From Lachnospiraceae bacterium (GTDB taxonomy: Bacteria > Bacillota > Clostridia > Lachnospirales > Lachnospiraceae): a stretch of DNA of 64,000 bases. This document shows positions 1 to 64,000 of this stretch, piece by piece; the first letter of the stretch is position 1; each line of letters starts with the position of its first letter. Both the position numbers and the translations under genes were made by a program. The DNA lies in contig CAJTEY010000020.1 of NCBI GenBank assembly GCA_910575775.1, positions 1-64,000 of the forward strand. Direction: 5' to 3'. The notes beneath the pieces were generated by a model. The model was given only the letters and a program-made list of their open reading frames with translations, did not search any database and was not told the origin of the DNA.

Positions 1-21
1 TAAAGAATCATATCTGGGGCT

Positions 22-108
22 TGTAGGAAGAGAAAAGAACAGGTATAGTAAAGAAGGTCAATCAGTCTGACCAGATCAAGGGACTATTCTGTCTATCCTA
101 TTCCTACA
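22..108. repeat. Nested inverted repeats at the left edge
   Basis: Three nested dyads are visible. An outer perfect 8-bp pair TGTAGGAA/TTCCTACA lies at 22-29 and 101-108. A middle pair lies at 41-48 and 93-99 with one bulge. An inner hairpin GGTCA/TGACC lies at 56-60 and 68-72. No gene covers this stretch. It could be a structured RNA or a leader belonging to a gene beyond the window. The strand cannot be decided. Confidence 0.4.
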
Positions 109-140
109 ATAAACTTACGCTATCGATCGCTTTACAAGTC

Positions 141-169
141 TTGAAAAAATGGGGATTTTGCTGTATAAT
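141..169 (+). promoter_or_regulatory. SigA-type promoter pointing into a terminator
   Basis: TTGAAA at 141-146 and TATAAT at 164-169 are separated by exactly 17 bases, close to the vegetative consensus. The predicted start, about 176, falls on the first base of the hairpin at 175-213, so the primary transcript would be only about 40 nt unless the terminator is read through. No convincing plus-strand gene follows. Confidence 0.5.
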
Positions 170-222
170 AAAAGAGTAAGGGAGGCACTGCAGCATGCAA
201 TGTTTCCCTTACTTTTTATTCT
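170..222. terminator. Bidirectional Rho-independent terminator after thrC
   Basis: Perfect 9-bp arms AGTAAGGGA (175-183) and TCCCTTACT (205-213) enclose a 21-nt loop. A T-rich tract follows on both strands. It lies 28 bases past the thrC stop on the minus strand and can end thrC transcription. Confidence 0.7.
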
Positions 223-249
223 TTCGTCTATTCTTCTTTTTTATGTTTC

Positions 250-1764
250 TTATGCCTTCCCCTGCTCGATACCGAGGAATTGTTTCACAACCGCTTTCAT
301 CTCCGTCTTATCACAGACATGATCATGCAGAACCGGCGCGGTGCGAATCTCCTCAACGGCTTTCGGCACATCCACATTGCCGATTTTAGACAGCTCATCC
401 ACCAGCTCAAAATCGCCCATGTTGTCATATTTCGGGTCAATGGCAACCATCACGCTTCTCGTGAACTTAAACGGACTTGCCGTGGAAGCAATCACCGTCT
501 TTGTCCCGTCCTGCGTGTCGGACGTATACTTCTTATAGACCGCGCTCGCAACCGCCGTGTGGGTGTCGAGCACATAACCCGTATTCTCATACATGGACTT
601 GATTCTGTCCGCCGTCTCCGTTTCGTCTGCGAAATTACCATAGAAATCAGCCAGCTGCTCTCTCATTTCCGGGGTAATCTGATAGCTGCCCTGTTCTGTC
701 AGACTCTTCATCAACTGCGCATTCTTTTCCGGGTCGCCGCCGGCGATACGGTAGATCAGTCTCTCTAAATTGCTGGAAATCAGAATGTCCATAGAAGGGG
801 AACTGGTCAGTTTAAACTCCCGGTTCCTGTCGTAATCTCCCGTCTGGAAGAAATCGTAAAGCACTTTATTTTCATTGGAGGCGCAGATCAGTTTACGGAT
901 CGGCACACCCATATGTTTTGCGTAAAAAGCAGCCAGAATGTTACCAAAATTACCTGTGGGAACCACCACATTGATCTGTTCTCCATCCTGAATCTTTTCT
1001 TCTTTTAAAAGCTGGGCATAAGCATACACATAATAGACCACCTGGGGCACCAGCCGGCCGATATTGATGGAATTGGCTGAGGAAAACTGTAAGCCGTGGC
1101 CAGCCATCTCTTCTGCCAACTCCTTATCGTTAAAAAGCATTTTCACGCCTGTCTGGGCATCGTCAAAATTACCGTGGATGCCGACCACATAGGTGTTATC
1201 CCCCTTCTGCGTCACCATCTGCTTCTCCTGGATCGGACTGACACCGTTCTTCGGGTAAAACACAATGATCTTCGTCCCCGGCACACCTGCAAAACCCGCC
1301 AGAGCCGCCTTTCCCGTATCGCCGGAGGTAGCAGTCAGAATCACAATCTCATTTTCCACATGATTCTTCTTCGCGGAAGTCGTCATCAGATGGGGCAGAA
1401 TCGACAGCGCCATATCCTTAAAAGCGATGGTCGCTCCGTGGAACAATTCCAGATAATAGGTGCCCTCCGCCTCCACAAGCGGCGCAATCACTTCCGTGTC
1501 AAATTTAGCATCGTAAGCACGCGCGATACAAGACTTCAGCTCTTCCTCCGTAAAATCCGTCAGAAACAGCTTCATCACCTCATAAGCCGTCTCCTGGTAG
1601 CTTTTATCCGCAAGCTCCTTCATGGTGCAGGAAAGCGCCGGGATGTGGTCTGGCACATACAGCCCCCCGTCCTCCGACAAACCTTTTAAAATAGCCTGGG
1701 ACGCCGTAATCTTTTCCCTGCCGTCTCTGGTGCTGCTATATAATACTTCCATTCTTTTTTCCAT
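250..1764 (-). CDS. thrC: Threonine synthase
   Basis: A 504-residue pyridoxal-phosphate enzyme that converts O-phosphohomoserine to threonine in the cytosol. The N-terminal block DGGLYVPDHIP and the cofactor site HGATIAFKD, whose Lys is near residue 116, are typical of the longer fold-type II threonine synthases. TATSGDTGKAA is the phosphate-binding loop, and GNFGNILAAFYA is also conserved. Length is normal. Two starts are possible: ATG at 1764 and an in-frame ATG four codons later. An AGAAAGG-like Shine-Dalgarno sits very close to the first, so the second cannot be excluded. The gene appears monocistronic, with a terminator just downstream and a dyad-rich spacer upstream. No T-box motif is visible in that spacer. 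Confidence 0.96.
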   Translation of the reverse strand: MEKRMEVLYSSTRDGREKITASQAILKGLSEDGGLYVPDHIPALSCTMKELADKSYQETAYEVMKLFLTDFTEEELKSCIARAYDAKFDTEVIAPLVEAEGTYYLELFHGATIAFKDMALSILPHLMTTSAKKNHVENEIVILTATSGDTGKAALAGFAGVPGTKIIVFYPKNGVSPIQEKQMVTQKGDNTYVVGIHGNFDDAQTGVKMLFNDKELAEEMAGHGLQFSSANSINIGRLVPQVVYYVYAYAQLLKEEKIQDGEQINVVVPTGNFGNILAAFYAKHMGVPIRKLICASNENKVLYDFFQTGDYDRNREFKLTSSPSMDILISSNLERLIYRIAGGDPEKNAQLMKSLTEQGSYQITPEMREQLADFYGNFADETETADRIKSMYENTGYVLDTHTAVASAVYKKYTSDTQDGTKTVIASTASPFKFTRSVMVAIDPKYDNMGDFELVDELSKIGNVDVPKAVEEIRTAPVLHDHVCDKTEMKAVVKQFLGIEQGKA

Positions 1765-1789
1765 ACCTTTCTTCTTTAAGTTTAAGGTA

Positions 1790-1925
1790 CGGTGCTCTGC
1801 TCGAAAAACCTTCGGTTTTCCTCGCTCACGGGCTTCGCCCTATGCATCCATTCGGTTAAACGCTTCGGTGAGCAAGCTCCCCTCCCCGTTTCCCCTCTGT
1901 CTGCGCACCGCTCATTGCCAACTTG
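1790..1925. repeat. Dyad-rich intergenic spacer upstream of thrC
   Basis: This spacer contains several short hairpins, including AAAACC-TTCG-GGTTTT and GGGC-TTC-GCCC, and a GCTCAC/GTGAGC pair near 1839 and 1871. Its words (GAGCGGTGCGCAG, GAGCTTGCTC) resemble those of the spacer between glyS and alaS. It is probably a low-complexity palindromic intergenic module rather than a known riboswitch. No T-box or other known riboswitch consensus was seen. Confidence 0.35.
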
Positions 1926-1961
1926 AATAGTATCACACTTTCAAGGTCTGCGCAACAATCC

Positions 1962-2582
1962 TTACTGGAAGAATTCATGGTGTCCGTAGGAAAAAAGTCT
2001 GGTCAGTTTTCTGTCGAACCATTTGAGTTTGTCGGAATCTGCCTTTTCGCGGGCACAGAAATACAACGCTCCCTGAGAAATGTCTTCTCCGTACAGGGCG
2101 CGCTCTACCGCTGCAACCGTGTCTTCACTGACACGGACATTCTGGTATCTGCCGTCCACGGTTGGTGAAAACTGGGCGATCCCCTGCTCCTTCTGCATGA
2201 CCACCTGATACACCGTATCCGGGAACAATTCGCTGTTCACTCTGTTTAAGACCACATTGGCCACCAGAAGCTTACCATCCTGATCCTCTCCGCCTGCCTC
2301 CGCCTCCACTATCCGAAGAAGCGCTTCATAGTCCTTGTCCGACAACTGATACTTCTTCGTCTGTTCCAATACCTCGTAATCCACCACTCTCTGTCCCGAA
2401 GATACGCTCTCAAGCATCTCTACAAAGCTTTGCTTATCCTCCTCCATCGATGTGTCCAGATATTCCATACGGAAAGCAGGCTTGGCCGATATCCGGTCAA
2501 TTTTCAGCTCCCTGACGCAGAGCCATGATGATAGAATGGTCATCCCCGCCAAAAAGAAGCATGTAATATATTTCCTGTACAT
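1962..2582 (-). CDS. SleB/CwlJ-type cell wall hydrolase
   Basis: A 206-residue secreted or membrane-anchored hydrolase of the Hydrolase_2 family, which contains spore-cortex lytic enzymes and vegetative relatives. An N-terminal hydrophobic segment covers about residues 5-22. The conserved core is LLRIVEAEAGGEDQDGKLLV, with the catalytic-type Glu in the EAEA motif, followed by VANVVLNRV, the FSPTVDGRY region and a C-terminal ALYFC segment. The frame opens earlier, but the ATG at 2582 has a GGAGG seven bases upstream and gives a proper signal segment, so it is preferred. It is likely expressed alone. Without spore-gene context I cannot say whether it acts in germination or in growth. Confidence 0.85.
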   Translation of the reverse strand: MYRKYITCFFLAGMTILSSWLCVRELKIDRISAKPAFRMEYLDTSMEEDKQSFVEMLESVSSGQRVVDYEVLEQTKKYQLSDKDYEALLRIVEAEAGGEDQDGKLLVANVVLNRVNSELFPDTVYQVVMQKEQGIAQFSPTVDGRYQNVRVSEDTVAAVERALYGEDISQGALYFCAREKADSDKLKWFDRKLTRLFSYGHHEFFQ

Positions 2583-2732
2583 CTCTTCCTCCATAGTCAA
2601 AGCAGTTTGCTGTCTGAAACACTGTGACTCCATTTGGCTGCTATCATATTCTATGCAGAAAACAGGAAAAATATTTCTGAATTTGTTTTTTTTCTCAAAA
2701 ATGGTACAATTACTTAAAAGGAGGCGCGACTC

Positions 2733-3530
2733 ATGAATCAGCCATTACAGGGCGTATATGCTGCAAAAAAGAAGGACGGAAGCCAATACTATCGCGCTTC
2801 CTTAACTTATCGCAATAAACATATCAGCCTCGGCAGCCACAACGATATGAAAAAAGCGCATGAGATCTACTGCATAGGCTCTGCGCTCTTAAATGATTCT
2901 TCCATCCGGCTGGAGGACTATCTCGAAGACTCTCCTCTCGCTTTCGCCAAATGGGTCTGCCTGATTAATTTCCGGGACAACGGGCTTTACTTTTCCTCCC
3001 CCATTTACATCCGTCCCCGGTTCTTTTACTACTATTTTTCTCCTTCTGATTTTTTTATCTTCGATAAAGACGATCTGTTCTACTATTCTTCCCGCAGAAT
3101 TTCCAGACGCGGCGGACATTATTTCGTGGCTGACTACGGGATGCAGATCAATATTATGAGCCGCTACGGCATCAAAAATTACGCTGTGGAAGGCCGCGAC
3201 TACCGCTTCATCAACGGCAACCCAAATGATCTGCGCTATGAAAATATTGAAATTTTCAACCGCTTTCACGGCGTAAGCGCCGTACAGGAAAAGGGCCGCA
3301 CCAGATATCTTGTAAAAATACACATAAAAGGCTATGTAAAAGTGGGTATCTACGATACGGAAACAGAGGCTGCCATCGCCTACAACAAAGCGATCGACCT
3401 GTTAAAAAAAGCCGGCGTAGACAAAGCCTATTCTCCCAATTACATGGAAGGAATTGCTCCCGATGTCTACGCCGGCCTGTATCATTCCATTCAGGTTTCT
3501 TCCCGTCTTCTGGACTACCGCTCCGAATAA
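2733..3530 (+). CDS. AP2-domain protein with HNH-like middle
   Basis: A 265-residue protein on the plus strand with a clear AAAAGGAGG ribosome site. It has an AP2-like segment at about residues 5-50 (GVYAAKKKDGSQYYRASLTY) and a middle section with the HNH-type signature RFINGNPNDLRYENIEIF at about 158-176. A second, clearer AP2 segment is at about 180-227 (GVSAVQEKGRTRYLVKIHIK, then ETEAAIAYNKAIDLL). AP2 plus HNH is the layout of AP2/HNH homing endonucleases. Here the catalytic His pair of HNH is not obvious, so it may be a domesticated DNA-binding protein. Its 3' end overlaps the convergent GH25 gene by 16 bases. The function is unknown; a transcription-factor-like role is inference. Confidence 0.7.
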   Translation: MNQPLQGVYAAKKKDGSQYYRASLTYRNKHISLGSHNDMKKAHEIYCIGSALLNDSSIRLEDYLEDSPLAFAKWVCLINFRDNGLYFSSPIYIRPRFFYYYFSPSDFFIFDKDDLFYYSSRRISRRGGHYFVADYGMQINIMSRYGIKNYAVEGRDYRFINGNPNDLRYENIEIFNRFHGVSAVQEKGRTRYLVKIHIKGYVKVGIYDTETEAAIAYNKAIDLLKKAGVDKAYSPNYMEGIAPDVYAGLYHSIQVSSRLLDYRSE

Positions 3531-4690
3531 CTGACAAAGCAGATATTCAAGTCTGCACCGCCGTCTATGCCGTTTAGCACGCCGTCCGTGTTATACTGCC
3601 ACATGGCATAACGGTAAGGATAATCCGGAATCTCCTCTTCCTGGGAAAGCCATACGTCATAGTCCTGCAGTTTTGTCAGATCCACCTCTTTGAGCAGCCA
3701 CTCCTTATCCCCATAAATCATGGGCACATAGCCTGACGCCCTGACTGCGTCCAGAAAGCTGATCGTAACTGTCGTTTTATCCTCACGGCTAAGCCCTTCG
3801 ATCCTCGACTTGTCATTGGAGACGAAACCCATATTAAAGGCAACCGGGTACTTCACATGGGCTCTGTAAGGCTCCAGATTCTGCACCACAAAATTTGCCT
3901 CCTGAACCGCCTCGTCCTGAGAGACAGCCTGCGAGTAAAAGTAGATTCCCACATCGAGCTGGGCCTCAATCGCCCCCTCAATATTCTCTTTAAAATTCTC
4001 ATCCAGCGTGATCTGCCCGGTAGTATAACCGCGGCTGCCAAGACGGATCATCACATAATCCACCCCGGCCGCTTTCAGACTCGGAAAATAAACCTTCCCC
4101 GTATGTTTGGAAATATCTACCCCAACATAGGAGATTTTTCTGCCGTTCTCCATATACTGCTTCAAACCGGCCTTGTCTTCCATCTTTGTAAAATCAAAAG
4201 TATTCTTCGTCAGATAAGGACTGATTAAAACCCATTCTTCTGTGCCATCCGGGTTCGTAATCAAAGTATGCTTTCCGTCAGTTGCCGGATCATTTTGCGC
4301 TTCCTCTTCCCTCTGCCGCTCTTCTTCCTTTTCACGCTCCGCTTTCTCCGTGTAAGGATTTTTAGACGTCACCGTATCCGCTGCATTCACCGCGTCCCTC
4401 TCCGTTTTCGTCTCTTCCTCCTCCGGGTACATATCCCAGAAATCCAGATCCTCCGCCCGAAGCTTGGGCTTCGCTTCCTCCTCCTGCGCCGCCGCAAGCT
4501 CCTCCTGTTTTATCTCTTCCTCCTTCTGCTCCTGTACCTTCTGCAGATATTCGCTGCCCCCTCGTTTGCTGTCGTTTCCCTTGAATACGGCAAACAGAAC
4601 GATCAGAACAAAAGCAGATACACCAATCACCATATAAACCAGAGAATGGCCTACGCCGCGTCCCGCTTCCTCTTCGCCCGGTAATTTCAT
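3515..4690 (-). CDS. Membrane-anchored GH25-like protein lacking the catalytic pair
   Basis: A 391-residue protein. A short cytosolic N-terminus is followed by one membrane helix (about residues 16-37), then a long charged linker rich in Glu, Lys and Gln (about 45-135), then a glycoside hydrolase family 25 barrel (about 185-388). The barrel keeps the first strand VGVDISKH, the FYSQA strand, and the closing MWQYNTDG...GADLN. GH25 lysozymes carry a DxE catalytic motif on the strand that here reads YPVAFNMGF, with Asn and Gly in those places. I read this as a non-hydrolytic, probably peptidoglycan-binding or scaffold protein facing outward. The start is supported by an AAAGGAA site. The gene is convergent with the AP2 protein. 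Confidence 0.8.
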   Translation of the reverse strand: MKLPGEEEAGRGVGHSLVYMVIGVSAFVLIVLFAVFKGNDSKRGGSEYLQKVQEQKEEEIKQEELAAAQEEEAKPKLRAEDLDFWDMYPEEEETKTERDAVNAADTVTSKNPYTEKAEREKEEERQREEEAQNDPATDGKHTLITNPDGTEEWVLISPYLTKNTFDFTKMEDKAGLKQYMENGRKISYVGVDISKHTGKVYFPSLKAAGVDYVMIRLGSRGYTTGQITLDENFKENIEGAIEAQLDVGIYFYSQAVSQDEAVQEANFVVQNLEPYRAHVKYPVAFNMGFVSNDKSRIEGLSREDKTTVTISFLDAVRASGYVPMIYGDKEWLLKEVDLTKLQDYDVWLSQEEEIPDYPYRYAMWQYNTDGVLNGIDGGADLNICFVSYSER

Positions 4691-4768
4691 ATATTGATCA
4701 TTCCTTTCTCAAACATAGAAACACTACTGTATTTTCGTCCGAAGATATGATACCATGTTATCTGGGAA

Positions 4769-5119
4769 ATGGCAACTTTACAGCAAAAATTGGTATGCAG
4801 GAATTACTGCCCGGAGGTATCTGTCCATGAAAAAATCATTAGTTCCGGCCAGTCCGCCGGCGCGCATTTATCCGCCATTCTCTGTTACAGTAAAAAAATA
4901 CAGAAGGCGTTTGGCATAGACATATCCCCTGTGACCGAATTTATCGGTGTGAGCGCTTCTTACAGCTTTAGCGAAAAACAAACCCTTGCCGTAAGGCTTC
5001 TTCTAAATCAGTTGTTTCCAAAAAACTATGACAGAACACAGGGTGAACCGTGCTCTCCAATGGAAGCGTCTGCGATTCCCATGCTGTTAATCCAAAGCAG
5101 ACACGACGTGCATGCATAA
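4769..5119 (+). pseudogene. Remnant of an alpha/beta-hydrolase (esterase)
   Basis: A 116-residue frame that begins at the nucleophile elbow GQSAGAHLSAIL of the lipase/esterase fold and ends at LLIQSRHDVHA, just at the Asp strand of the catalytic triad. The N-terminal oxyanion-hole part (HGGG region) and the C-terminal His part are missing. A stop codon lies in frame a few codons before the first ATG, and no ribosome site is convincing. The end runs into the start region of apbE. It is most likely a decayed gene truncated on both sides. Confidence 0.6.
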
Positions 5120-5145
5120 AATTTTACGATTGGAAAGCGAAACAC

Positions 5146-6195
5146 ATGAAGCAAATTCATAATATCAAATATTTTCAAACTATTATACTTCCAAGACTCA
5201 TCCTTATCATAACTCTTGCCCTGTCTTGTATCGTATGGACCGGCTGTGCACGAAACACGACGCCCATCTCCCGAACCGATTTCTACTTTGACACGGTCAT
5301 CCAGATTACCCTGTACGACACGGAAGACGAATCGGTTCTGGACGGGTGTTTTGCACTGGCAGAAAAATATGAGAATCTGTTCAGCGCCACGAAAGAAGGC
5401 TCGGATGTGTGGAACATCAACCACGGAAACGGAAAAACCGTCACCGTATCGGAGGAGACGGCTGCCCTTCTTGTGACAGCGGCAGACTGTGCTAACACAA
5501 CAGAGGGCGCTATAGATCCCACCATCCGCCCGGTCAGTGCACTCTGGAATTTCGGCTCTGACAGCGAACCGCATGTGCCGGAAGACGCCGCCATAAAAGA
5601 GGCGCTCTCCCACGTCTCCTACGAAAATATCCGCTTCGGCACTGCTCTCTCAGATGAAACCGGCGAACCCGTCTACCGCACCGTCACCCTGGCTGACCCG
5701 GAAGCCGCCGTCGATCTTGGATTCATCGCAAAGGGATATATTGCAGACAAAATGAAAGAATATCTGCTCTCACAAGGCGTAAAAAGCGCCTGTATCAGTC
5801 TGGGTGGCAATGTGCTTGCCATCGGCGAAAAGCCGGACGGTTCCCCCTTCCGCATCGGCATACAGGAGCCATTCGCCGAATCCGGGAAGTCCCTTGACAC
5901 GGTAGAGATCCGGGATACCTCTGTCGTGACCTCCGGGATTTATGAGCGATGTTTCTATGAAAACGATGTGCTCTATCATCACGTCCTTGACACCGCCACC
6001 GGCTATCCTGTTGAGAACGAGCTGGCCGGAGTGACCATTATATGTCCTTCCTCCGTAAAGGCTGACGCGCTCTCCACCGCCTGTCTCTGTCTCGGACTGG
6101 AAAAAGGGCGGCAGTTTCTTGATGGAGAAAAGGACGTGGCCTATCTTTTGGTTACGAGAGACGGCACACAGTACCGCTCGGTAAATTTCCCTTGA
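5146..6195 (+). CDS. apbE: FAD:protein FMN transferase (ApbE), lipoprotein
   Basis: A 349-residue flavin transferase exported through a lipoprotein signal (hydrophobic stretch about 10-26 ending in WTGC). ApbE attaches FMN through a phosphoester bond to Thr of (S/T)GAT motifs in RnfG, RnfD and related proteins, using FAD and Mg2+. Recognisable parts are FYFDTVIQITLYD, GAIDPTIRPVSALWNFG, VDLGFIAKGYIAD and ISLGGNVLAIG, followed by the metal-site region VVTSGIYERCF and the C-terminal SSVKADALSTAC. The frame is open upstream into the esterase remnant, but the ATG at 5146 starts the signal peptide. Its probable clients are RnfD and RnfG, encoded at 21-22.6 kb of this window. Confidence 0.93.
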   Translation: MKQIHNIKYFQTIILPRLILIITLALSCIVWTGCARNTTPISRTDFYFDTVIQITLYDTEDESVLDGCFALAEKYENLFSATKEGSDVWNINHGNGKTVTVSEETAALLVTAADCANTTEGAIDPTIRPVSALWNFGSDSEPHVPEDAAIKEALSHVSYENIRFGTALSDETGEPVYRTVTLADPEAAVDLGFIAKGYIADKMKEYLLSQGVKSACISLGGNVLAIGEKPDGSPFRIGIQEPFAESGKSLDTVEIRDTSVVTSGIYERCFYENDVLYHHVLDTATGYPVENELAGVTIICPSSVKADALSTACLCLGLEKGRQFLDGEKDVAYLLVTRDGTQYRSVNFP

Positions 6196-6272
6196 ACCGG
6201 CTGCACTTGCTCTTCGCAGCATACTGCGGCTGAATGCAGGACAAATGATAGCCAGACATTCATGCCGACCCG

Positions 6273-7523
6273 TCACCTCCGCATCCGCCTCGACCACCCT
6301 CTCACAGCAGGCGGCAGACACAGAACCCCGATCACAAGCGGCACCCAGATCAACAGATAGGGCGACCAGATATACTGTCCAAATATCCGAAATGTATTTG
6401 TCCGGAAAATATCTGCGCCGCTTCCCACCAAAGGCAGCAGATCAAACGCCTTTTCTAACAGGAAAGGCACACGGTTTCTGAGAGCCATCGGCACATATAC
6501 CATCGAAAGACTGAGAAGCAGCGCCAGCACATGATTCTTACAGCGCGCTGAGAACAGCATCGAAACGCCCGCAAAGCCCCATGCACCGAGCAGGGTGAAC
6601 ACATACTCGTAAATTTCCGCCTGCAGCACATTCATGGGCGCGATTGCAATCATTTTAACCGTCTGTATGGGCATATCCCACCCTTCCGTCCCCAGAAAAA
6701 CAAGCTGTGAACCGATCATCCCCGCAGCTGTCAGCGCAAATAATTCCAACGTAAACGAAAGCCCTGTGAACACCTTTGCACATGCAAGTTTTCGCCATCC
6801 GTTTTTTGTCGTCAAAACGAGCGGGCTTGTATTGTCATGCCACTCTCCGGCAAACAGGGACGAAAGGACGATTGCCAGAAACAACGCTATCACGCTTTCC
6901 AGACCAGATACCGTATTTCCCAGAATATTCGACCACCCTTCCACCCATTTCCATGAAAAAGGCGTCTTCACCTTTTCGTTGATACGCAGTAAATAGTCCC
7001 GCTCCGCCTCTGTCTGTCCGCTGATATCGAGAAATGTCTCTATCGCCTGCTCCCTCCTTTCATAAATCCCCGTAAGTTTTTCCGGCTCCACATAGCAGCT
7101 CATAATCATAACGGCAAACATGTCCGGTTTCTCCAATTCCGGATAAAGTGTCTTAAGCATACTGTTTACCGTCTCCCATCCCGTGTTCTGGTATTGTTTC
7201 AGTATTTCCTTATTTTTACCCCCCTGTTTACTTTCTTCTTCCACCACCGCCTCATTGAGCCGCTGATAATCCCTGACCCATTCCTGCAGTGTCTCGTCTG
7301 TCAGTTCCCCGTATTTATGAAAATAAGTCTGACAGTCCTTTATATTCTCATACCCGTCAAAATATCTGCTGCCCGTCCCATAATCTTTTCTGCTTCCGAA
7401 AGTGAGCCACTGATAGACCAGAACGCTCCCTAATATCACGCAGTAAAAAAAACATAACAGGACACAGACCCGGGTGCTGTTTTTCCGCCATAGTTTTTTA
7501 TGTTCCAGTTTGAATAATTCCAT
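6273..7523 (-). CDS. ABC transporter permease
   Basis: A 416-residue membrane protein of the ABC-2 permease type. It has a hydrophobic helix near the N-terminus (about 19-40), a large extracytoplasmic or loop region up to about 210, and then about five more hydrophobic segments to the C-terminus. The cargo is unknown. ATG at 7523 has GGGAGG eight bases upstream. It is the last gene of a four-gene minus-strand set (ECF sigma factor, membrane protein, ATPase, permease), 25 bases after the ATPase stop. Similar single-ATPase/large-permease pairs include bacitracin and lantibiotic self-protection exporters. That comparison is by architecture only. Confidence 0.8.
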   Translation of the reverse strand: MELFKLEHKKLWRKNSTRVCVLLCFFYCVILGSVLVYQWLTFGSRKDYGTGSRYFDGYENIKDCQTYFHKYGELTDETLQEWVRDYQRLNEAVVEEESKQGGKNKEILKQYQNTGWETVNSMLKTLYPELEKPDMFAVMIMSCYVEPEKLTGIYERREQAIETFLDISGQTEAERDYLLRINEKVKTPFSWKWVEGWSNILGNTVSGLESVIALFLAIVLSSLFAGEWHDNTSPLVLTTKNGWRKLACAKVFTGLSFTLELFALTAAGMIGSQLVFLGTEGWDMPIQTVKMIAIAPMNVLQAEIYEYVFTLLGAWGFAGVSMLFSARCKNHVLALLLSLSMVYVPMALRNRVPFLLEKAFDLLPLVGSGADIFRTNTFRIFGQYIWSPYLLIWVPLVIGVLCLPPAVRGWSRRMRR

Positions 7524-7548
7524 TCCCAATTCCTCCCAGTTTGTCTTT

Positions 7549-8418
7549 CTATTTCGGATATTCACGCATAGAATACAGGTACAAATCCTCCAGCCCTGCC
7601 TCACAATGTGCCGCCCCCTCTGCCGGCTTAACATCTGACAGTATACGCAGCACCACCTGTTCCCCCTCATGCCGCAGATTGGCGACCGCCGCCTTCTCCT
7701 GCCAGATTTTTGCTTCTGACGGGGATACAGTCAGTTCCCACACCTTCCCTGCCGCCTTTTTCGTCAATTCCGAAACCGTCCCCTGTATCAGCACCTTTCC
7801 CTTTTTCATCAGCAGCACTTCGTCTGCAATGGCTTCAATATCCGACACGATATGAGTGGAGAGAAGGACGATTCTGTCCCCTGCATAGTCGGAGATCAGA
7901 TTGCGAAAACGCACCCTTTCTTTTGGGTCTAACCCCGCCGTCGGCTCATCCAGAATCAACAGCTTCGGATCATTTAAAAGCGCCTGCGCGATCCCCACAC
8001 GCTGTTTCATGCCTCCCGAAAAAGTTTTCATTCTCTTTCCCTTCACATCGCTCAAGTCAACGATCTCCAGAAGTTCCTTTACGCGTTTCTTTGCCACATC
8101 CCTTGGAATGCCTTTGAGTGCGGCCATATACCGCAGAAACTCCTCCGCCTTATAATTCGGATAATACCCAAATTCCTGCGGCAGATATCCAAGCACATCC
8201 CTGTAATCAGCGCCCATAGACGTAATCTCCCTGCCATCCAGAAACACTTCTCCCGAGGTGGATTCTAAAATGGCGCACAGCATACGCATAAACGTTGTCT
8301 TTCCCGCTCCATTTTCACCAAGCAGACCATATACACCCGGGGTTAAAACCGTGCTGACACAATCCACCGCTATTTTCCTTCCGTAATGCTTCGTCAGACG
8401 GTCAACCGATAATTCCAT
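7549..8418 (-). CDS. ABC transporter ATP-binding protein
   Basis: A 289-residue ATPase with Walker A GENGAGKTT (about 34-42), Q-loop GYLPQEFGYYP, signature FSGGMKQRVGIAQ, Walker B LLILDEPTAGLD and switch His in LLSTHIVSD. The C-terminal 70 residues form the variable region common to BcrA/CcmA-like exporter ATPases. It overlaps the start of the upstream membrane-protein gene by 17 bases, suggesting coupled translation, and it precedes the permease gene. It should energise export by the adjacent permease. The substrate is not indicated by the sequence. Confidence 0.92.
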   Translation of the reverse strand: MELSVDRLTKHYGRKIAVDCVSTVLTPGVYGLLGENGAGKTTFMRMLCAILESTSGEVFLDGREITSMGADYRDVLGYLPQEFGYYPNYKAEEFLRYMAALKGIPRDVAKKRVKELLEIVDLSDVKGKRMKTFSGGMKQRVGIAQALLNDPKLLILDEPTAGLDPKERVRFRNLISDYAGDRIVLLSTHIVSDIEAIADEVLLMKKGKVLIQGTVSELTKKAAGKVWELTVSPSEAKIWQEKAAVANLRHEGEQVVLRILSDVKPAEGAAHCEAGLEDLYLYSMREYPK

Positions 8419-9169
8419 ATAATTTTCCCTCCCTCTTTTTCTCGATAATCAACCTTATTTCCCTCCCAAAAAATCCGGCAAAAGCAATAAACAGGATCAT
8501 CCACACACCCACCGCAGATGTCTCATAGACTTGCGGCATCTTAGTTGCCGATATGCCCCAGACCAAACAATAACCTGTCGTCGCCACCGCGCATACTGGC
8601 AGCCTCTCTTTCCTCCGCAGTCTGATCAGTCGCAGGATGGTCGTCATACAAACCAGATAAGGCACCAGACCGTACAAAATGATCTGCCCGGTTCCCTCCC
8701 CCGATTGCTGCCTATACATAGCCAGCCCTAAAACCACTGTAATTCCTATCAGATTCACCGCGCCCGCAAGAATCAGTTTGGCAAGTATGATCTCCGCGCC
8801 GGAAGCCCTTGTCACCGCCTCCATTTCACCCATTTTGTAAAACTGGCTGCGAAGCAGTGTCGGCATAACAGCCAGCGCAAACAGCGGTGTAAATGCCGGA
8901 ACATAATGCATTACATCCTCTATTATGCCAAGCTGTATGCAGATCAGAAATAATACCCCCGCCTGCAGACTGAAAGTCAAAAACCCCTCAAACCGAAAAA
9001 CATCTGACAAAAACTGCCAGAAGCCCGTTCTCTCTTCTTCCCTGCAATCCCCATACCGGCTCATCACTTCCCTACAACACGCAACAGTTTCCGCCTTTTT
9101 CTCAGCTCTAATTTCTTCACCCTGTCTAAAAGAATCCCTCAAATATCTTTCCAATTCCCTGCTATTCAT
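8402..9169 (-). CDS. Six-helix membrane protein between sigma factor and ABC ATPase
   Basis: A 255-residue protein. The first about 60 residues are soluble, charged and helical (ERYLRDSFRQGEEIRAEKKA). About six hydrophobic segments follow, and the C-terminus is basic. It sits immediately after an ECF sigma gene (8-base overlap) and overlaps the ATPase gene, so it belongs to the same transcript. By position it could be the anti-sigma factor, with the soluble N-terminal part binding sigma, or a second permease subunit. No zinc anti-sigma HxxxCxxC motif is present. ATG at 9169 has GGAGG ten bases upstream. I do not recognise the family. Confidence 0.75.
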   Translation of the reverse strand: MNSRELERYLRDSFRQGEEIRAEKKAETVACCREVMSRYGDCREEERTGFWQFLSDVFRFEGFLTFSLQAGVLFLICIQLGIIEDVMHYVPAFTPLFALAVMPTLLRSQFYKMGEMEAVTRASGAEIILAKLILAGAVNLIGITVVLGLAMYRQQSGEGTGQIILYGLVPYLVCMTTILRLIRLRRKERLPVCAVATTGYCLVWGISATKMPQVYETSAVGVWMILFIAFAGFFGREIRLIIEKKREGKLYGIIG

Positions 9170-9674
9170 CCCCAAGCTCCCTCCTCATAAGCCGCAGGCC
9201 GTTCCTGACCCGGCTCTGCGCCGTGCGCATACTGCACCCCATCACTTTCGCAATTTCCGCAAATCCGAGATTCTGTCCAAAACGGAGGATAACCGCCTCC
9301 CTCTGCTCCGCAGACAAAACGCCAAGCAAACGCCTGATATCCTCCCGATGCTCCACCTGCGCAATCCCGCTTCGTCCGTCTGCGATATCTCCCACAGTCT
9401 CCAACGAATAGAAGGACAGTTTTCTGCTCTCATCAATACACAGGCGGTTTGCGATGGTATACAGATAGGATTTGAATTTATTTCTGCCATGGTATTTGGG
9501 CAGACTCCGAAAGAGTTTCAAAAAGGTTTCCTGCGTCAGATCCTCCGCCCTTTCCGGTGCGGAACAATGCCAGCCGCAGTATCGCAAGATAGCGCCGTAA
9601 TAGCGGTCAATCAACTCTTTCGCCGCTGCTTCGTCGCCGCATTTGATTTTTTCTACCAGCTCATCGTCGCTCAC
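9162..9674 (-). CDS. ECF-type RNA polymerase sigma factor
   Basis: A 170-residue group IV sigma-70 protein. Region 2 covers about residues 10-85 (DRYYGAILRYCGWHC, AEDLTQETFLKLFRSLPKY, YTIANRLCIDE), and region 4 covers about 112-165 (LSAEQREAVILRF, FAEIAKVMGCSMRTAQSRV). The start codon is GTG at 9674 with GGAGG nine bases upstream. It is the first gene of a set with a membrane protein and an ABC exporter pair, which suggests that envelope stress or an antimicrobial triggers transcription of the exporter. No ECF-type AAC...CGTC promoter could be confirmed upstream. Confidence 0.93.
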   Translation of the reverse strand: MSDDELVEKIKCGDEAAAKELIDRYYGAILRYCGWHCSAPERAEDLTQETFLKLFRSLPKYHGRNKFKSYLYTIANRLCIDESRKLSFYSLETVGDIADGRSGIAQVEHREDIRRLLGVLSAEQREAVILRFGQNLGFAEIAKVMGCSMRTAQSRVRNGLRLMRRELGDE

Positions 9675-9807
9675 ACTGCCCCGCCTCCCCTCCTGTCAGA
9701 TTGATCTGTATCTCATTTTACGGAACTGTAATTCCTGCGATGCAGCCTGCCGAAATCCACATCTGTATATTATAACGGTACAAGTTTATAAAAGGATCAA
9801 AAATTCC

Positions 9808-9847
9808 AAAAAAAGAAAAGGCAAAGAATTTTCCTCTGCCTTTTCTC
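9808..9847 (-). terminator. Rho-independent terminator
   Basis: On the minus strand GAAAAGGCA pairs with TGCCTTTTC around a 13-nt loop, followed by a run of T residues. It ends the lipoprotein gene at 9870-10415 and insulates the sigma-factor operon downstream. Confidence 0.75.
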
Positions 9848-9869
9848 AAGCTTTGCCATCAAATTGTTT

Positions 9870-10415
9870 CTATTTCCAGTCAATCCATTCCACATCTTCC
9901 CCCTCGTAAGCCGCAATATCCGCCCCGTCCTCTTGCGTAAAACGTCTGGCTTCCACAGGCTGTCCATCTGGCGTATAACTATAAAATGTCTTTTCAAAGC
10001 CGTCATAATTCCGAACCTCCCAGACCATCCCATAATCGTACACGCCAAATGCGATATTTTTTGTATGTGTCTCAAATACATCGAAACAGACAAGTTCATT
10101 ATCACATATCCCCACAATATACATCAGTTCGCTTAGGTTGGAACTTATTTTGAAAATAAGCTCCGGCTTTTCATCGTTGTTCACATCCACATAAGCATAT
10201 TCCTTCCACGCATTTTCAAATTCGCTTTCATACCCTTCATCATCCATAACAGTCAGTTCCATGCCTTCCACGTATGGGTTTGCCACACCAATCTCATTCT
10301 TTAGAAAAGCTTCATACAGTGGATTTCCGGCATCTGACGCACTCTCTGTCTGACCGCACGCGGATAGCACAAGGATGACCACGCCTGCCGCCATTGCCAT
10401 TTGTTGTTTTTTCAT
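9870..10415 (-). CDS. Small lipoprotein with Asp-rich repeat
   Basis: A 181-residue predicted lipoprotein. The signal peptide covers residues 1-20 and ends in the lipobox LSAC. The mature part has the strand-loop motif YAYVDVNNDEKPELIFKI (about 72-89). This resembles the calcium-loop repeats of FG-GAP/VCBS-like domains, which are common in Clostridial lipoproteins of unknown role. A protein of similar style is encoded at 12441-13172. The gene is flanked by its own terminator and no operon partner is evident. The function is unknown. Confidence 0.8.
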   Translation of the reverse strand: MKKQQMAMAAGVVILVLSACGQTESASDAGNPLYEAFLKNEIGVANPYVEGMELTVMDDEGYESEFENAWKEYAYVDVNNDEKPELIFKISSNLSELMYIVGICDNELVCFDVFETHTKNIAFGVYDYGMVWEVRNYDGFEKTFYSYTPDGQPVEARRFTQEDGADIAAYEGEDVEWIDWK

Positions 10416-10585
10416 AAGTTATTTCTTCCCTTCTTCTAAAACCGCTCTTTCCTTCGCCTCGTTGGAAGGCGGATGGCAAATAAATCAGGTCACAGGAATA
10501 TCATAGCAAAAAAAACATCCGCAGACAATTATGTCCTCCAAACCTGCCCTTTTGTCCTTCAGATGCGATCGGAAATCTCAAGTAA

Positions 10586-10620
10586 CGGAAAAAGGAGCGT
10601 GAATTGTCACACGCTCCTCA
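10586..10620 (-). terminator. Rho-independent terminator
   Basis: On the minus strand GGAGCGTG pairs with CACGCTCC across an 8-nt loop, followed by TTTTT. It lies directly after the RNHCP gene stop at 10624. Confidence 0.8.
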
Positions 10621-10623
10621 ATT

Positions 10624-11049
10624 TCAGGATATACTGCCCGCACCGCCCATCAGCCTTGTCATCTCCTCAATCCGCTCAATCGGAAACGGTGATGAGGTAA
10701 GCGGTTTCATTGCAATAGACATCAGCTTCATGGGATTATCGTCCGCCGCTATCCGATTCGAACTCATCTGCCCGCACTGTCGGCACCGATGTATGATCGC
10801 CCACTCCCCGTTTTTCCTGACCCAGACCGCCACAGGCTCCATATAGCCGCCGCAGTCCGAGGCCCGGTCACCCGGCTCCACATCCACATGCAGGCTTGTC
10901 AGACAATTCGGACAGTGATTTCTGTGTCTGCTGCCCGCGCCGTCCGGCACCACCTGACGCCCGCATACCTTGCACACAAAACTTTCATTGCAGGCGTGAT
11001 TTTTGTAATATCCCTTTTCAAAAGTCTTTCTTTTATTTTCCCTATTCAA
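10624..11049 (-). CDS. RNHCP domain zinc-ribbon protein
   Basis: A 141-residue protein of the RNHCP family, named for the motif seen here as SRHRNHCPNCLTSLHVD (about 40-56). Further metal-binding pairs are CKVCG at about 26-30, the RNHCPNC pair, and CRQCGQ near 94. The family is annotated as a predicted zinc-binding domain of unknown function. The gene lies 12 bases after the Mor-like regulator gene and shares its transcript, ending at a strong terminator. Confidence 0.85.
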   Translation of the reverse strand: MNRENKRKTFEKGYYKNHACNESFVCKVCGRQVVPDGAGSRHRNHCPNCLTSLHVDVEPGDRASDCGGYMEPVAVWVRKNGEWAIIHRCRQCGQMSSNRIAADDNPMKLMSIAMKPLTSSPFPIERIEEMTRLMGGAGSIS

Positions 11050-11061
11050 TTGTATTCCCTC

Positions 11062-11361
11062 CTAATCGAATCCATATTGCTCCATAGGAGGTGTCACTTG
11101 CATTTCCCTAAGAATCCTCTGTATGCTCTTTTCTGTCAGATAATACTGATGCGCCAGTTCTTTCGTGGAAATGCCCTTCTGGTGCTGGTCAAAAATCTGT
11201 TCATTTCTGATCCGAAGTTTCTCATTCACACCCGTTGAAGACCCCCACCTTCTTCTGCATTCCTTTTTCTTAGGCACATAAATCGCCTCGCCGCTCACAT
11301 ACGTCTGCAGGATCTCAAGAATATTTTCCGGCAGAATCTCATCCGCCCGTTTATAGCTCAT
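11062..11361 (-). CDS. CD3324/Mor-like helix-turn-helix protein
   Basis: A 99-residue DNA-binding protein resembling the C-terminal part of Mor transcription activators and the CD3324 family of Clostridia. The core is IYVPKKKE, then RRRWGSSTG, then a C-terminal helix-turn-helix (GISTKELAHQYYLTEKSIQRIL, residues about 63-84). An AGGAGG site lies five bases before ATG 11361. Dyads lie 33-80 bases upstream, a natural place for self-regulation. It is co-transcribed with the RNHCP gene. The regulon is unknown. Confidence 0.85.
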   Translation of the reverse strand: MSYKRADEILPENILEILQTYVSGEAIYVPKKKECRRRWGSSTGVNEKLRIRNEQIFDQHQKGISTKELAHQYYLTEKSIQRILREMQVTPPMEQYGFD

Positions 11362-11393
11362 AGCTGCCTCCTAATCGTTTACTTTAGGAAACG

Positions 11394-11441
11394 CAATGGC
11401 TATCACAATTTAAATTTGAAATGTCATAGCCATTGCTATGA
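11394..11441. promoter_or_regulatory. Paired dyads upstream of the Mor-like gene
   Basis: Perfect 10-bp arms CAATGGCTAT (11394-11403) and ATAGCCATTG (11426-11435) are separated by 22 bases. The second arm is itself half of a 6-4-6 palindrome CATAGC-N4-GCTATG ending at 11441. Position relative to the start at 11361 fits an operator or a leader hairpin. The rest of the 11442-11580 spacer shows no gene. Confidence 0.45.
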
Positions 11442-11580
11442 TACCGCAGCCTCCTTCATCAAACACCTCACTCCTTCTCCTGCTTCTATACGGAATATGT
11501 CCGTCTTTTAAAACTTCATACAATCTTATTTTACATACTGACTTAAGAAAATACAACCTCATAAAAACTTCCAAAAATTT

Positions 11581-12444
11581 TTATTCCATTAGTTCTTTTG
11601 CCGCCTGATAAGCCTCCACGGTCGTGCCAATCCCCTCGCATGCTCTCTCCAAATCCACACGAAAACTCTCCATCACATGATTCACATTAGAAACTAAGGT
11701 ACGGGCAGTCTCCTTCTGTGCCTGCTCCATGCCTTTTTCCATACCTTTTCTAATTCCCCGCTCCTCAGCCCAGTTCAACCGCCGGTAATAATCATCACGC
11801 GCTTCCGACTGCATCCTCGCTTTTTCATCTGCAGTCAATTCCTTATAAGTAAATATACATTCCTTAATGGATTCATCCCTTTCCGCCAACATCCGCATCT
11901 CCTCCCATGTTTCCGCCTTGAATAGCTGCGCCCAATTATAGATCTCTGGTCTTATCTGTTCGTCCAATTCCTTTTTCAGTTGATTTAATTGTAGCACACG
12001 GATTGACATTTTATCACTATATTTATGTGCGGTATCTAAGTTATAAAAGTAATATTCCAAATACAGTTTTTCTGGAAAACCCTGCGGCGTAAAGTTAAGA
12101 ATTCCAATATGTATAGTTTCCTTCACATCCAAATACTTATCCCCTTTTTCCAACTGATCAAATGCTCTGCACAGATAAGCCAGAGACCTCTCTGACCAGT
12201 TTCCCTCGTCAACAACCTGCATCTCAATATCCAAAATACGGCTGTCATTCAATTCAAGCTTTAAGTCCAGCATCATCTTTTTCTCATCTATCATGCCTCC
12301 TATTTCGATGGGATTCTGTATTCTGACAACCACAATCTCCTCCATCCGCATATGCAGCAAAGCGCATAGCAATCCCTTTAGCGCCGTCTGATTTCTTTGC
12401 AGCACCGCTTTAAACATAAAATCATTCGTCAACGGATACCTCAA
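11581..12444 (-). CDS. Rpn-family recombination-promoting nuclease / PD-(D/E)XK transposase-like
   Basis: About 287 residues. The N-terminus YPLTNDFMFKAVL and the nuclease core (DLKLELNDSRILDIEMQV, with D...ExQ catalytic spacing, then RSLAYLCRAFDQLEKGDKY) define the Rpn/PD-(D/E)XK family. These are stand-alone nucleases stimulating RecA-independent recombination in Escherichia coli. The C-terminal third is a charged helical repeat (GIRKGMEKGMEQAQ). No ATG precedes the core: a TTG at 12444 overlaps the stop of the upstream gene (TTGA) and has CAGGA just before it; another TTG lies at 12465. No terminal repeats were found around it. Confidence 0.85.
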   Translation of the reverse strand: MRYPLTNDFMFKAVLQRNQTALKGLLCALLHMRMEEIVVVRIQNPIEIGGMIDEKKMMLDLKLELNDSRILDIEMQVVDEGNWSERSLAYLCRAFDQLEKGDKYLDVKETIHIGILNFTPQGFPEKLYLEYYFYNLDTAHKYSDKMSIRVLQLNQLKKELDEQIRPEIYNWAQLFKAETWEEMRMLAERDESIKECIFTYKELTADEKARMQSEARDDYYRRLNWAEERGIRKGMEKGMEQAQKETARTLVSNVNHVMESFRVDLERACEGIGTTVEAYQAAKELME

Positions 12445-13172
12445 TTTTCCTGCCGGGAGTTCCAATTCAGTTCAAAAACATTTTCTATGTTTTCTTCTGT
12501 CAACTCATACCATACAGCATCACTTTTTGCGTCTTGACGGCGCACGTCTTCATCAAATTCCGCCGCAGAATACGGTTCCCCGTCCGCCAGATACTGTATC
12601 TCCAGGTTGCGTTCAGAATTGTAATAAGATTCCACGCAATACCGTCCGTCTGTCAGGCAGGCATCTTCTGAAAAACGCAGTTTTGCAATTCCCCAATCTG
12701 CATACCCTCCCGAATAAATGAAAGTTCCGTCTGATTTCAACTGCATAAACTCTCTGTAACCCAGCGTATAACCGCATACCGTTCCTTCCTGATACCGCAG
12801 AATCTCAAACCCGTAATCCAGCGCATCATTCACTACGATCCAGAGTATGACTTCCTCTTCCCCATCGCCATCCAAATCCAAAACAGCAAATCTGTCCGCA
12901 GCTGCTGTCATACTGCCATCCTCTTCTTCATCGGCATCATCCAGAAACAGCTCTGTGAAATTTTTAACATTTACTCTCTTATTTTGACTCCATGTTTCAG
13001 CGCAGACAAAGTCCTCATCCCCTAAAAGCGCCGCCTGAAAGCTTTTTTCCAGCGTTTTTACGGTTTCTGTCTCATCCGCTATCTTTTCGCGCGGTCCCTG
13101 CGCCGATACTTCGGAACCAAGAAGAACCGTAAGAAAGCATATCCATATGACTGCTCTGCTCACTTTTGTCAT
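12441..13172 (-). CDS. Secreted protein with Asp-rich repeat
   Basis: A 243-residue protein with a Sec signal peptide (residues 1-24, MTKVSRAVIWIC to VSA). A mature domain carries VLDLDGDGEEEVILWI (about 100-115), a calcium-loop motif of FG-GAP/VCBS style. An acidic stretch DDADEEEDG precedes it. ATG 13172 begins the signal peptide and lies eight bases after the aldo-keto reductase stop, so it is probably read from the same transcript. It ends overlapping the Rpn gene. The function is unknown. Confidence 0.72.
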   Translation of the reverse strand: MTKVSRAVIWICFLTVLLGSEVSAQGPREKIADETETVKTLEKSFQAALLGDEDFVCAETWSQNKRVNVKNFTELFLDDADEEEDGSMTAAADRFAVLDLDGDGEEEVILWIVVNDALDYGFEILRYQEGTVCGYTLGYREFMQLKSDGTFIYSGGYADWGIAKLRFSEDACLTDGRYCVESYYNSERNLEIQYLADGEPYSAAEFDEDVRRQDAKSDAVWYELTEENIENVFELNWNSRQEN

Positions 13173-13180
13173 GCCGCTTT

Positions 13181-14206
13181 TTACACCGTCACCTTCCCCG
13201 CCAGCACGTTCTTGTAATCCTCCAGATTCTTCGCCAGAAGTGCGGGCGTATCCAGATTGTAGGGGCATCTGCCCTTACACTGTCCACAGTGCAGGCATGC
13301 CTCAATCTTTCCCATTTTCTCCTGCCATACCTCTCCCAGATAATCTGCTGATGGCGCACGGCGTATCATCAAGGACATTCTCGCGCACATACTGATCTCA
13401 ATTCCTGCCGGGCACGGCATACAGTAACCGCAGCCCCGGCAGAATTCGCCTAAAAGCTCCGCCCTGTCCTTGTCAATCAACGCCTTAATCTCCTCTGTCA
13501 TGGCCGGCGGATTGTCTATGTAAGAGAGAAATTCGTCAAGCTCAGCCTCCCTCTGCACACCCCAGATAGGCAGCACATTGTCATACTGCGCCAGATACGC
13601 GTATGCCGCCGCCGAGTTGGTAATCAGACCGCCGGAAAGCGCTTTCATGGCAATAAAGCCCATGTCCGCCGCCTTACACTTCTCCACCAGCTCAATATCC
13701 TTGTCCGTCGCCAGATAGCAGAACGGGAACTGCAATGTCTCATAGAGACCACTGTCAATGGCCTCGTGCGCTACGGCCAGGCGATGGTTCGTAATGCCGA
13801 TATGCCGGATCTTTCCCTGCTCTTTTGCCTGGAGCGCCGCATCATAAAGACCGCTCTCATCCCCCGGCTTCGGGCAGAATGCCGGGTTGTGGAACTGGTA
13901 AATATCAATGTAATCCGTTTTCAGATTGGTAAGGCTGGTCTCTAAGTCTTTCCAAAACCCCTCTGCATTCTGCGCCCCCGTTTTGGTGGCAATTATCACT
14001 TTCTCCCGCATCCCCTCAAAGGCAAGCCCGACTTTATGCTCGCTGTCCGAATACATTCTGGCCGTGTCAAAGAAGGTCATGCCGTTCTCATATGCCTTCC
14101 TCAAAAGCGTGACCGCCGCCTCATCCGAAATCCGCTGGATCGGCAGCGCACCGAACGCGTTCTTATTTGTCTCAATTCCTGTCTTACCAAGTTTAATTGT
14201 CTGCAT
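13181..14206 (-). CDS. Aldo/keto reductase with C-terminal ferredoxin-like domain
   Basis: A 341-residue two-domain oxidoreductase. The aldo-keto reductase barrel (about 1-245) has catalytic Asp and Tyr in FFDTARMYS, Lys in IIATKTG and His in DIYQFHNP. The C-terminal part carries two cysteine clusters, CRGCGYCMPCPAGI and CLHCGQCKGRCPYNL, matching [4Fe-4S] sites. Such fusions are common in anaerobes; the substrate is unknown. GGAGG lies five bases before ATG 14206. It follows the TerY-C-like gene by 41 bases on the same strand, so it may be read with the signalling cassette, though a link in function is not shown. Confidence 0.92.
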   Translation of the reverse strand: MQTIKLGKTGIETNKNAFGALPIQRISDEAAVTLLRKAYENGMTFFDTARMYSDSEHKVGLAFEGMREKVIIATKTGAQNAEGFWKDLETSLTNLKTDYIDIYQFHNPAFCPKPGDESGLYDAALQAKEQGKIRHIGITNHRLAVAHEAIDSGLYETLQFPFCYLATDKDIELVEKCKAADMGFIAMKALSGGLITNSAAAYAYLAQYDNVLPIWGVQREAELDEFLSYIDNPPAMTEEIKALIDKDRAELLGEFCRGCGYCMPCPAGIEISMCARMSLMIRRAPSADYLGEVWQEKMGKIEACLHCGQCKGRCPYNLDTPALLAKNLEDYKNVLAGKVTV

Positions 14207-14247
14207 CGCAACCTCCGTTATTTTTGAACGATTCTCTTCTTCCCATC

Positions 14248-14595
14248 CTACAAATCCCCGCCGGAGCCAAACCCCGAACCGTCATAACTGCCAAGCGTCC
14301 CGGACAGCCCGCACCAGTTACATGTAAAATGTGTATCGTTTCCGTTATGACAGTTCAGTTTCCCACAGTTACAGATCACGAAATCTTTCGTTCTGCAGTA
14401 CGGGCAGCCCGGATATCCGTTGTCTGGGAATATCTGTCCTACAATCTTAGTCTCATCGTAATGCTCCCTCTTTGCGGCCGCCTCTTTTACAGGAAAAGCC
14501 CATGTATATTTCCATCCGCCCTCCAGTTTCTCGAAACGGACGCCATATATGTTTTTTCCTTCTTTGCACTTACAAAGGGCAATTCGTGCTTCCAT
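14248..14595 (-). CDS. TerY-C-type zinc-binding protein
   Basis: A 115-residue protein. The C-terminal half has the pattern GCPYCRTKDFVICNCGKLNC then CNWCG, matching the TerY-C metal-binding domain found next to TerY vWA proteins. The tail is Gly/Ser/Asp rich. It closes a five-gene minus-strand cassette with kinase, LRR protein, vWA protein and PP2C phosphatase. The family has been proposed, from comparative genomics of tellurite-resistance-like systems, to work with the kinase-phosphatase-vWA triad. ATG at 14595 is preferred because the N-terminal extension of the longer frame lacks family features. Confidence 0.75.
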   Translation of the reverse strand: MEARIALCKCKEGKNIYGVRFEKLEGGWKYTWAFPVKEAAAKREHYDETKIVGQIFPDNGYPGCPYCRTKDFVICNCGKLNCHNGNDTHFTCNWCGLSGTLGSYDGSGFGSGGDL

Positions 14596-14670
14596 CCCTA
14601 TAGCCCCGCTCCTTTCCCAAATCCCAAAACATCCAGACTGCAATGCCTGAATCATTTCCTATCTCGTCAA

Positions 14671-15525
14671 TCAGGCGCCTTCCGAAGACCCGGACTGCAA
14701 GATCTGCTCCGCCTCATAGGCAAACAGAGCCGTGATATCGTCACCGCACCCCATCTCGCTTGTCTCCTGCAGCCATGCTTTCAACCTGCCGGACACAGCC
14801 TTCACGCCATGTTCCGCAAGAAGAGCGTAGTAATCCATACATGTTTTCTGAAACTCTTCCTCATTTTTATAGCTGTTGGACATTCCGTCGGAGGAGAGCA
14901 TGTACATGACGGGCAGCCGCTCATTTTCTTCCCGTTTCCGCGTCAGCGTGACCGCCTTCTTCCAGGACTCCGCCTTGCTGAGCGAATGCGTTTCCGTCCC
15001 GAGAATCTTATCCGCCTCGATTACGCTGTATACGCCGCTCTCTGACACCTTCACGATATCCCCGTCGCCAAGCTGAAAGGCAAAGAGAAACTCCTCTGTA
15101 ATGACCAGTCCAAGCAGCGTGCTCCCATACAATTTATAAACCGCTTCCCTGTCTTTGTTCTGGTTTTCATCGACAGGAATACTCCTCCTGCATCTGGTAT
15201 GTAATTTCAAGATCCTGCGCTTCCACTCGGCGTCTATCTCCCTCGCAATCTTGGTATCTCCCTCCCGCGTTAAAAAGGTAAAGAGCATTTCCTGCCGGCC
15301 TGCATAGGTATCCAGATAGTCGCCCATGATTCTGCAAAATACATTGACAGCCGTCAGGGATCCTGTCTTACTGTAAGGGCAGGCATCACTGCCATGTCCA
15401 TCCGCCACAGACAGAATCACTGCGCCAGAATCTTTTACCTCCTTTTTCAGACTGTCCTGGCACTCCCTGCCAATTCTTATATGGGATGCGCCCTGTACGG
15501 ACGCGCCGAATACGCTTCGTATCAT
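14671..15525 (-). CDS. PP2C-family Ser/Thr protein phosphatase
   Basis: A 284-residue metal-dependent phosphatase, presumably reversing the kinase encoded in the same cassette. PP2C motifs are intact: SVADGHGSDACPYS (first metal Asp), FQLGDGDIVKV, MLSSDGMSNSY and GCGDDITALF. The enzyme should therefore be active. ATG 15525 has a GAAAGGG site nine bases upstream; ATG 15543 and a TTG further out are alternatives. It follows the vWA gene by 39 bases or less. No membrane segment is present, so it acts in the cytosol. Confidence 0.9.
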   Translation of the reverse strand: MIRSVFGASVQGASHIRIGRECQDSLKKEVKDSGAVILSVADGHGSDACPYSKTGSLTAVNVFCRIMGDYLDTYAGRQEMLFTFLTREGDTKIAREIDAEWKRRILKLHTRCRRSIPVDENQNKDREAVYKLYGSTLLGLVITEEFLFAFQLGDGDIVKVSESGVYSVIEADKILGTETHSLSKAESWKKAVTLTRKREENERLPVMYMLSSDGMSNSYKNEEEFQKTCMDYYALLAEHGVKAVSGRLKAWLQETSEMGCGDDITALFAYEAEQILQSGSSEGA

Positions 15526-15564
15526 ATGCCGCACCCTTTCCATCAAGTACAAATTCTCACACCG

Positions 15565-16278
15565 CTACCAGACATCGCCATCCTGGATATCATCCAGATC
15601 GGGAATCCTGCCACCCATATCGACAATGACCGGGGCATCCCCGTCCTGCCCTGCGGTATCCGCCGCAATACTTGCCGGAGCCGATACAAGCGAAGCTGCA
15701 GTGGACGCCCACTTGATCATCTTCGTGAGGGCCGCCGCATTGTTCGCCTGCAGCACCAGTTCCTTGTTCCCTGTAAACTCCTCTAAAACGGCATCGTCCG
15801 CATCCTGGCCGATGGAAATGGCAATCTTAACCGCTTTCTTTCCCCAGGGCAGTTTTTTCAACTCCGTCAATGCCTTTTTATAATCATCTGTGGGCTGTCC
15901 ATCCGACAAAAGCACCAGTACGGGCGGAAGCGCCCTGTCTGACATCGGCGGAATTGTGAGCTGTGCCGCCAGAAGTTCAAATGCCTTTCCGAGATCAGTC
16001 ACGCCAACGGCCTCCAGATCATCCCACGCAAAGTCTTCCACATTGACGGGATTGCTCGTCACCCAGGAAGCCCCGGTGGAAAATTTCAAAGTACGGATCA
16101 TCAGCTGCGCATTCGGATTATTTTCCGCCGCAGATACCATCTCTGGTATGGTAGACTGGATGGCATGGTTCACCGTGCCGATTTTCTCTCCATACATGGA
16201 ACCGGAGCAGTCCACAATCCAAAAAAAATGAAGCGGTCTGCTCGCCAGCTCTCCTCCCGGTCTTTTCATCTCTCCCAT
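15565..16278 (-). CDS. TerY-like von Willebrand factor A protein
   Basis: A 237-residue vWA-domain protein without signal peptide. The MIDAS motif is DCSGSMYG near residue 22, with the matching VTDLGKAFE Thr/Asp and VLLSDGQPTDDY later. It is close in style to TerY of tellurium-resistance islands, whose members sit with PP2C and kinase genes as here. GGAGG lies seven bases before ATG 16278. It probably binds partners of the cassette in a metal-dependent way. No other ter genes (terB, C, D, E) lie in the window. Confidence 0.88.
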   Translation of the reverse strand: MGEMKRPGGELASRPLHFFWIVDCSGSMYGEKIGTVNHAIQSTIPEMVSAAENNPNAQLMIRTLKFSTGASWVTSNPVNVEDFAWDDLEAVGVTDLGKAFELLAAQLTIPPMSDRALPPVLVLLSDGQPTDDYKKALTELKKLPWGKKAVKIAISIGQDADDAVLEEFTGNKELVLQANNAAALTKMIKWASTAASLVSAPASIAADTAGQDGDAPVIVDMGGRIPDLDDIQDGDVW

Positions 16279-16296
16279 GATCATTCCTCCTTCACG

Positions 16297-17490
16297 TTAC
16301 GCCCTCACGCATCTGATCTGCCAGGCCCTGGCATACTGCATGGCATAAGAACCGCTATTGCAGCGGATTGTAAAGTTCTCATGCCGCTCATCGGGTTCCC
16401 CAAATGTCTTCAAAAAGCCTGTCCCTTTACCGCCTCCGATTTCTGTCACAGAATCTGGTATATAAATGCTTTCCAGACTTTTACAGCCGGCAAAAGCGCC
16501 CTCCTCAATGCTCGTCACCCCTTCCGGGAGATCCACACTCTGCAAGGCATCGCAGCCTTCAAAGGCCGATATCCTGACTGTATCAAGCTCCTGCGGGAAC
16601 ACGACCTCCCGCAGGCTTTTACACCAGCGGAATGTATTTTCCTTTATTTCCTTCAACTTACCCGGCAGCGCTGCCCGTCTGAGCTGCCCGCAGCCGGCAA
16701 AGCTGTTTTCTCCGATAAATTTCACGCTGTCCGGCACTCTGATCTCCTCCAGGCCACTGTACTCAAAAGCGCCCTCGTATTTGATCTCGCTCCCCAGGAT
16801 CTTGGGACATCCTGTGGCGTCCGTGCTGCCAATGCACCTCAGGGATTCCGGCAGTACCGCCTCCTTTAAACCTCTGCAGTTTAGAAACACTCCGTTTCCC
16901 AGCATTTCAATGCCATCGGAAATGACAATCCTCTCAATGCCGACGCACCCCTTAAAGGCATAATTGCCGACTGCGATCACCTTTTTTCCCTCGATCATAT
17001 TGGGAATCACCACAACAGGCTCATCGAAATCCATGTATTTCAGAATCCGCAGTCCCCTTGACGTCTCCTCGTACTCATACAGACTGTCACTCTCACAGGG
17101 AACCCACTCTTTTTTCGTTGACAGACCGAAATCCCCTCCGCCTCCCAAAGGCGTCTCTTCTTCTCTTTGCCCGGCCCCGCCATCCAGCAGCAGCCCCAGT
17201 GCCTTCGCCCATGACATAACGGCCGTTTCGGCGCTTTTCGTCCTGACGTCATATCCAAGCTCAATGGATCTGACAAAACGGTGCAGGGTCATTTTATCGA
17301 TCTGTTCAAGACCCTTCATCTCACCGACAATACCGTCATCATATACAAGCATCAGCAGGTTTCGCTTCCGCCTGTCCTGCGGAAACAAATCCAGGAGAAG
17401 AGCCTGCAGTCTCTTTCTGTCAGTAAGCGCATCGGGATAATTCTGTAACAGACCCGCCAAAACTTTATCGTCTTCCATACCCGCTATCAT
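16297..17490 (-). CDS. Cytosolic BspA-like leucine-rich repeat protein in the kinase cassette
   Basis: A 397-residue protein with two parts. The N-terminal about 105 residues form a helical unit (RLQALLLDLFPQDRRKRNLL, RFVRSIELGYD, AVMSWAKALGL) that I cannot name. From about 155 on there are BspA-type leucine-rich repeats, for example YAFKGCVGIERIVISDGI, FAGCGQLRRAALPGKLKEI and FAGCKSLESIYIPDSVTEI. BspA repeats are usually on surface proteins, yet there is no signal peptide or membrane helix here. The start overlaps the kinase stop (ATGA), so the two are translationally coupled. It may be a target-recognition or adaptor subunit of the kinase; that is inference. Confidence 0.85.
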   Translation of the reverse strand: MIAGMEDDKVLAGLLQNYPDALTDRKRLQALLLDLFPQDRRKRNLLMLVYDDGIVGEMKGLEQIDKMTLHRFVRSIELGYDVRTKSAETAVMSWAKALGLLLDGGAGQREEETPLGGGGDFGLSTKKEWVPCESDSLYEYEETSRGLRILKYMDFDEPVVVIPNMIEGKKVIAVGNYAFKGCVGIERIVISDGIEMLGNGVFLNCRGLKEAVLPESLRCIGSTDATGCPKILGSEIKYEGAFEYSGLEEIRVPDSVKFIGENSFAGCGQLRRAALPGKLKEIKENTFRWCKSLREVVFPQELDTVRISAFEGCDALQSVDLPEGVTSIEEGAFAGCKSLESIYIPDSVTEIGGGKGTGFLKTFGEPDERHENFTIRCNSGSYAMQYARAWQIRCVRA

Positions 17491-18794
17491 GCTCCTCCAT
17501 GAAATTCTCCCGTAAGCTGCCCAAAATCAATCTTTGTACCCCTTGCAATCGCTGCGGAACGGCCCTGCGGCACGGAAACCTGCGTTCCGTCCGCCTTGAT
17601 GTACGTCCAGTTATCCCCGGACAGATTTCTGATCCCCCACAGTTTCGGGTTTGCCGGATTCTGCACCACCTCACCGACAACAGTCTCCATATCATAATTC
17701 CCTGCAATGTGATGCTGATACAATTTCGTGTTGGACATCAGCAGAACCGTATTTTTACCAATCACAATGCGGGGCGGAACGGTTACTGCTTTCTGGCATC
17801 CCCAGCAAGTGTGCGCGACACCGTTTTCTTCCTTCTGCACATCGTAAAATACCTCGCTGCCGCAATTCTGACAGCGCATCATGCCGGACATGAGATTCGC
17901 GAAAGTCTCCATCCACCTGCCCTCCGTGATCCGGCGGTTAGGCTGCCTGAGCCCTACGGTAAAAGATGTGATAAACAGATCCCTGACCTGCTGTGGATAC
18001 AGATCCCAGAAAATAAGGGCATTGTCCTGATATCCCGCAAGAGGCCGGTTGTCCTTGTTGTCCGGGTCAAAGATAAACAGCGGATCCGTCCCATACAGCA
18101 TGTTCATGGCAGGGATATCCATGCACTTGATCCGCGCCTCTCTCTTTCCCTCCAAAGGGTGATTTAACATAAACATGTAAAATAACAGCACCGCCAGCGA
18201 AAAGAGATCCGTGTTCCGGGACGGTTTTGCCTTCCCTGTCACAATTTCAGGCGCCATAAAGCGGGGAGTACCGTACACGCCGGTTTTCGCCCCGTTGTAA
18301 GAAACGTTGTCGTTATCGCAGATCAGCACATCGCCCGTATCCGGATCGAAAAAGACATTGCCAAAAGAAATATCGCGATAGCTGTAACCCTTTCCATGCA
18401 ACGCATGATACCCTCTGGTCAGATGATACGCCGCCCTGCAAAGGCAGTAAAAGGAAGGCTCCGCCTTTCTCTTCATCATATCAACAATGCTTCTGTAATT
18501 TTTCGGGCGAAGCGGCATAATATAGCCAAAGGATTCCCCATATGCCCGAAAAATCATATCCTGCGGCCATAGGAAAGACGCATCCGGCGGGCCACTCTGA
18601 ATCAGATTATCCAGAATTTCTTTCTGGTTTTTGGTGGCGGTATTTTTGTAATACCACTTGAGGGCATACAGCTTATTCCCGGCCTCCACAGAATATACTT
18701 CCCCCTGTCCGCCGGCGCCAAGCAGTTGTTTTACCGTATATCGGCTTCCGCTCTCGGAAGTGAGAACCGTTCCGCTCTTCAACTGTCCTTCCAT
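17487..18794 (-). CDS. Protein kinase with zinc ribbon and FHA-like C-terminus
   Basis: A 435-residue soluble kinase. Kinase domain: Gly loop LGAGGQGEVYSV, Lys in LYALKWYY, catalytic loop YSYRDISFGNVFF (Tyr replaces the usual His of HRD), metal site CDNDN in place of DFG, and FMAPEI. A CxxC...CxxC zinc ribbon follows (CQNCG...CWGCQ, about 313-335), then an FHA-like beta domain (about 345-430, RIVIG to FGQL). The upstream ATG at 18824 lies inside a hairpin with no ribosome site; ATG 18794 has AGGGAG and is chosen. First gene of the five-gene cassette. Confidence 0.88.
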   Translation of the reverse strand: MEGQLKSGTVLTSESGSRYTVKQLLGAGGQGEVYSVEAGNKLYALKWYYKNTATKNQKEILDNLIQSGPPDASFLWPQDMIFRAYGESFGYIMPLRPKNYRSIVDMMKRKAEPSFYCLCRAAYHLTRGYHALHGKGYSYRDISFGNVFFDPDTGDVLICDNDNVSYNGAKTGVYGTPRFMAPEIVTGKAKPSRNTDLFSLAVLLFYMFMLNHPLEGKREARIKCMDIPAMNMLYGTDPLFIFDPDNKDNRPLAGYQDNALIFWDLYPQQVRDLFITSFTVGLRQPNRRITEGRWMETFANLMSGMMRCQNCGSEVFYDVQKEENGVAHTCWGCQKAVTVPPRIVIGKNTVLLMSNTKLYQHHIAGNYDMETVVGEVVQNPANPKLWGIRNLSGDNWTYIKADGTQVSVPQGRSAAIARGTKIDFGQLTGEFHGGA

Positions 18795-18826
18795 GTTACC
18801 GTTCTCCCTGTTTTTTAATTCCATGC

Positions 18827-18921
18827 GGAGAATGCCCGTACTCGGGGCATTCTCCTACGCGAAACTTAGTACTTCTTGGCGAAGCAGCCTTTGCTGCTGA
18901 GCTTTAGAAGTACTTTTCGCG
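18827..18921 (-). repeat. Structured intergenic element, copy 1
   Basis: Two adjacent hairpins fill the spacer after rnfB. One is GGAGAATGCCC/GGGCATTCTCC (18827-18855). The other is a long one (18858-18921) with arms CGCGAA/TTCGCG, GTACTTCT/AGAAGTAC and apical GCAGC-CTTT-GCTGC. A second copy with the same plan lies at 25264-25354. The element begins three bases after the rnfB stop on the minus strand. It may end or protect the rnf transcript; no T tract follows. Confidence 0.7.
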
Positions 18922-18924
18922 ATT

Positions 18925-19716
18925 TTATACAATTACTTTCTTCGGACACTTTTCCTTACATGTCCCGCACCCGGTACATTTCTCCTGATCAATAATTGCA
19001 TGGAAATCCTCAATCACAATCGCGTCCGCCGGACAGTTCCTCTTACAGAGCTGGCAGGCGATACAGCCCACATCGCAGGCTTTCATGGTCACAGGCCCCT
19101 TTTCCTTTGAGCTGCAGGCCACCACATGTTTGGCATCATAAGGAATCAGCTCGATCAGATGCTTCGGGCAGGCAGCCACACACTTGCCGCATGCCTTACA
19201 TGCCTCCTTATCCACCACCGCTACGCCGTTTACCACATGAATGGCGTCAAACGGACATGCTTTCACACAGCTGCCGAAACCAAGACAACCGTCATTACAG
19301 GATTTCGGTCCGCCGTTGGGCACAAACGCCACCATAGCACAATCCTCGATACCTGTGTAATCATAGTCCACGCGTGTGCGCTCCTTGTCACCGCGGCACT
19401 TCACAAATGCCGTCATGCGCACGCTCTCACCGGCCTCCACGCCCATGATCTGCGCCACCTGCGCTCCTACTTTTTCACCGCCCACAGGGCAGGCATTTGC
19501 AGGCGCCTCCCCCTTTACAATCGCAGCCGCCAGGCCGGAGCATCCCGCATAGCCGCAGCCGCCGCAGTTATTTCCCGGCAGAACACCTAAAATGGCCTCC
19601 TCCCGCTCATCCACATCTACCTTAAACTTAATACCTGCCACGCCGAGGAACAGACCCACGAACAGGCCTACCGCTCCCACAATTCCCGTAGCCATCAAAA
19701 TTCCCGCTATGTCCAT
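18925..19716 (-). CDS. rnfB: Rnf complex iron-sulfur subunit RnfB
   Basis: A 263-residue subunit with one N-terminal membrane helix (about 4-26). Next is the Fe-S cluster motif NCGGCGYAGCSG...CP (about 50-77) and then four CxxCxxCxxxCP-type ferredoxin motifs (CNDGCLGFGSCVKACP, CKACGKCVAACP, CIACQLCKRNCP, CTGCGTCKEKCP). It is the entry point for electrons from reduced ferredoxin into the ion-pumping Rnf complex. ATG 19716 has AAGGGGG eight bases upstream; the frame extends upstream but only into rnfA. Last gene of rnfCDGEAB. Confidence 0.96.
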   Translation of the reverse strand: MDIAGILMATGIVGAVGLFVGLFLGVAGIKFKVDVDEREEAILGVLPGNNCGGCGYAGCSGLAAAIVKGEAPANACPVGGEKVGAQVAQIMGVEAGESVRMTAFVKCRGDKERTRVDYDYTGIEDCAMVAFVPNGGPKSCNDGCLGFGSCVKACPFDAIHVVNGVAVVDKEACKACGKCVAACPKHLIELIPYDAKHVVACSSKEKGPVTMKACDVGCIACQLCKRNCPADAIVIEDFHAIIDQEKCTGCGTCKEKCPKKVIV

Positions 19717-19729
19717 ACCTTCGTCCCCC

Positions 19730-20308
19730 TTAGAGTAATCCGGAAAATCCGCAGAACGCAATCGCCATCAGTCCCGCCGTCACCAGCACAATCGGCATTC
19801 CCTGAAAAGATTCCGGTATATCATTGTATGTCATCTTCTCCCGGATTCCCGCAAGAATAATAATGGAAATGGTAAAGCCCGCCGCTGTGGCGAAGCCATT
19901 GACTACTCCAGTTAGTATCCCGTAATTCTTCTGCACGTTGGTAAGCGCCACACCGAGCACCGCGCAGTTGGTCGTAATCAAGGGCAGATACACGCCAAGC
20001 GATTGATACAGCCCAGGAATAAATTTCTTCAAAAACATCTCAACAAACTGCACCAGCGCCGCAATGACCAGAATAAACACAATGGTCTGCAGATAGGCGA
20101 TGTCAAAGGGAAGCAGGATAAACTGGTAAATCGCTCCCGCCACCGCTGAAGCCAGTGTAATGACAAAAATAACCGCCACACCCATGCCCGTTGCAGTCTC
20201 CGTCTTCTTGGACACGCCAAGGAAGGGACACAGTCCCAGAAACTGACTTAAAACCACATTATTTACCAGGGAGGACGCAATCAGGATCATCAATAATTCT
20301 TTAATCAT
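19730..20308 (-). CDS. rnfA: Rnf complex membrane subunit RnfA
   Basis: A 192-residue, six-helix membrane subunit of the Rnf ferredoxin:NAD+ oxidoreductase, paralogous to RnfE. The conserved half-helix motif NNVVLSQFLGLCPFLGVS near the N-terminus, and the Cys in ITTNCAVLG, match the residues that hold an intramembrane iron-sulfur centre between RnfA and RnfE in related complexes. ATG 20308 has GGGGGAG seven bases before it and overlaps the rnfE end by eight bases. Six-gene operon. Confidence 0.96.
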   Translation of the reverse strand: MIKELLMILIASSLVNNVVLSQFLGLCPFLGVSKKTETATGMGVAVIFVITLASAVAGAIYQFILLPFDIAYLQTIVFILVIAALVQFVEMFLKKFIPGLYQSLGVYLPLITTNCAVLGVALTNVQKNYGILTGVVNGFATAAGFTISIIILAGIREKMTYNDIPESFQGMPIVLVTAGLMAIAFCGFSGLL

Positions 20309-21032
20309 TCTTCTTCTCCCCCTCTCCCGCTTTCTCCTTACTTTCATCAATCAGACGCTTTGCACAGCCCGTATCCGAACAGTTCATGCAGTCGCTTCCA
20401 CAGCCGGACTGGATCTTTGACATATCTTTTCCTTTCCGCTCTCCGGCGATCTTCACCTTATTCTGAACCGCCGTCAAAAGCGCCAGCACGAAAAATGCAC
20501 CCGGCGCCATGATAAAGATGCTCACCGGCACAAAACTTTCCGGCATCACATGCATACCGAAGATCTCTCCTGCGCCCAGAAGTTCTCTCACCGCGCCGAT
20601 ACAGGTCAGCGCCACGGAGAATCCGAGTCCCATGCCGATGCCGTCAAACAGCGACGGAATCACAGGATTTTTGTAAGCATACGCTTCCGCACGACCGAGG
20701 ATAATACAGTTTACCACAATCAGCGGAATGTAAATACCGAGCGCATCATAGAGGAAGGGAATAAAGCCCTGCAAAAGCAGTTCCACCATCGTCACAAAAG
20801 AGGCAATAATAACGATAAACGCCGGAATCCTCACCTTATCAGGTATGATATTCCGAAGCAGGGAAATGAAGACGTTACTAAGCGCAAGCACCACCATCGT
20901 CGTAAGGCCCATACCCAGGCCGTTGACCGCCGAAGTTGTCACTGCAAGCGTGGGACACATACCCAGCATCAGGACAAAGGTCGGATTCTCCTTTACAATA
21001 CCGTTTACAAGACGTTCCTTTGCACTATTCAT
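20301..21032 (-). CDS. rnfE: Rnf complex membrane subunit RnfE with Cys-rich tail
   Basis: A 243-residue membrane subunit. The first about 200 residues carry the RnfE/NqrD pattern (NPTFVLMLGMCPTLAVTTSA, PLIVVNCIILGRAEAYA). After the last helix there is an additional soluble tail of about 40 residues with a compact cysteine set, SGCGSDCMNCSDTGCAKR. This tail is not part of the canonical RnfE core and could bind metal or a cluster. ATG 21032 has GGAGG eight bases upstream and overlaps rnfG by eight bases. Confidence 0.95.
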   Translation of the reverse strand: MNSAKERLVNGIVKENPTFVLMLGMCPTLAVTTSAVNGLGMGLTTMVVLALSNVFISLLRNIIPDKVRIPAFIVIIASFVTMVELLLQGFIPFLYDALGIYIPLIVVNCIILGRAEAYAYKNPVIPSLFDGIGMGLGFSVALTCIGAVRELLGAGEIFGMHVMPESFVPVSIFIMAPGAFFVLALLTAVQNKVKIAGERKGKDMSKIQSGCGSDCMNCSDTGCAKRLIDESKEKAGEGEKKND

Positions 21033-21633
21033 TTGCACTACCTCCTCCCAATACCGTCTGGAAATAGTATAATCCAGCGTTGACTCCATTGGTCACCGCA
21101 TTCGTTGTTATTGTCGCGCCGGAGATGGCGTCAATCTCATTGTCCGCTGCCGCGCCACTCTTGCTATAAGCAAATTTCTCCACATTTTTGCCGGCAAACT
21201 GCGGCTTCAAAACCTCCTCAGCCCGCATGCCGAGTCCGGCTGTCTCAGATATGGCAAGCAAGGAAATACCGTTCACGGTGCCGTCCGTTCGGACGCCCAT
21301 CGTAAACCGGATATCTCCGCCGTAACCTTCCTTCGTGGTCACCGTGATCACATAGCCAAGCGTACTTCCCGCACTGTCAAGGGCCGCCATCACTTCGTCC
21401 ACGCTCTCCTGTCTGTAGCCCTCACTGCTCCATGTGCCCTCGTCCACCGCTGTAACCTCTACCGCCTCAAAGGAAGCCGCGTCCGCAAACACTTCCTGAC
21501 ACGCCTCCTGCTTCGCTTTCGCTTCCTGCTCTGCAATAGGCTCTTTTGTGACCTGATAAACCAGTCCGAGAAGAAGACCTGCAATTAGCGTGATCGCCAG
21601 CAGAATCCCTGTATTTTTCATCATCTCTTTCAT
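21025..21633 (-). CDS. rnfG: Rnf complex FMN-binding subunit RnfG
   Basis: A 202-residue subunit with one N-terminal membrane helix (about 8-27) and an extracytoplasmic FMN-binding domain. The flavinylation motif SGATITTNAV (about 172-181) contains the Thr to which ApbE attaches FMN. GLGMRAEEV and GYGGDIRFTMGV are further FMN-domain landmarks. A GGAGG nine bases upstream supports ATG 21633. Overlaps rnfD and rnfE by a few bases, so translation is coupled. Confidence 0.96.
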   Translation of the reverse strand: MKEMMKNTGILLAITLIAGLLLGLVYQVTKEPIAEQEAKAKQEACQEVFADAASFEAVEVTAVDEGTWSSEGYRQESVDEVMAALDSAGSTLGYVITVTTKEGYGGDIRFTMGVRTDGTVNGISLLAISETAGLGMRAEEVLKPQFAGKNVEKFAYSKSGAAADNEIDAISGATITTNAVTNGVNAGLYYFQTVLGGGSANE

Positions 21634-22562
21634 GCCTTCTCTCCTCCTTTACCAAATGCTTTCGGAAGAGTGACCTTCTCAATCAGCGGCACCAAGAGAT
21701 TGCCGATAATGATCGCATAAGACACTCCCTCTGCGGAGGGGCCGAAAATACGGAAAATTCCTGTCAGAACGCCTAGCAAAAAACCGAACACATACTGTCC
21801 CCGTTTCGTGATCGGTCTGGTCACATAGTCCGTCGCCATAAAGAACGCACCAAGCATCAGACCGCCGCCGGAAAGATGGGCGGATATGTACGGCCAGTTA
21901 AAGCCCCGGCCTCCGAAAAGGCTCACAAAAACTGCAAGCGTCACAATGTAAGTGCCTGGAATCCTCAGATCGATAATTCCGAACAGAATCAGAATACACG
22001 CCCCGATCACAATGGCGATCATGGATGTCTCACCGATGGTACCCGCCGTACGGCCGATCACCATATCCAGGATATTAACGGATTCCCCGCTCTTCAATGC
22101 GGCGAGGGGCGTTGCCCCCGTGTACGCATCACAGTCAAAATTCGTCATTATGGACGTAAAGGAAATCAGCAGGAAACACCGCGCGCCGAGCGCCGGGTTC
22201 ATAAAGTTCTGCCCCAGACCGCCAAACAGCATTTTGACTACCAGTATGGCGAACACGCCGCCCACTACGCCGATCCACCACGGCGCAGACACCGGCAGGT
22301 TTAACGCCAGAAGCAGCCCTGTCACCACTGCGGAGTAATCTCCTATTGTCACCTTTTTCTTACAGATCTTCTCAAACAAAAATTCCGTCGCCACCGTGGA
22401 GGCCACTGTCACAAGAATCAGCAACAGTGCCTTAGGCCCGAAATTGTAAATGCCAAATCCAGCCGCCGGAAGAAGGGCGATCACCACAGTCAACATAATA
22501 CTGCTTGTGGTGGACTTCGATCTGACATGAGGGTTGGATGACACTTTCATTAATTCACTCAT
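21630..22562 (-). CDS. rnfD: Rnf complex membrane subunit RnfD
   Basis: A 310-residue polytopic subunit related to NqrB. Multiple helices surround the covalent FMN site: TGATPLAAL (about 146-154) matches the (S/T)GAT acceptor used by ApbE. GQNFMNPALGARCFLL is the conserved segment before it, and the C-terminal block has PSAEGVSYAIIIGNLLVPLIE. RnfD carries electrons toward the quinone-like flavins of the pump. Start ATG 22562 has a weak ribosome site; ATG 22550 is an alternative. Confidence 0.96.
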   Translation of the reverse strand: MSELMKVSSNPHVRSKSTTSSIMLTVVIALLPAAGFGIYNFGPKALLLILVTVASTVATEFLFEKICKKKVTIGDYSAVVTGLLLALNLPVSAPWWIGVVGGVFAILVVKMLFGGLGQNFMNPALGARCFLLISFTSIMTNFDCDAYTGATPLAALKSGESVNILDMVIGRTAGTIGETSMIAIVIGACILILFGIIDLRIPGTYIVTLAVFVSLFGGRGFNWPYISAHLSGGGLMLGAFFMATDYVTRPITKRGQYVFGFLLGVLTGIFRIFGPSAEGVSYAIIIGNLLVPLIEKVTLPKAFGKGGEKA

Positions 22563-22587
22563 CTCTTCAGTCTATGCTCCTTTCTCA

Positions 22588-23904
22588 CTATTTCTTCTTC
22601 TTTGCAAGCTGCATCTTGCGCATGGATTTGATGGTCTGCGTCAGCGGCCTCTTTGCCGGACAAACAAAACTGCAGCAGCCGCACTCACAGCATTCCATGC
22701 CTTCGTGGGAAAGGAACGCTTCCTCATCATAGTGCTCCGCATAATCTGCCAAAAGCCTTGGAACCACGCGTCCAGGGCAGACCTCCACACAGCGGCCGCA
22801 GTTGATGCAGGCGGAAGGCTCCATGCGGGACACCTCATCCTCCGTGAGACAAAGAAGAGCAGAAGCCGTCTTGGTTGTCGGCACATCCAGCCCGAAGAGA
22901 GCAAATCCCATCATCGGCCCGCCGGAGACGATCTTCACAGGCTCCTGCTTAAATCCGCCCGCTTCCTCCACCAGTTCATGGTAATTTGTGCCGATCCGCA
23001 CAATAAAGTTGCGCGGGTCTGCGATGGCATCCCCGGTCACTGTGACAATACGGTTCATCAGAGGCTTTCCCTCGATCACCGCATGATAAATTGCAACCAC
23101 CGTATCCACATTGTTCACCACACAGCCTGCATCTGCAGGAAGCATGGAAGAATTGATGGCTCTTCCTGTGGCCGCATAGATAATCTGCCGCTCCGCGCCC
23201 TGCGGATATTTGGTCTTAAGCGCCTTCACACTGATACGTGGCTCGTCCTTTGTGAGATTTTTCAAAAGTTCTATACAGTCCGGCTTGTTGTCCTCCACCG
23301 CCAGAATACCCCTGGCATTCTCAAACAGCTTCAGAGAAACTTTTAACCCTCCCACCAGCTTCTCCGGCTCCTCTAACATCCTGCGGTAATCGGATGTCAG
23401 ATAAGGCTCACACTCCGCACAGTTTGCAATCACTATGTCAATCTTCTCCGGCTCCTTGGGAGAAAGCTTGATAAAAGTAGGAAAGCCTGCACCGCCCATG
23501 CCGACGATACCCGCCTCCTTCACACACTCGATAATCTCCTCTCTCGTCATCTCCTCGAGAGGTTTCCGTTTCGGATACTCCACTTCCTCATAAAGTCCGT
23601 CATTTTCGATGATGATGCTCATCACGCTGTCACCCGTGACCACACGTCTCGGCTCAATCGCTTTCACCGTACCCGATACCGTGGCATAAATAGGCGCAGA
23701 AACAAAGCCGCCCGCCTCCGCAATCTTCTGCCCCGTCAAAACCCTGTCGCCCTTCTCCACAATAGGTTTTGCAGGCGCGCCGATATGCTGGGACAACGGG
23801 TAAACCAGATCTCCCTTTGGCAGCACCGCCTTGATGGGCTTATCCTTTGACAGATCCTTTCCGTCGTAGGGATGTATGCCGCCGTTAAATGTTAATTTAG
23901 CCAT
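22588..23904 (-). CDS. rnfC: Rnf complex NADH-binding subunit RnfC
   Basis: A 438-residue peripheral subunit that exchanges electrons with NAD(H). It has an N-terminal barrel-sandwich part (FNGGIHPYDGKDLSKD), the FMN/NADH Rossmann segment VGMGGAGFPTFIKL, and two C-terminal [4Fe-4S] motifs, CINCGRCVEVCP and CCECGCCSFVCP. First gene of the operon. ATG 23904 is taken because homology begins there (MAKLTF); the frame runs further upstream without family features. The promoter region carries a TATAAT and a palindrome. Confidence 0.96.
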   Translation of the reverse strand: MAKLTFNGGIHPYDGKDLSKDKPIKAVLPKGDLVYPLSQHIGAPAKPIVEKGDRVLTGQKIAEAGGFVSAPIYATVSGTVKAIEPRRVVTGDSVMSIIIENDGLYEEVEYPKRKPLEEMTREEIIECVKEAGIVGMGGAGFPTFIKLSPKEPEKIDIVIANCAECEPYLTSDYRRMLEEPEKLVGGLKVSLKLFENARGILAVEDNKPDCIELLKNLTKDEPRISVKALKTKYPQGAERQIIYAATGRAINSSMLPADAGCVVNNVDTVVAIYHAVIEGKPLMNRIVTVTGDAIADPRNFIVRIGTNYHELVEEAGGFKQEPVKIVSGGPMMGFALFGLDVPTTKTASALLCLTEDEVSRMEPSACINCGRCVEVCPGRVVPRLLADYAEHYDEEAFLSHEGMECCECGCCSFVCPAKRPLTQTIKSMRKMQLAKKKK

Positions 23905-23961
23905 ACCTGTAACCCTGCTCCTTTCACATTCAGTCCACACCTTAGATCCGATGGAACCGCT

Positions 23962-23991
23962 ATTATAAATATACTATTTTTCGACGAAAAA
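23962..23991 (-). promoter_or_regulatory. Probable rnf promoter with overlapping palindrome
   Basis: Reading the minus strand, TATAAT lies at 23967-23962. A perfect dyad TTTTTCG-A-CGAAAAA lies at 23977-23991, where the -35 box would be expected. The -35 itself is poor, which fits a regulated promoter. The rest of the 23905-24077 divergent spacer holds only the GGAGG of the plus-strand gene. Confidence 0.4.
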
Positions 23992-24077
23992 AACTACTGC
24001 TAATTCAAAAAATGTGTTAAGATATACGCGAAAGCAATGAACCGCGCGCACTGCGAATACCTACTTGGAGGAAATTT

Positions 24078-25181
24078 ATGCAAATCGTAAATCAAACACT
24101 GGAATCTTTCAAAATCGGTTATCCTTTGGAGCGCACCGCTCCCCTGGATCAATTTCTGTTTATAGATATTGAAACCACGGGATTCACCGCAAAAAGCTCC
24201 TCCCTCTATCTGATCGGAGCCGCTTTCCTTGCGGACGGAAACTGGCAGATCCGGCAGTGGTTCTGCGATAATCCCATAGAGGAAGCTGCCTTGCTGAACG
24301 CCTTTTTTGACTTTGCATCCTCTTTCACGCATCTGGTCCATTTCAACGGCAATAATTTTGACCTGCCATACCTGATGCAGAAATGCGAACAGCATAAACT
24401 TCCTCACAATTTTGACAGCTTTGCCGGGATCGATCTGTATAGACGCATTTCTCCCTACAAAGCATTTCTGCACGTTCCAAACTGTAAACAGAAAACGCTG
24501 GAAACGCTTCTTGGCATTTCCCGGGAAGACCGCTTTCATGGCGGGGAACTGATTGAAGTTTACAAAACATATGTGGAGACCCTTTCCGCTGACGCCCGCA
24601 CTCTGCTGCTTCTCCATAACAGCGCCGATATCCAGGGGATGCTGCATCTGCTTCCTCTTCTGGCATTTTATGATCTTTTCAACGGGAATATCCGCGCGAA
24701 AAAAGTGCAGGCAAACAGCTATATTGACTATCACGGTCAAGAGAAGCAGGAACTGCTGATGAAACTGGCGCTGCCTTCCACCCTTCCTTTTTCCCTTTCC
24801 AATCTGGCAAACGGCTGCTATTTCAGCGGCGAAAAGGATGAGGGTATTCTGAAAGTACCGCTCTACGAGGAAGAGATGAAATACTTCTACGCCAACTATA
24901 AAGACTACTATTATCTGCCGGCGGAAGACATCGCCCTCCACAAATCCGTGTCCTCCTTTGTAGATCAGGCGCACCGCACCCAGGCTACAGCCGCCACATG
25001 CTATACACGGAAATACGGACTCTTTCTCCCGCAGTGGGATATTTTGGCAGAACCTTTCTTCAAACGGGACTATAAGAGCCACGATCTCTTCTTTGAACTC
25101 ACCGAAGAGCGCAAAACAGACCGAACACTCTTCTCCCGTTACGCACAGCATCTGCTTGAAAAGATGGCGAAGACATACTGA
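24078..25181 (+). CDS. YprB-like ribonuclease H-fold exonuclease
   Basis: A 367-residue protein on the plus strand, divergent from rnf. The N-terminal half is a DnaQ-like 3'-5' exonuclease fold: FIDIETTGF (metal Asp and Glu), HFNGNNFDLPYL, and LLHNSADIQGM in the place of the third catalytic motif. It matches the YprB family of predicted RNase H-like nucleases, often paired in Bacillota with the helicase YprA. No such helicase is next to it here. The C-terminal 150 residues are specific to the family and unknown. GGAGG eight bases before ATG 24078. Confidence 0.85.
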   Translation: MQIVNQTLESFKIGYPLERTAPLDQFLFIDIETTGFTAKSSSLYLIGAAFLADGNWQIRQWFCDNPIEEAALLNAFFDFASSFTHLVHFNGNNFDLPYLMQKCEQHKLPHNFDSFAGIDLYRRISPYKAFLHVPNCKQKTLETLLGISREDRFHGGELIEVYKTYVETLSADARTLLLLHNSADIQGMLHLLPLLAFYDLFNGNIRAKKVQANSYIDYHGQEKQELLMKLALPSTLPFSLSNLANGCYFSGEKDEGILKVPLYEEEMKYFYANYKDYYYLPAEDIALHKSVSSFVDQAHRTQATAATCYTRKYGLFLPQWDILAEPFFKRDYKSHDLFFELTEERKTDRTLFSRYAQHLLEKMAKTY

Positions 25182-25217
25182 ATCTCAGACTTGCTAATGA
25201 AAATTTGGACATAACAA

Positions 25218-25240
25218 GGGGCAGCGACAAATCGCTGCCC
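25218..25240. terminator. Hairpin after the YprB-like gene
   Basis: A strong hairpin GGGCAGCGA-N4-TCGCTGCCC lies 37 bases past the plus-strand stop. Neither side has a good T run, so it is a weak terminator or an RNA-protecting hairpin between convergent genes. Confidence 0.5.
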
Positions 25241-25263
25241 ACTTCAATTTATAAACTCAATAC

Positions 25264-25354
25264 GGAGAATGCCGCCTTTTGGCATTCTTTGATGTGAGAC
25301 TTAGAATTTCTCCACGAGCAGCCTTTGCTGCGAGTGGCTAGAAGTTCTTCTCAC
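25264..25354 (-). repeat. Structured intergenic element, copy 2
   Basis: The same plan as copy 1 at 18827-18921. Hairpin GGAGAATGCC/GGCATTCTTT spans 25264-25290, followed by a long hairpin at 25294-25354 with arms GTGAG/CTCAC, CCAC/GTGG and the identical apex GCAGC-CTTT-GCTGC. The cheR stop codon lies inside the last arm. Arm sequences differ from copy 1 while pairing is kept. Confidence 0.7.
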
Positions 25355-26130
25355 ATTGGCCTCTGATAGAAAAACGAGTTCTTCCGCTCAAATCCCACAT
25401 CTCTGTGGTTGATGATCTGCTCGGTACTGCCTATGAACAGATAACCGCCCGGCTTAAGACTCTTCTGGAACTTACGGAACACTTCATCCTTCGCTTCCTC
25501 TGTAAAATAGATAAGTACATTCCGGCATACAATCAGATGAAAATCTGTCGGATAGTTGTCCTTCAGCAGATTATGTTCCTTAAATTCTACTCTGGCCTTC
25601 ACCTCTTCGGAAATCTGGTAGGAAGGGCCGACCTTAGTAAAAAACTTCTTTTTCAGATCCGCCGGCACGCCCGCTATGCTCTTTTCTGCGTAGAGACCCA
25701 TCTTCGCCTTCTCTATCACCTGCTTATCCAGATCCGTTGCATAAATCTTGATCTGGCTGAGCGGCAGATGTCTGGATAATGCCATCACCAGAGAATACGG
25801 CTCATCACCTGTAGAGCAGGCCGCGCTCCATATTTTTAAATTTTTACCATATCGCTGAATCAGTTCCGGGAAAATATCTTTGTCCAAAAGCTGCCACTGG
25901 TCTACATTTCTGTAAAACTCAGACACATTGATTGTCAGATAATTGACAAACTCCTCAAATCTGGCGCTGTCATTCTTAAGCACAGAGACGTAGTTATCAT
26001 ATCCCACAATCTTGTTTTTGGAGATCAGCGTATCAATCCGGCGCTTCATCTGCTTCTCTTTGTAAGCATTCAAATCAATCTTGGTAAGATCATAAACCGC
26101 TTTCTTAAAGTATTCATAGTCATATGCCAT
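25351..26130 (-). CDS. cheR: CheR-type protein-glutamate methyltransferase
   Basis: A 259-residue chemotaxis methyltransferase that adds methyl groups from S-adenosylmethionine to Glu residues of chemoreceptors. The N-terminal helical domain (1-65) includes LTINVSEFYRN. The methyltransferase core shows IWSAACSTGDEPYSLVMAL, ATDLDKQVIEKAKMG, LIVCRNVLIYFT and the C-terminal GGYLFIGSTEQI. No other chemotaxis gene is adjacent, though a flagellin locus lies at 47-48 kb. It lies 66 bases after the S1 gene on the same strand. Confidence 0.95.
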   Translation of the reverse strand: MAYDYEYFKKAVYDLTKIDLNAYKEKQMKRRIDTLISKNKIVGYDNYVSVLKNDSARFEEFVNYLTINVSEFYRNVDQWQLLDKDIFPELIQRYGKNLKIWSAACSTGDEPYSLVMALSRHLPLSQIKIYATDLDKQVIEKAKMGLYAEKSIAGVPADLKKKFFTKVGPSYQISEEVKARVEFKEHNLLKDNYPTDFHLIVCRNVLIYFTEEAKDEVFRKFQKSLKPGGYLFIGSTEQIINHRDVGFERKNSFFYQRPM

Positions 26131-26196
26131 GAACTTCCACCGCCTTTATTTATTATGATATGGAAACCTTTAAAAACGCAATCTTCAAGAAAACAT

Positions 26197-27339
26197 TTAC
26201 TCTGCGTCTTCACTCTCCCCGGCGATCACCGCGTCAATATCTACAGATACAACGTCTTCGTCCGCAGCCTTTTCAGCTTTCGGCTCCGCTGCAAACATTG
26301 CCTTAATACTCAGGCTGATCTTCCTGTCCGCCTCATTAAAGTCAACCACCTTCGCCGTCACTTCCTCGCCGCTCTTAAGTACATCGGAGGGCTTATCAAT
26401 ATGTTCCTTGGATATCTGGGAAACATGAAGCAGCGCATCAATACCCGGCTCCAGCTCGATAAATGCACCGAAATCTGTCATGCGCGCCACTCTGCCGGTC
26501 ACCTCGGTTCCTACCGCATACTTGCTTGCCGCATCTCTCCACGGGTTCTGATCCTCAAATTTAAGGCTCAATGCAATCTTCGTGCCGGAGATATCCTTAA
26601 TCAACACCTTCACTACATCGCCAACCTTAAATACCTTCTTGGGATTCTCCACTCTGCCCCAGGACATTTCGGAGATATGGAGCAAACCGTCACAGCCGCC
26701 CAGATCAATGAACGCACCAAAATCTGTCACATTCTTAACTGTGCCTTCCACGGTATCACCAATCTTGATCGTCTCGAAGAGCTTCTTCTGCATCTCTGCC
26801 TTCTCCTCAAGAATCAGCTGTTTTCTGTCGCCAATGTATCTTCTTCTCTTAGGATTGTACTCGCTGATCACAAACTGAATCTCCTGACCTGCGTATTTGG
26901 TCAGATCCTTCTCGTAAGTGTCGGACACGAGGCTTGCCGGGATAAAGATTCTTACTTCCTCCACGATAACGCTCAGGCCGCCGTCCAGCACCTGTGCAAC
27001 TTTTGCTGTAAGCACTTCTCTGTTCTCGTAAGCTTCCTCAATGCGCTTGTTGCCCCTGTCAGCCGCAAGACGCTTGTAGGTGAGGAGAACCTGTCCCTCG
27101 CCGTCGTTCACTTTGAGCACCTTCACTTCCATCGTGTCTCCTGGCTTCGCAATGGTTGTCAAATCTACATTAGGTTCGTTTGTATATTCATTTCTCGTCA
27201 AAACGCCATCTGACTTGTATCCGATGTTGAGAATGATCTCTTCCGGCTTTACATCGATAACGGTACCTTCAACAACCTCTCCTGTGTGTATTGTCTTTAA
27301 TGATTCCTCTAACATTTGTTCAAAAGTTAATTCTGACAT
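26197..27339 (-). CDS. rpsA: S1-domain RNA-binding protein (30S ribosomal protein S1 type)
   Basis: A 380-residue protein with four S1 OB-fold domains, at about residues 18-87, 105-170, 190-258 and 275-345. Examples are VTDFGAFIDLGGCDGLLHIS and MTDFGAFIELEPGIDALLHV. An acidic tail ends it. It helps mRNA engage the ribosome; four domains rather than six is usual in Bacillota. The start lies inside the last codons of ispH in another frame (20-base overlap), so translation is coupled. Many Clostridia have the two as one fused polypeptide; here they are separate. Confidence 0.93.
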   Translation of the reverse strand: MSELTFEQMLEESLKTIHTGEVVEGTVIDVKPEEIILNIGYKSDGVLTRNEYTNEPNVDLTTIAKPGDTMEVKVLKVNDGEGQVLLTYKRLAADRGNKRIEEAYENREVLTAKVAQVLDGGLSVIVEEVRIFIPASLVSDTYEKDLTKYAGQEIQFVISEYNPKRRRYIGDRKQLILEEKAEMQKKLFETIKIGDTVEGTVKNVTDFGAFIDLGGCDGLLHISEMSWGRVENPKKVFKVGDVVKVLIKDISGTKIALSLKFEDQNPWRDAASKYAVGTEVTGRVARMTDFGAFIELEPGIDALLHVSQISKEHIDKPSDVLKSGEEVTAKVVDFNEADRKISLSIKAMFAAEPKAEKAADEDVVSVDIDAVIAGESEDAE

Positions 27340-28189
27340 AATTTTGAACCTCCTCGATAATATTGTTTGGGGTCGATGCCCCTGCTGTAATACCCACCAG
27401 TCGGACAGATTCAGGTAACCTCAAATGCAAGTCGTCGAGTGTCTGTATATAGTAGGTCATTTCGCACTCCTGCCTGCAGATCTCGTAGAGTTTCCTTGTA
27501 TTAGAGCTATGATTCCCACCTATAACAATCATTACATCAACCCGTGCCGCGAGTTCTCTGGCCTCGGCCTGTCGCACTTCCGTAGCGTTACATACAGTAT
27601 TCACAACACTACCATTGTAACCTCTTTCCGCAAAAATTTCAACCACATCTTGAAATTTCTTGTAGTTAAATGTCGTTTGGGAAACAATGCACAGTTCTTC
27701 CCCGGGCCTGCTGACAAGATTCCGGGCCTCTTCCACCGCCCCCACAATGTAAGTGGCGGACTCTGACCAGCCCCTGATTCCCTCCACTTCCGGGTGGCCC
27801 TCATTGCCAACAATCACGATGCTTTTACCCGCCGCGCTCTCCTTTTCCACGATATTGTGAATCCGTTTCACAAAAGGACAAGTGGCGTCCACCACCTCAA
27901 ACCCCAGTTCCTTCAGATTTTCACAGACAATTTTTTCCACCCCGTGGGAGCGGATGATCACCGTGCCCCGTTCTTCTTCGGAAACCCGTCCGGCAGCCGC
28001 AAGGGAATCCAGCACGCGCACACCTCGTCTTTGCAAATCGCTCACTACTTCCTCATTATGTATGATCGGCCCGAAGGTGTAAATCGGCCGTCCCTTTTTT
28101 TCGCTGTTCTCAATCTGCTGATAAACGGTGTCCACCGCCCTCTGTACCCCGAAACAAAACCCTGCGTGTTCCGCAAGAATGACCTCCAT
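27320..28189 (-). CDS. ispH: 4-hydroxy-3-methylbut-2-enyl diphosphate reductase
   Basis: A 289-residue iron-sulfur enzyme making isopentenyl and dimethylallyl diphosphate in the last step of the methylerythritol phosphate pathway. The three cluster cysteines are in HAGFCFGVQRA, VDATCPFVKRIH and VNTVCNATEVRQ. Conserved substrate-site residues are in IIHNEEVV, RSHGV and GGNHSSNTRKL, with the C-terminal GITAGASTP. Length is normal for a free-standing IspH. It lies 12 bases after cmk and overlaps the S1 gene. Confidence 0.97.
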   Translation of the reverse strand: MEVILAEHAGFCFGVQRAVDTVYQQIENSEKKGRPIYTFGPIIHNEEVVSDLQRRGVRVLDSLAAAGRVSEEERGTVIIRSHGVEKIVCENLKELGFEVVDATCPFVKRIHNIVEKESAAGKSIVIVGNEGHPEVEGIRGWSESATYIVGAVEEARNLVSRPGEELCIVSQTTFNYKKFQDVVEIFAERGYNGSVVNTVCNATEVRQAEARELAARVDVMIVIGGNHSSNTRKLYEICRQECEMTYYIQTLDDLHLRLPESVRLVGITAGASTPNNIIEEVQNYVRINF

Positions 28190-28201
28190 TTCCTGCCCTC
28201 C

Positions 28202-28855
28202 CTAATGCCCTTCACACAAGGATATGATGGCATCCGCCACCTCTTCCACCGTCATGTGGGAGGAATCGACCAGTACCGCGTCCTCCGCCTGCCTTAAGGG
28301 AGAAATTTCTCTCGTCATATCCTGCCTGTCACGCTCGATAATATCCTTCTCGATCGTCTCAAGGTCACAGCTTTCACCCTTGGCTGTAAGCTCTTTATAA
28401 CGGCGCAGCGCCCTCTCATGGCTGTCCGCTGTCAGATATACCTTCACCTGGGCATCCGGCAGCACACAAGTCCCGATGTCCCGCCCGTCCATCACCACAT
28501 CCGTATCTGCCGCCAGCTTCTGCTGCAGCTGCGTCAGCTTTTTTCTCACCCGGGGATTCGGACTGCTGACAGATGCCATCCGTCCCACCTCCTCCGTGCG
28601 GATATAGGCGTTTACGTTTTCGCCGTTCAAGTACACCACCTGCTCTCCGTTCTCATAGGCGATGGTGATATCCGCCCCCTGGCATTTCTCATCGATCTGC
28701 TCCGGCGATGCGTTCTCTCTGATCAGATACAGCGCCATCGCCCGGTACATCGCTCCCGTATCCACATAAATATATCCAAGCTTTGCCGCTATCATCTTTG
28801 CTATAGTGCTCTTTCCTACCCCTGCGGGCCCGTCGATTGCAATATTAAATCCCAT
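28202..28855 (-). CDS. cmk: Cytidylate kinase
   Basis: A 217-residue (d)CMP kinase. P-loop GPAGVGKSTIAK near residue 9, then DTGAMYRAMA, VVMDGRDIGTCVLPDAQVK and a lid rich in Arg (ERDRQDMTREISPLRQ) are diagnostic. It phosphorylates CMP and dCMP in nucleotide recycling. It is part of a compact minus-strand run of BaiN-like flavoprotein, cmk, ispH and S1, an order common in Clostridia. Only three bases separate it from the flavoprotein gene. Confidence 0.97.
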   Translation of the reverse strand: MGFNIAIDGPAGVGKSTIAKMIAAKLGYIYVDTGAMYRAMALYLIRENASPEQIDEKCQGADITIAYENGEQVVYLNGENVNAYIRTEEVGRMASVSSPNPRVRKKLTQLQQKLAADTDVVMDGRDIGTCVLPDAQVKVYLTADSHERALRRYKELTAKGESCDLETIEKDIIERDRQDMTREISPLRQAEDAVLVDSSHMTVEEVADAIISLCEGH

Positions 28856-28858
28856 GTG

Positions 28859-30127
28859 TTATTTTTCTCCTTCCTCTTCCGCGCAGCACTTCCCGGCCAG
28901 ATATCCCGTGGACCAGGCAATCTGTAAATTAAATCCTCCTGTCAAGCCATCCAGATCCAGTACCTCTCCCGCAAAATAAAGTCCCCGTACCAGCCTGGAT
29001 TCCATCGTGGAGGGATTGATCTCCTTCACCGACACGCCTCCCTGGGTGATAACCGCCTCCTCAAAGCCTCGCTTCCCGCGCACCTGCAGGGTAAAGGCCT
29101 TTGTAAGTTCTGTCAGCCGCCGCCTTTCCTGTTTCGTCACCTCATGTACCTTTTTCTCCGGGTCAATACCCGACCTCTCTATCATAGCAGAAATCAGCCT
29201 GGACGGATAGAGTCCGCCCAGCGCATTTTTGAACTGCCGGTTCCTGTTTTCCTCAAAGTCCCTCAAAATTCTTTTGTCAAGCTGTTCCTCTGACAGCGCA
29301 GGCTTCAGATCGATTGTCAGGACAGCCGCATCCGCACCTTTCTTCTTTCCAAAATAGCTGCTGGCAGACAGTACCAGCGGGCCGCTCACCCCGTAGTGGG
29401 TAAAAAGCATCTCCCCAAATCCCTGATACAGCTTCTTTTTCCCGCAGCTCATGGTAAGAGACACATTTTTAAGGGATAACCCCTGTAATTTTTTGCACCA
29501 GTCTCCTTCCGTTTCCAGAGATACAAGCGCCGGCACGCAGTCAGTCACCTTATGCCCCAGAGCCTGTGCCATGCGGTGTCCGTCCCCGGTAGATCCTGTA
29601 CTCTGATAGGACAGACCGCCCGTCGCCACAATCACGCATCCAGCAGAAACAGTACTTCCATCCGAAAGCACTACGCCCGTTATTTTATCGCCGTCTGTCT
29701 CAATTTTCTTCACCTCGCTGTGCAGCCGCACCTGCACTCCGTTTTTCTTGAGAAACCGCCCGAAGGCCGCCGTCACGTCCGACGCGTGATCCGAAACAGG
29801 AAACACCCGTTCACCGCGCTCTTCCTTTAAATGACATCCGTTTTCTTCTAAAAACGTTTCCAAACGTTTGTTATCAAACATATGAAAAGCACTGTAAAGA
29901 AACTTCGGATTACTCACAATATTTTCAAAAAACTTATCCCGCTCACAGGCATTTGTTACATTACAGCGTCCTTTGCCTGTAATATAAATCTTTTTTCCGA
30001 GCTTTTCATTCTTCTCTAATAAAATAACACGGCGTCCGTTTTCCGCCGCTGCGGCCGCAGCCATCATTCCCGCCGCGCCGCCGCCGATCACGACCGCCTG
30101 ATCTTTTTCTATATTCATCACTCTCAT
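28859..30127 (-). CDS. BaiN/YhiN-like FAD-dependent oxidoreductase
   Basis: A 422-residue flavoprotein of the HI0933/YhiN/BaiN family. The FAD Rossmann motif is VVIGGGAAGMMAAAAAAENG (about 11-30). The family marks KLGKKIYITGKGRCNVTN, VIVATGGLSYQSTGSTGDGH and the C-terminal GLYFAGEVLDLDGLTGGFN are all present. Members are annotated as aminoacetone or bile-acid related oxidoreductases, but the substrate here is unknown. The ATG overlaps the stop of the RpiR regulator gene (ATGA), so the two may be coupled. Confidence 0.9.
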   Translation of the reverse strand: MRVMNIEKDQAVVIGGGAAGMMAAAAAAENGRRVILLEKNEKLGKKIYITGKGRCNVTNACERDKFFENIVSNPKFLYSAFHMFDNKRLETFLEENGCHLKEERGERVFPVSDHASDVTAAFGRFLKKNGVQVRLHSEVKKIETDGDKITGVVLSDGSTVSAGCVIVATGGLSYQSTGSTGDGHRMAQALGHKVTDCVPALVSLETEGDWCKKLQGLSLKNVSLTMSCGKKKLYQGFGEMLFTHYGVSGPLVLSASSYFGKKKGADAAVLTIDLKPALSEEQLDKRILRDFEENRNRQFKNALGGLYPSRLISAMIERSGIDPEKKVHEVTKQERRRLTELTKAFTLQVRGKRGFEEAVITQGGVSVKEINPSTMESRLVRGLYFAGEVLDLDGLTGGFNLQIAWSTGYLAGKCCAEEEGEK

Positions 30128-31053
30128 TCCGATCTTTTCCGAAGCGGATAATTTAACATCGGCTCCTCATCTATAAAGTTAATCTCATCATTCAGGTAAA
30201 CCTGATAGTTGTTCCAGGCCTCTTCCAGATTCTTCAGATTCTCTTTCACTTCCTCCGGCTGCTTTAAGCACATCGCTACCACAAGTGCGTTGATCATGCT
30301 AAGGGGCGCCACCAGAGAATCAACAATCGAAACCATATCACTTCTGGCGAAGAGATTGCAGGCAGAATAGAGATTCATCGGGGAATGCACCGAATCTGTC
30401 ACCGCGATCACCTTGGCATTCCTGTCGTTTGCAAACTCCATCGCCTTTAAAGTTCTCATAGAATATCTCGGAAAACTGATTCCCACAAACGCATCCTGCT
30501 CATCGATACGGATCATCTGCTCAAAAGTTTCCGAAACACTTGTGGTCCGAAGGAGCACCACATTCCCCCGGATCATATTCAGATAAAACTGCAGGAAATC
30601 TGCCAACGGCTCGCAGCTCCTGACACCCATGATGTAGACCGTCTTCGCTTCCAGAATGATATCCACTGCTGTCTCAAAGGCTGTCGGATCCAGATTGTGT
30701 ATCGTGTCCTGAATTTTCTCAATATCAGACTGTAACACAGAATTGAGAATCTCCGACTGACTGCTTTTGCCATACTTCGCGCCGATCTTCTGTACGGAAT
30801 TGATCTTATTCTGCACCCAGTATTCCAGATCCCTCTGAAACTCCGGATAACCGTTGTACCCGATGAACATGGCGTAGCGTACCACGGTGGATTCGCTCAC
30901 CCCCACCGTATCTCCCAGTTTCGCTGCGGTCATAAACACCGCCTGATCGTAGTGGTCGTAAATAAAAGCCGAGATCGCCTTCTGACCCTTGCTCATCTTA
31001 CCGTAATATTCATTGATTCTGGTTATGATATCATACCGATTCTCAATCGCCAT
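30124..31053 (-). CDS. MurR/RpiR-family transcriptional regulator
   Basis: A 309-residue regulator with an N-terminal RpiR helix-turn-helix (about 1-80, with AAKLGDTVGVSESTVVRYAM) and a C-terminal SIS sugar-phosphate-binding domain (about 125-260; VYIMGVRSCEPLADFL, VGISFPRYSMRTLKAMEFA). Family members sense phosphosugars. ATG 31053 has AGAAGGG seven bases upstream. It lies between a TetR gene and the BaiN-like flavoprotein gene, with no sugar-uptake genes close by, so the effector cannot be guessed. Confidence 0.92.
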   Translation of the reverse strand: MAIENRYDIITRINEYYGKMSKGQKAISAFIYDHYDQAVFMTAAKLGDTVGVSESTVVRYAMFIGYNGYPEFQRDLEYWVQNKINSVQKIGAKYGKSSQSEILNSVLQSDIEKIQDTIHNLDPTAFETAVDIILEAKTVYIMGVRSCEPLADFLQFYLNMIRGNVVLLRTTSVSETFEQMIRIDEQDAFVGISFPRYSMRTLKAMEFANDRNAKVIAVTDSVHSPMNLYSACNLFARSDMVSIVDSLVAPLSMINALVVAMCLKQPEEVKENLKNLEEAWNNYQVYLNDEINFIDEEPMLNYPLRKRSE

Positions 31054-31103
31054 AGCCAAGCCCTTCTATCAGAAGTTCAGATTCATACAGAGAATGCTGC
31101 TTC

Positions 31104-31655
31104 TTACACATTTTGAAAAGCATTGTAGGACTCCTCCAGGAGTTTGATGGTGTCCTCCTCCTGAAGATCATAGTCCCCTGTCAGGGTCATGCATGCCGCG
31201 CCGTGAATAAAAATCCACATCTTCATGAACATACCGCTCGGATCCTTACAGCCGAAAATTTTCGCGCTGTTGATTTCACGCACCACTGCACCATTTTTAC
31301 CGTTCAGCATATCATAGAGACTCTTTCCGTGGCGGTTCTCCGACAAAAATAACAGACGGAATAAATTCTGCTCCTCCTGGGAAAAACGGATGTAGGCAAG
31401 TCCCAGATTGACAAAAGGCGTATTGTTTAACTTCGGAAACTCCTCATAGTAAGTGCTGAAATATTCCATCGATTTCACAAACAAATCGTCCCCCAGCTCC
31501 TCCATGTTCTTATAAACACGGAAAATCGGCTGTGTCGAACATCCCGCCTTCGCCGCCAGCGTTCGTGCACTCACCTGGCCAACCCCCTCCGTCCGTGCCA
31601 TCTCGAATGCCGCGTTCAGTATGTCGTTTTTTGTGATCGTCTCTTTTCTTGCCAT
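31104..31655 (-). CDS. TetR/AcrR-family transcriptional regulator
   Basis: A 183-residue one-component regulator. The DNA-binding domain covers residues 8-55 (ITKNDILNAAFEMARTEG, VSARTLAAKAGCSTQPIFRVY). The ligand domain follows and includes FSQEEQNLFRLLFLSE and WIFIHGAACMTLTG, typical of Clostridial TetR members with a WHG-like C-terminal motif. A near-consensus promoter lies 62 bases upstream with an operator-like dyad over its start site, pointing to self-repression. Other targets are unknown; the neighbour upstream is the giant secreted protein. Confidence 0.93.
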   Translation of the reverse strand: MARKETITKNDILNAAFEMARTEGVGQVSARTLAAKAGCSTQPIFRVYKNMEELGDDLFVKSMEYFSTYYEEFPKLNNTPFVNLGLAYIRFSQEEQNLFRLLFLSENRHGKSLYDMLNGKNGAVVREINSAKIFGCKDPSGMFMKMWIFIHGAACMTLTGDYDLQEEDTIKLLEESYNAFQNV

Positions 31656-31705
31656 AAGAATGTCCCTCTCTCACTCTTTTGCAGCTTTTTAACAGCTTCT
31701 TTTGG

Positions 31706-31745
31706 TAACGTATGTTATTATAATATATTATGTAACCTCCGTCAA
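31706..31745 (-). promoter_or_regulatory. tetR promoter with overlapping operator-like dyad
   Basis: On the minus strand TTGACG (31745-31740) and TATAAT (31722-31717) are 17 bases apart. TAAC-N4-GTTA (31706-31717) covers the start-site region. A second copy, TAACG-N2-CGTTA, lies at 31804-31815 across the end of the giant gene. Two like-spaced dyads around one tetR gene suggest binding sites of this repressor. Confidence 0.6.
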
Positions 31746-31812
31746 CCCCTTTTACAGAAAATGTCAAAACTTCATCCTTATATCATACTCTGATTATCAC
31801 TAATAACGCACG

Positions 31813-34800
31813 TTAACGCCGGACCGTCACCTTAATCCTTGTATTCACATCCCTGGCGATACCATCCCTGCCCTCCAGTGTCATAGTGACAGGAACTGTA
31901 TAAGTTTTTCCTTTCATGCCGCTCACCGTAAGCGCACCGTCCCTGTCTGTCAGCGCAAGCTCTGCCAGCGCATGATAATCTTTGGAGCTGCTCTTTTGCC
32001 AGCTCACGGTGATATCTTCCTTCCCGTCCCTGTTGCAGTCTATGCCTCCGGAAAGTCCCTTAATCCGGTATCCCATGCCCTCCGGCAGTTCAAAGCTGCA
32101 GCTTCTGGTAAAACGGTCATTTCCTGCAAACAGGGTCTGCCCATCACCGTGCACTGTCACCTTGGGCACGGACTGTTTTGGCCGGACCGTAAAGGTTGGT
32201 GTCTGTACCCGGACGGTGTCCCCGTTCTCCCGCTTAACCGTGCAGCGGATTGCCAGCCGGTAACGCTGTCCTGCCTTCAGCTTGCTTTCACTTCCCTCTT
32301 TCACTCTTATACGGTACAGACCGGGCTGGGAGGGCAGATAGAAAAGGTTAAAATATTTACTGTACTCCCCTGTCAATGAAATACCGCTCTGATTGTCGTA
32401 GCTGTAATAGTCGCCCATATTCTGCACGGTGATTCCGGCTTCCACACAATTTTCATAGTTCTTAGGACTCTTTGCCAGATCCAGGCCGCCCGACAGTTTC
32501 ACCTTCGCAGTGGCTGCCTTGTCTGTCGTCTGAATCTTTAAAGTGAGTGCTTTTCCCTCAATACGGTTTCCCAAGGCATCCTGAAAGCAGGGGATTACCT
32601 TAAAGCTGTAGGTTCCGTTTTTGATTGTATCCTGCCTCATGGTCTGCGCCCTGTTTACCCTCACCACAATGCGGTTGCTCCCTGCACGCTCCTGCTCCAT
32701 CTCCAGAACATCGTTATCTAATAACGACTGTGATTTCTCGTTTTTCCCCTCGATGATAATGTCCTCGCAGGAAAGCTCAGCCGTATAGGCACCTTTCAGC
32801 TCGATATCGGTGTAATCCGTACCCACATACCGCGTATTCACCACCAGCTTCGTCTTCGTCAGACAGGGCGTGGGAGCCGCAAGTTTAATCGTATGTACCG
32901 CAGTTAAAGGCTCCCGCCAGTAATCGGAAACAACGGTCATCGGCAGTTTTTCACTGCCCTGTGTCCTGCCGCCTATATAAGTATAGTTCCTGTCCCCGGT
33001 CTTTTTCACATCCTTGTTCAGGAAAGTCAGCTCCGAGTAGCAGATCCTCGGGTCGTCTGTCCCGGCAGAACCGCTGCTTTTATAGACAAGCCTCTTATTC
33101 TCCGGATGATACAGCAAAAAGCTGCCCTGCGTATGCCCCTCCAGAGACGGAATCAGGGTGGCCTGTGCCTCCTTCACGGTAATCACAGGCTTTTTATAGT
33201 TCCACTTGAGAGAGACAGGCGTCTCAACCGGCTCCGCAAAGCCCTTGTATTTTATTTTCATCTGCCCGGAGACAATCCCCGGATCCGCCAGTTTTTTCCC
33301 TTCCGTAAGCTGAACATTCTCCTGGGAAAAGTACAGACGCCGCACATTCTTTCCCTTCTTCGTCATGTCAAACCCATAGTCCGACGAAACGGCTGCAAAG
33401 CCATTGCCTTCTCCTGCAGCGGTATCCGTCCACCTGACGGATTCGATTTCGACTCCTTTTAGCGCTATCCCAATATCCACGGAAGCGGGATCTGTGCGAT
33501 AGAACAAATTTGCCGGTCTCACCGACTTCACTGTCACCTTCGGCTGTTTCGTCTGCACCGTCACTTTGAGCGGATAAAATTGGGATTCCGCCAGGATACC
33601 CGGTGCAGTCACGCCCAGGTAGCAGTCATAGACTTTCTCTTCCACAGAGTCAGTCGGACATACAAGATAGCAGTATTTTCCGCCTTCTTCATATTCGACA
33701 AGCTCCAGATCAGTCTCCAGCGTCTTTTTATCACTCTTCCAAAGTCTGATATGATTCATTTTTAAAATCTCATAGACAGGAACGACTTCCACCGCCCCGT
33801 TGTTTTCACAGGCAAGCCGCTTTCCCTCTTCACTGTCAAAATCATAGGCCGGATTCACCGTTACCTTGGAAACATTCACCCTGGGCGCAAGGTTCCGGAT
33901 CTCGATCTGCGCTGTGGAGGTATGGCCCGCCTTATCTTTCACCTTCGCTGTCAGGATCGTATGTCCCTCTCCGACAACCTGAATCTCCGCCGTGCGGGTA
34001 TCCCTGGATGCCTTCACCGTTGCCACTTTTTTGTCCGAAACGCTCCAGCTCAGCTTCACATTCTCAAAAGCAGCCTCCTCGTTGTTTCTGTCAAGAAGCG
34101 CAGCCTGAACACGAAACGTCTTTACATTTCCGTTGTAGTCTATCACAATCCGCCCATTTTCCGTAGAGATACCCGTCATCTTCTCCGGCGTAATCGTGAG
34201 ATATGCCTGCTTTTCCTCCACGGCCTGAATCTTAAAGCTGGTCTTCGCCAGAATCTTCTCCCGTTTTGTCTTGGGATCCATCACCTTAAGAACCGGTTTC
34301 AGGGTATAATTCCCCTTCTTCACCGCCGTCACCGTATAATGCTGCCTGTGGTCATCATACGGTTCCTCCTCTTCTTTCAGAACGATTCCTGTAGGCGCAT
34401 CTATTTCCATCCATGTATAATTCCGGGTCGTATCACACTTGATGTTTCCACCAAAAAGAGCCTCCACGCACATCGTCAGGGAATCAGATCCTTCCGACGG
34501 ATTTCCCTCCTCGTCCACACTCCCCACCTCGAGCACATGATTGTGGTTTTCTCCTTCCGCCTCATAGGCCGAAAGTCCGGTCACCCTGCCGATCTTAACA
34601 TAAATGCTTCTCTCCTCCGGGTAATACTGTTCTCCGTCATAAACGACATCAAAGAGATACCCCTCCGTATTCTCCCCGTTAATCAAAATGGGCGTATCCG
34701 GGTATTGCCATCTCCATCCTTCCCAGCCATCTGGTAATTTCACATCACACAGCTTTTTATGCGTATTTTCCAGCACATATGGCATTTCCTGACCAGTGGC

Positions 34801-37800
34801 TGGCAGCTCCTTGAAGTGCAGCATCACTTCACAGGACTGCATCTGATACAGCACCGTGTCATCCGTATTCTTCGGCTCCACACGAAGCAGGGCGCTCCCT
34901 GCCTTGTGAGGTATTATTTTTCCTGTCTCATCCACTGTCGCCACTTCCGGATCATCGATGCTCCAGTTGAAATCTTCTCTGTCAAAGCTTTGTCTGGAAG
35001 GCATAATCTCCCCCAGCGCTGTGTACGTAATGATGCCCTCCGGATAAGCCAGCGTATACTGCACGCGTCCCGCCTCATCCTTCGTCTCCTCCTTAATTGC
35101 CGGATAAGCAGATCTGCTCGGGTAAAATCCCGTGATTGCAAATCCCTTGCCCGTAGAAGGCTGCACGGAAACAGCCAGGAAGGCATTCACCTGATCCGCC
35201 TCTGACGTAAATACCAGTCTGGTCTCACCTGCACGCTTTGTCACGATCACGCCGTCCGTCCACTGCGCAATGGATTCATTGCCGGAACGAACCTTTGCGG
35301 AGACTTCCACAGGGTTCCTGTCCACTGCGTTACACAGAACATATCCCTCACAGGAAACACCCCTTGCCACAGTCAGTTTCGCACCCTCCACAAGAGAGAC
35401 ACTGCCGTCCGCTGCCTTCCTGCCGATCTGATAATCTCCCACTGTCACTTCGCAGGAAGCAGAAACCTCCGGCGCATAGACGGATGTGGCTGTAATCGTG
35501 GCTGTGCCCGCCGCCAGTGCGGATACCTTACCATCCTTCGTCACTGTGGCAACTGTCTCGTCGCTGCTCTTCCATTCCAGATCAGCAGCCGCCTCAGCCG
35601 GCGCCCACTGTACCTTCAGATTTTCATAGCCAAAGCGTCTTTCCTCTTTATATAGCGCGTTTGCATTCAGATACAGCCGCTCCTGCGACATTTTCAAAAG
35701 CGTAGGCCTGACTGCCGCCTGAGTGGTAAAGCTCCCGAAAGCTTTGTATGCATCCCTTGTCACATCCTCGGGTTTCTCACATTCCCCATCATTACTCAGC
35801 ACTGCCGCAAACTCATACTCTGTCCCCTTTAACAGCCCTGTCAACGTCGCAGAGACAGACTCATCCTCCACACCACTCACATTTACCCTGCGCTCAAGCC
35901 TCTCATACGCGTTATCTCCCTTGACGCGATAGAAAAATTGAATAAAGGAACTACAGTTCTCCGCATTCCCGGAAAATTTCACCCGCAGGATCACATTCGT
36001 TTCTCCCACTTCGGCCTGTGCATCAGACAGACTGCGGCTGTCCGCCGTGGTCGCAAAAGTGATTGATTTTAGGTGCTTCAAACTGTCTCTTGCCGCATCA
36101 TCAGATTCGCCAAAGCCCATCGTGAGTTCGTAAGAAGTCTCCTCCTCCAGCTCTCCGATCACAAAAACGTCTTCCGCATCCTGATGTCCTGTCCTGGCCG
36201 AATACACCTTTTCCCACGACGCTTCTTCCGTCTCTGAAGCCTTTCTCAAATACCCAAGAAGGTATCCGTCATCCGCGTCTTCCATATGGCTTAAGGTATA
36301 ATAGATACCCGCAGAAAAGGTTTTCGGCTCCACAGTTATTTCCACATTCCGCAAATCCGCCGCTGTCCTGAATTCTCCCTCCGCGACATGCTTCAGCTCC
36401 GCCGGATCTGGATCCCTCGTCTTTTCAAACCCGACCCGGTACTCATAAACTGTATTTTCCTTCAATCCTTCCAGCCGGATTGTTTCGACTTCCTCGTTTG
36501 TATAATAACCTTTATCTTCTAAGATCTCCCACTGCTCCTGTCCCTTCTCTCTGAAAAAGTACGCAACATGGTTGTAACTCGCCACTTCCATATCGAACAT
36601 GCGGCAGATTAACTGCGCCGACGTCATAGAGGCTGTCACATCCACTTCCAGGCGCCGCGTATCGGTTCTGGTCGTCACGGTGCCCCTCACCGTATGCGTA
36701 AGAAACGGAACATCGTCACTCAGCTTACTGGCAATACCGATCAAATACTCATAATCCGTAGCTTCCTCAAGCACTGACACAGTAAAACTGCCGTCTTTCG
36801 TTGCCGGATAGGCATTGATCTGCTTCCATTCCTCGTTAAAACCCGCCCGCCTGTAATAGCACTTCACATAATCCATCGAATATCGGTCAAACCCGGTCAA
36901 AGCATAGTATAGCACCGCATCTTCCACATGGATCTCTGTCCTGGTGACTACCACGGACCTGTTGTCCTTCGGCGTCCGAAAGACATCCGTCGCATAAATC
37001 TTCTCTCCGCTTTCGTTGCCCACGGAAAACTCGTACTCCGTATCCTCCTTAAGCAGTTCAAAGGACAGCGTATCGCTGTAATTGTTGCCGGCTCCCAACA
37101 CATAATTCAAGCTGCTTTTCGTGTAAGTCTGCTCACCCTTTTGCCGAATATAGCGATACAGGGTAACCTCATAGTCATACTCTTTTAAGACAGCCACATC
37201 CGCTTCCCCAAGTGAGATCTTGTGTCTCTGGGAACTGAAGGAACCGCCCGTCCTCTCCAGCGTTATGTGCGGTTTCCCGGTACGAAGGTTCTCATAGGAC
37301 ACCACCAGCAGATCCTTGCTGTTAGTGTCCACATCCGCAGATTTGCCTACGAGCCACCGCAGACGGTAATCGCTGTCGGGATCCGGCACCCAGTCGGCGG
37401 CCGCTGTGGAAAATACCGTCTGATAGCCGTTTGCTTCATTTAGTTCCACCGGCTCCCCTACCTTTTGATACCCCCAGCTGCCGGTTGGCCGGAGGGAATA
37501 CGCCTGTAATTGCAGATAATAGCTGCCTGTCGTCTTCCCGTCCCCCGCAAGCCGATAGGTGTGCACAAAATGAAACGGCCCGACTTCGTCCGATGCCGCC
37601 TGCACCCGCTCCAGATACAGGCCAAGTTCATTTTCGATACTGCAGGTAACTCTTTTCTCCGCTCCGCCTGCAGTCAGAACAAACTCATAATCCGTTCCCA
37701 TACTCGCCATAGGCATTCTGAGAACCTGTTCACCTTTTCCCTCTTTCAGCTCTAAAACGCAGTGTCCATATTCTGTCACGTCATTTACCGGGCGATAAAA

Positions 37801-39771
37801 AACAGCTGCCTTTCTGCTTCCCGTAAATCCCTGAACCGCTGCAGTCAGCTTCACCTGCGGATTGCCGTTTTCATCCGACGCCTCCTGCTCCACTTGAAAA
37901 GCGATATCTGCCTCTTCCAGATACGCCGTCGTCGGTGTCCTGACACCTTCGATCTTCCTTCTCTCCGTACTCACTTTATCCTGATGGAACGTCATACCGA
38001 TCTCTACCACATAACTGGCCGCCGGTTTCAAAAAGACCCCCTTTTCGGCCAGGTCAAAATCCACCGTGAAATAGCCCCCCGGTTCTCTGTCTCCGACAGG
38101 AAGACTCTTGGAGAATGCACATTCCCGTCCCACAGAATCTATCATACGGCAGGACAGATACGCGACCCCTTCTGTTCCGCTGTAGCACGGATTTGCTCTC
38201 ACTGTCAGCGTGGAAAAATCGTTAGAAATCTCCGCCCTGGCATCCGCAAAGGCCACTCTCGTATCTTTTGTGGAATAGGTCAGTGTCTTTAAAACCTCTT
38301 TGCTTGCCCCGTCCAGAATCTCAAACCGATATTCCGTCCCCTCATCCAGATAGCCAAAGACATACTTCCTCCATTTTTCCAGGGCGATCGTCTCCGCTTT
38401 CGCAGAACCGTCTGCAGGCTGATACCGGCATACCAGATACTTGTTACTCTTCAGCAAAAATTCCATGTCAAGCGTAATCGAATTTTTCTCACAGACAGCT
38501 TCGTGCACATACACAATGTCCTCGCTGTCCGCCCCCTCTATAGCAATGGGTTCCATGCCCGTAAGAAGCGCGACAAACCCGTCTTGCGATGCATTGTGGC
38601 TAATCACAAACGCTGTCTCATAGCTTCCCTCAGAAAGCGTGCCGGTGCACGTCGTCTTGCCCTGTGTGCCCGCATCTATTCCGCTGTCTCTCGGTTCAAA
38701 GGTATCCCCCTCCGAATGGTCTGCCGGACAGACGCAGGCCTGCAGAACATACGCTCCTTTGAATGCCTCTGCCACCTCCACCTGAATGTGGCTTTTTCCC
38801 GCTCTCGCCTTCAAAGTCACTGCATCCCCGTCCGACAGTACTGCTGTGTAGCTTCCGTCACTGTTCTTCGTCAATGCCGTCTGGTAGGCCGCCCACATGG
38901 TATATGTCAGGCTGCTGTCAGCTTTATAGGTATATGTTCCGATATAGACCGTTTCTCCCTTTTCCATATAATTGGTAGTAGCGGTGATCGCTTTCGATGA
39001 ACTGGAAGATGTGACCCTTATCGCAGAGTCTTTGTTCGGCGCTCCATAAAAACCGATGCTGACACTATCGGAAAACCCCTTCTTCGTATAAAAGGCATAT
39101 CGCCCTGTCTCTGGCGCTGTAAAAGAATACCAGACATAGTTGTCCTGATTTACACTGGGTGGTAATGTAACCTGCACACCTTCTCTGGACGCAGCCTCGA
39201 AATCGATGGGCGTCACCTCAGAAGTGCGCGCGGAAAAAGCCGCTGCAGACAACGTATTCTCTGATACGCTGTTCCCGGAAACGGTATTCTCCGCCTCTTC
39301 CGGCTGGTTATCTCCAGACTCATCCGGGATATCCCCCTCTGTATCAGGAATTTCCGGCTCCTGCGGGCTCTCCTCCTCTGTGCCGGGGACTTCCGGCTCC
39401 TGCGGATTTTCCTCCTCTGTATCGGGGTTTTCCGGCTCCTGCGGATTTTCCTCCTCTGTATCGGGGTTTTCCGGCTCCTGCGGATTCTCCTCTGTACCAT
39501 CTGTACCAGGGGTTTCCCCGTTTACGCCAGGAACATCCGGCTCCCGTCCAACTTCTCCCTTTCCCGGGTCTTGCGCCTGCCCTTCTGCCGATGAGCCGGC
39601 AGTCCCCTCGTCAAACATATCGTCATTATTTTCAGACTCTCCGGCTCCGGGATCCGTCTCACTGGCACCCGCAACGGCCAAAACAGGATCTGTCTGTGCA
39701 GCGTAAGCCATCATTGGGCTTTCCAATGCTAAAACGGCGATTAAAGTAACTGTCAAAATGCGATGAAACAT
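31813..39771 (-). CDS. Giant secreted multidomain protein (Ig-like/Fn3-like)
   Basis: A 2652-residue protein. It begins with a Sec signal peptide (1-24, ending MAYAA) and an acidic Pro/Glu linker (about 35-165) with four 13-residue repeats around NPQEPENPDTEEE. The motif VSGNSVSEN is followed by a beta-sandwich unit resembling pre-peptidase C-terminal domains (about 190-310, YVWYSFTAPETGRYAFYT). A long series of Fn3-like modules follows. Big_2-like bacterial Ig domains lie near 1380-1445, 1590-1640 and 1900-1950 (WKSSDETVATVTKDGKVSAL, WSIDDPEVATVDETGKI). No LPXTG, SLH or choline-type anchor is seen at the C-terminus. It probably acts at the cell surface or outside. ATG 39771 has an AAAGGA site. 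Role unknown; adhesion or matrix is inference. Confidence 0.85.
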   Translation of the reverse strand: MFHRILTVTLIAVLALESPMMAYAAQTDPVLAVAGASETDPGAGESENNDDMFDEGTAGSSAEGQAQDPGKGEVGREPDVPGVNGETPGTDGTEENPQEPENPDTEEENPQEPENPDTEEENPQEPEVPGTEEESPQEPEIPDTEGDIPDESGDNQPEEAENTVSGNSVSENTLSAAAFSARTSEVTPIDFEAASREGVQVTLPPSVNQDNYVWYSFTAPETGRYAFYTKKGFSDSVSIGFYGAPNKDSAIRVTSSSSSKAITATTNYMEKGETVYIGTYTYKADSSLTYTMWAAYQTALTKNSDGSYTAVLSDGDAVTLKARAGKSHIQVEVAEAFKGAYVLQACVCPADHSEGDTFEPRDSGIDAGTQGKTTCTGTLSEGSYETAFVISHNASQDGFVALLTGMEPIAIEGADSEDIVYVHEAVCEKNSITLDMEFLLKSNKYLVCRYQPADGSAKAETIALEKWRKYVFGYLDEGTEYRFEILDGASKEVLKTLTYSTKDTRVAFADARAEISNDFSTLTVRANPCYSGTEGVAYLSCRMIDSVGRECAFSKSLPVGDREPGGYFTVDFDLAEKGVFLKPAASYVVEIGMTFHQDKVSTERRKIEGVRTPTTAYLEEADIAFQVEQEASDENGNPQVKLTAAVQGFTGSRKAAVFYRPVNDVTEYGHCVLELKEGKGEQVLRMPMASMGTDYEFVLTAGGAEKRVTCSIENELGLYLERVQAASDEVGPFHFVHTYRLAGDGKTTGSYYLQLQAYSLRPTGSWGYQKVGEPVELNEANGYQTVFSTAAADWVPDPDSDYRLRWLVGKSADVDTNSKDLLVVSYENLRTGKPHITLERTGGSFSSQRHKISLGEADVAVLKEYDYEVTLYRYIRQKGEQTYTKSSLNYVLGAGNNYSDTLSFELLKEDTEYEFSVGNESGEKIYATDVFRTPKDNRSVVVTRTEIHVEDAVLYYALTGFDRYSMDYVKCYYRRAGFNEEWKQINAYPATKDGSFTVSVLEEATDYEYLIGIASKLSDDVPFLTHTVRGTVTTRTDTRRLEVDVTASMTSAQLICRMFDMEVASYNHVAYFFREKGQEQWEILEDKGYYTNEEVETIRLEGLKENTVYEYRVGFEKTRDPDPAELKHVAEGEFRTAADLRNVEITVEPKTFSAGIYYTLSHMEDADDGYLLGYLRKASETEEASWEKVYSARTGHQDAEDVFVIGELEEETSYELTMGFGESDDAARDSLKHLKSITFATTADSRSLSDAQAEVGETNVILRVKFSGNAENCSSFIQFFYRVKGDNAYERLERRVNVSGVEDESVSATLTGLLKGTEYEFAAVLSNDGECEKPEDVTRDAYKAFGSFTTQAAVRPTLLKMSQERLYLNANALYKEERRFGYENLKVQWAPAEAAADLEWKSSDETVATVTKDGKVSALAAGTATITATSVYAPEVSASCEVTVGDYQIGRKAADGSVSLVEGAKLTVARGVSCEGYVLCNAVDRNPVEVSAKVRSGNESIAQWTDGVIVTKRAGETRLVFTSEADQVNAFLAVSVQPSTGKGFAITGFYPSRSAYPAIKEETKDEAGRVQYTLAYPEGIITYTALGEIMPSRQSFDREDFNWSIDDPEVATVDETGKIIPHKAGSALLRVEPKNTDDTVLYQMQSCEVMLHFKELPATGQEMPYVLENTHKKLCDVKLPDGWEGWRWQYPDTPILINGENTEGYLFDVVYDGEQYYPEERSIYVKIGRVTGLSAYEAEGENHNHVLEVGSVDEEGNPSEGSDSLTMCVEALFGGNIKCDTTRNYTWMEIDAPTGIVLKEEEEPYDDHRQHYTVTAVKKGNYTLKPVLKVMDPKTKREKILAKTSFKIQAVEEKQAYLTITPEKMTGISTENGRIVIDYNGNVKTFRVQAALLDRNNEEAAFENVKLSWSVSDKKVATVKASRDTRTAEIQVVGEGHTILTAKVKDKAGHTSTAQIEIRNLAPRVNVSKVTVNPAYDFDSEEGKRLACENNGAVEVVPVYEILKMNHIRLWKSDKKTLETDLELVEYEEGGKYCYLVCPTDSVEEKVYDCYLGVTAPGILAESQFYPLKVTVQTKQPKVTVKSVRPANLFYRTDPASVDIGIALKGVEIESVRWTDTAAGEGNGFAAVSSDYGFDMTKKGKNVRRLYFSQENVQLTEGKKLADPGIVSGQMKIKYKGFAEPVETPVSLKWNYKKPVITVKEAQATLIPSLEGHTQGSFLLYHPENKRLVYKSSGSAGTDDPRICYSELTFLNKDVKKTGDRNYTYIGGRTQGSEKLPMTVVSDYWREPLTAVHTIKLAAPTPCLTKTKLVVNTRYVGTDYTDIELKGAYTAELSCEDIIIEGKNEKSQSLLDNDVLEMEQERAGSNRIVVRVNRAQTMRQDTIKNGTYSFKVIPCFQDALGNRIEGKALTLKIQTTDKAATAKVKLSGGLDLAKSPKNYENCVEAGITVQNMGDYYSYDNQSGISLTGEYSKYFNLFYLPSQPGLYRIRVKEGSESKLKAGQRYRLAIRCTVKRENGDTVRVQTPTFTVRPKQSVPKVTVHGDGQTLFAGNDRFTRSCSFELPEGMGYRIKGLSGGIDCNRDGKEDITVSWQKSSSKDYHALAELALTDRDGALTVSGMKGKTYTVPVTMTLEGRDGIARDVNTRIKVTVRR
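39332..39487. repeat. Four tandem 39-bp units in the giant gene
   Basis: In-frame units start at 39332, 39371, 39410 and 39449, each 39 bases (13 codons). The second to fourth are most alike, and a shortened fifth start follows at 39488. They encode the Pro/Glu-rich linker after the signal peptide. Copy number could change by slippage or recombination without breaking the frame. Confidence 0.9.
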
Positions 39772-39831
39772 TATGGTATTCCTTTCTGTGTCAAAACCGG
39801 GATAAAAAGTGACAAAAGAAGTGCTGTTTTT

Positions 39832-39860
39832 ATTATAGTACACGGCGCAAGCCGCCACAA
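39832..39860 (-). promoter_or_regulatory. Promoter of the giant secreted protein gene
   Basis: On the minus strand TTGTGG (39860-39855) and TATAAT (39837-39832) are separated by 17 bases, about 60 bases before the ATG at 39771. A terminator for the preceding operon lies just upstream, so the giant gene has its own promoter. Confidence 0.65.
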
Positions 39861-39907
39861 GCCTCAGAAACCGAAAAAAAAGAAGTGTTTTAGCTTAATT
39901 TAGCATA

Positions 39908-39955
39908 TATATACACAAAAATACAGCTTCCATAAAAGTAACTTTACAGAAGCTG
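39908..39955 (-). terminator. Terminator of the decarboxylase operon
   Basis: On the minus strand CAGCTTC pairs with GAAGCTG across an 18-nt loop, followed by TATTTTTG. It lies about 30 bases after the oadA-like stop at 39985. Confidence 0.7.
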
Positions 39956-39984
39956 CACTCTGATCTACTTATTTTATCTGATCA

Positions 39985-41421
39985 TTAAACGGGGTAAACT
40001 CCGTTCTTCGTATCAGCCTGGGTCATATCTACCTTCTCCTGCTGTGCCTGACGGTACTTGAAGAAGTCGATCGCCACCTGCGGGAATAGAGCGTAAGACA
40101 GTACATCCTCATCCTGCTGTTTCCACTCTTTCATTTCTGCTTCCAGACCTGCAAGCTCCGGCTCCACATGCCCGGTTGCCTCAGCGGAGCGGGCGGTAGA
40201 ACGCTTCTCGCCGGGAATAACCTTGTCGATCACTTCCTGGCTCATAGGCTTAACCGTCTGTCCGTAGTTACCGCGGAGCAGATCCTTGAACTCACCGGTT
40301 GCCATCTTATATCTCTCGCCCATCAGCACATTAAACACTGCCTGTGTGCCGACAATCTGGGAGGAAGGCGTAACCAGAGGCGGCTCACCGCAGTCCTTAC
40401 GAACTCTGGGGATCTCTTCCAGCACATCCTGGTATTTATCTTCTGCCTTCTGCTCTTTCAGCTGGCTTACCATGTTGGACAGCATACCGCCGGGAACCTG
40501 ATAACGCAGCGTATTGATGTTAACACCAAGTACCTTGGTGCTCATCAAGCCGGATGCGATGCATTCCTCACGGTAAGGACGGAAGTAGTCCGCGATCTCC
40601 GCCAGAATTTCCTGATCATATCCTGTATCGTACTCGGTACCCTTAAAGGTCTCCACCATAACCTCTGTCGCAGGCTGGGAAGTACCCAGAGCGAAAGGAG
40701 AAATGGCACAGTCAATGACATCCACGCCCGCCTCAACTGCTTTCAGATACGTCATGGAAGCCACGCCGGATGTGTAGTGCGTATGCAGCTGGATCGGGAG
40801 CTTTGTGCTCTCCTTTAACGTCTTTACAAGCTCTGCTGCGCGGTAAGGAACAAGCAGACCAGCCATATCCTTGATACAGATGGAATCTGCTCCCATCTCC
40901 TCAATCTTCTTCGCCATATCTGCCCAATACTCTAAGGTATAGGCATCTCCGAGTGTATAGGAAAGCGCAATCTGGGACTGGCCTCTGCCTTCCTGTTTCT
41001 TGATCTTGTTGGTTGCATCTACCGCAGCCTGAAGGTTGCGGATATCGTTCAGACAGTCAAAAATTCTGATGACATCGATACCGTTTGCAATGGATTTCTC
41101 AACAAACGCGTACACCACATCATCCGCATAAGGTCTGTAACCCAGAATATTCTGACCTCTGAATAACATCTGAAGCTTGGTATTCTTAAAGCCGTCCCTT
41201 AACTTTCTCAGTCTCTCCCAGGGATCTTCCTTCAGGAAACGAAGAGAAGCATCAAAGGTTGCGCCGCCCCAGCACTCTACTGCGGCATAGCCGACTTTAT
41301 CCATCTTATCTACGATTGGAAGCATCTTCTCGGTAGGCATTCTGGTCGCAATCAGAGACTGATGTGCGTCACGAAGAACGGTTTCCATGATTCCAACCGG
41401 CTTTTTAATCTGTTCTGCCAT
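39985..41421 (-). CDS. oadA: Oxaloacetate decarboxylase alpha / pyruvate carboxylase 5S-type subunit
   Basis: A 478-residue carboxyltransferase of the pyruvate/oxaloacetate type. TIM barrel landmarks: ETVLRDAHQSLIATRM, ECWGGATFDASLRFL, MLFRGQNILGYRPYADD, CIKDMAGLLVPY (carbamylated Lys region) and LHTHYTSGVASMTYLKA (metal His pair). A conserved domain follows, but the biotinyl domain of full-length OadA is absent; a separate carrier is encoded at 42715-43092. An AAAGGA site nine bases upstream favours ATG 41421 over 41430. Last gene of a five-gene operon, separated from oadB by paired hairpins. Confidence 0.93.
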   Translation of the reverse strand: MAEQIKKPVGIMETVLRDAHQSLIATRMPTEKMLPIVDKMDKVGYAAVECWGGATFDASLRFLKEDPWERLRKLRDGFKNTKLQMLFRGQNILGYRPYADDVVYAFVEKSIANGIDVIRIFDCLNDIRNLQAAVDATNKIKKQEGRGQSQIALSYTLGDAYTLEYWADMAKKIEEMGADSICIKDMAGLLVPYRAAELVKTLKESTKLPIQLHTHYTSGVASMTYLKAVEAGVDVIDCAISPFALGTSQPATEVMVETFKGTEYDTGYDQEILAEIADYFRPYREECIASGLMSTKVLGVNINTLRYQVPGGMLSNMVSQLKEQKAEDKYQDVLEEIPRVRKDCGEPPLVTPSSQIVGTQAVFNVLMGERYKMATGEFKDLLRGNYGQTVKPMSQEVIDKVIPGEKRSTARSAEATGHVEPELAGLEAEMKEWKQQDEDVLSYALFPQVAIDFFKYRQAQQEKVDMTQADTKNGVYPV

Positions 41422-41464
41422 TTTTTTCATTCCTTTCTACATTGATCTAATCTCAGCCTGCCGA

Positions 41465-41502
41465 GGCTGCGAAAGCAGCCCCGCAATCGAACAAAGTTCG
41501 AT
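41465..41502. repeat. Tandem hairpins between oadB and oadA
   Basis: Two perfect short hairpins, GGCTGC-GAAA-GCAGCC (41465-41480) and ATCGAAC-AAA-GTTCGAT (41486-41502), lie between the genes. There is no T run. Such hairpins often set transcript ends or stability inside operons; that role is inferred. Confidence 0.6.
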
Positions 41503-41508
41503 TTGTGT

Positions 41509-42654
41509 TTAGAATACGCCGAACACTGCCATAAAGGTACCGGCGGCAACAGCCGTACCGATAACGCCTGCCACGTTGGGTCCCATCGCATGCATCAGCA
41601 GGAAGTTTGTCGGATCAGCCTCCGCACCAACCTTCTGTGACACTCTGGCTGCCATAGGCACTGCGGAAACGCCTGCGGAACCGATCAGCGGATTTACCTT
41701 ACCCTTGGTGACAATACACATCAGCTTGCCGAAGAGCACACCTGCCGCCGTACCAAATGCAAACGCAATCAGACCTAAAATTACGATTTTGATCGTATCC
41801 CAGTTCAGGAATGCCTCTGCGCTTGTGGTCGCACCTACAGAAGTTCCGAGGATGATAACCACGATGTACATAAGGGCATTGGAAGCCGTATCTGTCAGCT
41901 GTCTTACTACGCCGCACTCTCTGAACAGGTTACCAAGCATCAGCATACCTACGAGAGGCGCCGTGGTGGGGAGAATCAAGGATACCACAACCGTAACAAC
42001 GATAGGGAACAGGATCTTCTCCAGCTTGCTGACAGGACGAAGCTGTCCCATCTTAATCTTTCTCTCCTTTTCCGTTGTGAAAAGCTTCATAATCGGCGGC
42101 TGGATAATCGGCACCAGCGCCATATAAGAGTAAGCCGCCACCGCGATCGGACCCATCAGAGTGGTCTGTCCAAGCTTACCGGCAAGGAAGATCGATGTAG
42201 GGCCGTCCGCGCCGCCGATGATAGAGATTGCTGCCGCTGCTCTGTCGTTAAACCCTAAGAAAATCGCGCCAAAGTACGCCGCAAAAATACCAAACTGTGC
42301 CGCTGCACCCAGAAGAAAGCTCTTCGGGTTTGCAATGAGCGGGCCAAAGTCCGTCATGGCGCCGACACCCATAAAGATCAATGACGGCAGAATCGCCCAC
42401 TCATCCAGCTTGTAGAAATAGTACAACAGACCGCCGCCTGCGCCGCCTTCCCCGTACTCTGCCATGATATCGGGATAGATATTCACGAGCAGCATACCGA
42501 AAGCGATCGGCACTAACAAAAGCGGCTCAAAGCCTTTGCCGATAGCCAGATATAGAAATACAAGTGCTACGACAATCATAATATAGTTTCCGATTTCCAG
42601 ATTGAAGAAAGCGGTCTGATGTATCAGATTGTCAAGCGTCTCAACTATATACAT
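41509..42654 (-). CDS. oadB: Na+-pumping decarboxylase beta subunit
   Basis: A 381-residue polytopic membrane protein that removes CO2 from carboxybiotin and moves Na+ outward. Signature segments are [40 protein letters not shown] (the conserved Asp of the ion site), [21 protein letters not shown], and the C-terminal [21 protein letters not shown] 42654 has GGAGG eight bases upstream; the longer open frame would overlap the biotin carrier gene. The same beta subunit family serves oxaloacetate, methylmalonyl-CoA and glutaconyl-CoA decarboxylases. Confidence 0.96.
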
Positions 42655-42714
42655 TTTCTTAACCTCCTGTAGTTTTAGTTTCAACAGCCTGTCCGTATGG
42701 ACAAGCGCTGACAA

Positions 42715-43092
42715 TTAGTTCAATGTTGCAAGGAGCGCGCCGGCCTCTACCGCATCGCCTACCGCCACATTAATACTTGCTACAGTACCGTCCTGAGGAG
42801 CCACTACAGGGATTTCCATCTTCATTGCCTCAACGATCACGACAGCGTCGCCTTTCTTCACTGCCTGCCCTACGTTTGCTTCGATCTTGAACACCTTGCC
42901 TGCTGCGCCGGCTTCAATCTTCACGCTGCCTGCCGCACCGCCTGCTGCGGGCGCCGCTGCGGGTGCCGGAGCTGCCTTGGGAACCGCTCTGGGAGCTGCA
43001 GGAGCTGCCGCCGCAGGTGCGCCGCTCGTTGCGCCCTCTTCCACCACTACATCATATACGCTGCCATTTACGGTAATTGTATAATTCTTCAT
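42715..43092 (-). CDS. Biotin carboxyl carrier protein of the decarboxylase
   Basis: A 125-residue carrier. The N-terminal YTITVNGSVYDVVVEE block is followed by an Ala/Pro-rich flexible linker (about 25-55) and a biotinyl domain whose acceptor Lys is in VEAMKME. It shuttles the carboxyl group from the carboxyltransferase subunits to the membrane beta subunit. AGGAGG eight bases upstream selects ATG 43092 rather than 43098. The linker is very GC-rich compared with neighbours because of GCN/CCN codons. Confidence 0.94.
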   Translation of the reverse strand: MKNYTITVNGSVYDVVVEEGATSGAPAAAAPAAPRAVPKAAPAPAAAPAAGGAAGSVKIEAGAAGKVFKIEANVGQAVKKGDAVVIVEAMKMEIPVVAPQDGTVASINVAVGDAVEAGALLATLN

Positions 43093-43112
43093 TTTCATAT
43101 CCTCCTATACTC

Positions 43113-43838
43113 TTAGGCATTCTGCCATTTGCTCTTATTAGATTTTCTGATGGATCTTACAACGAATCCATCCGTGGACGCAGCGCCTTCATAGGCTGCG
43201 ATTGCCGCTGCGATAACCGCTACAAGCTCCGTATCGTCGGAGAGTTCCTCCTTGGCCTCGATCTGCTCCACCACCGGGGCAGCAACGGCAGCCGCTGCAG
43301 GCTCTTCCTTCTTCTGTTTCGCTTCAAACTTGGATACAAGCGTAAAGCAGGAAATAATCAGACTGATCAGGATCAGAACCACAAACACGGTTCCCATACC
43401 AATTACGGTATTCATACCGGCCTTCGCCATGATCTCTCCCGTAGAGTAATGGACGTTAGTGGTGATCCCAATGTAGGTCGCAAGCGCATCGTCAAGAACA
43501 ATCTCCACGGCTGCATTATGTGAAGAGCCAAGCACTTCCACAGTAATGGTCACTTCCTCATCCTCAAAGGACACGGAACCGCCGCTTACTCCCTCATAAA
43601 CACCGATATCATCCAGCGCGCTCTTCCAGCCGAGAAAACCGTTGTAGAGAGCGGGCTGATCTACATACTGCTCGATAGCGCCCTGGCTCACGATCGTGTT
43701 CATCTGATCGACGATGGTCGTACCGATCTGTAACGCCTGCTCATCGCTGATGGGTCCGCTCTGCGCTTCTTCCGCACCACACGCTGCAAGACAGGCCATA
43801 CAGGTAATCATCCCTAATATTACCAATAGTTTTTTCAT
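43113..43838 (-). CDS. OadG-like gamma subunit, lipoprotein form
   Basis: A 241-residue protein with a lipoprotein signal (residues 1-19, MACLAAC) and an extracytoplasmic domain. One membrane helix covers about 125-150 (VIGMGTVFVVLILISLIISC), and a cytosolic tail rich in Glu/Ala has a C-terminal DGFVVRSIRKSNK. The helix and tail match the small OadG/MmdD family that holds the pump together. The outer lipoprotein domain is an addition to the minimal OadG of about 80 residues. ATG 43838 starts the signal peptide; 43850 is possible. The order in the operon fits this assignment. Confidence 0.8.
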   Translation of the reverse strand: MKKLLVILGMITCMACLAACGAEEAQSGPISDEQALQIGTTIVDQMNTIVSQGAIEQYVDQPALYNGFLGWKSALDDIGVYEGVSGGSVSFEDEEVTITVEVLGSSHNAAVEIVLDDALATYIGITTNVHYSTGEIMAKAGMNTVIGMGTVFVVLILISLIISCFTLVSKFEAKQKKEEPAAAAVAAPVVEQIEAKEELSDDTELVAVIAAAIAAYEGAASTDGFVVRSIRKSNKSKWQNA

Positions 43839-43924
43839 ACTTACACACATGCCTTTCCGTAACCCGCGCACAAAAGCCGCAGGCACAATATTTGCAAAAC
43901 GAATATGCCCGTAGGATCGTTTCC

Positions 43925-45352
43925 CTAAACGGTGCCGTGCTTTTTCTCGGGACGTCCCTCTGTCTTGGAGGAGAGCATCTCAAATGCGCCGATCACATAT
44001 TTTCTCGTATCCGCCGGCTCCACGATCTGATCTACATACCCTCTTCTGGCTGCACTGGTTACATTGTTCTGCAGATCTTCATACTCCTTCGCACAGGCAT
44101 CAATGGCATCCGCGCCCTGGCCGTCACAGATAATCTTCGCCGCCAGCTTCGCATCCATCATGCCGATCTGTGCATCCGGCCACGCGATCGTAATATCCGC
44201 ACCGACTGCCTTGGAATTCATAGCTACATACGCGCTTCCGTATGCCTTGCCGATAATCACATTTACCTTGGGAACGGTGGCATTGGCAAAGGCATATGTA
44301 AGCCTGCCAGCTGCTTTCGCCATCCGCTTCTCGGAACATGTGGTTGCCGAAAAGCCCGTCACATTGGTAAGGGTCAGTACAGGAATATCAAAAGCGTCAC
44401 AGAAGTTCACAAACTCCGCTGCCTTCTCCGCTCCTCTGGGAGAGATCGCTGCGTCAAACTTCTCGACTACCTCGCCGTTCTCATCGCAGACCTCCGTGCG
44501 GTTTGCCACCGCGCCGATGGTAGCGCCGTTTAAGCGGATAAAACCTGCCACCATATCTTTCGCATAGTCCTGTTTTACTTCTACAAAGAGACCGTCATCC
44601 GCAATCTGGGACAAAGCAATCGCCGTATCGCCCACACAGCTGCTGATCTGTGCACATGCGCGGTTTAAATCGTCAGCGCAGTCCGTCCATGCAAGATCGG
44701 AATTGTTCGCAGGCAGAATGGAAACCAGCTGTCTGATCTGTCCAAGAATTGCAGCTTCGTCCGCCACCATATCCACAAGGCCTGTCTCCTCGCTCTGGAA
44801 CGCTGCAGCGGATGTATCACAGCGGGAAATTTCATTTCCAGAAAGTGCATTCGGTGCATTGACAAACAGCTTCGCCTTCTTCTCCTCCATGAATGCGAAA
44901 TCAGTCATGGCAGGAATCAGGGCAAGTCCACCGCCGCAGGAACCGAACACAGCCGTAATCTGCGGAATCACACCGGAGGCAAACGCCTGGCATCTGTAAA
45001 TCTCGCCGAAACCGTTCAGCGCATCAGTCGCCTCCTGCAGACGCAGGCCTGCGGAGTCGATGAGCCCGATCACAGGCGCACCCATTTTCATCGCCATCTC
45101 ATAGATGTTCACAATCTTTTTCGCATGCATCTCGCCCACGGATCCGTTCAGCACGGAAGCGTCCTGACTGTACACATACACGAGACTGCCGTCGATCACT
45201 CCGTACCCGGTCACAACACCGTCAGACGGAGTCTCTGTCTGTTTCAGATTGAAATCTGTAGCTCTCGCTGTCACGAGACCGCCAATCTCAACGAAACTGT
45301 TTTCATCGAGTAAAGCATTGATTCTTTGACTCGCTTGAGAAGTAGTACTCAT
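43925..45352 (-). CDS. Acyl-CoA carboxyltransferase alpha subunit (MmdA type)
   Basis: A 475-residue crotonase-fold carboxyltransferase, like methylmalonyl-CoA decarboxylase alpha or the 12S subunit of transcarboxylase. N-terminal half: PSDGVVTGYGVIDGSLVYVYSQ in two parts, GAPVIGLIDSAGLRLQEA and GSCGGGLALIPAMTDF. C-terminal half: NVTGFSATTCSEKRMAKAAG, IIGKAYGSAYVAMNSKAVGA and the final ARRGYVDQIVEP. It moves carboxyl between acyl-CoA and biotin. First gene of the operon (alpha, gamma, biotin carrier, beta, 5S-type). The acyl-CoA used is not evident. Confidence 0.9.
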   Translation of the reverse strand: MSTTSQASQRINALLDENSFVEIGGLVTARATDFNLKQTETPSDGVVTGYGVIDGSLVYVYSQDASVLNGSVGEMHAKKIVNIYEMAMKMGAPVIGLIDSAGLRLQEATDALNGFGEIYRCQAFASGVIPQITAVFGSCGGGLALIPAMTDFAFMEEKKAKLFVNAPNALSGNEISRCDTSAAAFQSEETGLVDMVADEAAILGQIRQLVSILPANNSDLAWTDCADDLNRACAQISSCVGDTAIALSQIADDGLFVEVKQDYAKDMVAGFIRLNGATIGAVANRTEVCDENGEVVEKFDAAISPRGAEKAAEFVNFCDAFDIPVLTLTNVTGFSATTCSEKRMAKAAGRLTYAFANATVPKVNVIIGKAYGSAYVAMNSKAVGADITIAWPDAQIGMMDAKLAAKIICDGQGADAIDACAKEYEDLQNNVTSAARRGYVDQIVEPADTRKYVIGAFEMLSSKTEGRPEKKHGTV

Positions 45353-45465
45353 TTTTCAGCCCTCCATTTATATAATTGAAAATAATGAATAATGAAACCA
45401 TACTGCTATCTGACATAGCGCACGACTGTAGTATAACACAGAATGTAAATCTCGACCAGCAGAAA

Positions 45466-46806
45466 TTACAAAAAAATTGCAAGTTTTATAATATATTCCA
45501 GAATCCATAAAAAGCTGCGTTCTTCCACCGCCGTGTCCGTGCACACTGTGTATCTTTTTATCAGTTCCCCGTTCAAAAAGTAGGACACGGAACCAACCTC
45601 TTCTCCCGCCGCAACCGGGGCATCCAGAACCGTCTCCACCCGGGTTTTTACCTCCACCTGATCCTCTTCGCACAACAGACAGGAAAAGCTTTCTTCCTGC
45701 GCCTTTAACGTGACGGAGACACGGGCCTGCTCAAAGGGCGTCCCCCGCTCTCCCGCAATGCCGTTTCGGACCAGAATATCCGCAAAATCCTGCGGCTCAT
45801 AGATATCCCGGTACTGATACCGCTCCATCCCGTAGGCGGCAAGCTTTTTCATATCACTCCATTTATAGCTCCGGTTGTTGGGCCAGCCGCATGCCAGAAG
45901 CGCCACCGTGAAAATCCTCCCCTCACTCTCCACCGCCCCCACATAACAGTAGCCGGCGTTATTGGTAAACCCTGTCTTCCCGGAGAGTGCCTCCTGCATC
46001 ATGCCCAGGAATGCATTGTGATTGTTGCAGTGAAAGCTTCTTTTCCCTTCCACATCCGTAAAATCATATCCCTGGGTCCGTGTAATCTCCAGAAACCGTT
46101 CCTTCTCCGGCGAATCCGTCACGCAGTAAGCCATAATCCTGGCCAGATCCGCCGCCGTTGTGGAGTGCACTTTTCCGTTTTCGTTCACCTTCGCATCCAG
46201 ACCGTTCGGGGTAATAAAATAACTGTCAAAACAACCGATGTCACGGGCCTTCTGATTCATCATAGCCGCAAACTTCTCCACGCTGCCGCCCACAGCCTCG
46301 GCGATCACCACCGCCGAATCGTTGTGGGATTCCAGCATCAGGGAATACAGCAGATCCCCCAGCCTGTATTTCTCCCCCGCCTTCACAAAAAGCTTCACTT
46401 TCGGCATACTTGCCGCATAGGAAGAAGCCTCCACAATTTGATCCAGGTCACCATATTCCAGCGCGAGAATACAGGTCATAATCTTCGTGGTGCTGGCCAT
46501 AGGCAGCTTATCCTCCGCATTCTTTCCGTAGAGAACCCTGCCGGAATCCGCATCCATGAGGACAGCCGCCTGGGCGTAGAGCTGCAGTTCCTCCTTCCCA
46601 TCCTGTTTCTCCCCGCTGTCAGTCGCCGCCTGGACATCCAGAACAAAACCGCTCTCCTGACCCGCCGCACAAAGCCTCTCCCGGGAAGACGCATAGCTCC
46701 CCGTATACCCCCGCACACAAAGCAGGGCAGCTGCCATTCCTATGACAGCTACCCTGTAGTATATCCGTTTTCCATACTTATTTGTCACATTTTTTTTGCT
46801 GCGCAT
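45466..46806 (-). CDS. D-alanyl-D-alanine carboxypeptidase
   Basis: A 446-residue low-molecular-weight penicillin-binding protein (PBP5/DacF class) that trims the terminal D-Ala from peptidoglycan stem peptides. A signal segment covers about residues 16-40. Active-site motifs are ASTTKIM (SxxK), SHND (SxN) and GKTGFT (KTG). A PBP5-type C-terminal beta domain ends in a hydrophobic amphipathic anchor (LEYIIKLAIFL). ATG 46806 begins the basic signal region. A second member is encoded at 50545-51768. Appears monocistronic. Confidence 0.93.
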   Translation of the reverse strand: MRSKKNVTNKYGKRIYYRVAVIGMAAALLCVRGYTGSYASSRERLCAAGQESGFVLDVQAATDSGEKQDGKEELQLYAQAAVLMDADSGRVLYGKNAEDKLPMASTTKIMTCILALEYGDLDQIVEASSYAASMPKVKLFVKAGEKYRLGDLLYSLMLESHNDSAVVIAEAVGGSVEKFAAMMNQKARDIGCFDSYFITPNGLDAKVNENGKVHSTTAADLARIMAYCVTDSPEKERFLEITRTQGYDFTDVEGKRSFHCNNHNAFLGMMQEALSGKTGFTNNAGYCYVGAVESEGRIFTVALLACGWPNNRSYKWSDMKKLAAYGMERYQYRDIYEPQDFADILVRNGIAGERGTPFEQARVSVTLKAQEESFSCLLCEEDQVEVKTRVETVLDAPVAAGEEVGSVSYFLNGELIKRYTVCTDTAVEERSFLWILEYIIKLAIFL

Positions 46807-46891
46807 ACACACGTCCCGACATTTCCGTTCGTTAATATATATGCACAACCCGTGTTCCTATGACACGGTTTGCCTGTTGGCATCCACGCGC

Positions 46892-47290
46892 CTAATCCCA
46901 GTTTCCGATTTCTGTCATCTCAAGCCTCCTGCTGCTGCAGGCCGGACACGCCGTCTTTTGACTCCACTCCTCCAGGTTGTCCTCTGCGGCCGGCTCCTCC
47001 GTACGCTCCCCGCACAGGGGACAGAGTCCCACATAAGGCTTATCTGTTTCCGAAAGAGCGAGTGTCGGAACACTCACCACATTATGACAGTTGCCGCAGG
47101 CCGCAAGCCGGTACTTAAAATCATAGGCCGGAAACTCGCTCATGGCCATCAGCGCGGTTACTTTTTCCCACTCCTTCTCCTGAAAGGCCGCCACAATCTT
47201 TTCTCTGTATGCGTACGCCAGACCGCTCCCCGTCATGCACCGCCATATTTTTTTACAGACGCCGCAGCTCACATGCACGACCTCTCCCAT
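46892..47290 (-). CDS. Zinc-ribbon protein of unknown function
   Basis: A 132-residue soluble protein with four CxxC pairs: CGVCKKIW near residue 9, ACGNCHN near 65, CPLCGE near 90 and ACPACSS near 115. This is consistent with two zinc sites. The middle is helical (VAAFQEKEWEKVTALM). ATG 47290 has AGGGAG seven bases upstream. It lies 30 bases after the flagellin locus on the same strand, so it may share that transcript. I do not recognise the family. Confidence 0.75.
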   Translation of the reverse strand: MGEVVHVSCGVCKKIWRCMTGSGLAYAYREKIVAAFQEKEWEKVTALMAMSEFPAYDFKYRLAACGNCHNVVSVPTLALSETDKPYVGLCPLCGERTEEPAAEDNLEEWSQKTACPACSSRRLEMTEIGNWD

Positions 47291-47319
47291 ATTGCCACTC
47301 CCTTCCACAGCATGATGTG

Positions 47320-48028
47320 TTAACCGAGCAGACTTAAGATCATCTGGGAACTCTGATTCGCCTGTGTCAGCATGGATGTTCCCGCCTGCATCAGAATCTG
47401 GCTGTTAGAATACCCAACCATCTCCTCCGCAATATCCGCGTCCCTGATCTGGGACTCTGCCGCCGTGGTATTTTCCGTGATATTTTCCAGATTAGATATG
47501 GTATGCTCCAGCCGGTTCTGTATCGCGCCATACTGACTCCTCACATTGCCCACATAGTGGATCGCCCGCCTTCGACTCCATATAGCTGGTAGCCAGGGGC
47601 GAATGCCCGTTTTCCGGGAAAATGGAAATCTCATTAAACGTAGTATTTCGCGCCGTGCTGTCGATCTCAGCCTTCAGCTGCTGAATCTCCGCATCGATCA
47701 TCATGCGGTCGCTGTCCTGCAAAGTACCTGTAGCAGCCTTGATCGCCAGCTCGTTGGCTCTCTGCAGCATATCGTGCACTTCATTCAGGGCGCCCTCTCC
47801 AATCTGAACAAAGGAGATGCCGTCCTGTGCATTTTCCGCAGCCTGCGTCAGGCCGCGCATTTGTCTTCGCATTTTTTCGGAAATAGAAAGACCTGCCGCA
47901 TCATCAGCCGCCCTGTTGATACGGTATCCGGAAGATAGTTTTTCGGTGCGCTTCGCATGATCCTTCGTGGTTATGCCAAGCTGCCGGCTTGCATTCGCCG
48001 CAAGCATATTGTTCTGTACTGAGAGCAT
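47320..48028 (-). pseudogene. Flagellin gene broken by a frameshift
   Basis: The N-terminal part (48028 to about 47570) encodes an ordinary flagellin D0/D1 region: MLSVQNNMLAANASRQL, KLSSGYRINRAADDAAGLSI, SFVQIGEGALNEVHDMLQRA. The C-terminal part is in the next frame (to 47320): YGAIQNRLEHTISNLENITE, IRDADIAEEMVGYSNSQILM, ending ILSLLG. A one-base shift lies between about 47590 and 47555. The joined product would be about 235 residues with almost no variable region. A SigD promoter and a G10 tract sit upstream. Either a decayed gene, a variable one, or an assembly slip. Confidence 0.85.
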
Positions 48029-48032
48029 TTTA

Positions 48033-48042
48033 CCCCCCCCCC
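48033..48042 (-). repeat. G10 homopolymer in the flagellin ribosome-binding position
   Basis: Ten consecutive G on the minus strand end four bases before the flagellin ATG (48028). No other ribosome site lies within 15 bases of that ATG. A GGAGG is present but about 25 bases away. Length change in such a tract would alter the ribosome-binding site or the frame of an upstream in-frame ATG at 48067. Confidence 0.85.
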
Positions 48043-48155
48043 GACGAAATCCGCCTCCATGCAGCATTCGTTAAAACAGGTTCATACAGATTCCTAAACA
48101 TACAGGGAAATGTGATGTTATGATTTACAATGAATTGCTAAAATATATATTTTGT

Positions 48156-48183
48156 ATATCGGCAGTCATCACTGATTTCTTTA
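48156..48183 (-). promoter_or_regulatory. SigD (sigma-28) flagellar promoter
   Basis: On the minus strand TAAA (48183-48180), then 16 bases, then GCCGATAT (48163-48156). This agrees exactly with the Bacillus subtilis SigD pattern TAAA-N14-16-GCCGATAT. It lies about 130 bases before the flagellin ATG and gives a leader of about 120 nt containing the G10 tract. Confidence 0.85.
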
Positions 48184-48193
48184 GCCTCTTTTT

Positions 48194-48763
48194 TTAAATA
48201 TCCAGCTGCATTTCTACCTCTGATTCCGCCTGCTGCTTAAATTCCTCAATCTGTACCGCAGAAAGCTCCGGCAGATCCTCAATGGATTTCACCCCGAAGC
48301 TCCTTAGAAACTGCTCTGTCGTGCCGAACAGAAGCGGGCGTCCCGGCGCATCCATCCTGCCCACCTCGGCGATCAGGTCAAATTCCAGCAGACGGTTTAC
48401 TGCATGGTCACAGCTGACGCCCCTCACCTTCTCAATCTCCAGTCTGGTGATGGGCTGTTTATAGGCTATGATGGAAAGTGTCTCCAGTAGGGTATCGGTC
48501 AGTACAAACTTCTTCGGCGTCTTCGCAATTTTGATCAGATACTCATACAGCTCGCTCTTCGTGCACATCTGCACCGCATTATCAAAAGTGGTAAGGCCTA
48601 TCCCTCTGTCTCCCTTCTGATAATCCGCCCCCATCTCCTCCAGAAGCCGTCTGGTTGTTTCTTTGTCCTCCTCAATCACCGCCGCCAGTCTGTCAATCTC
48701 CACCGAATCTCCCATAGTGAACAGAATTGCCTCCAGAACCGCCTTTGCCTTCTTTTTTTCCAT
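48194..48763 (-). CDS. scpB: Segregation and condensation protein B
   Basis: A 189-residue winged-helix protein of the SMC-ScpAB condensin complex that organises and separates the chromosome. Family segments are LEAILFTMGDSVEIDRLA, FVLTDTLLETLSIIAYKQPI, RLEIEKVRGVSCDHAVNRLL and the DAPGRPLLFGTT wing. Length is typical. It follows scpA by 28 bases on the same strand. Confidence 0.95.
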   Translation of the reverse strand: MEKKKAKAVLEAILFTMGDSVEIDRLAAVIEEDKETTRRLLEEMGADYQKGDRGIGLTTFDNAVQMCTKSELYEYLIKIAKTPKKFVLTDTLLETLSIIAYKQPITRLEIEKVRGVSCDHAVNRLLEFDLIAEVGRMDAPGRPLLFGTTEQFLRSFGVKSIEDLPELSAVQIEEFKQQAESEVEMQLDI

Positions 48764-48791
48764 GCCTGTCCCCTCTTAAATAATGTATCCC

Positions 48792-49574
48792 TCAGCTGAC
48801 GCTTGTAAGCTGCAGCGGCTCGCTGCCCGCGTTTTCCCGCGCCGTAATGATAATATCCGAAAAGGTATCTTCCTGCTCGATCCCGATGCGTCCTGTCTTA
48901 ATCATTTCCAGAATCACCAGAAACGTCACGATGATTTCCATTTTGCTGGTCTGTTTTTCCAAAAGCCTGCGGAAACTGAACGTCTTGTGGCTGCGCACAT
49001 AGGCTTCCACATAGGCAGTTTTCAAATCCAGATCAATCTCGTCCTTCTCGATCTTTCCAAAGGTGCTTCTGACAGGGTCGATCTTGTCCACCTGCCGCTT
49101 CATCATCTGCTTGAATATCTCGTGAAGCTTATTCAGTGTCATGTCCCCGATCAGTTCCTCATAGTCTACCGGCTGACGGTACTGTGCCACCTCATCCGGC
49201 AGGGTAGGCTTCTTGTAGAGGTTCCTCTCCGCATCCACCATACGATCCCGCAGCTCGTAGGACATGTACTTACACATCTTGTATGCCAGCAGTTTCTCCA
49301 CCAGTTCTGTCCTGGGATCTTCCACCTCCCCCTCCTCATTCACTTCTTTTGGCAGAAGCATCCGGCACTTGATGTCGATCAGTGTGGCCGCCATGACGAG
49401 AAATTCGCTCATCACGTTCATATCCTCCGTCTCCATCTGCTTAATATAGTCCAGATACTGTTCTGTGATCTCCACAATGGGGATATCGTAAATATCTACT
49501 TTATTCTTATCAATCAGGTGCAGCAGAAGATCCAGCGGACCCTCAAACACCTCCAGCTTCACAGGAATTGCCAT
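48792..49574 (-). CDS. scpA: Segregation and condensation protein A
   Basis: A 260-residue kleisin that bridges SMC heads in the condensin complex. N-terminal PVKLEVFEGPLDLLLHLI and DIYDIPIVEITEQYLDYI bind the SMC neck. The middle is variable and charged, and the C-terminal winged helix (LVILEMIKTGRIGIEQED) binds the SMC cap. ATG 49574 has GAGAGGA six bases upstream. It lies in a run with a phosphoesterase upstream and scpB downstream. Confidence 0.96.
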   Translation of the reverse strand: MAIPVKLEVFEGPLDLLLHLIDKNKVDIYDIPIVEITEQYLDYIKQMETEDMNVMSEFLVMAATLIDIKCRMLLPKEVNEEGEVEDPRTELVEKLLAYKMCKYMSYELRDRMVDAERNLYKKPTLPDEVAQYRQPVDYEELIGDMTLNKLHEIFKQMMKRQVDKIDPVRSTFGKIEKDEIDLDLKTAYVEAYVRSHKTFSFRRLLEKQTSKMEIIVTFLVILEMIKTGRIGIEQEDTFSDIIITARENAGSEPLQLTSVS

Positions 49575-49600
49575 AGCCTGTCCTCTCTCACTATTCAATA

Positions 49601-50458
49601 TCATTTTTCCGGCTTTAATTCAATCACAATCAGCTCGCCCGGATTAAAGACTCTGACCGGGGGTGTATGGCTGCTCAATCCCCTGCTCAGAATCATCTTG
49701 CTGTTATCTTTTGTAAACATGCCGCCGTCATATTTTGGAAACAGCGTAAGGTTCGGTGATAACACCCCGCCCAGAACCGGCAGTCTCATAATCCCCCCGT
49801 GCACATGCCCGGAAACCACCAGATCCGCCCCCCATTCTGCATAAGCGTCAAAATACACCGGATTGTGGGCAATCAGCAGTTGAAATGCCTCCCGATCCGG
49901 CGTTCCCAGAAGCCTTGGCAGATAAGACGGCTCCATCGGTTTCCGCCTGAAATGCTTAAAATACGCCCTGTCGATCTGTGCGCCGCAGACAGCAATATTG
50001 CACTCCGGCAGGTAAACTGTTTCGTTGATTAGCGGATCAATGCCCGCCCGTTTCAAGCCGGACATATAACCCTCGTACATTCCTGGGAAATCTTCGGGAT
50101 AAAGGCCCAGACGGTACTCATGGTTTCCCATGCCGTAATAAATTCTGTATCTGGCGGCAAGCTTCTCCATCAGCGAAAGCGCATGACTAAAATCCGCACC
50201 CCCCAGAGCTGTCAGCATGTCCCCCGCTGCCAAAATGCCATCCGGCGCGATCCCGTCAATCGCGGCAAGCAGCTTTTTGTTTCCCTCTCCGAAAGACTTA
50301 TTGTGTAAGTCTGCCAGAAGTACAAGCCTGCACGGCTTCGTGATCTTATCCGACTTTATCTCATAGACGACCTTTACAAACCGGTTGCTGTCCCATAGTG
50401 CCACAACAAGACATATACAAATAACTGCGGCCACGGCCGCAACAAAAACTTCTGTCAT
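49601..50458 (-). CDS. Membrane-anchored metallophosphoesterase
   Basis: A 285-residue YaeI-like calcineurin-fold phosphoesterase with one N-terminal membrane helix (about 4-22). All metal-site motifs are intact: LLADLHNKSFG, AAGDML, YGMGNHEYR, LLIAHNP and SGHVHGG. Relatives act on membrane-linked phosphate esters such as UDP-diacylglucosamine, but the substrate here is unknown. ATG 50458 has a GGGGAGG site; a longer form would need a TTG. Located between a D,D-carboxypeptidase and scpA. Confidence 0.9.
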   Translation of the reverse strand: MTEVFVAAVAAVICICLVVALWDSNRFVKVVYEIKSDKITKPCRLVLLADLHNKSFGEGNKKLLAAIDGIAPDGILAAGDMLTALGGADFSHALSLMEKLAARYRIYYGMGNHEYRLGLYPEDFPGMYEGYMSGLKRAGIDPLINETVYLPECNIAVCGAQIDRAYFKHFRRKPMEPSYLPRLLGTPDREAFQLLIAHNPVYFDAYAEWGADLVVSGHVHGGIMRLPVLGGVLSPNLTLFPKYDGGMFTKDNSKMILSRGLSSHTPPVRVFNPGELIVIELKPEK

Positions 50459-50544
50459 ATTCCTCCCCGTCCATCGGAAACCTTCCAAAGCATAATTCCT
50501 GCTCTGGAAGGCTTCCTTCTCTGATCATGCACCCATATAGTGTA

Positions 50545-51768
50545 TCATACCCCCTGTTTCGCCGCAATCTGTGAACTCCTGTTCTGTTTTTTCATCAGAT
50601 ACAGGCCCCACACCTTCTTGTAGTAATCCTTGTACTGCGCCTTTTCCACCCCTTTTGCCGCCAGAATGGAGACACTTCCGATCCGTGTGCCGTTGAGTTT
50701 ATATACCGCCTCACCGATGGCGTCCCCCTCCGCTATGGGAGCATTCACGCTGCCCGGCAGGCTGATCTCCTTTTCAATCTCATTGATGTTATTGCCCGCC
50801 GTATCCAGATAGGAAAAAGGCGCCTCATAAACCAGGTTCACCATATCTTCGATACCGCCCTCCACCTTCTGAGCCGGAAGAGGATCTTTGTTTTCATCCG
50901 TATACATCTGGCTCACGCTGTAACCGTAGTTCAAAAGCGACATGGCATCCTGAAATCTGGTTTTGGGATCCGGGGCCGCCATCACCACGGCAATCAGCTC
51001 CATGTCGTCCTTGTTGGCCGTAGCGGACAGGCAGTAAAGCGCTTTGGAAGTGGAACCCGTCTTTAATCCCGTCGTCCACTCGTACTGTTTCAGCAGCTTA
51101 TTGGTGCTGGCGAGCGTGAAGGTCGTCGTTCCCTGCGCGGTCTTATGCTCGATATCCTCCATCCAGATCGTCGTATAGTCAAACACCTCGGGATATTTCG
51201 TAATCAATTCCCTGGACATAATCGCCACGTCCTTTGCCGAGGAATAGTGGCTGTCGGAATCCGTCAGACCACAGCAGTCCTCAAAATGGGTGTTCTGCAT
51301 CCCCAGACTCTCCGCCTTCTCGTTCATCAGCTTCACAAACTCCGATTCGCTCCCCGCTATGTATTCCGCCACTGCTACACTGGCGTCATTGCCGCTGGCC
51401 ACCGCGATGCATTTAATCATGGTCTGAAGCGTCTGTGTCTCACCTTCTTCCAGAAACACCTGCGACCCACCCATGGATTTCGCGTAGGCGCTGGTTGTCA
51501 CCTGATCTTCCAGATGAATCCTGCCGCTCTTTAGATGTTCAAAGATAATCAGCAGCGTCATAATCTTGGTGATGCTGGCCGGACTTCTTCTCGTATCGGC
51601 ATCCTGCTCACAGATCACCTGTCCCGTGGAGGCCTCCATCACAATGTAGGACGGCGTTTTCACCTCCGGCGCGGCATTGACCGTTATTGTCATCGCCCCG
51701 AATAAAGTCTCCGCCAAAAGCAGGCCCATCAAAAGCCATACCATGATCCGCTTTCCTTTTTTCTGCAA
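50545..51768 (-). CDS. D-alanyl-D-alanine carboxypeptidase (DacF type)
   Basis: A 407-residue penicillin-binding protein. Signal peptide (1-32, ending NAA), active-site motifs PASITKIM (SxxK), ASGND (SxN) and LKTGSTS (KTG), then a C-terminal PBP5-type beta domain and a basic amphipathic tail. It removes terminal D-Ala from peptidoglycan. The start shown is TTG at 51768 because it supplies the basic n-region (QKKGKRIM) of the signal peptide. ATG 51744 has a better AAGGAAAG site but gives a signal without positive charge. Confidence 0.93.
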   Translation of the reverse strand: MQKKGKRIMVWLLMGLLLAETLFGAMTITVNAAPEVKTPSYIVMEASTGQVICEQDADTRRSPASITKIMTLLIIFEHLKSGRIHLEDQVTTSAYAKSMGGSQVFLEEGETQTLQTMIKCIAVASGNDASVAVAEYIAGSESEFVKLMNEKAESLGMQNTHFEDCCGLTDSDSHYSSAKDVAIMSRELITKYPEVFDYTTIWMEDIEHKTAQGTTTFTLASTNKLLKQYEWTTGLKTGSTSKALYCLSATANKDDMELIAVVMAAPDPKTRFQDAMSLLNYGYSVSQMYTDENKDPLPAQKVEGGIEDMVNLVYEAPFSYLDTAGNNINEIEKEISLPGSVNAPIAEGDAIGEAVYKLNGTRIGSVSILAAKGVEKAQYKDYYKKVWGLYLMKKQNRSSQIAAKQGV

Positions 51769-51921
51769 ACTAAGTCACCCCTACCATTCCTTCTGTACTA
51801 TACATATTGACGTGGGACAACGGATATACCGATAGAAATAATATAATTTTAAGAAACAGACGCGGACTCTTGTGCTATACTATACACGGCAGCCAGCCGG
51901 AAGAAAGGATGTGCAGAAAAA

Positions 51922-53457
51922 ATGAGTAAAACTTTACTGGCAGGTTATTTCATATGGGGTGTTTTCTTCGTCATCCTGTTCTGTTTAAGACCAGGCTCCG
52001 TCCTGCACACCATAACCATAGAAGCAAAAAGCAGAAACACCAGATGGCTGTCCTTCCTCACGCTGACAATGACCATCCTTCTGTGTGTTCTTCCCATGAG
52101 CCTTTCCCCGTCTTACAACGGAGAAAAGCCGGATTATATGAATCAGTATGAACTTCTGACAGAATCCTTTCTGGAGGGACATCTCTATATTGACTATGAT
52201 GATATCGACCCAAAGCTTATTGCTCTGGATAACCCTTATGACCCTGAAGCGAGGGAAGCCGCTGACGTATCTTTTCACTGGGATCACGCCTTTTATAATG
52301 GGCACTATTACATGTACTTCGGCGTTGTTCCTGTGTTTCTTTTGTTTCTGCCATACCGTCTGCTCACGGGCATGAGTCTGACGACTTACCACGCTACGCA
52401 GATTTTCACAGCCCTGTTTATAGCAGGCGTTTTTTCCCTGTTTTATATGCTTGGAAAAACCTTTTTTAAAAAGCTCTCTCTCGGTCTGTACCTCACCTTG
52501 TCAACAGCCTTCTCCGTGATCAGTGTCTGGTACGCTGTTTCCGCTCCTGCCCTGTACTGTACCGCCATCTCCGCAGCCGTATGCATGGAAATCTGGAGTT
52601 TCTTCTTTTTCATCCGCGCTGTGTTCGTATGCGAAACAGACAAGGTAAGCATCTGCTATGCTTTTTTCGGCAGTCTGACTGGTGCTCTCGCCTTTGGCTG
52701 CCGTCCCCCAATCGCCCTTGCCAATCTGTTCGTCCTGCCGCTTCTTGCAGTCTATCTGAAAAACCGAAAATTCACATTCCGCCTGGGAAAGCAGTTACTT
52801 TTTGCCGCCTCCCCTTATATCGTAGTTGGCATCCTTCTCATGCTGTACAATTATGCCCGCTTTGACAATCCCTTTGAATTTGGACAGGCTTACCAGCTCA
52901 CGATCGCCGACCAGAGCCATTATGGCAGTTTCTTCTCCAGATTTCAGCCTTTGAAAACCTTTGACAGCATCTGCAAATTTTTTGTAGGTTACACACCGAT
53001 GTCAGATCAGTTTCCCTTTGTCACCTTCGACGGCATCCTGCTCAACTTCCCCATTCTGGCTCTTCCTTTCTTCGGTATTGCCTCTGAAGGCGTCCGCGGA
53101 GAAATGCGGGAACACAGGCTGACACATTGCATCACGGCTTTATTCTGCATTCCTCTGCTGATCGCTTTCGCAGACGTCCTGTGGGCGCCTACCGTGCTGG
53201 AACGATACCATATGGACGTCTACTGGATCATCTGCCTGCTGTGCTTTCTCATCGCAGGGCTCTACTACCAGAATCTGGCCCCCAGAACAGCCAGAAAATT
53301 CAGCTGCCTTCTGTCCATCTGGGCTTTTCTGAACACCTGCAAGTGTGTTCTGCTCTTCCTTGTGCCCTATGACTATAATTTTACATTCTATTATGTGCAG
53401 GCGCTGGAAAAGATCAGAAAGATCCTCATGCTTGGACGCGGCGTCGGCCTGTACTGA
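51922..53457 (+). CDS. Polytopic GT-C-like membrane protein
   Basis: A 511-residue protein on the plus strand with about 11-12 hydrophobic segments. A large first loop contains acidic residues (YIDYDDIDPK) and the block FYNGHYYMYFGVVPVFLLFL. That block is typical of a family of predicted membrane glycosyltransferases of the dolichol-phosphate-mannose type fold. The usual DE/DD catalytic site of GT-C enzymes is not unambiguous here. AAGAAAGGATG lies before the start at 51922. Divergent from the carboxypeptidase. Possible role: adding sugars from lipid carriers to surface polymers. Confidence 0.7.
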   Translation: MSKTLLAGYFIWGVFFVILFCLRPGSVLHTITIEAKSRNTRWLSFLTLTMTILLCVLPMSLSPSYNGEKPDYMNQYELLTESFLEGHLYIDYDDIDPKLIALDNPYDPEAREAADVSFHWDHAFYNGHYYMYFGVVPVFLLFLPYRLLTGMSLTTYHATQIFTALFIAGVFSLFYMLGKTFFKKLSLGLYLTLSTAFSVISVWYAVSAPALYCTAISAAVCMEIWSFFFFIRAVFVCETDKVSICYAFFGSLTGALAFGCRPPIALANLFVLPLLAVYLKNRKFTFRLGKQLLFAASPYIVVGILLMLYNYARFDNPFEFGQAYQLTIADQSHYGSFFSRFQPLKTFDSICKFFVGYTPMSDQFPFVTFDGILLNFPILALPFFGIASEGVRGEMREHRLTHCITALFCIPLLIAFADVLWAPTVLERYHMDVYWIICLLCFLIAGLYYQNLAPRTARKFSCLLSIWAFLNTCKCVLLFLVPYDYNFTFYYVQALEKIRKILMLGRGVGLY

Positions 53458-53467
53458 CATGACTACG

Positions 53468-53506
53468 AAAAAACAGACCCGGAACGATTCCCGGGTCTGT
53501 TTCTCT
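53468..53506. terminator. Bidirectional terminator between convergent genes
   Basis: Perfect arms ACAGACCCGG (53473-53482) and CCGGGTCTGT (53491-53500) with an 8-nt loop. A T6 run follows on the minus strand and TTCTCTGTTT on the plus strand. It serves both rpsU and the plus-strand membrane-protein gene. Confidence 0.9.
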
Positions 53507-53508
53507 GT

Positions 53509-53685
53509 TTAGTTATATTTGCGTTTTCTTGCCGCTTCGGACTTTTTCTTGCGTCTTACGCTGGGCTTCTCGTAATGCTCGCGCTTACGAATCTCCTGCT
53601 GGATACCAGCTTTTGCACAGCTTCTTTTAAAGCGACGCAATGCGCTGTCCAAAGTCTCGTTTTCTTTTACGATTACGTTTGACAT
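53509..53685 (-). CDS. rpsU: 30S ribosomal protein S21
   Basis: A 58-residue basic ribosomal protein. Its N-terminus [20 protein letters not shown] and C-terminus rich in Lys and Arg ([17 protein letters not shown]) match S21 of Bacillota at full length. It assists initiation on the small subunit. A near-consensus promoter is about 75 bases upstream and a strong terminator directly follows the stop, so it is transcribed alone. Confidence 0.97.
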
Positions 53686-53760
53686 CTCCGCACCTGACCT
53701 CCCTTCAGTCCCAGAGTATTTCGACTGATTGGGTTATTTGCGTGTTCTCACACAATACAA

Positions 53761-53788
53761 ATTATATCACATTTTAGTTCCGCGTCAA
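53761..53788 (-). promoter_or_regulatory. rpsU promoter
   Basis: On the minus strand TTGACG (53788-53783), a 16-base spacer and TATAAT (53766-53761) stand about 75 bases before the rpsU start. Confidence 0.7.
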
Positions 53789-53803
53789 CCGAAAATTGTA
53801 AAT

Positions 53804-56155
53804 TTATTCTATTTTGTGCTTCTTTTTAAGAAAATCCGCCCGGCGCACAAAAAATCCTATAAATGCCGCCAGCGATAAGAGTTCTGATGCCCTCCAGTAC
53901 AGAGGCTCTCTAAATTCCACCCGGATACCGCCTGCAAATCCCGGCGGAACGGAGAGGGAAACGCGATAAGAGGTTCCCGGGATTATCTGCACCGGTTCCC
54001 CGCTGTCTGTCACTGCCCTGTAACCTTTATAGTACAAGACCGGCACCTCCACCTGCCGTATCTGATCCGTTCTGTTTTCAAGACGAACCGTTACCGCGCC
54101 CGCCTCTCTTCCCCACTCTTCAAGGCTGATATTCGTCTCGTCATATGTGGGCTGACCCACATAGGCCGCCACATAATCAGGCAGGGCGATGGCCTCGCCC
54201 CGGCTGACAGGCAGGTATTCTCCGCCCATAACACTCTCCTGCTCCTCGGAGGACGCGCTCTGGGCTTTCATGGTCGACATGTTTCCGGCCTGATATACCC
54301 GGTACGGCTGAGCGCTCTGCAGACACTGTCCCATATAAAAGATACCCTGCCACAGGGCCAGGCCTGCCAGTACGCCCGCCACCGCCCTTCGCATATCGGA
54401 AGAAACCTTTTCTTTCTTTAAAAACAGGCAAAACAGCCAGGAAAGCAACAGGGCTGCAACAGAGAAAAACCGCCACAGGTACTGAATGCTCACAATGGGC
54501 ATCTGGAAAAGCGGCACCCTTTCCACAATCCATGTATAAGGAAACAGGCAGGTGGCCATCCAGATACTTAAAAAAGAGAGCATCCCTGCCAGAAGCCCCT
54601 CCGCTTTCTCTTCCGCCCTTTCTTCCTTTCCGTATATGCCTGAAAGGAACCAGACCGCTGGAACTGCCAGAAGCGCAAGGCCCACTGTCATGGGCATCTC
54701 CGACGCCATTCCTTCCGCCGCATGAAGAGAATGTCCGAACGGTTCAAAGCTCCCCATAAAGAGCTGCGCCACAAACGCGCCCGTCTGCTCGATCCGATAG
54801 GAACCATATTTCCCGGCATCGTTGATGACATAGGAGCCGCTTGCCATATAATCCAAAAAAGGAATCAGAAACCAGGCATTTATAAGCACCGTGGCCAGAA
54901 CCGTCTTCCCTATGACGAGCAGCGTCTTTTTCCGAAACACCCTTTTCCACAGAATCACTGCCGATACAACGATAAAGAACGCTGTGATTTCCGTGGAAAT
55001 CATATGGGAGAGAAAGATTCCCGTACAGCCGGCCGCAATGGTGATCCAGCTGTCCCTGTGCCGTCTCGTATCTTCCGGCAGTGTGTAAAGCTTCCACAGC
55101 CCATACAGGACAAGCGGCATAAAGGTCATGGCCGTATACTCTCCCACCGCCGCCCGCGTGTAAATGCAGGTAAGACGGTATATATTAAGAGAATAGAGAA
55201 CGGTACAGACCATCCCGATTTTTGGCCGGCTCATTTTAGAGAAAGAATAGTAGGAAATACCTACGGTAAGTATGTGGATCATTACCACATAGCATTTGTA
55301 TGCCGCCTGGACAGACACGCCGCAATATCTGAGCAGAGCCGGAAAATACAGAAAGAAATCGCCGTAAAACACAGAGGCTGCATACCCGTGGCCGTTCAGC
55401 CATCCCGGCTGGACCCGCACCGGGAACATGCCGTTTTCCAGTCCCTCCCGGATGCCCTCAATCCGCATCAGATGAAAATACAGGTCATGGGAATTTAAAA
55501 ACAGATAGTCCGCTGCAAGAGGAATGCTGCAGACTCCCGCCAGAAGAATAAGCCCCCGGTAAGACATCCCTTCCGCGCCGGCAGGAAAAATCCGCCCTCC
55601 CCGCCTGCGTACCCGGATCCCATAAAGGATGCCGTCAAAGGCCAACAAAAAAACTGCGATCCGAAGCAGAAAATTTCTCACGGCACAGTCGGCATAGCCA
55701 ATATGTATGTTTCTGAGCAGAAGATAATCCCCCTCCTGCATATCCTCCGAAAACAGCCCTCTCATCTGCAGTGGTCTGTCCCCGTAAGCCACCCTGAAGT
55801 CGCAGGAAACCGTACCGCTCCCGGACAGGGAAATATCTCCGCTGACCTCGCTGTGGTAACGGCTCCCCGGATGTACCACTCTTAGTTTTGCATCCCCGGC
55901 CGCCTCCGCCTGCGCCGTCAGCGTATACATTCCTTTCGGGAGTATAAATTCGGGCGTAGCCAGATAACGGCACTCAGAGGAACGATCCATATAAAATGCC
56001 GCCTCCCCGGAATCGTCAACCAGCTCTTCCTGCATGTAGGTTAACTCCACGGCCTCCCGCCCCTTATAAAAAATACCGGCGATGACTAAGAGAGCCGTTT
56101 CCACTAAGATAACGATAAACCAAATCTTTTTTTCAAAACTGCTCTCTTTCATCAT
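53804..56155 (-). CDS. Large polytopic membrane protein, YfhO/GT-C-like
   Basis: A 783-residue protein. One N-terminal helix is followed by an extracytoplasmic beta-rich insert (about 40-160), then about twelve hydrophobic segments, then a C-terminal outer domain and a final helix. The block HDLYFHLMRIEGIREGLENG with FPVRVQPGW and FYGDFFLYFPALLRYCG is the mark of a Clostridial family of predicted membrane glycosyltransferases. The DxxxH pattern in the first outer loop may be the active site. ATG 56155 or 56152 follows a weak ribosome site. Probably involved in surface glycan or lipoteichoic acid decoration; inferred from fold only. Confidence 0.7.
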   Translation of the reverse strand: MMKESSFEKKIWFIVILVETALLVIAGIFYKGREAVELTYMQEELVDDSGEAAFYMDRSSECRYLATPEFILPKGMYTLTAQAEAAGDAKLRVVHPGSRYHSEVSGDISLSGSGTVSCDFRVAYGDRPLQMRGLFSEDMQEGDYLLLRNIHIGYADCAVRNFLLRIAVFLLAFDGILYGIRVRRRGGRIFPAGAEGMSYRGLILLAGVCSIPLAADYLFLNSHDLYFHLMRIEGIREGLENGMFPVRVQPGWLNGHGYAASVFYGDFFLYFPALLRYCGVSVQAAYKCYVVMIHILTVGISYYSFSKMSRPKIGMVCTVLYSLNIYRLTCIYTRAAVGEYTAMTFMPLVLYGLWKLYTLPEDTRRHRDSWITIAAGCTGIFLSHMISTEITAFFIVVSAVILWKRVFRKKTLLVIGKTVLATVLINAWFLIPFLDYMASGSYVINDAGKYGSYRIEQTGAFVAQLFMGSFEPFGHSLHAAEGMASEMPMTVGLALLAVPAVWFLSGIYGKEERAEEKAEGLLAGMLSFLSIWMATCLFPYTWIVERVPLFQMPIVSIQYLWRFFSVAALLLSWLFCLFLKKEKVSSDMRRAVAGVLAGLALWQGIFYMGQCLQSAQPYRVYQAGNMSTMKAQSASSEEQESVMGGEYLPVSRGEAIALPDYVAAYVGQPTYDETNISLEEWGREAGAVTVRLENRTDQIRQVEVPVLYYKGYRAVTDSGEPVQIIPGTSYRVSLSVPPGFAGGIRVEFREPLYWRASELLSLAAFIGFFVRRADFLKKKHKIE

Positions 56156-56209
56156 ACCCGGTATTCTAAACCTTCCTTCTCTTTCACGGACCAAACTGCT
56201 TTTGTCGTT

Positions 56210-58879
56210 TTAAGGTCTGATTTTTTTGGATGACTGCCGCTGCTCAATCTGTTCTTCCAGCGCTTTCACGCAGGCATTCATAGCCTTGCCCATGCCAGCC
56301 GGGTTCTTTCCTCCCGCCTGCGCCATATTGGGACGGCCGCCGCCTCCTCCTCCCACAAAAACCGCAATTTCTTTGATCAGATTGCCCGCGTGAGCTCCCT
56401 TCGCTATCGCGCCTTCGGTTGCCATAGCGATCAGATTCACCTTCCCCTCCTTCTCAGAAACCAGCACAACTACGCCCTCGCCCAGTTTCTCCTTGAGCTG
56501 GTCGCCAAGTTCGCGCAGACCGTTCATGTCCACACCCGACACCTTGGACGCCAGAAGCTGTATGCCATTCACATCCTGCACCTGATCCATCACATCGCCC
56601 AAGGCATCCTTGGCCGCTTTGCTCTTCAACGCTTCGTTCTCACTCTGCAGGGCTTTCATCTCCGCCATCAGATGCTCGCACCGCTCCACCAGATTGGCAG
56701 GATTGGTCTTTAACGTCTTCGCTGCCGCGTTCAGATCCTCTTCCAGTTTCTCGTAATAGGCCGTCACATTGCTGCCCGTCACCGCTTCAATACGGCGCAC
56801 GCCTGCCGCCACGCCAGACTCCGACAGGATCTTAAAGGAGCCGATGGTTCCTGTCGATTTCACATGGGTACCGCCGCACAGTTCTTTCGAGAAATCACCC
56901 ATCTCCACAACGCGCACCGTCTCCCCGTACTTTTCGCCGAAAAGCGCCATCGCGCCGGACTGTTTGGCCTCCTCTATGGTCATAACCTTCGTCTCTACTG
57001 CAATATTTTCCGCAATCTTTTCATTGACGATCTGCTCTACCTTCTTCAGCTCCTCCGCCGTCATCGCCGCAGAATGGGAGAAATCGAAACGGGTTCTCTC
57101 CCCATCCTGATAGGAGCCGGCCTGCTCCACATGACTGCCAAGCACTTCCCGCAGGGCTTTCTGCAGAAGGTGGGTTGCGCTGTGGTTCTTACAGGTGCTG
57201 CCTCTTCTTACAGGATCCACCGACAAAATGACGGTATCGCCTGTCTGAATCCTGCCCTGAGTCACCCTGCCGATATGTCCCACCTTGCCGCCAAGCAGCT
57301 TGATGGTGCTCTCCACCTGAAATTCCCCGTCGCCCGTGGAGATCATACCGATATCGCCCTCTTGTCCACCCATAGTGGCATAGAACGGGGTCTGCTCAAC
57401 GATCACCGTACCGACCTCGCCGTCCGACAGTTCCTCCACCAGCTCCGTCTCGGTCGTAAGCACCGTGATTCTGGAATCATAGGTCAGTTTATCATATCCT
57501 ACAAACTCGGTGGTAATGGAAGGGTCAATGGATTCATACACGGTCACGTCCGCACCCATGTAGTTGGTCACCTTGCGGGCCTTTCGGGCTTTTTCCTTCT
57601 GCTCCTGCATACATGCCGCAAAGCCTTCCTCGTCCACCGTAAAGCCTTTTTCCTCAAGAATCTCTCTGGTCAGATCCAGCGGGAAGCCGAACGTGTCATA
57701 AAGCTTAAAGGCATCCGCGCCGCCAAGCTGCTTTTTGCCATCCTTCTCCACCGCCTCTGCCATCTCATTCAAGATGCTTAAGCCCTGGTCAATGGTCTTA
57801 TTAAACTTGCTCTCCTCCTGCTTAAGCACATTGAAGATAAATTCTTTCTTCTCCTCAAGTTCCGGGTATCCGTCCTTGGAACCTTCAATCACCGTTCCAG
57901 CAAGATTGGCAAGGAACATATCCTTAATGCCAAGCTTTCTGCCCTGTCTCGCCGCACGGCGGATGATCCGGCGGAGCACATACCCGCGGCCCTCGTTGGA
58001 GGGCATAATGCCGTCCGAGATCATAAAAGTTGCAGAACGGATATGATCTGTGATAATACGGATGGATACATCCGTGTCATAATCTTTCTTATATTCCACG
58101 CCCGCAATTTCACACACGGTTGTGCGCAGCGCAAACACCGTGTCCACATCGAAAATGGAGTCCACATCCTGCACCACGGAGGCCAGTCTCTCCAGCCCCA
58201 TGCCGGTGTCGATGTTCTTCTGCTCAAGCTCCGTGTAATTGCCCTTGCCGTCGTTGTCAAACTGGGTGAACACGTTATTCCAGATTTCCATGTAGCGGTC
58301 GCAGTCGCAGCCTACCGTACAGCCGGGCTTGCCACAGCCATACCTTTCACCCCTGTCATAATAAATTTCAGAGCAGGGACCACACGGACCGGAACCGTGC
58401 TCCCAGAAATTGTCTTCCTTGCCAAAACGGAAAATCCGCTCCGGGGCAATGCCCATCTCCCGGCTCCAGATATCGAAAGCTTCATCATCGTTCTCATAGA
58501 CGGAAGGATACAGCCGGTCCGCAGGCAGCCCAACTACCCTGGTCAGAAACTCCCAGCTCCAGGCAATGGCCTCCCTCTTAAAATAATCCCCGAAAGAGAA
58601 GTTGCCAAGCATCTCAAAAAAAGTGCCGTGTCTTGCAGTCTTTCCCACGTTCTCCAGATCCCCGGTACGAATGCACTTTTGGCAGGTCGTGACGCGCCTT
58701 TTGGGCGGAATCTCCTGTCCCGTAAAATAGGGCTTGAGCGGCGCCATGCCGGAATTAATCAAAAGCAGGCTGTTGTCGTTGTGGGGCACCAGCGAAAAGC
58801 TTTTCATCTTCAAATGCCCCTTGCTCTCAAAAAAGTCAAGAAACATCCTGCGCAGTTCATTTACACCATATGCTTTCAT
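56210..58879 (-). CDS. alaS: Alanyl-tRNA synthetase
   Basis: An 889-residue class II synthetase joining Ala to tRNA-Ala. Catalytic core (1-240: FFESKGHLKM, SLVPHNDNSLLLINSGMAPL, GRGYVLRRIIRRAARQGR), editing domain with the zinc-type motif CKNHSATHLLQKAL and CGGTHV, then the C-Ala domain (about 740-889) ending in a Gly-rich segment and VKALEEQIEQ. Full length and intact. ATG 58879 has GGAGG eleven bases upstream; the longer frame extends into the dyad-rich spacer. No T-box is seen upstream. Confidence 0.98.
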   Translation of the reverse strand: MKAYGVNELRRMFLDFFESKGHLKMKSFSLVPHNDNSLLLINSGMAPLKPYFTGQEIPPKRRVTTCQKCIRTGDLENVGKTARHGTFFEMLGNFSFGDYFKREAIAWSWEFLTRVVGLPADRLYPSVYENDDEAFDIWSREMGIAPERIFRFGKEDNFWEHGSGPCGPCSEIYYDRGERYGCGKPGCTVGCDCDRYMEIWNNVFTQFDNDGKGNYTELEQKNIDTGMGLERLASVVQDVDSIFDVDTVFALRTTVCEIAGVEYKKDYDTDVSIRIITDHIRSATFMISDGIMPSNEGRGYVLRRIIRRAARQGRKLGIKDMFLANLAGTVIEGSKDGYPELEEKKEFIFNVLKQEESKFNKTIDQGLSILNEMAEAVEKDGKKQLGGADAFKLYDTFGFPLDLTREILEEKGFTVDEEGFAACMQEQKEKARKARKVTNYMGADVTVYESIDPSITTEFVGYDKLTYDSRITVLTTETELVEELSDGEVGTVIVEQTPFYATMGGQEGDIGMISTGDGEFQVESTIKLLGGKVGHIGRVTQGRIQTGDTVILSVDPVRRGSTCKNHSATHLLQKALREVLGSHVEQAGSYQDGERTRFDFSHSAAMTAEELKKVEQIVNEKIAENIAVETKVMTIEEAKQSGAMALFGEKYGETVRVVEMGDFSKELCGGTHVKSTGTIGSFKILSESGVAAGVRRIEAVTGSNVTAYYEKLEEDLNAAAKTLKTNPANLVERCEHLMAEMKALQSENEALKSKAAKDALGDVMDQVQDVNGIQLLASKVSGVDMNGLRELGDQLKEKLGEGVVVLVSEKEGKVNLIAMATEGAIAKGAHAGNLIKEIAVFVGGGGGGRPNMAQAGGKNPAGMGKAMNACVKALEEQIEQRQSSKKIRP

Positions 58880-58902
58880 CGTTCTCTTATCCTCCTGTCT
58901 CA

Positions 58903-59066
58903 TTTTGAAAGTTGATTGCTCCGTGCTGCGCACTCCCGCAATCACCGCCGTATTCGCAATCCGAGCTGCCACTCTACTTGCTCATACCGGCTTGCCCGTC
59001 CAATATCAAAGCGTCTGTGCAAGTAAACTTGCCCATCCGCTCAGCCGCTGTCCGGGACTTTCAAAA
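58903..59066. repeat. Intergenic segment bounded by perfect 10-bp inverted repeats
   Basis: TTTTGAAAGT at 58903-58912 and ACTTTCAAAA at 59057-59066 frame a 164-bp segment between glyS and alaS. The glyS stop codon lies in the right arm. Inside are AAGT-TTACTT-GC type short dyads and words shared with the thrC upstream spacer. No target-site duplication was found, so a MITE origin is only a possibility. Confidence 0.45.
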
Positions 59067-60449
59067 GGTAAATTTATCCGCAAAGTAAGCGTCCAGCTTG
59101 GCAATGGCAATGCGCTCCTGTTCCATAGAATCGCGGAAACGCACGGTCACACAGCCATCCGTCTCGGAGTCAAAATCGTATGTAACGCAAAACGGCGTAC
59201 CGATCTCGTCCTGTCTGCGGTATCTCTTACCGATATTTCCCCTGTCGTCAAACTCACAGTTGTACTTTTTGGATAACTGGGCAAAAATCTTTTCCGCACC
59301 CTCGTTCAGCTTCTTGGAAAGAGGCAGCACACCGATCTTCACAGGCGCCAGCGCCGGGTGGAAGTGCAATACGGTACGCACATCGCCCTCACCGATCTCC
59401 TCCTCGTCATACGCGCCGCACAGCACTGCAAGGAAGAGTCTCTCCACACCGAGGGAAGGCTCTATCACATAAGGAATATATTTCTCGTTCTTCGTATCGT
59501 CAAAGTAAGTCAGATCCTGGCCGGATGTATTCTGATGCTGGGTCAGGTCATAGTCCGTCCTGTCTGCAATGCCCCACAGCTCGCCCCAGCCGAAGGGGAA
59601 CAGGAACTCGATATCCGTAGTTGCCTTAGAGTAGAAGGAAAGCTCCTCCGGGTCATGGTCGCGGACTCTCATCTCCTCCTCTTTCATGCCAAGGCTTTTT
59701 AAGAAGTCAATACAGTACTTTTTCCAGTAAGCAAACCACTCAAGGTCTGTATCCGGCTCACAGAAAAACTCCATCTCCATCTGCTCAAACTCACGCACAC
59801 GGAAGATAAAGTTGCCGGGCGTAATCTCATTGCGGAAGGACTTGCCCACCTGACAGATTCCGAAGGGAATCTTCTTGCGGGAAGTTCTCTGTACATTCTT
59901 GAAGTTGACAAAGATACCCTGCGCTGTCTCGGGACGCAGGTAAACCGTATTCTTGGCATCCTCGGTGACGCCCTGGAACGTCTTGAACATCAGGTTAAAC
60001 TGTCTGATATCGGTAAAATTATGTTTGCCGCAAGTAGGGCAGGGAATGTTATGTTCCTCGATAAAGTCCTTCATCTGCTGCTGGCTCCAGCCGTCCACAG
60101 AGGAGGCCAGTGTCATGCCGTTCTCCGCCACATAATCCTCAATGATCTTATCCGCGCGGAATCTCTCATGGCACTCCTTACAGTCCATAAGAGGGTCGGA
60201 AAAGCTGCCCAGATGACCGCTGGCTACCCATGTCTGGGGATTCATCAGAATCGCACAGTCCACGCCCACGTTGTAGGGACTCTCCATGACAAACTTCTGC
60301 CACCACGCCTTCTTTATGTTATTTTTCAGCTCCACGCCCAGATTGCCGAAATCCCATGTATTCGCCAATCCGCCGTAAATCTCAGAACCGGGATACACAA
60401 ATCCTCTTGCCTTCGATAACGCTACAATTTTTTCCATCGTCTTTTCCAT
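59061..60449 (-). CDS. glyS: Glycyl-tRNA synthetase, dimeric type
   Basis: A 462-residue alpha2-type class II synthetase, as in Bacillota with the single-chain form. Motifs include [56 protein letters not shown] (motif 2), [12 protein letters not shown] and the motif 3 region [13 protein letters not shown]. The anticodon-binding domain occupies about 345-455. The start at 60449 has GGAGG nine bases before it. The gene follows a lipoprotein gene by 27 bases, and no T-box was seen. Confidence 0.97.
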
Positions 60450-60476
60450 ATCTTGCTGCCTCCGTTTTTCTCGTAT

Positions 60477-61112
60477 CTATTCGTAAATGATATAGGAAAG
60501 CGAAGTGGTTCCCTCCGCCTCCTGATTACTGATCTTTACGCTCTTTTTCCCCACAAGGGTAAGTTCCTGCCCGCTGTGTGCGCTCTGGTTTACATAAAGT
60601 GTTTTTCCTGGCAGATTGACAAGCATCTCTTCTCCGCTTTTCGTCTCCAGAATAAACATCTGCTTTTTATCCCAGTCTTCAATATACCCGACTTCCGACG
60701 CCTTTCCGTCCATCGAGACCAAAGGCACGGCTTCCAGTTCATATCCTGCTTCCGACGCACTGGCAAGTGTCCCCACATACAGCACTCTATGGTTGAATCC
60801 GCTGTAATCCTCCGGCGAAGCATATTTGAAATCCATCACAATGCTGCCGCCCTTTTCACCCACCGCCTCCAGCGCCACTTTCTTTTCGCCGTTCTCCGCA
60901 CAGTATTCCTCCACACGTGAAGCGGCAAACTCCTCAAGAGCCGCCGACTCGATCTGATAGTAATCCTGATCCGTCTTCCCGACGATCCTGTGTATGATCT
61001 CTCCGTCTTTGCCGAAAGACAAGGTATTTAATTCGGGCTTCTGCCCTTCTCCGCATCCGGCAAGACACAGAAGCAATATTGTCAATCCAAGTATTCCTGC
61101 TAGCCTTCGCAT
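60477..61112 (-). CDS. Lipoprotein of unknown function
   Basis: A 211-residue predicted lipoprotein. Signal peptide 1-19 with lipobox LAGC, then a mature domain with repeated beta-prone stretches (SGFNHRVLYVGTLASASEAG, AVPLVSMDGKASEVGYIEDW). No catalytic motif is recognised. It lies between recO and glyS on the same strand, 59 bases after recO. The conserved setting suggests a housekeeping envelope protein, but no role can be assigned. Confidence 0.75.
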   Translation of the reverse strand: MRRLAGILGLTILLLCLAGCGEGQKPELNTLSFGKDGEIIHRIVGKTDQDYYQIESAALEEFAASRVEEYCAENGEKKVALEAVGEKGGSIVMDFKYASPEDYSGFNHRVLYVGTLASASEAGYELEAVPLVSMDGKASEVGYIEDWDKKQMFILETKSGEEMLVNLPGKTLYVNQSAHSGQELTLVGKKSVKISNQEAEGTTSLSYIIYE

Positions 61113-61171
61113 ATTTTTCCCTCTATGTCTATTCTTACTCCATCAGGCCGCCAGAAATCTGCACGGCTCAA

Positions 61172-61834
61172 TCATGTTCCATCATACAAGATATTCTCCA
61201 CAATTTCAAGACTTTTAAACGGGCGGTCAATATATCGGCAGCGGTAATCATCGGCGATTTCTTTCAGTTGCGCGAGAACCGGCGGCGTCACGGTAAAGGT
61301 GTAAAGTTTCTCGACCGTGCTCTCTGTGATGTAATTGACCGCGTAGCATGTAGATTCTTCCCACACGCCCTCTCTGGGCATACCGGGAAATTCCCCGCTT
61401 AACACCATAGCCTTCATCTCAAATATGTACCGCACCAGCACATTGGAAAGTCCCTCGTGCATAAGCGCACGCAGGGACTGGTAGAGAAGCTTCAGCATCT
61501 CCTTCTCATCATTGTTCTCTCTCGTGTAATAGTCCATGACTTCTAGAAAGTACATACCGTAAAAAGCGCCCTCATAATCTTCCCGAAGTCCTTCAAAATA
61601 ATTCGTAACCTCAGCCTCCATCACATTGTAGGAGGTTCTTCCCTCATATAGCTTAAATGTGCCAAAGCAGAACGGGTTGGTTGCCGCCAGAAGCTTGCTG
61701 TTTTGTTTTCTGGCTCCCCTGGCGAAGGCTGAGATCTTTCCTCTCTCCTTTGTCAAAAGTACAACCCTTCTGTCAAAATCGTTCATCGGTTCAGCCTTTA
61801 AAACCATCCCCGTAATCTCTGTAATCCCCTGCAT
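61172..61834 (-). CDS. recO: DNA repair protein RecO
   Basis: A 220-residue recombination mediator that helps load RecA on single strands. An N-terminal OB fold (GMVLKAEPMNDFDRRVVLLTKERGKISAFARGARK) is followed by a helical domain with family segments ALMHEGLSNVLVRYIFEMKA and the C-terminal LKSLEIVENI. The zinc Cys set found in some RecO proteins is absent. ATG 61834 has GAGGAG seven bases upstream. Its start lies inside the small gene 61791-61958. Confidence 0.94.
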   Translation of the reverse strand: MQGITEITGMVLKAEPMNDFDRRVVLLTKERGKISAFARGARKQNSKLLAATNPFCFGTFKLYEGRTSYNVMEAEVTNYFEGLREDYEGAFYGMYFLEVMDYYTRENNDEKEMLKLLYQSLRALMHEGLSNVLVRYIFEMKAMVLSGEFPGMPREGVWEESTCYAVNYITESTVEKLYTFTVTPPVLAQLKEIADDYRCRYIDRPFKSLEIVENILYDGT

Positions 61835-61958
61835 GAGAACGCTCCTCTGACTGCTCGGTCCCTTCCCGCTCCTCTTGTCTTGCCGCATCTTTATAGGCCA
61901 GAAAATCCTCGATTTTCCCTGTCGCCATAAACTGCTCCCAGTAATTCGATCCCTTCAT
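61791..61958 (-). CDS. Small YqzL-like protein encoded between era and recO
   Basis: A 55-residue protein starting MKGSNYWEQFMATGKIEDFL, followed by a charged tail (AARQEEREGTEQSEER) and DYRDYGDGFKG. The N-terminal W...F..TGKIEDFLAYK resembles the short YqzL proteins that stand between era and recO in Bacillota. The start at 61958 is preceded by an AGGGGGCG ribosome site. It overlaps recO by 44 bases in another frame, so translation may be coupled. Function unknown. Confidence 0.7.
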   Translation of the reverse strand: MKGSNYWEQFMATGKIEDFLAYKDAARQEEREGTEQSEERSHAGDYRDYGDGFKG

Positions 61959-62017
61959 CTTACGCCCCCTGATACTTTATCACTCACAACACATAGGGTT
62001 CGCAGATTTGTATGATT

Positions 62018-63007
62018 CTATTCTGTATCGCCGGGATTATAACCAAAATTTTTGAGCAGATAGTCGCTGTCCCGCCAGTCCTTTTTCACCCGCACCCAGA
62101 GCTTTAAATTCACCTGGTTTTCCACCAGCTCCTCGATATCCCTGCGCGCCAGGGAACCGATCTTTTTCAGCATCGCTCCCTGTTTCCCGATGATAATTCC
62201 CTTGTGGGAATCTTTCTCGCAGACAATGGTGGCCTCTATGTCCACAAGCTTCTTTTTAAACTTCATCTGCTCGATGGTGACGGCGATGCCGTGGGGAATC
62301 TCCTCCTCCAGACACCGCAGCGCTTTCTCACGGATCAGTTCCGCCACAATCTGCCGCACCGGCTGGTCCGTCACCGTGTCCTCATCATAAAACGGCTCCC
62401 CGTAAGGCAGATACTTCATAATACAGTCGATCAGTATCTGCATCCCATCTTTTTTCAGCGCGGATACCGGCACAATCTCCGCAAAATCAAGTTCTTTTCT
62501 GTAAGCGTCAATGTAGGTGAGAAGCATCTCCTTCTTCACCGTATCAATCTTGTTAATCACAAGAATAACAGGTGTTTTTGTTTTCTTCAGCTCCTCAATG
62601 ATATGTTTCTCTCCCGCTCCTATGTAGTCTGACGGCTCCACCAGCCAGAGAATCACATCCACTTCGGACAACGTCCGCTCTGCCGCATCCACCATATAAT
62701 CACCCAGCTTATTCTTGGCCTTATGGATGCCCGGCGTATCCAGAAACACGATCTGTCCTTCCTCACAGGTGTATACGGTTCTGATCCTGTTTCTGGTCGT
62801 CTGCGGTTTTTTTGATGTAATGGCGATCTTCTGCCCAATCAACGCGTTCATCAGCGTGGATTTTCCCACATTCGGCCTGCCGATCAGTGTGGCAAAGCCG
62901 GATTTCAGCTTCTGATTGTCCTGTCCGCTGCTCTGCATTCCCTCTTCCATATCCGTCTTCTGTTCCATTTCCCTGTTATTATCAATATCACCTGTCATTT
63001 TATTCAT
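62018..63007 (-). CDS. era: GTPase Era
   Basis: A 329-residue GTPase for 16S rRNA maturation. The G domain shows GRPNVGKSTLMNAL (G1), KPQTTRNRI (G2), FLDTPGIHK (G3), NKID (G4) and VSALKKDG (G5). The C-terminal KH domain has IIIGKQGAMLKKIGSLARRD. An N-terminal extension of about 33 charged residues (MNKMTGDIDNNREMEQKTD) precedes the G domain and is longer than usual. ATG 63007 overlaps the stop of the upstream gene; ATG 62998 is equally possible. Confidence 0.97.
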   Translation of the reverse strand: MNKMTGDIDNNREMEQKTDMEEGMQSSGQDNQKLKSGFATLIGRPNVGKSTLMNALIGQKIAITSKKPQTTRNRIRTVYTCEEGQIVFLDTPGIHKAKNKLGDYMVDAAERTLSEVDVILWLVEPSDYIGAGEKHIIEELKKTKTPVILVINKIDTVKKEMLLTYIDAYRKELDFAEIVPVSALKKDGMQILIDCIMKYLPYGEPFYDEDTVTDQPVRQIVAELIREKALRCLEEEIPHGIAVTIEQMKFKKKLVDIEATIVCEKDSHKGIIIGKQGAMLKKIGSLARRDIEELVENQVNLKLWVRVKKDWRDSDYLLKNFGYNPGDTE

Positions 63008-64000
63008 CCTGTTCTCTCTGTTCTTCTCCTGCTTTCTGATTCTTTTCGGACGCTTTTTCCTCCCTGCGTCTGCTCCAGACTTCCCGGACCAGCTCCGCAA
63101 ATCTGCTGTGTTTCTCCCGCATTCTGCCCGCATAACGGCTTCTGATAAACCGTCTGATCACAGAGCGCAGAATAAGAATGATGACCACAATCGAAACCAG
63201 TCCCGCGACAAGATAGGGAATGTCGATCACCAGACCGATGGCAAAGTTCTGGATGCCGATGCCGATATCCGCCAGGCTTTTCTTAAAGCCGCTCTCAATC
63301 CGCTGCCATACCGTAGCTGTCTCCGGCGCCGAATAGCTCCTGACCTCCTCGATGGTAAGGTATAACGTACTGTAGTCAATCTGGTTGTCATAGGTGCGCA
63401 GCTGGGATTCCATACTCTCCAGCTGATAGCGAACCTCGGAGAGCCGTCCCTCTATGGCAATGATGTCCTCCACGCTCTCCGCCTTCTCCATCAGCGCAAG
63501 CAGCCTCTCCTGCTCCGTGCGAAGCACCTTTTTGTGACTCTCCAAATCCACATACTGTAAGGTGACATCCTCCACGTTCTCGGACCGGCTGGTCACATTG
63601 GTCTGCTCTCCCACCTGGGCAAGAAAACCATCCAGCTTTTCCTTGGGCACGCGGGCTGTCAGACTGGCGCAGCGCTGTTTTACCCTCTGTTCTTCCACAT
63701 AATAGCTGTTCACATCATAGACCGAAATACTCTCTATGTAACCGCCAAGATCCTCTACCTGCTTTTGCAGGGCAGGCACAAGCACGTCAAAGTCCTCCGA
63801 CTCTGCACGGATATTGACAGTTTTTATCAACTTGCGTGAGGTCTCCGGCACAGCCGCCATGTCCTGTCCGCTTTGATTCTGCACATAATCGGTCTCGCTG
63901 CCCGCCCCTTCTGCAGCGACGGCTTCATCCATCATTTTATAGTCAGCCGCCCGCCCCGCGCTGTTTAAAGCCGCACCGCTGTCATAAGCCGCATCATCGT
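63000..64000 (-). CDS. DUF4349-type membrane protein, cut by the window edge
   Basis: The C-terminal 333 codons of a protein whose start lies beyond position 64000; the frame stays open to the edge. The visible part has an extracytoplasmic domain beginning with a KTVNIRAESEDFD strand. It also has the family block LTARVPKEKLDGFLAQVGE and a coiled coil (about LESHKKVLRTEQERLLALME to LESMESQLRTYDN). A membrane helix (LVAGLVSIVVIILILRSVI) leads to a basic cytosolic tail. DUF4349 proteins are usually lipoproteins or membrane proteins of unknown role. Its stop overlaps the era start. Confidence 0.88.
   Translation of the reverse strand, partial: DDAAYDSGAALNSAGRAADYKMMDEAVAAEGAGSETDYVQNQSGQDMAAVPETSRKLIKTVNIRAESEDFDVLVPALQKQVEDLGGYIESISVYDVNSYYVEEQRVKQRCASLTARVPKEKLDGFLAQVGEQTNVTSRSENVEDVTLQYVDLESHKKVLRTEQERLLALMEKAESVEDIIAIEGRLSEVRYQLESMESQLRTYDNQIDYSTLYLTIEEVRSYSAPETATVWQRIESGFKKSLADIGIGIQNFAIGLVIDIPYLVAGLVSIVVIILILRSVIRRFIRSRYAGRMREKHSRFAELVREVWSRRREEKASEKNQKAGEEQREQDE

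Follow-up and report, generated by a model that had tools for sequence, protein, structure and literature searches.

Known from genome comparison, TerY-P phosphorylation switches occur in defence and stress systems. The triad behind them was reportedly delineated by Anantharaman, Iyer and Aravind in 2012. According to the available excerpt of PMC11090510, it comprises a vWA protein with a MIDAS, a PP2C phosphatase and a Ser/Thr kinase with a C-terminal zinc ribbon, and TerY-P-like modules whose kinase carries an OB fold are antiphage systems in their own right (Gao 2020, as cited there). The same triad is described elsewhere within helicase and nuclease operons. The TerY-P island of Helicobacter pylori, whose location is called stable and its mobility lost, adds AAA+ helicase, nuclease, McrB/McrC-type and secretion genes to this triad, and no LRR gene is named in the available excerpt (PMC4978471). 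In the excerpt of PMC7159879, a GAP1-N2-associated set described as restricted to actinobacteria combines a kinase carrying a zinc ribbon and a beta-rich domain with a PP2C and a stand-alone vWA protein. The main text of a 2026 paper on BREX diversity (PMC12839542) contains neither TerY nor PP2C nor LRR, and the terms sought are likewise absent from PMC10853773.

The cassette described here lies in a window of 64,000 nucleotides, the whole stretch of DNA analysed, from a Lachnospiraceae bacterium (assembly GCA_910575775.1, contig CAJTEY010000020.1). Five closely spaced ORFs occupy the minus strand between 14248 and 18794, all intact and where the initial annotation had placed them (Table 1). 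Each product scores above its Pfam cut-off in profile searches, with 67.5 bits for Pkinase (cut-off 31.7), 136.9 for LRR_5 (27.7), 32.7 for VWA (23.8), 114 for PP2C_2 (24) and 36.6 for TerY_C (28.4). The TerY-C zinc domain, which we take to belong to the triad's make-up, is thus present in the window genome, alongside a vWA protein with an intact MIDAS, an adjoining PP2C and a kinase with a C-terminal zinc ribbon. This composition matches the published triad as excerpted (PMC11090510) and that of the Helicobacter pylori island, and supports the TerY-P-like reading. Unlike the published triad, the cassette has neither TerD nor TerB in its genome, includes an LRR protein with an N-terminal domain (NTD) in its gene order and sits behind housekeeping-type genes; no helicase or nuclease operon was recognised beside it. 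With the GAP1-N2-associated set it shares the PP2C, the stand-alone vWA protein and a kinase bearing a zinc ribbon plus a further domain (PMC7159879, in excerpt), whereas no GAP1 or GTPase gene was recognised by eye in window positions 1-24000. Overall, the five genes make up what looks like a protein-phosphorylation switch of an established type, whose LRR partner carries an undescribed-looking adaptor domain.

Table 1. Positions of the cassette genes, their parts and the flanking features in the window
Feature	Position	Strand	Remarks
Ser/Thr protein kinase, TerY-P type, with C-terminal zinc ribbon and tail	17487..18794	-	435 aa; Pkinase 1.6e-18
Kinase zinc ribbon (C308, C311, C330, C333)	17796..17873	-	Invariant columns of alignment A8; weak sub-cut-off zinc-ribbon matches
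Kinase C-terminal tail	17487..17783	-	Conserved pattern P..lWGikNls..W....G....v..G....i..G..i.FG
LRR protein, helical NTD and BspA-type LRR_5	16297..17490	-	397 aa; LRR_5 4.4e-40
NTD, residues 1-105, helical	17176..17490	-	Recurs in TerY-P neighbourhoods
LRR_5 part, residues 138-397	16300..17079	-	
vWA protein with intact MIDAS (TerY-like)	15565..16278	-	VWA 1.1e-7; 32.7 bits
PP2C-type protein phosphatase	14671..15552	-	PP2C_2 9.3e-33
Stand-alone TerY-C zinc protein	14248..14595	-	TerY_C 36.6 bits, cut-off 28.4; alignment A4
rnfB (presumed), upstream flank	18925..19761	-	Fer4 and FeS domains; conserved flank
Aldo/keto reductase with C-terminal 4Fe-4S domain, downstream flank	13181..14206	-	
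Two stem-loops between rnfB and kinase gene	18858-18921, 18827-18855	-	ViennaRNA

The catalytic and metal-binding residues of the cassette are intact. In the kinase, K46, D141, N146 and D160 (the DFG motif reads DND) as well as the four zinc-ribbon cysteines are invariant across 10 sequences from 9 lineages. The MIDAS residues D23/S25/S27...T94...D126 do not vary among 7 sequences representing 6 lineages, which bears out the MIDAS-intact vWA protein of the initial annotation. We take all of these residues to be functional motifs of their families. Alignment backs the starts of the kinase (18794) and of the vWA protein (16278). For the TerY-C protein the family assignment stood and the extent was corrected, as the ORF opens at 14655 and the conserved start MEARIAL lies at 14595 (8 sequences). 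The FHA-like tail attributed to the kinase found no support: none of 10 tails matches any Pfam family and the tail profile matches no PDB sequence, both at E<=10, while the predicted kinase structure, with a mean pLDDT of 42, is too poor to judge whether the tail has an FHA fold, possibly a degenerate one, or an OB fold. Promoter and terminator scans gave 5 vs 4.5 and 8 vs 4.6 in shuffles (sd 2.3 each) and were not used.

The LRR protein has its LRR_5 part in common with BspA-type proteins such as TpLRR (6mlx), from which it differs by its NTD and by co-inheritance with a kinase cassette. Its N-terminus is charged and helical by eye, and its conserved start may be MEDD, 12 bases downstream of the annotated one. 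The structural model reaches a mean pLDDT of 73.9 and is weak in the NTD (49-74 in 10-residue blocks); a fold search with the whole model returned LRR proteins, with alignments that cover chiefly residues 131-397. No significant Pfam match was obtained for the NTD: at E<=10 the 13 NTDs searched reach four families, each through a single member, the best E being 0.049. None of the four is an effector-associated domain (EAD), and Pfam includes EAD models. The best PDB sequence match, human PDCD10 (E 0.12), was taken as chance. A description of the NTD was not found in the literature covered, which did not extend to the founding 2012 paper, and absence from print is not claimed. As far as excerpts of PMC7159879 and PMC8195603 describe them, EADs resemble the NTD in being small, mostly helical, fused to many modules and located in conflict-system neighbourhoods, with several copies per neighbourhood, as the NTD has in some relatives. 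An EAD system has copies of a like domain on two of its proteins, which differs from the window genome, where a profile search gives a single NTD match, so two different proteins cannot pair there by like domains.

Within the genus, the gene order is nearly constant. All 42 cassettes examined (41 and the window) contain the LRR gene, as well as a vWA gene followed by PP2C; the kinase gene was seen in 41, and in the remaining one (L071) the contig ends before its position. The proposed link between the LRR protein and the cassette is therefore borne out. A chance grouping of genes is set aside, as within the genus the LRR gene is not missing from most cassettes and the TerY-C and vWA assignments do not fail profile search. 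In the window the kinase and LRR genes do share a stop/start overlap of 4 bases, but this is not general: just 12 of 41 cassettes have a kinase-LRR spacing of -4. Values of -1161 to -1194 (L049, L052, L065) are start/stop-finding artefacts, hence medians are quoted; the same applies to a PP2C-TerY-C spacing of -348 (L041) and probably to one of -143 (L062). Of the earlier overall interpretation, the TerY-P reading and the tight LRR link consequently stand, whereas the FHA-like tail is unsupported and the overlap is not general.

Beyond the genus, the NTD is homologous across loci and accompanies the kinase core. Among 250 genomes of the family, the vWA and NTD profiles each match 7, of which 6 are shared, and among 398 genomes of the phylum both match the same 3. 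The NTD occurs in 10 of 12 other loci with a kinase and vWA protein of this subfamily (11 of 13 with the window), whereas none of 5 divergent TerY-P loci and none of 16 loci of other kinds has a match. The LRR is found in 4 of the 13 subfamily loci (window, L029, L030, L031); across lineages it is one option among several, and the NTD is more constant. In other loci the NTD is fused to LRR_5, Sel1, FGE-type, Tim44, Clp_N and ClpX zinc finger domains, and several NTD-bearing partner proteins stand together in L029, L117, L123, L124, L131 and L132. It was undetected in the subfamily loci L033 and L134, where the core may thus function in the absence of this domain, and the NTD profile has no match in any kinase or vWA segment of the relatives. 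The NTD profiles were partly trained on loci scored with them; finds by profiles blind to the locus are L116, L117, L123, L131 and two further L124 proteins. Three hypothetical proteins of L124 were negative with profile A7 (E 0.042, 0.11 and 0.7), and one of them was matched later by profile A10. Phage records hold one divergent TerY-P locus (L128), and a scan of a viral collection gave 5 loci with the kinase profile and 1 with the vWA profile.

Relatives that lie among restriction genes bring defence into consideration, as the initial annotation did. Three NTD loci hold restriction or BREX-type genes, namely L029 (a PDC-S37-like gene and BrxL), L132 (PglX-PglZ-BrxL) and L131 (a type ISP restriction enzyme). 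Moreover, the kinase is remotely similar to the MAD6 and PD-T4-6 models of PADLOC, and the OB-fold-kinase modules introduced above act against phages on their own, as excerpted. In such an anti-phage system the LRR would recognise a phage component, and the kinase would phosphorylate host or phage proteins and stop infection without a nuclease. However, the other four cassette proteins have no PADLOC match at E<=1, and no defence gene was recognised by eye in window positions 1-24000 or found in or beside the operon, the flanks being rnf and the aldo/keto reductase, or ilvA at the other site. The cassette recurs at these two fixed chromosomal sites of the genus, in core-looking operons, and its presence follows clades (7 state changes vs 25.7 in shuffles). 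Its genes are under purifying selection, with median dN/dS of 0.033 for the kinase domain, 0.037 for the vWA protein and 0.126 for the NTD; the LRR median of 0.095 gives no overall arms-race signal, as a gene-wide value from which single sites may differ. An anti-phage role of the window cassette is thus considered unlikely.

Somewhat less probable still is a role in regulating energy or redox metabolism, in which the cassette would sense metal, redox or Rnf state and would phosphorylate Rnf, the neighbouring Fe-S reductase or enzymes related to them. The location invites it: in 29 genomes, the window's included, the cassette follows a gene that we take to be rnfB on the basis of its Fe-S domains and of the genes around it, at a spacing of 15-285 bases (median 39), and 24 of these (23 and the window) have the complete order rnfB-kinase-LRR-vWA-PP2C-TerY-C-reductase. 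The two zinc-binding parts of the cassette also agree with such a role. Nevertheless, rnfB is kept in all 27 vWA-lacking genomes whose rnf region was fetched, and the reductase, which comes after rnfB in genomes without the cassette, adjoins it in 26. In 10 further genomes the cassette lies behind ilvA, and all 7 of their rnf loci that were fetched are empty; the ilvA site and these empty loci led us to set aside a strictly Rnf-linked role. Relatives in other genera have different neighbours as well. The stem-loops upstream of the kinase gene belong to a region (18791-18930) that folds at -53.7 kcal/mol, a value without shuffle control, and 18827..18921 has no Rfam match. Finally, it is very improbable that the cassette is a stress module for tellurite or metals whose ter genes were lost, since the TerY-C domain, the zinc ribbon and a terD-like gene seen by eye before the kinase in relative L031 are set against the absence of TerD and TerB, the families searched, from the whole window genome, where "without ter genes" holds for both, and against the occurrence of TerD in only 1 of 77 genus genomes (G281), itself without the vWA gene.

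With moderate confidence, the cassette is read as a TerY-P phosphorylation switch with the LRR protein as its dedicated recognition subunit. The NTD would dock on the TerY-P core, and the LRR part would bind a cytosolic ligand or client. Such binding may turn the kinase on or deliver a substrate to it, while the Mg-dependent vWA protein and the zinc domains could bridge or gate the complex and the PP2C would reset the switch. The recognition role first proposed for the LRR protein, which we infer rather than observe, fits because the partner domains of the NTD are mainly binding folds. As the same NTD carries other binding modules in other lineages, one core could receive different inputs or targets.

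A wider proposal is held tentatively, namely that the NTD founds an unnamed docking-domain family of one TerY-P kinase subfamily, present in the window's phylum and in a Methylomonas (Pseudomonadota), and divergent in a Prevotella (Bacteroidota). The kinase core would take plug-in recognition subunits, including LRR, lectin-like FGE, Sel1, Clp_N and ClpX-type adaptors, with BREX or further restriction genes as neighbours in certain lineages, and this Lachnospiraceae genus would maintain an LRR-dependent signalling pathway. The window cassette is a simple version: it has a single partner, its genome yields a single NTD match, and no nuclease was seen alongside. A docking domain that recurs with interchangeable binding modules would, if true, explain how different inputs reach one core.

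The cassette comprises five intact genes on the minus strand, which are transcribed in the order kinase, LRR protein, vWA protein, PP2C phosphatase and TerY-C protein. The family assignments of the initial annotation (Pkinase, LRR_5, VWA, PP2C_2 and TerY_C) all exceed the Pfam cut-offs, and its identification as the TerY-P triad is confirmed by the defining parts. The MIDAS of the vWA protein is intact, as proposed. The kinase retains the lysine, the HRD-type aspartate and asparagine, and the metal-binding aspartate, with DND as its DFG motif, and the four cysteines of its zinc ribbon are invariant in 10 sequences from 9 lineages. The FHA-like kinase tail could not be upheld, as it has no match in Pfam or among PDB sequences. 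For TerD and TerB, the claimed lack of ter genes extends to the whole window genome, from which both are absent; TerD is found in 1/77 genomes of the genus (G281, without the vWA gene).

Coordinates of the cassette, its flanking genes and related features
Sequence	Coordinates	Feature
Window	14248-18794	five-gene cassette, minus strand
Window	14595	where the start of the TerY-C protein should be
Window	18925-19761	rnfB, upstream of cassette
Window	13181-14206	aldo/keto reductase (AKR) with 4Fe-4S domain (Fer4), downstream of cassette
Window	18827-18921	two strong stem-loops, rnfB-kinase intergenic
Window	11581-12465	PDDEXK_2 (Rpn-like) transposase-family gene
L032	5172-8831	1219-residue ORF
L123 (Methylomonas plasmid)	10480-15016	five tandem NTD genes
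L124 (Prevotella plasmid)	17675-18618	NTD gene annotated DNA translocase FtsK
G275, contig C47	3461-3814	TerY-C protein

The LRR protein begins with an N-terminal domain (NTD, residues 1-105) predicted to form seven helices in a weak structure model. It has no significant Pfam match: a scan of 13 NTDs at E<=10 returned four families, one member each, with a best E of 0.049. In other genera, alignment and profile search place the NTD on LRR proteins of three loci (L029, L030, L031), on a second L029 protein and on a Sel1-repeat protein of L032; it is also present on an FGE-domain protein of L116 and three proteins of L117, on which the profile was untrained. In L123, the NTD genes follow a kinase, a vWA and a PP2C-like gene and carry fusions to Sel1, an unknown part, Tim44, Clp_N and a ClpX zinc finger. 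The last two occur without the corresponding ATPases; these proteins may be decoys or adaptors for Clp proteolysis. A divergent form (hhalign probability 94.6, E 7e-8 against the main profile) occurs in L124 and in two loci of a viral collection (L131, L132). The FtsK-annotated gene of L124 matches the NTD with E 4.9e-28 over a stop-to-stop segment, and TerY-P and exonuclease genes lie at no great distance. Part of the large ORF adjoining the NTD-Sel1 cassette of L032 is kinase-like, matching the kinase profile at 3.9e-10, and other parts resemble TIR and WD40 domains by eye.

The NTD lies near 10 of the 12 loci having both kinase and vWA of the window's subfamily (11/13 including the window). 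The 12 loci are L029-L033, L116, L117, L123, L124, L131, L132 and L134, among which the NTD was not found in L033 and L134; L130 (kinase at a contig end, neither vWA nor NTD) and L133 (which repeats L132 in truncated form) are not counted. Neither the five divergent TerY-P loci (L125-L129) nor the 16 other loci, two of which contain other kinases (L026, L027), have it. Among 250 family genomes, seven are matched by the NTD profile and seven have the vWA gene, with six in common; the remaining match (G202) is a 41-residue stretch containing a stop (E 6e-5). The same three of 398 phylum genomes are matched by both profiles, and the vWA profile matches 1/245 in the class sample, the window genome itself. 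Because some profile rows derive from these genomes, the positives are partly circular; this does not affect the negatives. LRR, Sel1, FGE-type, Clp_N and ClpX zinc-finger modules are mainly binding domains, and because of these partners the LRR protein is read as a recognition subunit, which would be docked through the NTD. The FGE-type domain has the same fold as C-type lectins, according to PMC8195603. The C-terminal parts of several NTD proteins match no family. For effector-associated domains, like-with-like pairing of two proteins is proposed in PMC7159879; with a single NTD match in the window genome, such pairing cannot work here. The expected binding partner of the NTD is therefore either a core protein or the NTD itself. 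The cassette is a variant of the TerY-P triad with a probable adaptor-LRR recognition subunit.

A defence system is kept as a live rival because of relatives with restriction/BREX-type neighbours. In L029, one gene run includes BrxL and a PDC-S37-like helicase-nuclease gene, the latter truncated where the fetched stretch begins; L132 has PglX, PglZ and BrxL immediately upstream of TerY-C, kinase, vWA and a PP2C-like gene, and in L131 a type ISP restriction enzyme precedes the kinase. In L031 a terD-like gene, by eye, lies ahead of the kinase. No such defence/restriction or terD-like genes were recognised next to the window's cassette.

The triad variant with its LRR protein recurs across the genus. 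An LRR-protein scan gave 23 loci, comprising 19 full relatives (L002-L020; 14 labelled Lachnospiraceae, the remainder Clostridiales, Butyrivibrio or plain bacterium) and four with LRR similarity alone. Several of the full relatives have homologues of the PDDEXK_2 gene near the cassette. Since these loci partly duplicate the compared genus genomes, the genus counts are based on the latter. The vWA gene is present in 43/77 genomes and rnfB in 71/77. Gene order was compared at one locus per genome in 41 of the 42 vWA genomes besides the window's, excluding G314, in which only a fragment at a contig end is present. The order rnfB-kinase-LRR-vWA-PP2C-TerY-C-AKR occurs in 23, the window being one further case; four read rnfB-kinase-LRR-vWA-PP2C, one rnfB-kinase-LRR-vWA-PP2C-TerY-C and ten ilvA-kinase-LRR-vWA-PP2C, while three are broken by contig ends, the kinase of one (L071) falling past the end. 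The LRR gene is present in 42/42 cassettes (41 genus loci and the window). At the ilvA site, smc- and ftsY-like genes, named by eye, lie upstream in L049, L055, L056 and L060, the four loci that were read throughout. The TerY-C protein, present in 33/77 genomes, is bound less tightly: it is on a different contig from the vWA gene in G264, G288, G277 and G279, and is missing from 8/10 ilvA-site and two rnf-site genomes (G282, G286). The G275 genome has a TerY-C protein and no TerY-P vWA gene.

Among the 34 genus genomes without the vWA gene, all 27 rnfB regions fetched are free of any cassette-gene match, and the AKR directly follows rnfB in 26, L104 having no reductase match. The rnf site is empty in 7/7 loci fetched from the ten ilvA-site genomes. 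The rnfB-AKR junction thus also persists in genomes that lack the cassette, suggesting that Rnf and the Fer4 aldo/keto reductase are functionally linked; that the cassette itself regulates Rnf is a weaker rival than the defence reading. The rnfB-kinase stem-loops have no Rfam match, and one 22-base segment within them has a single occurrence in the window when <=3 mismatches are allowed.

A tree of 63 rows was built from rnfA+rnfB by a quick method that left 15/60 inner branches open; the cassette is at the rnf site in 29 rows, at the ilvA site in 7 and absent in 27. These three states need 7 changes on the tree vs 25.7 in shuffles. Median spacings are all short (rnfB-kinase 39, kinase-LRR 1, LRR-vWA 12, vWA-PP2C 5, PP2C-TerY-C 45). 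Moreover, median dN/dS, taken over unsaturated pairs only (60-194 per part) and compatible with positive selection at single sites, is 0.033 for the kinase domain, 0.037 for vWA, 0.039 for AKR, 0.040 for rnfB, 0.065 for TerY-C, 0.095 for LRR, 0.100 for PP2C, 0.105 for the kinase tail, 0.126 for the NTD and 0.154 for the zinc ribbon region. The cassette looks like an old, maintained pathway and not a fast-moving island.
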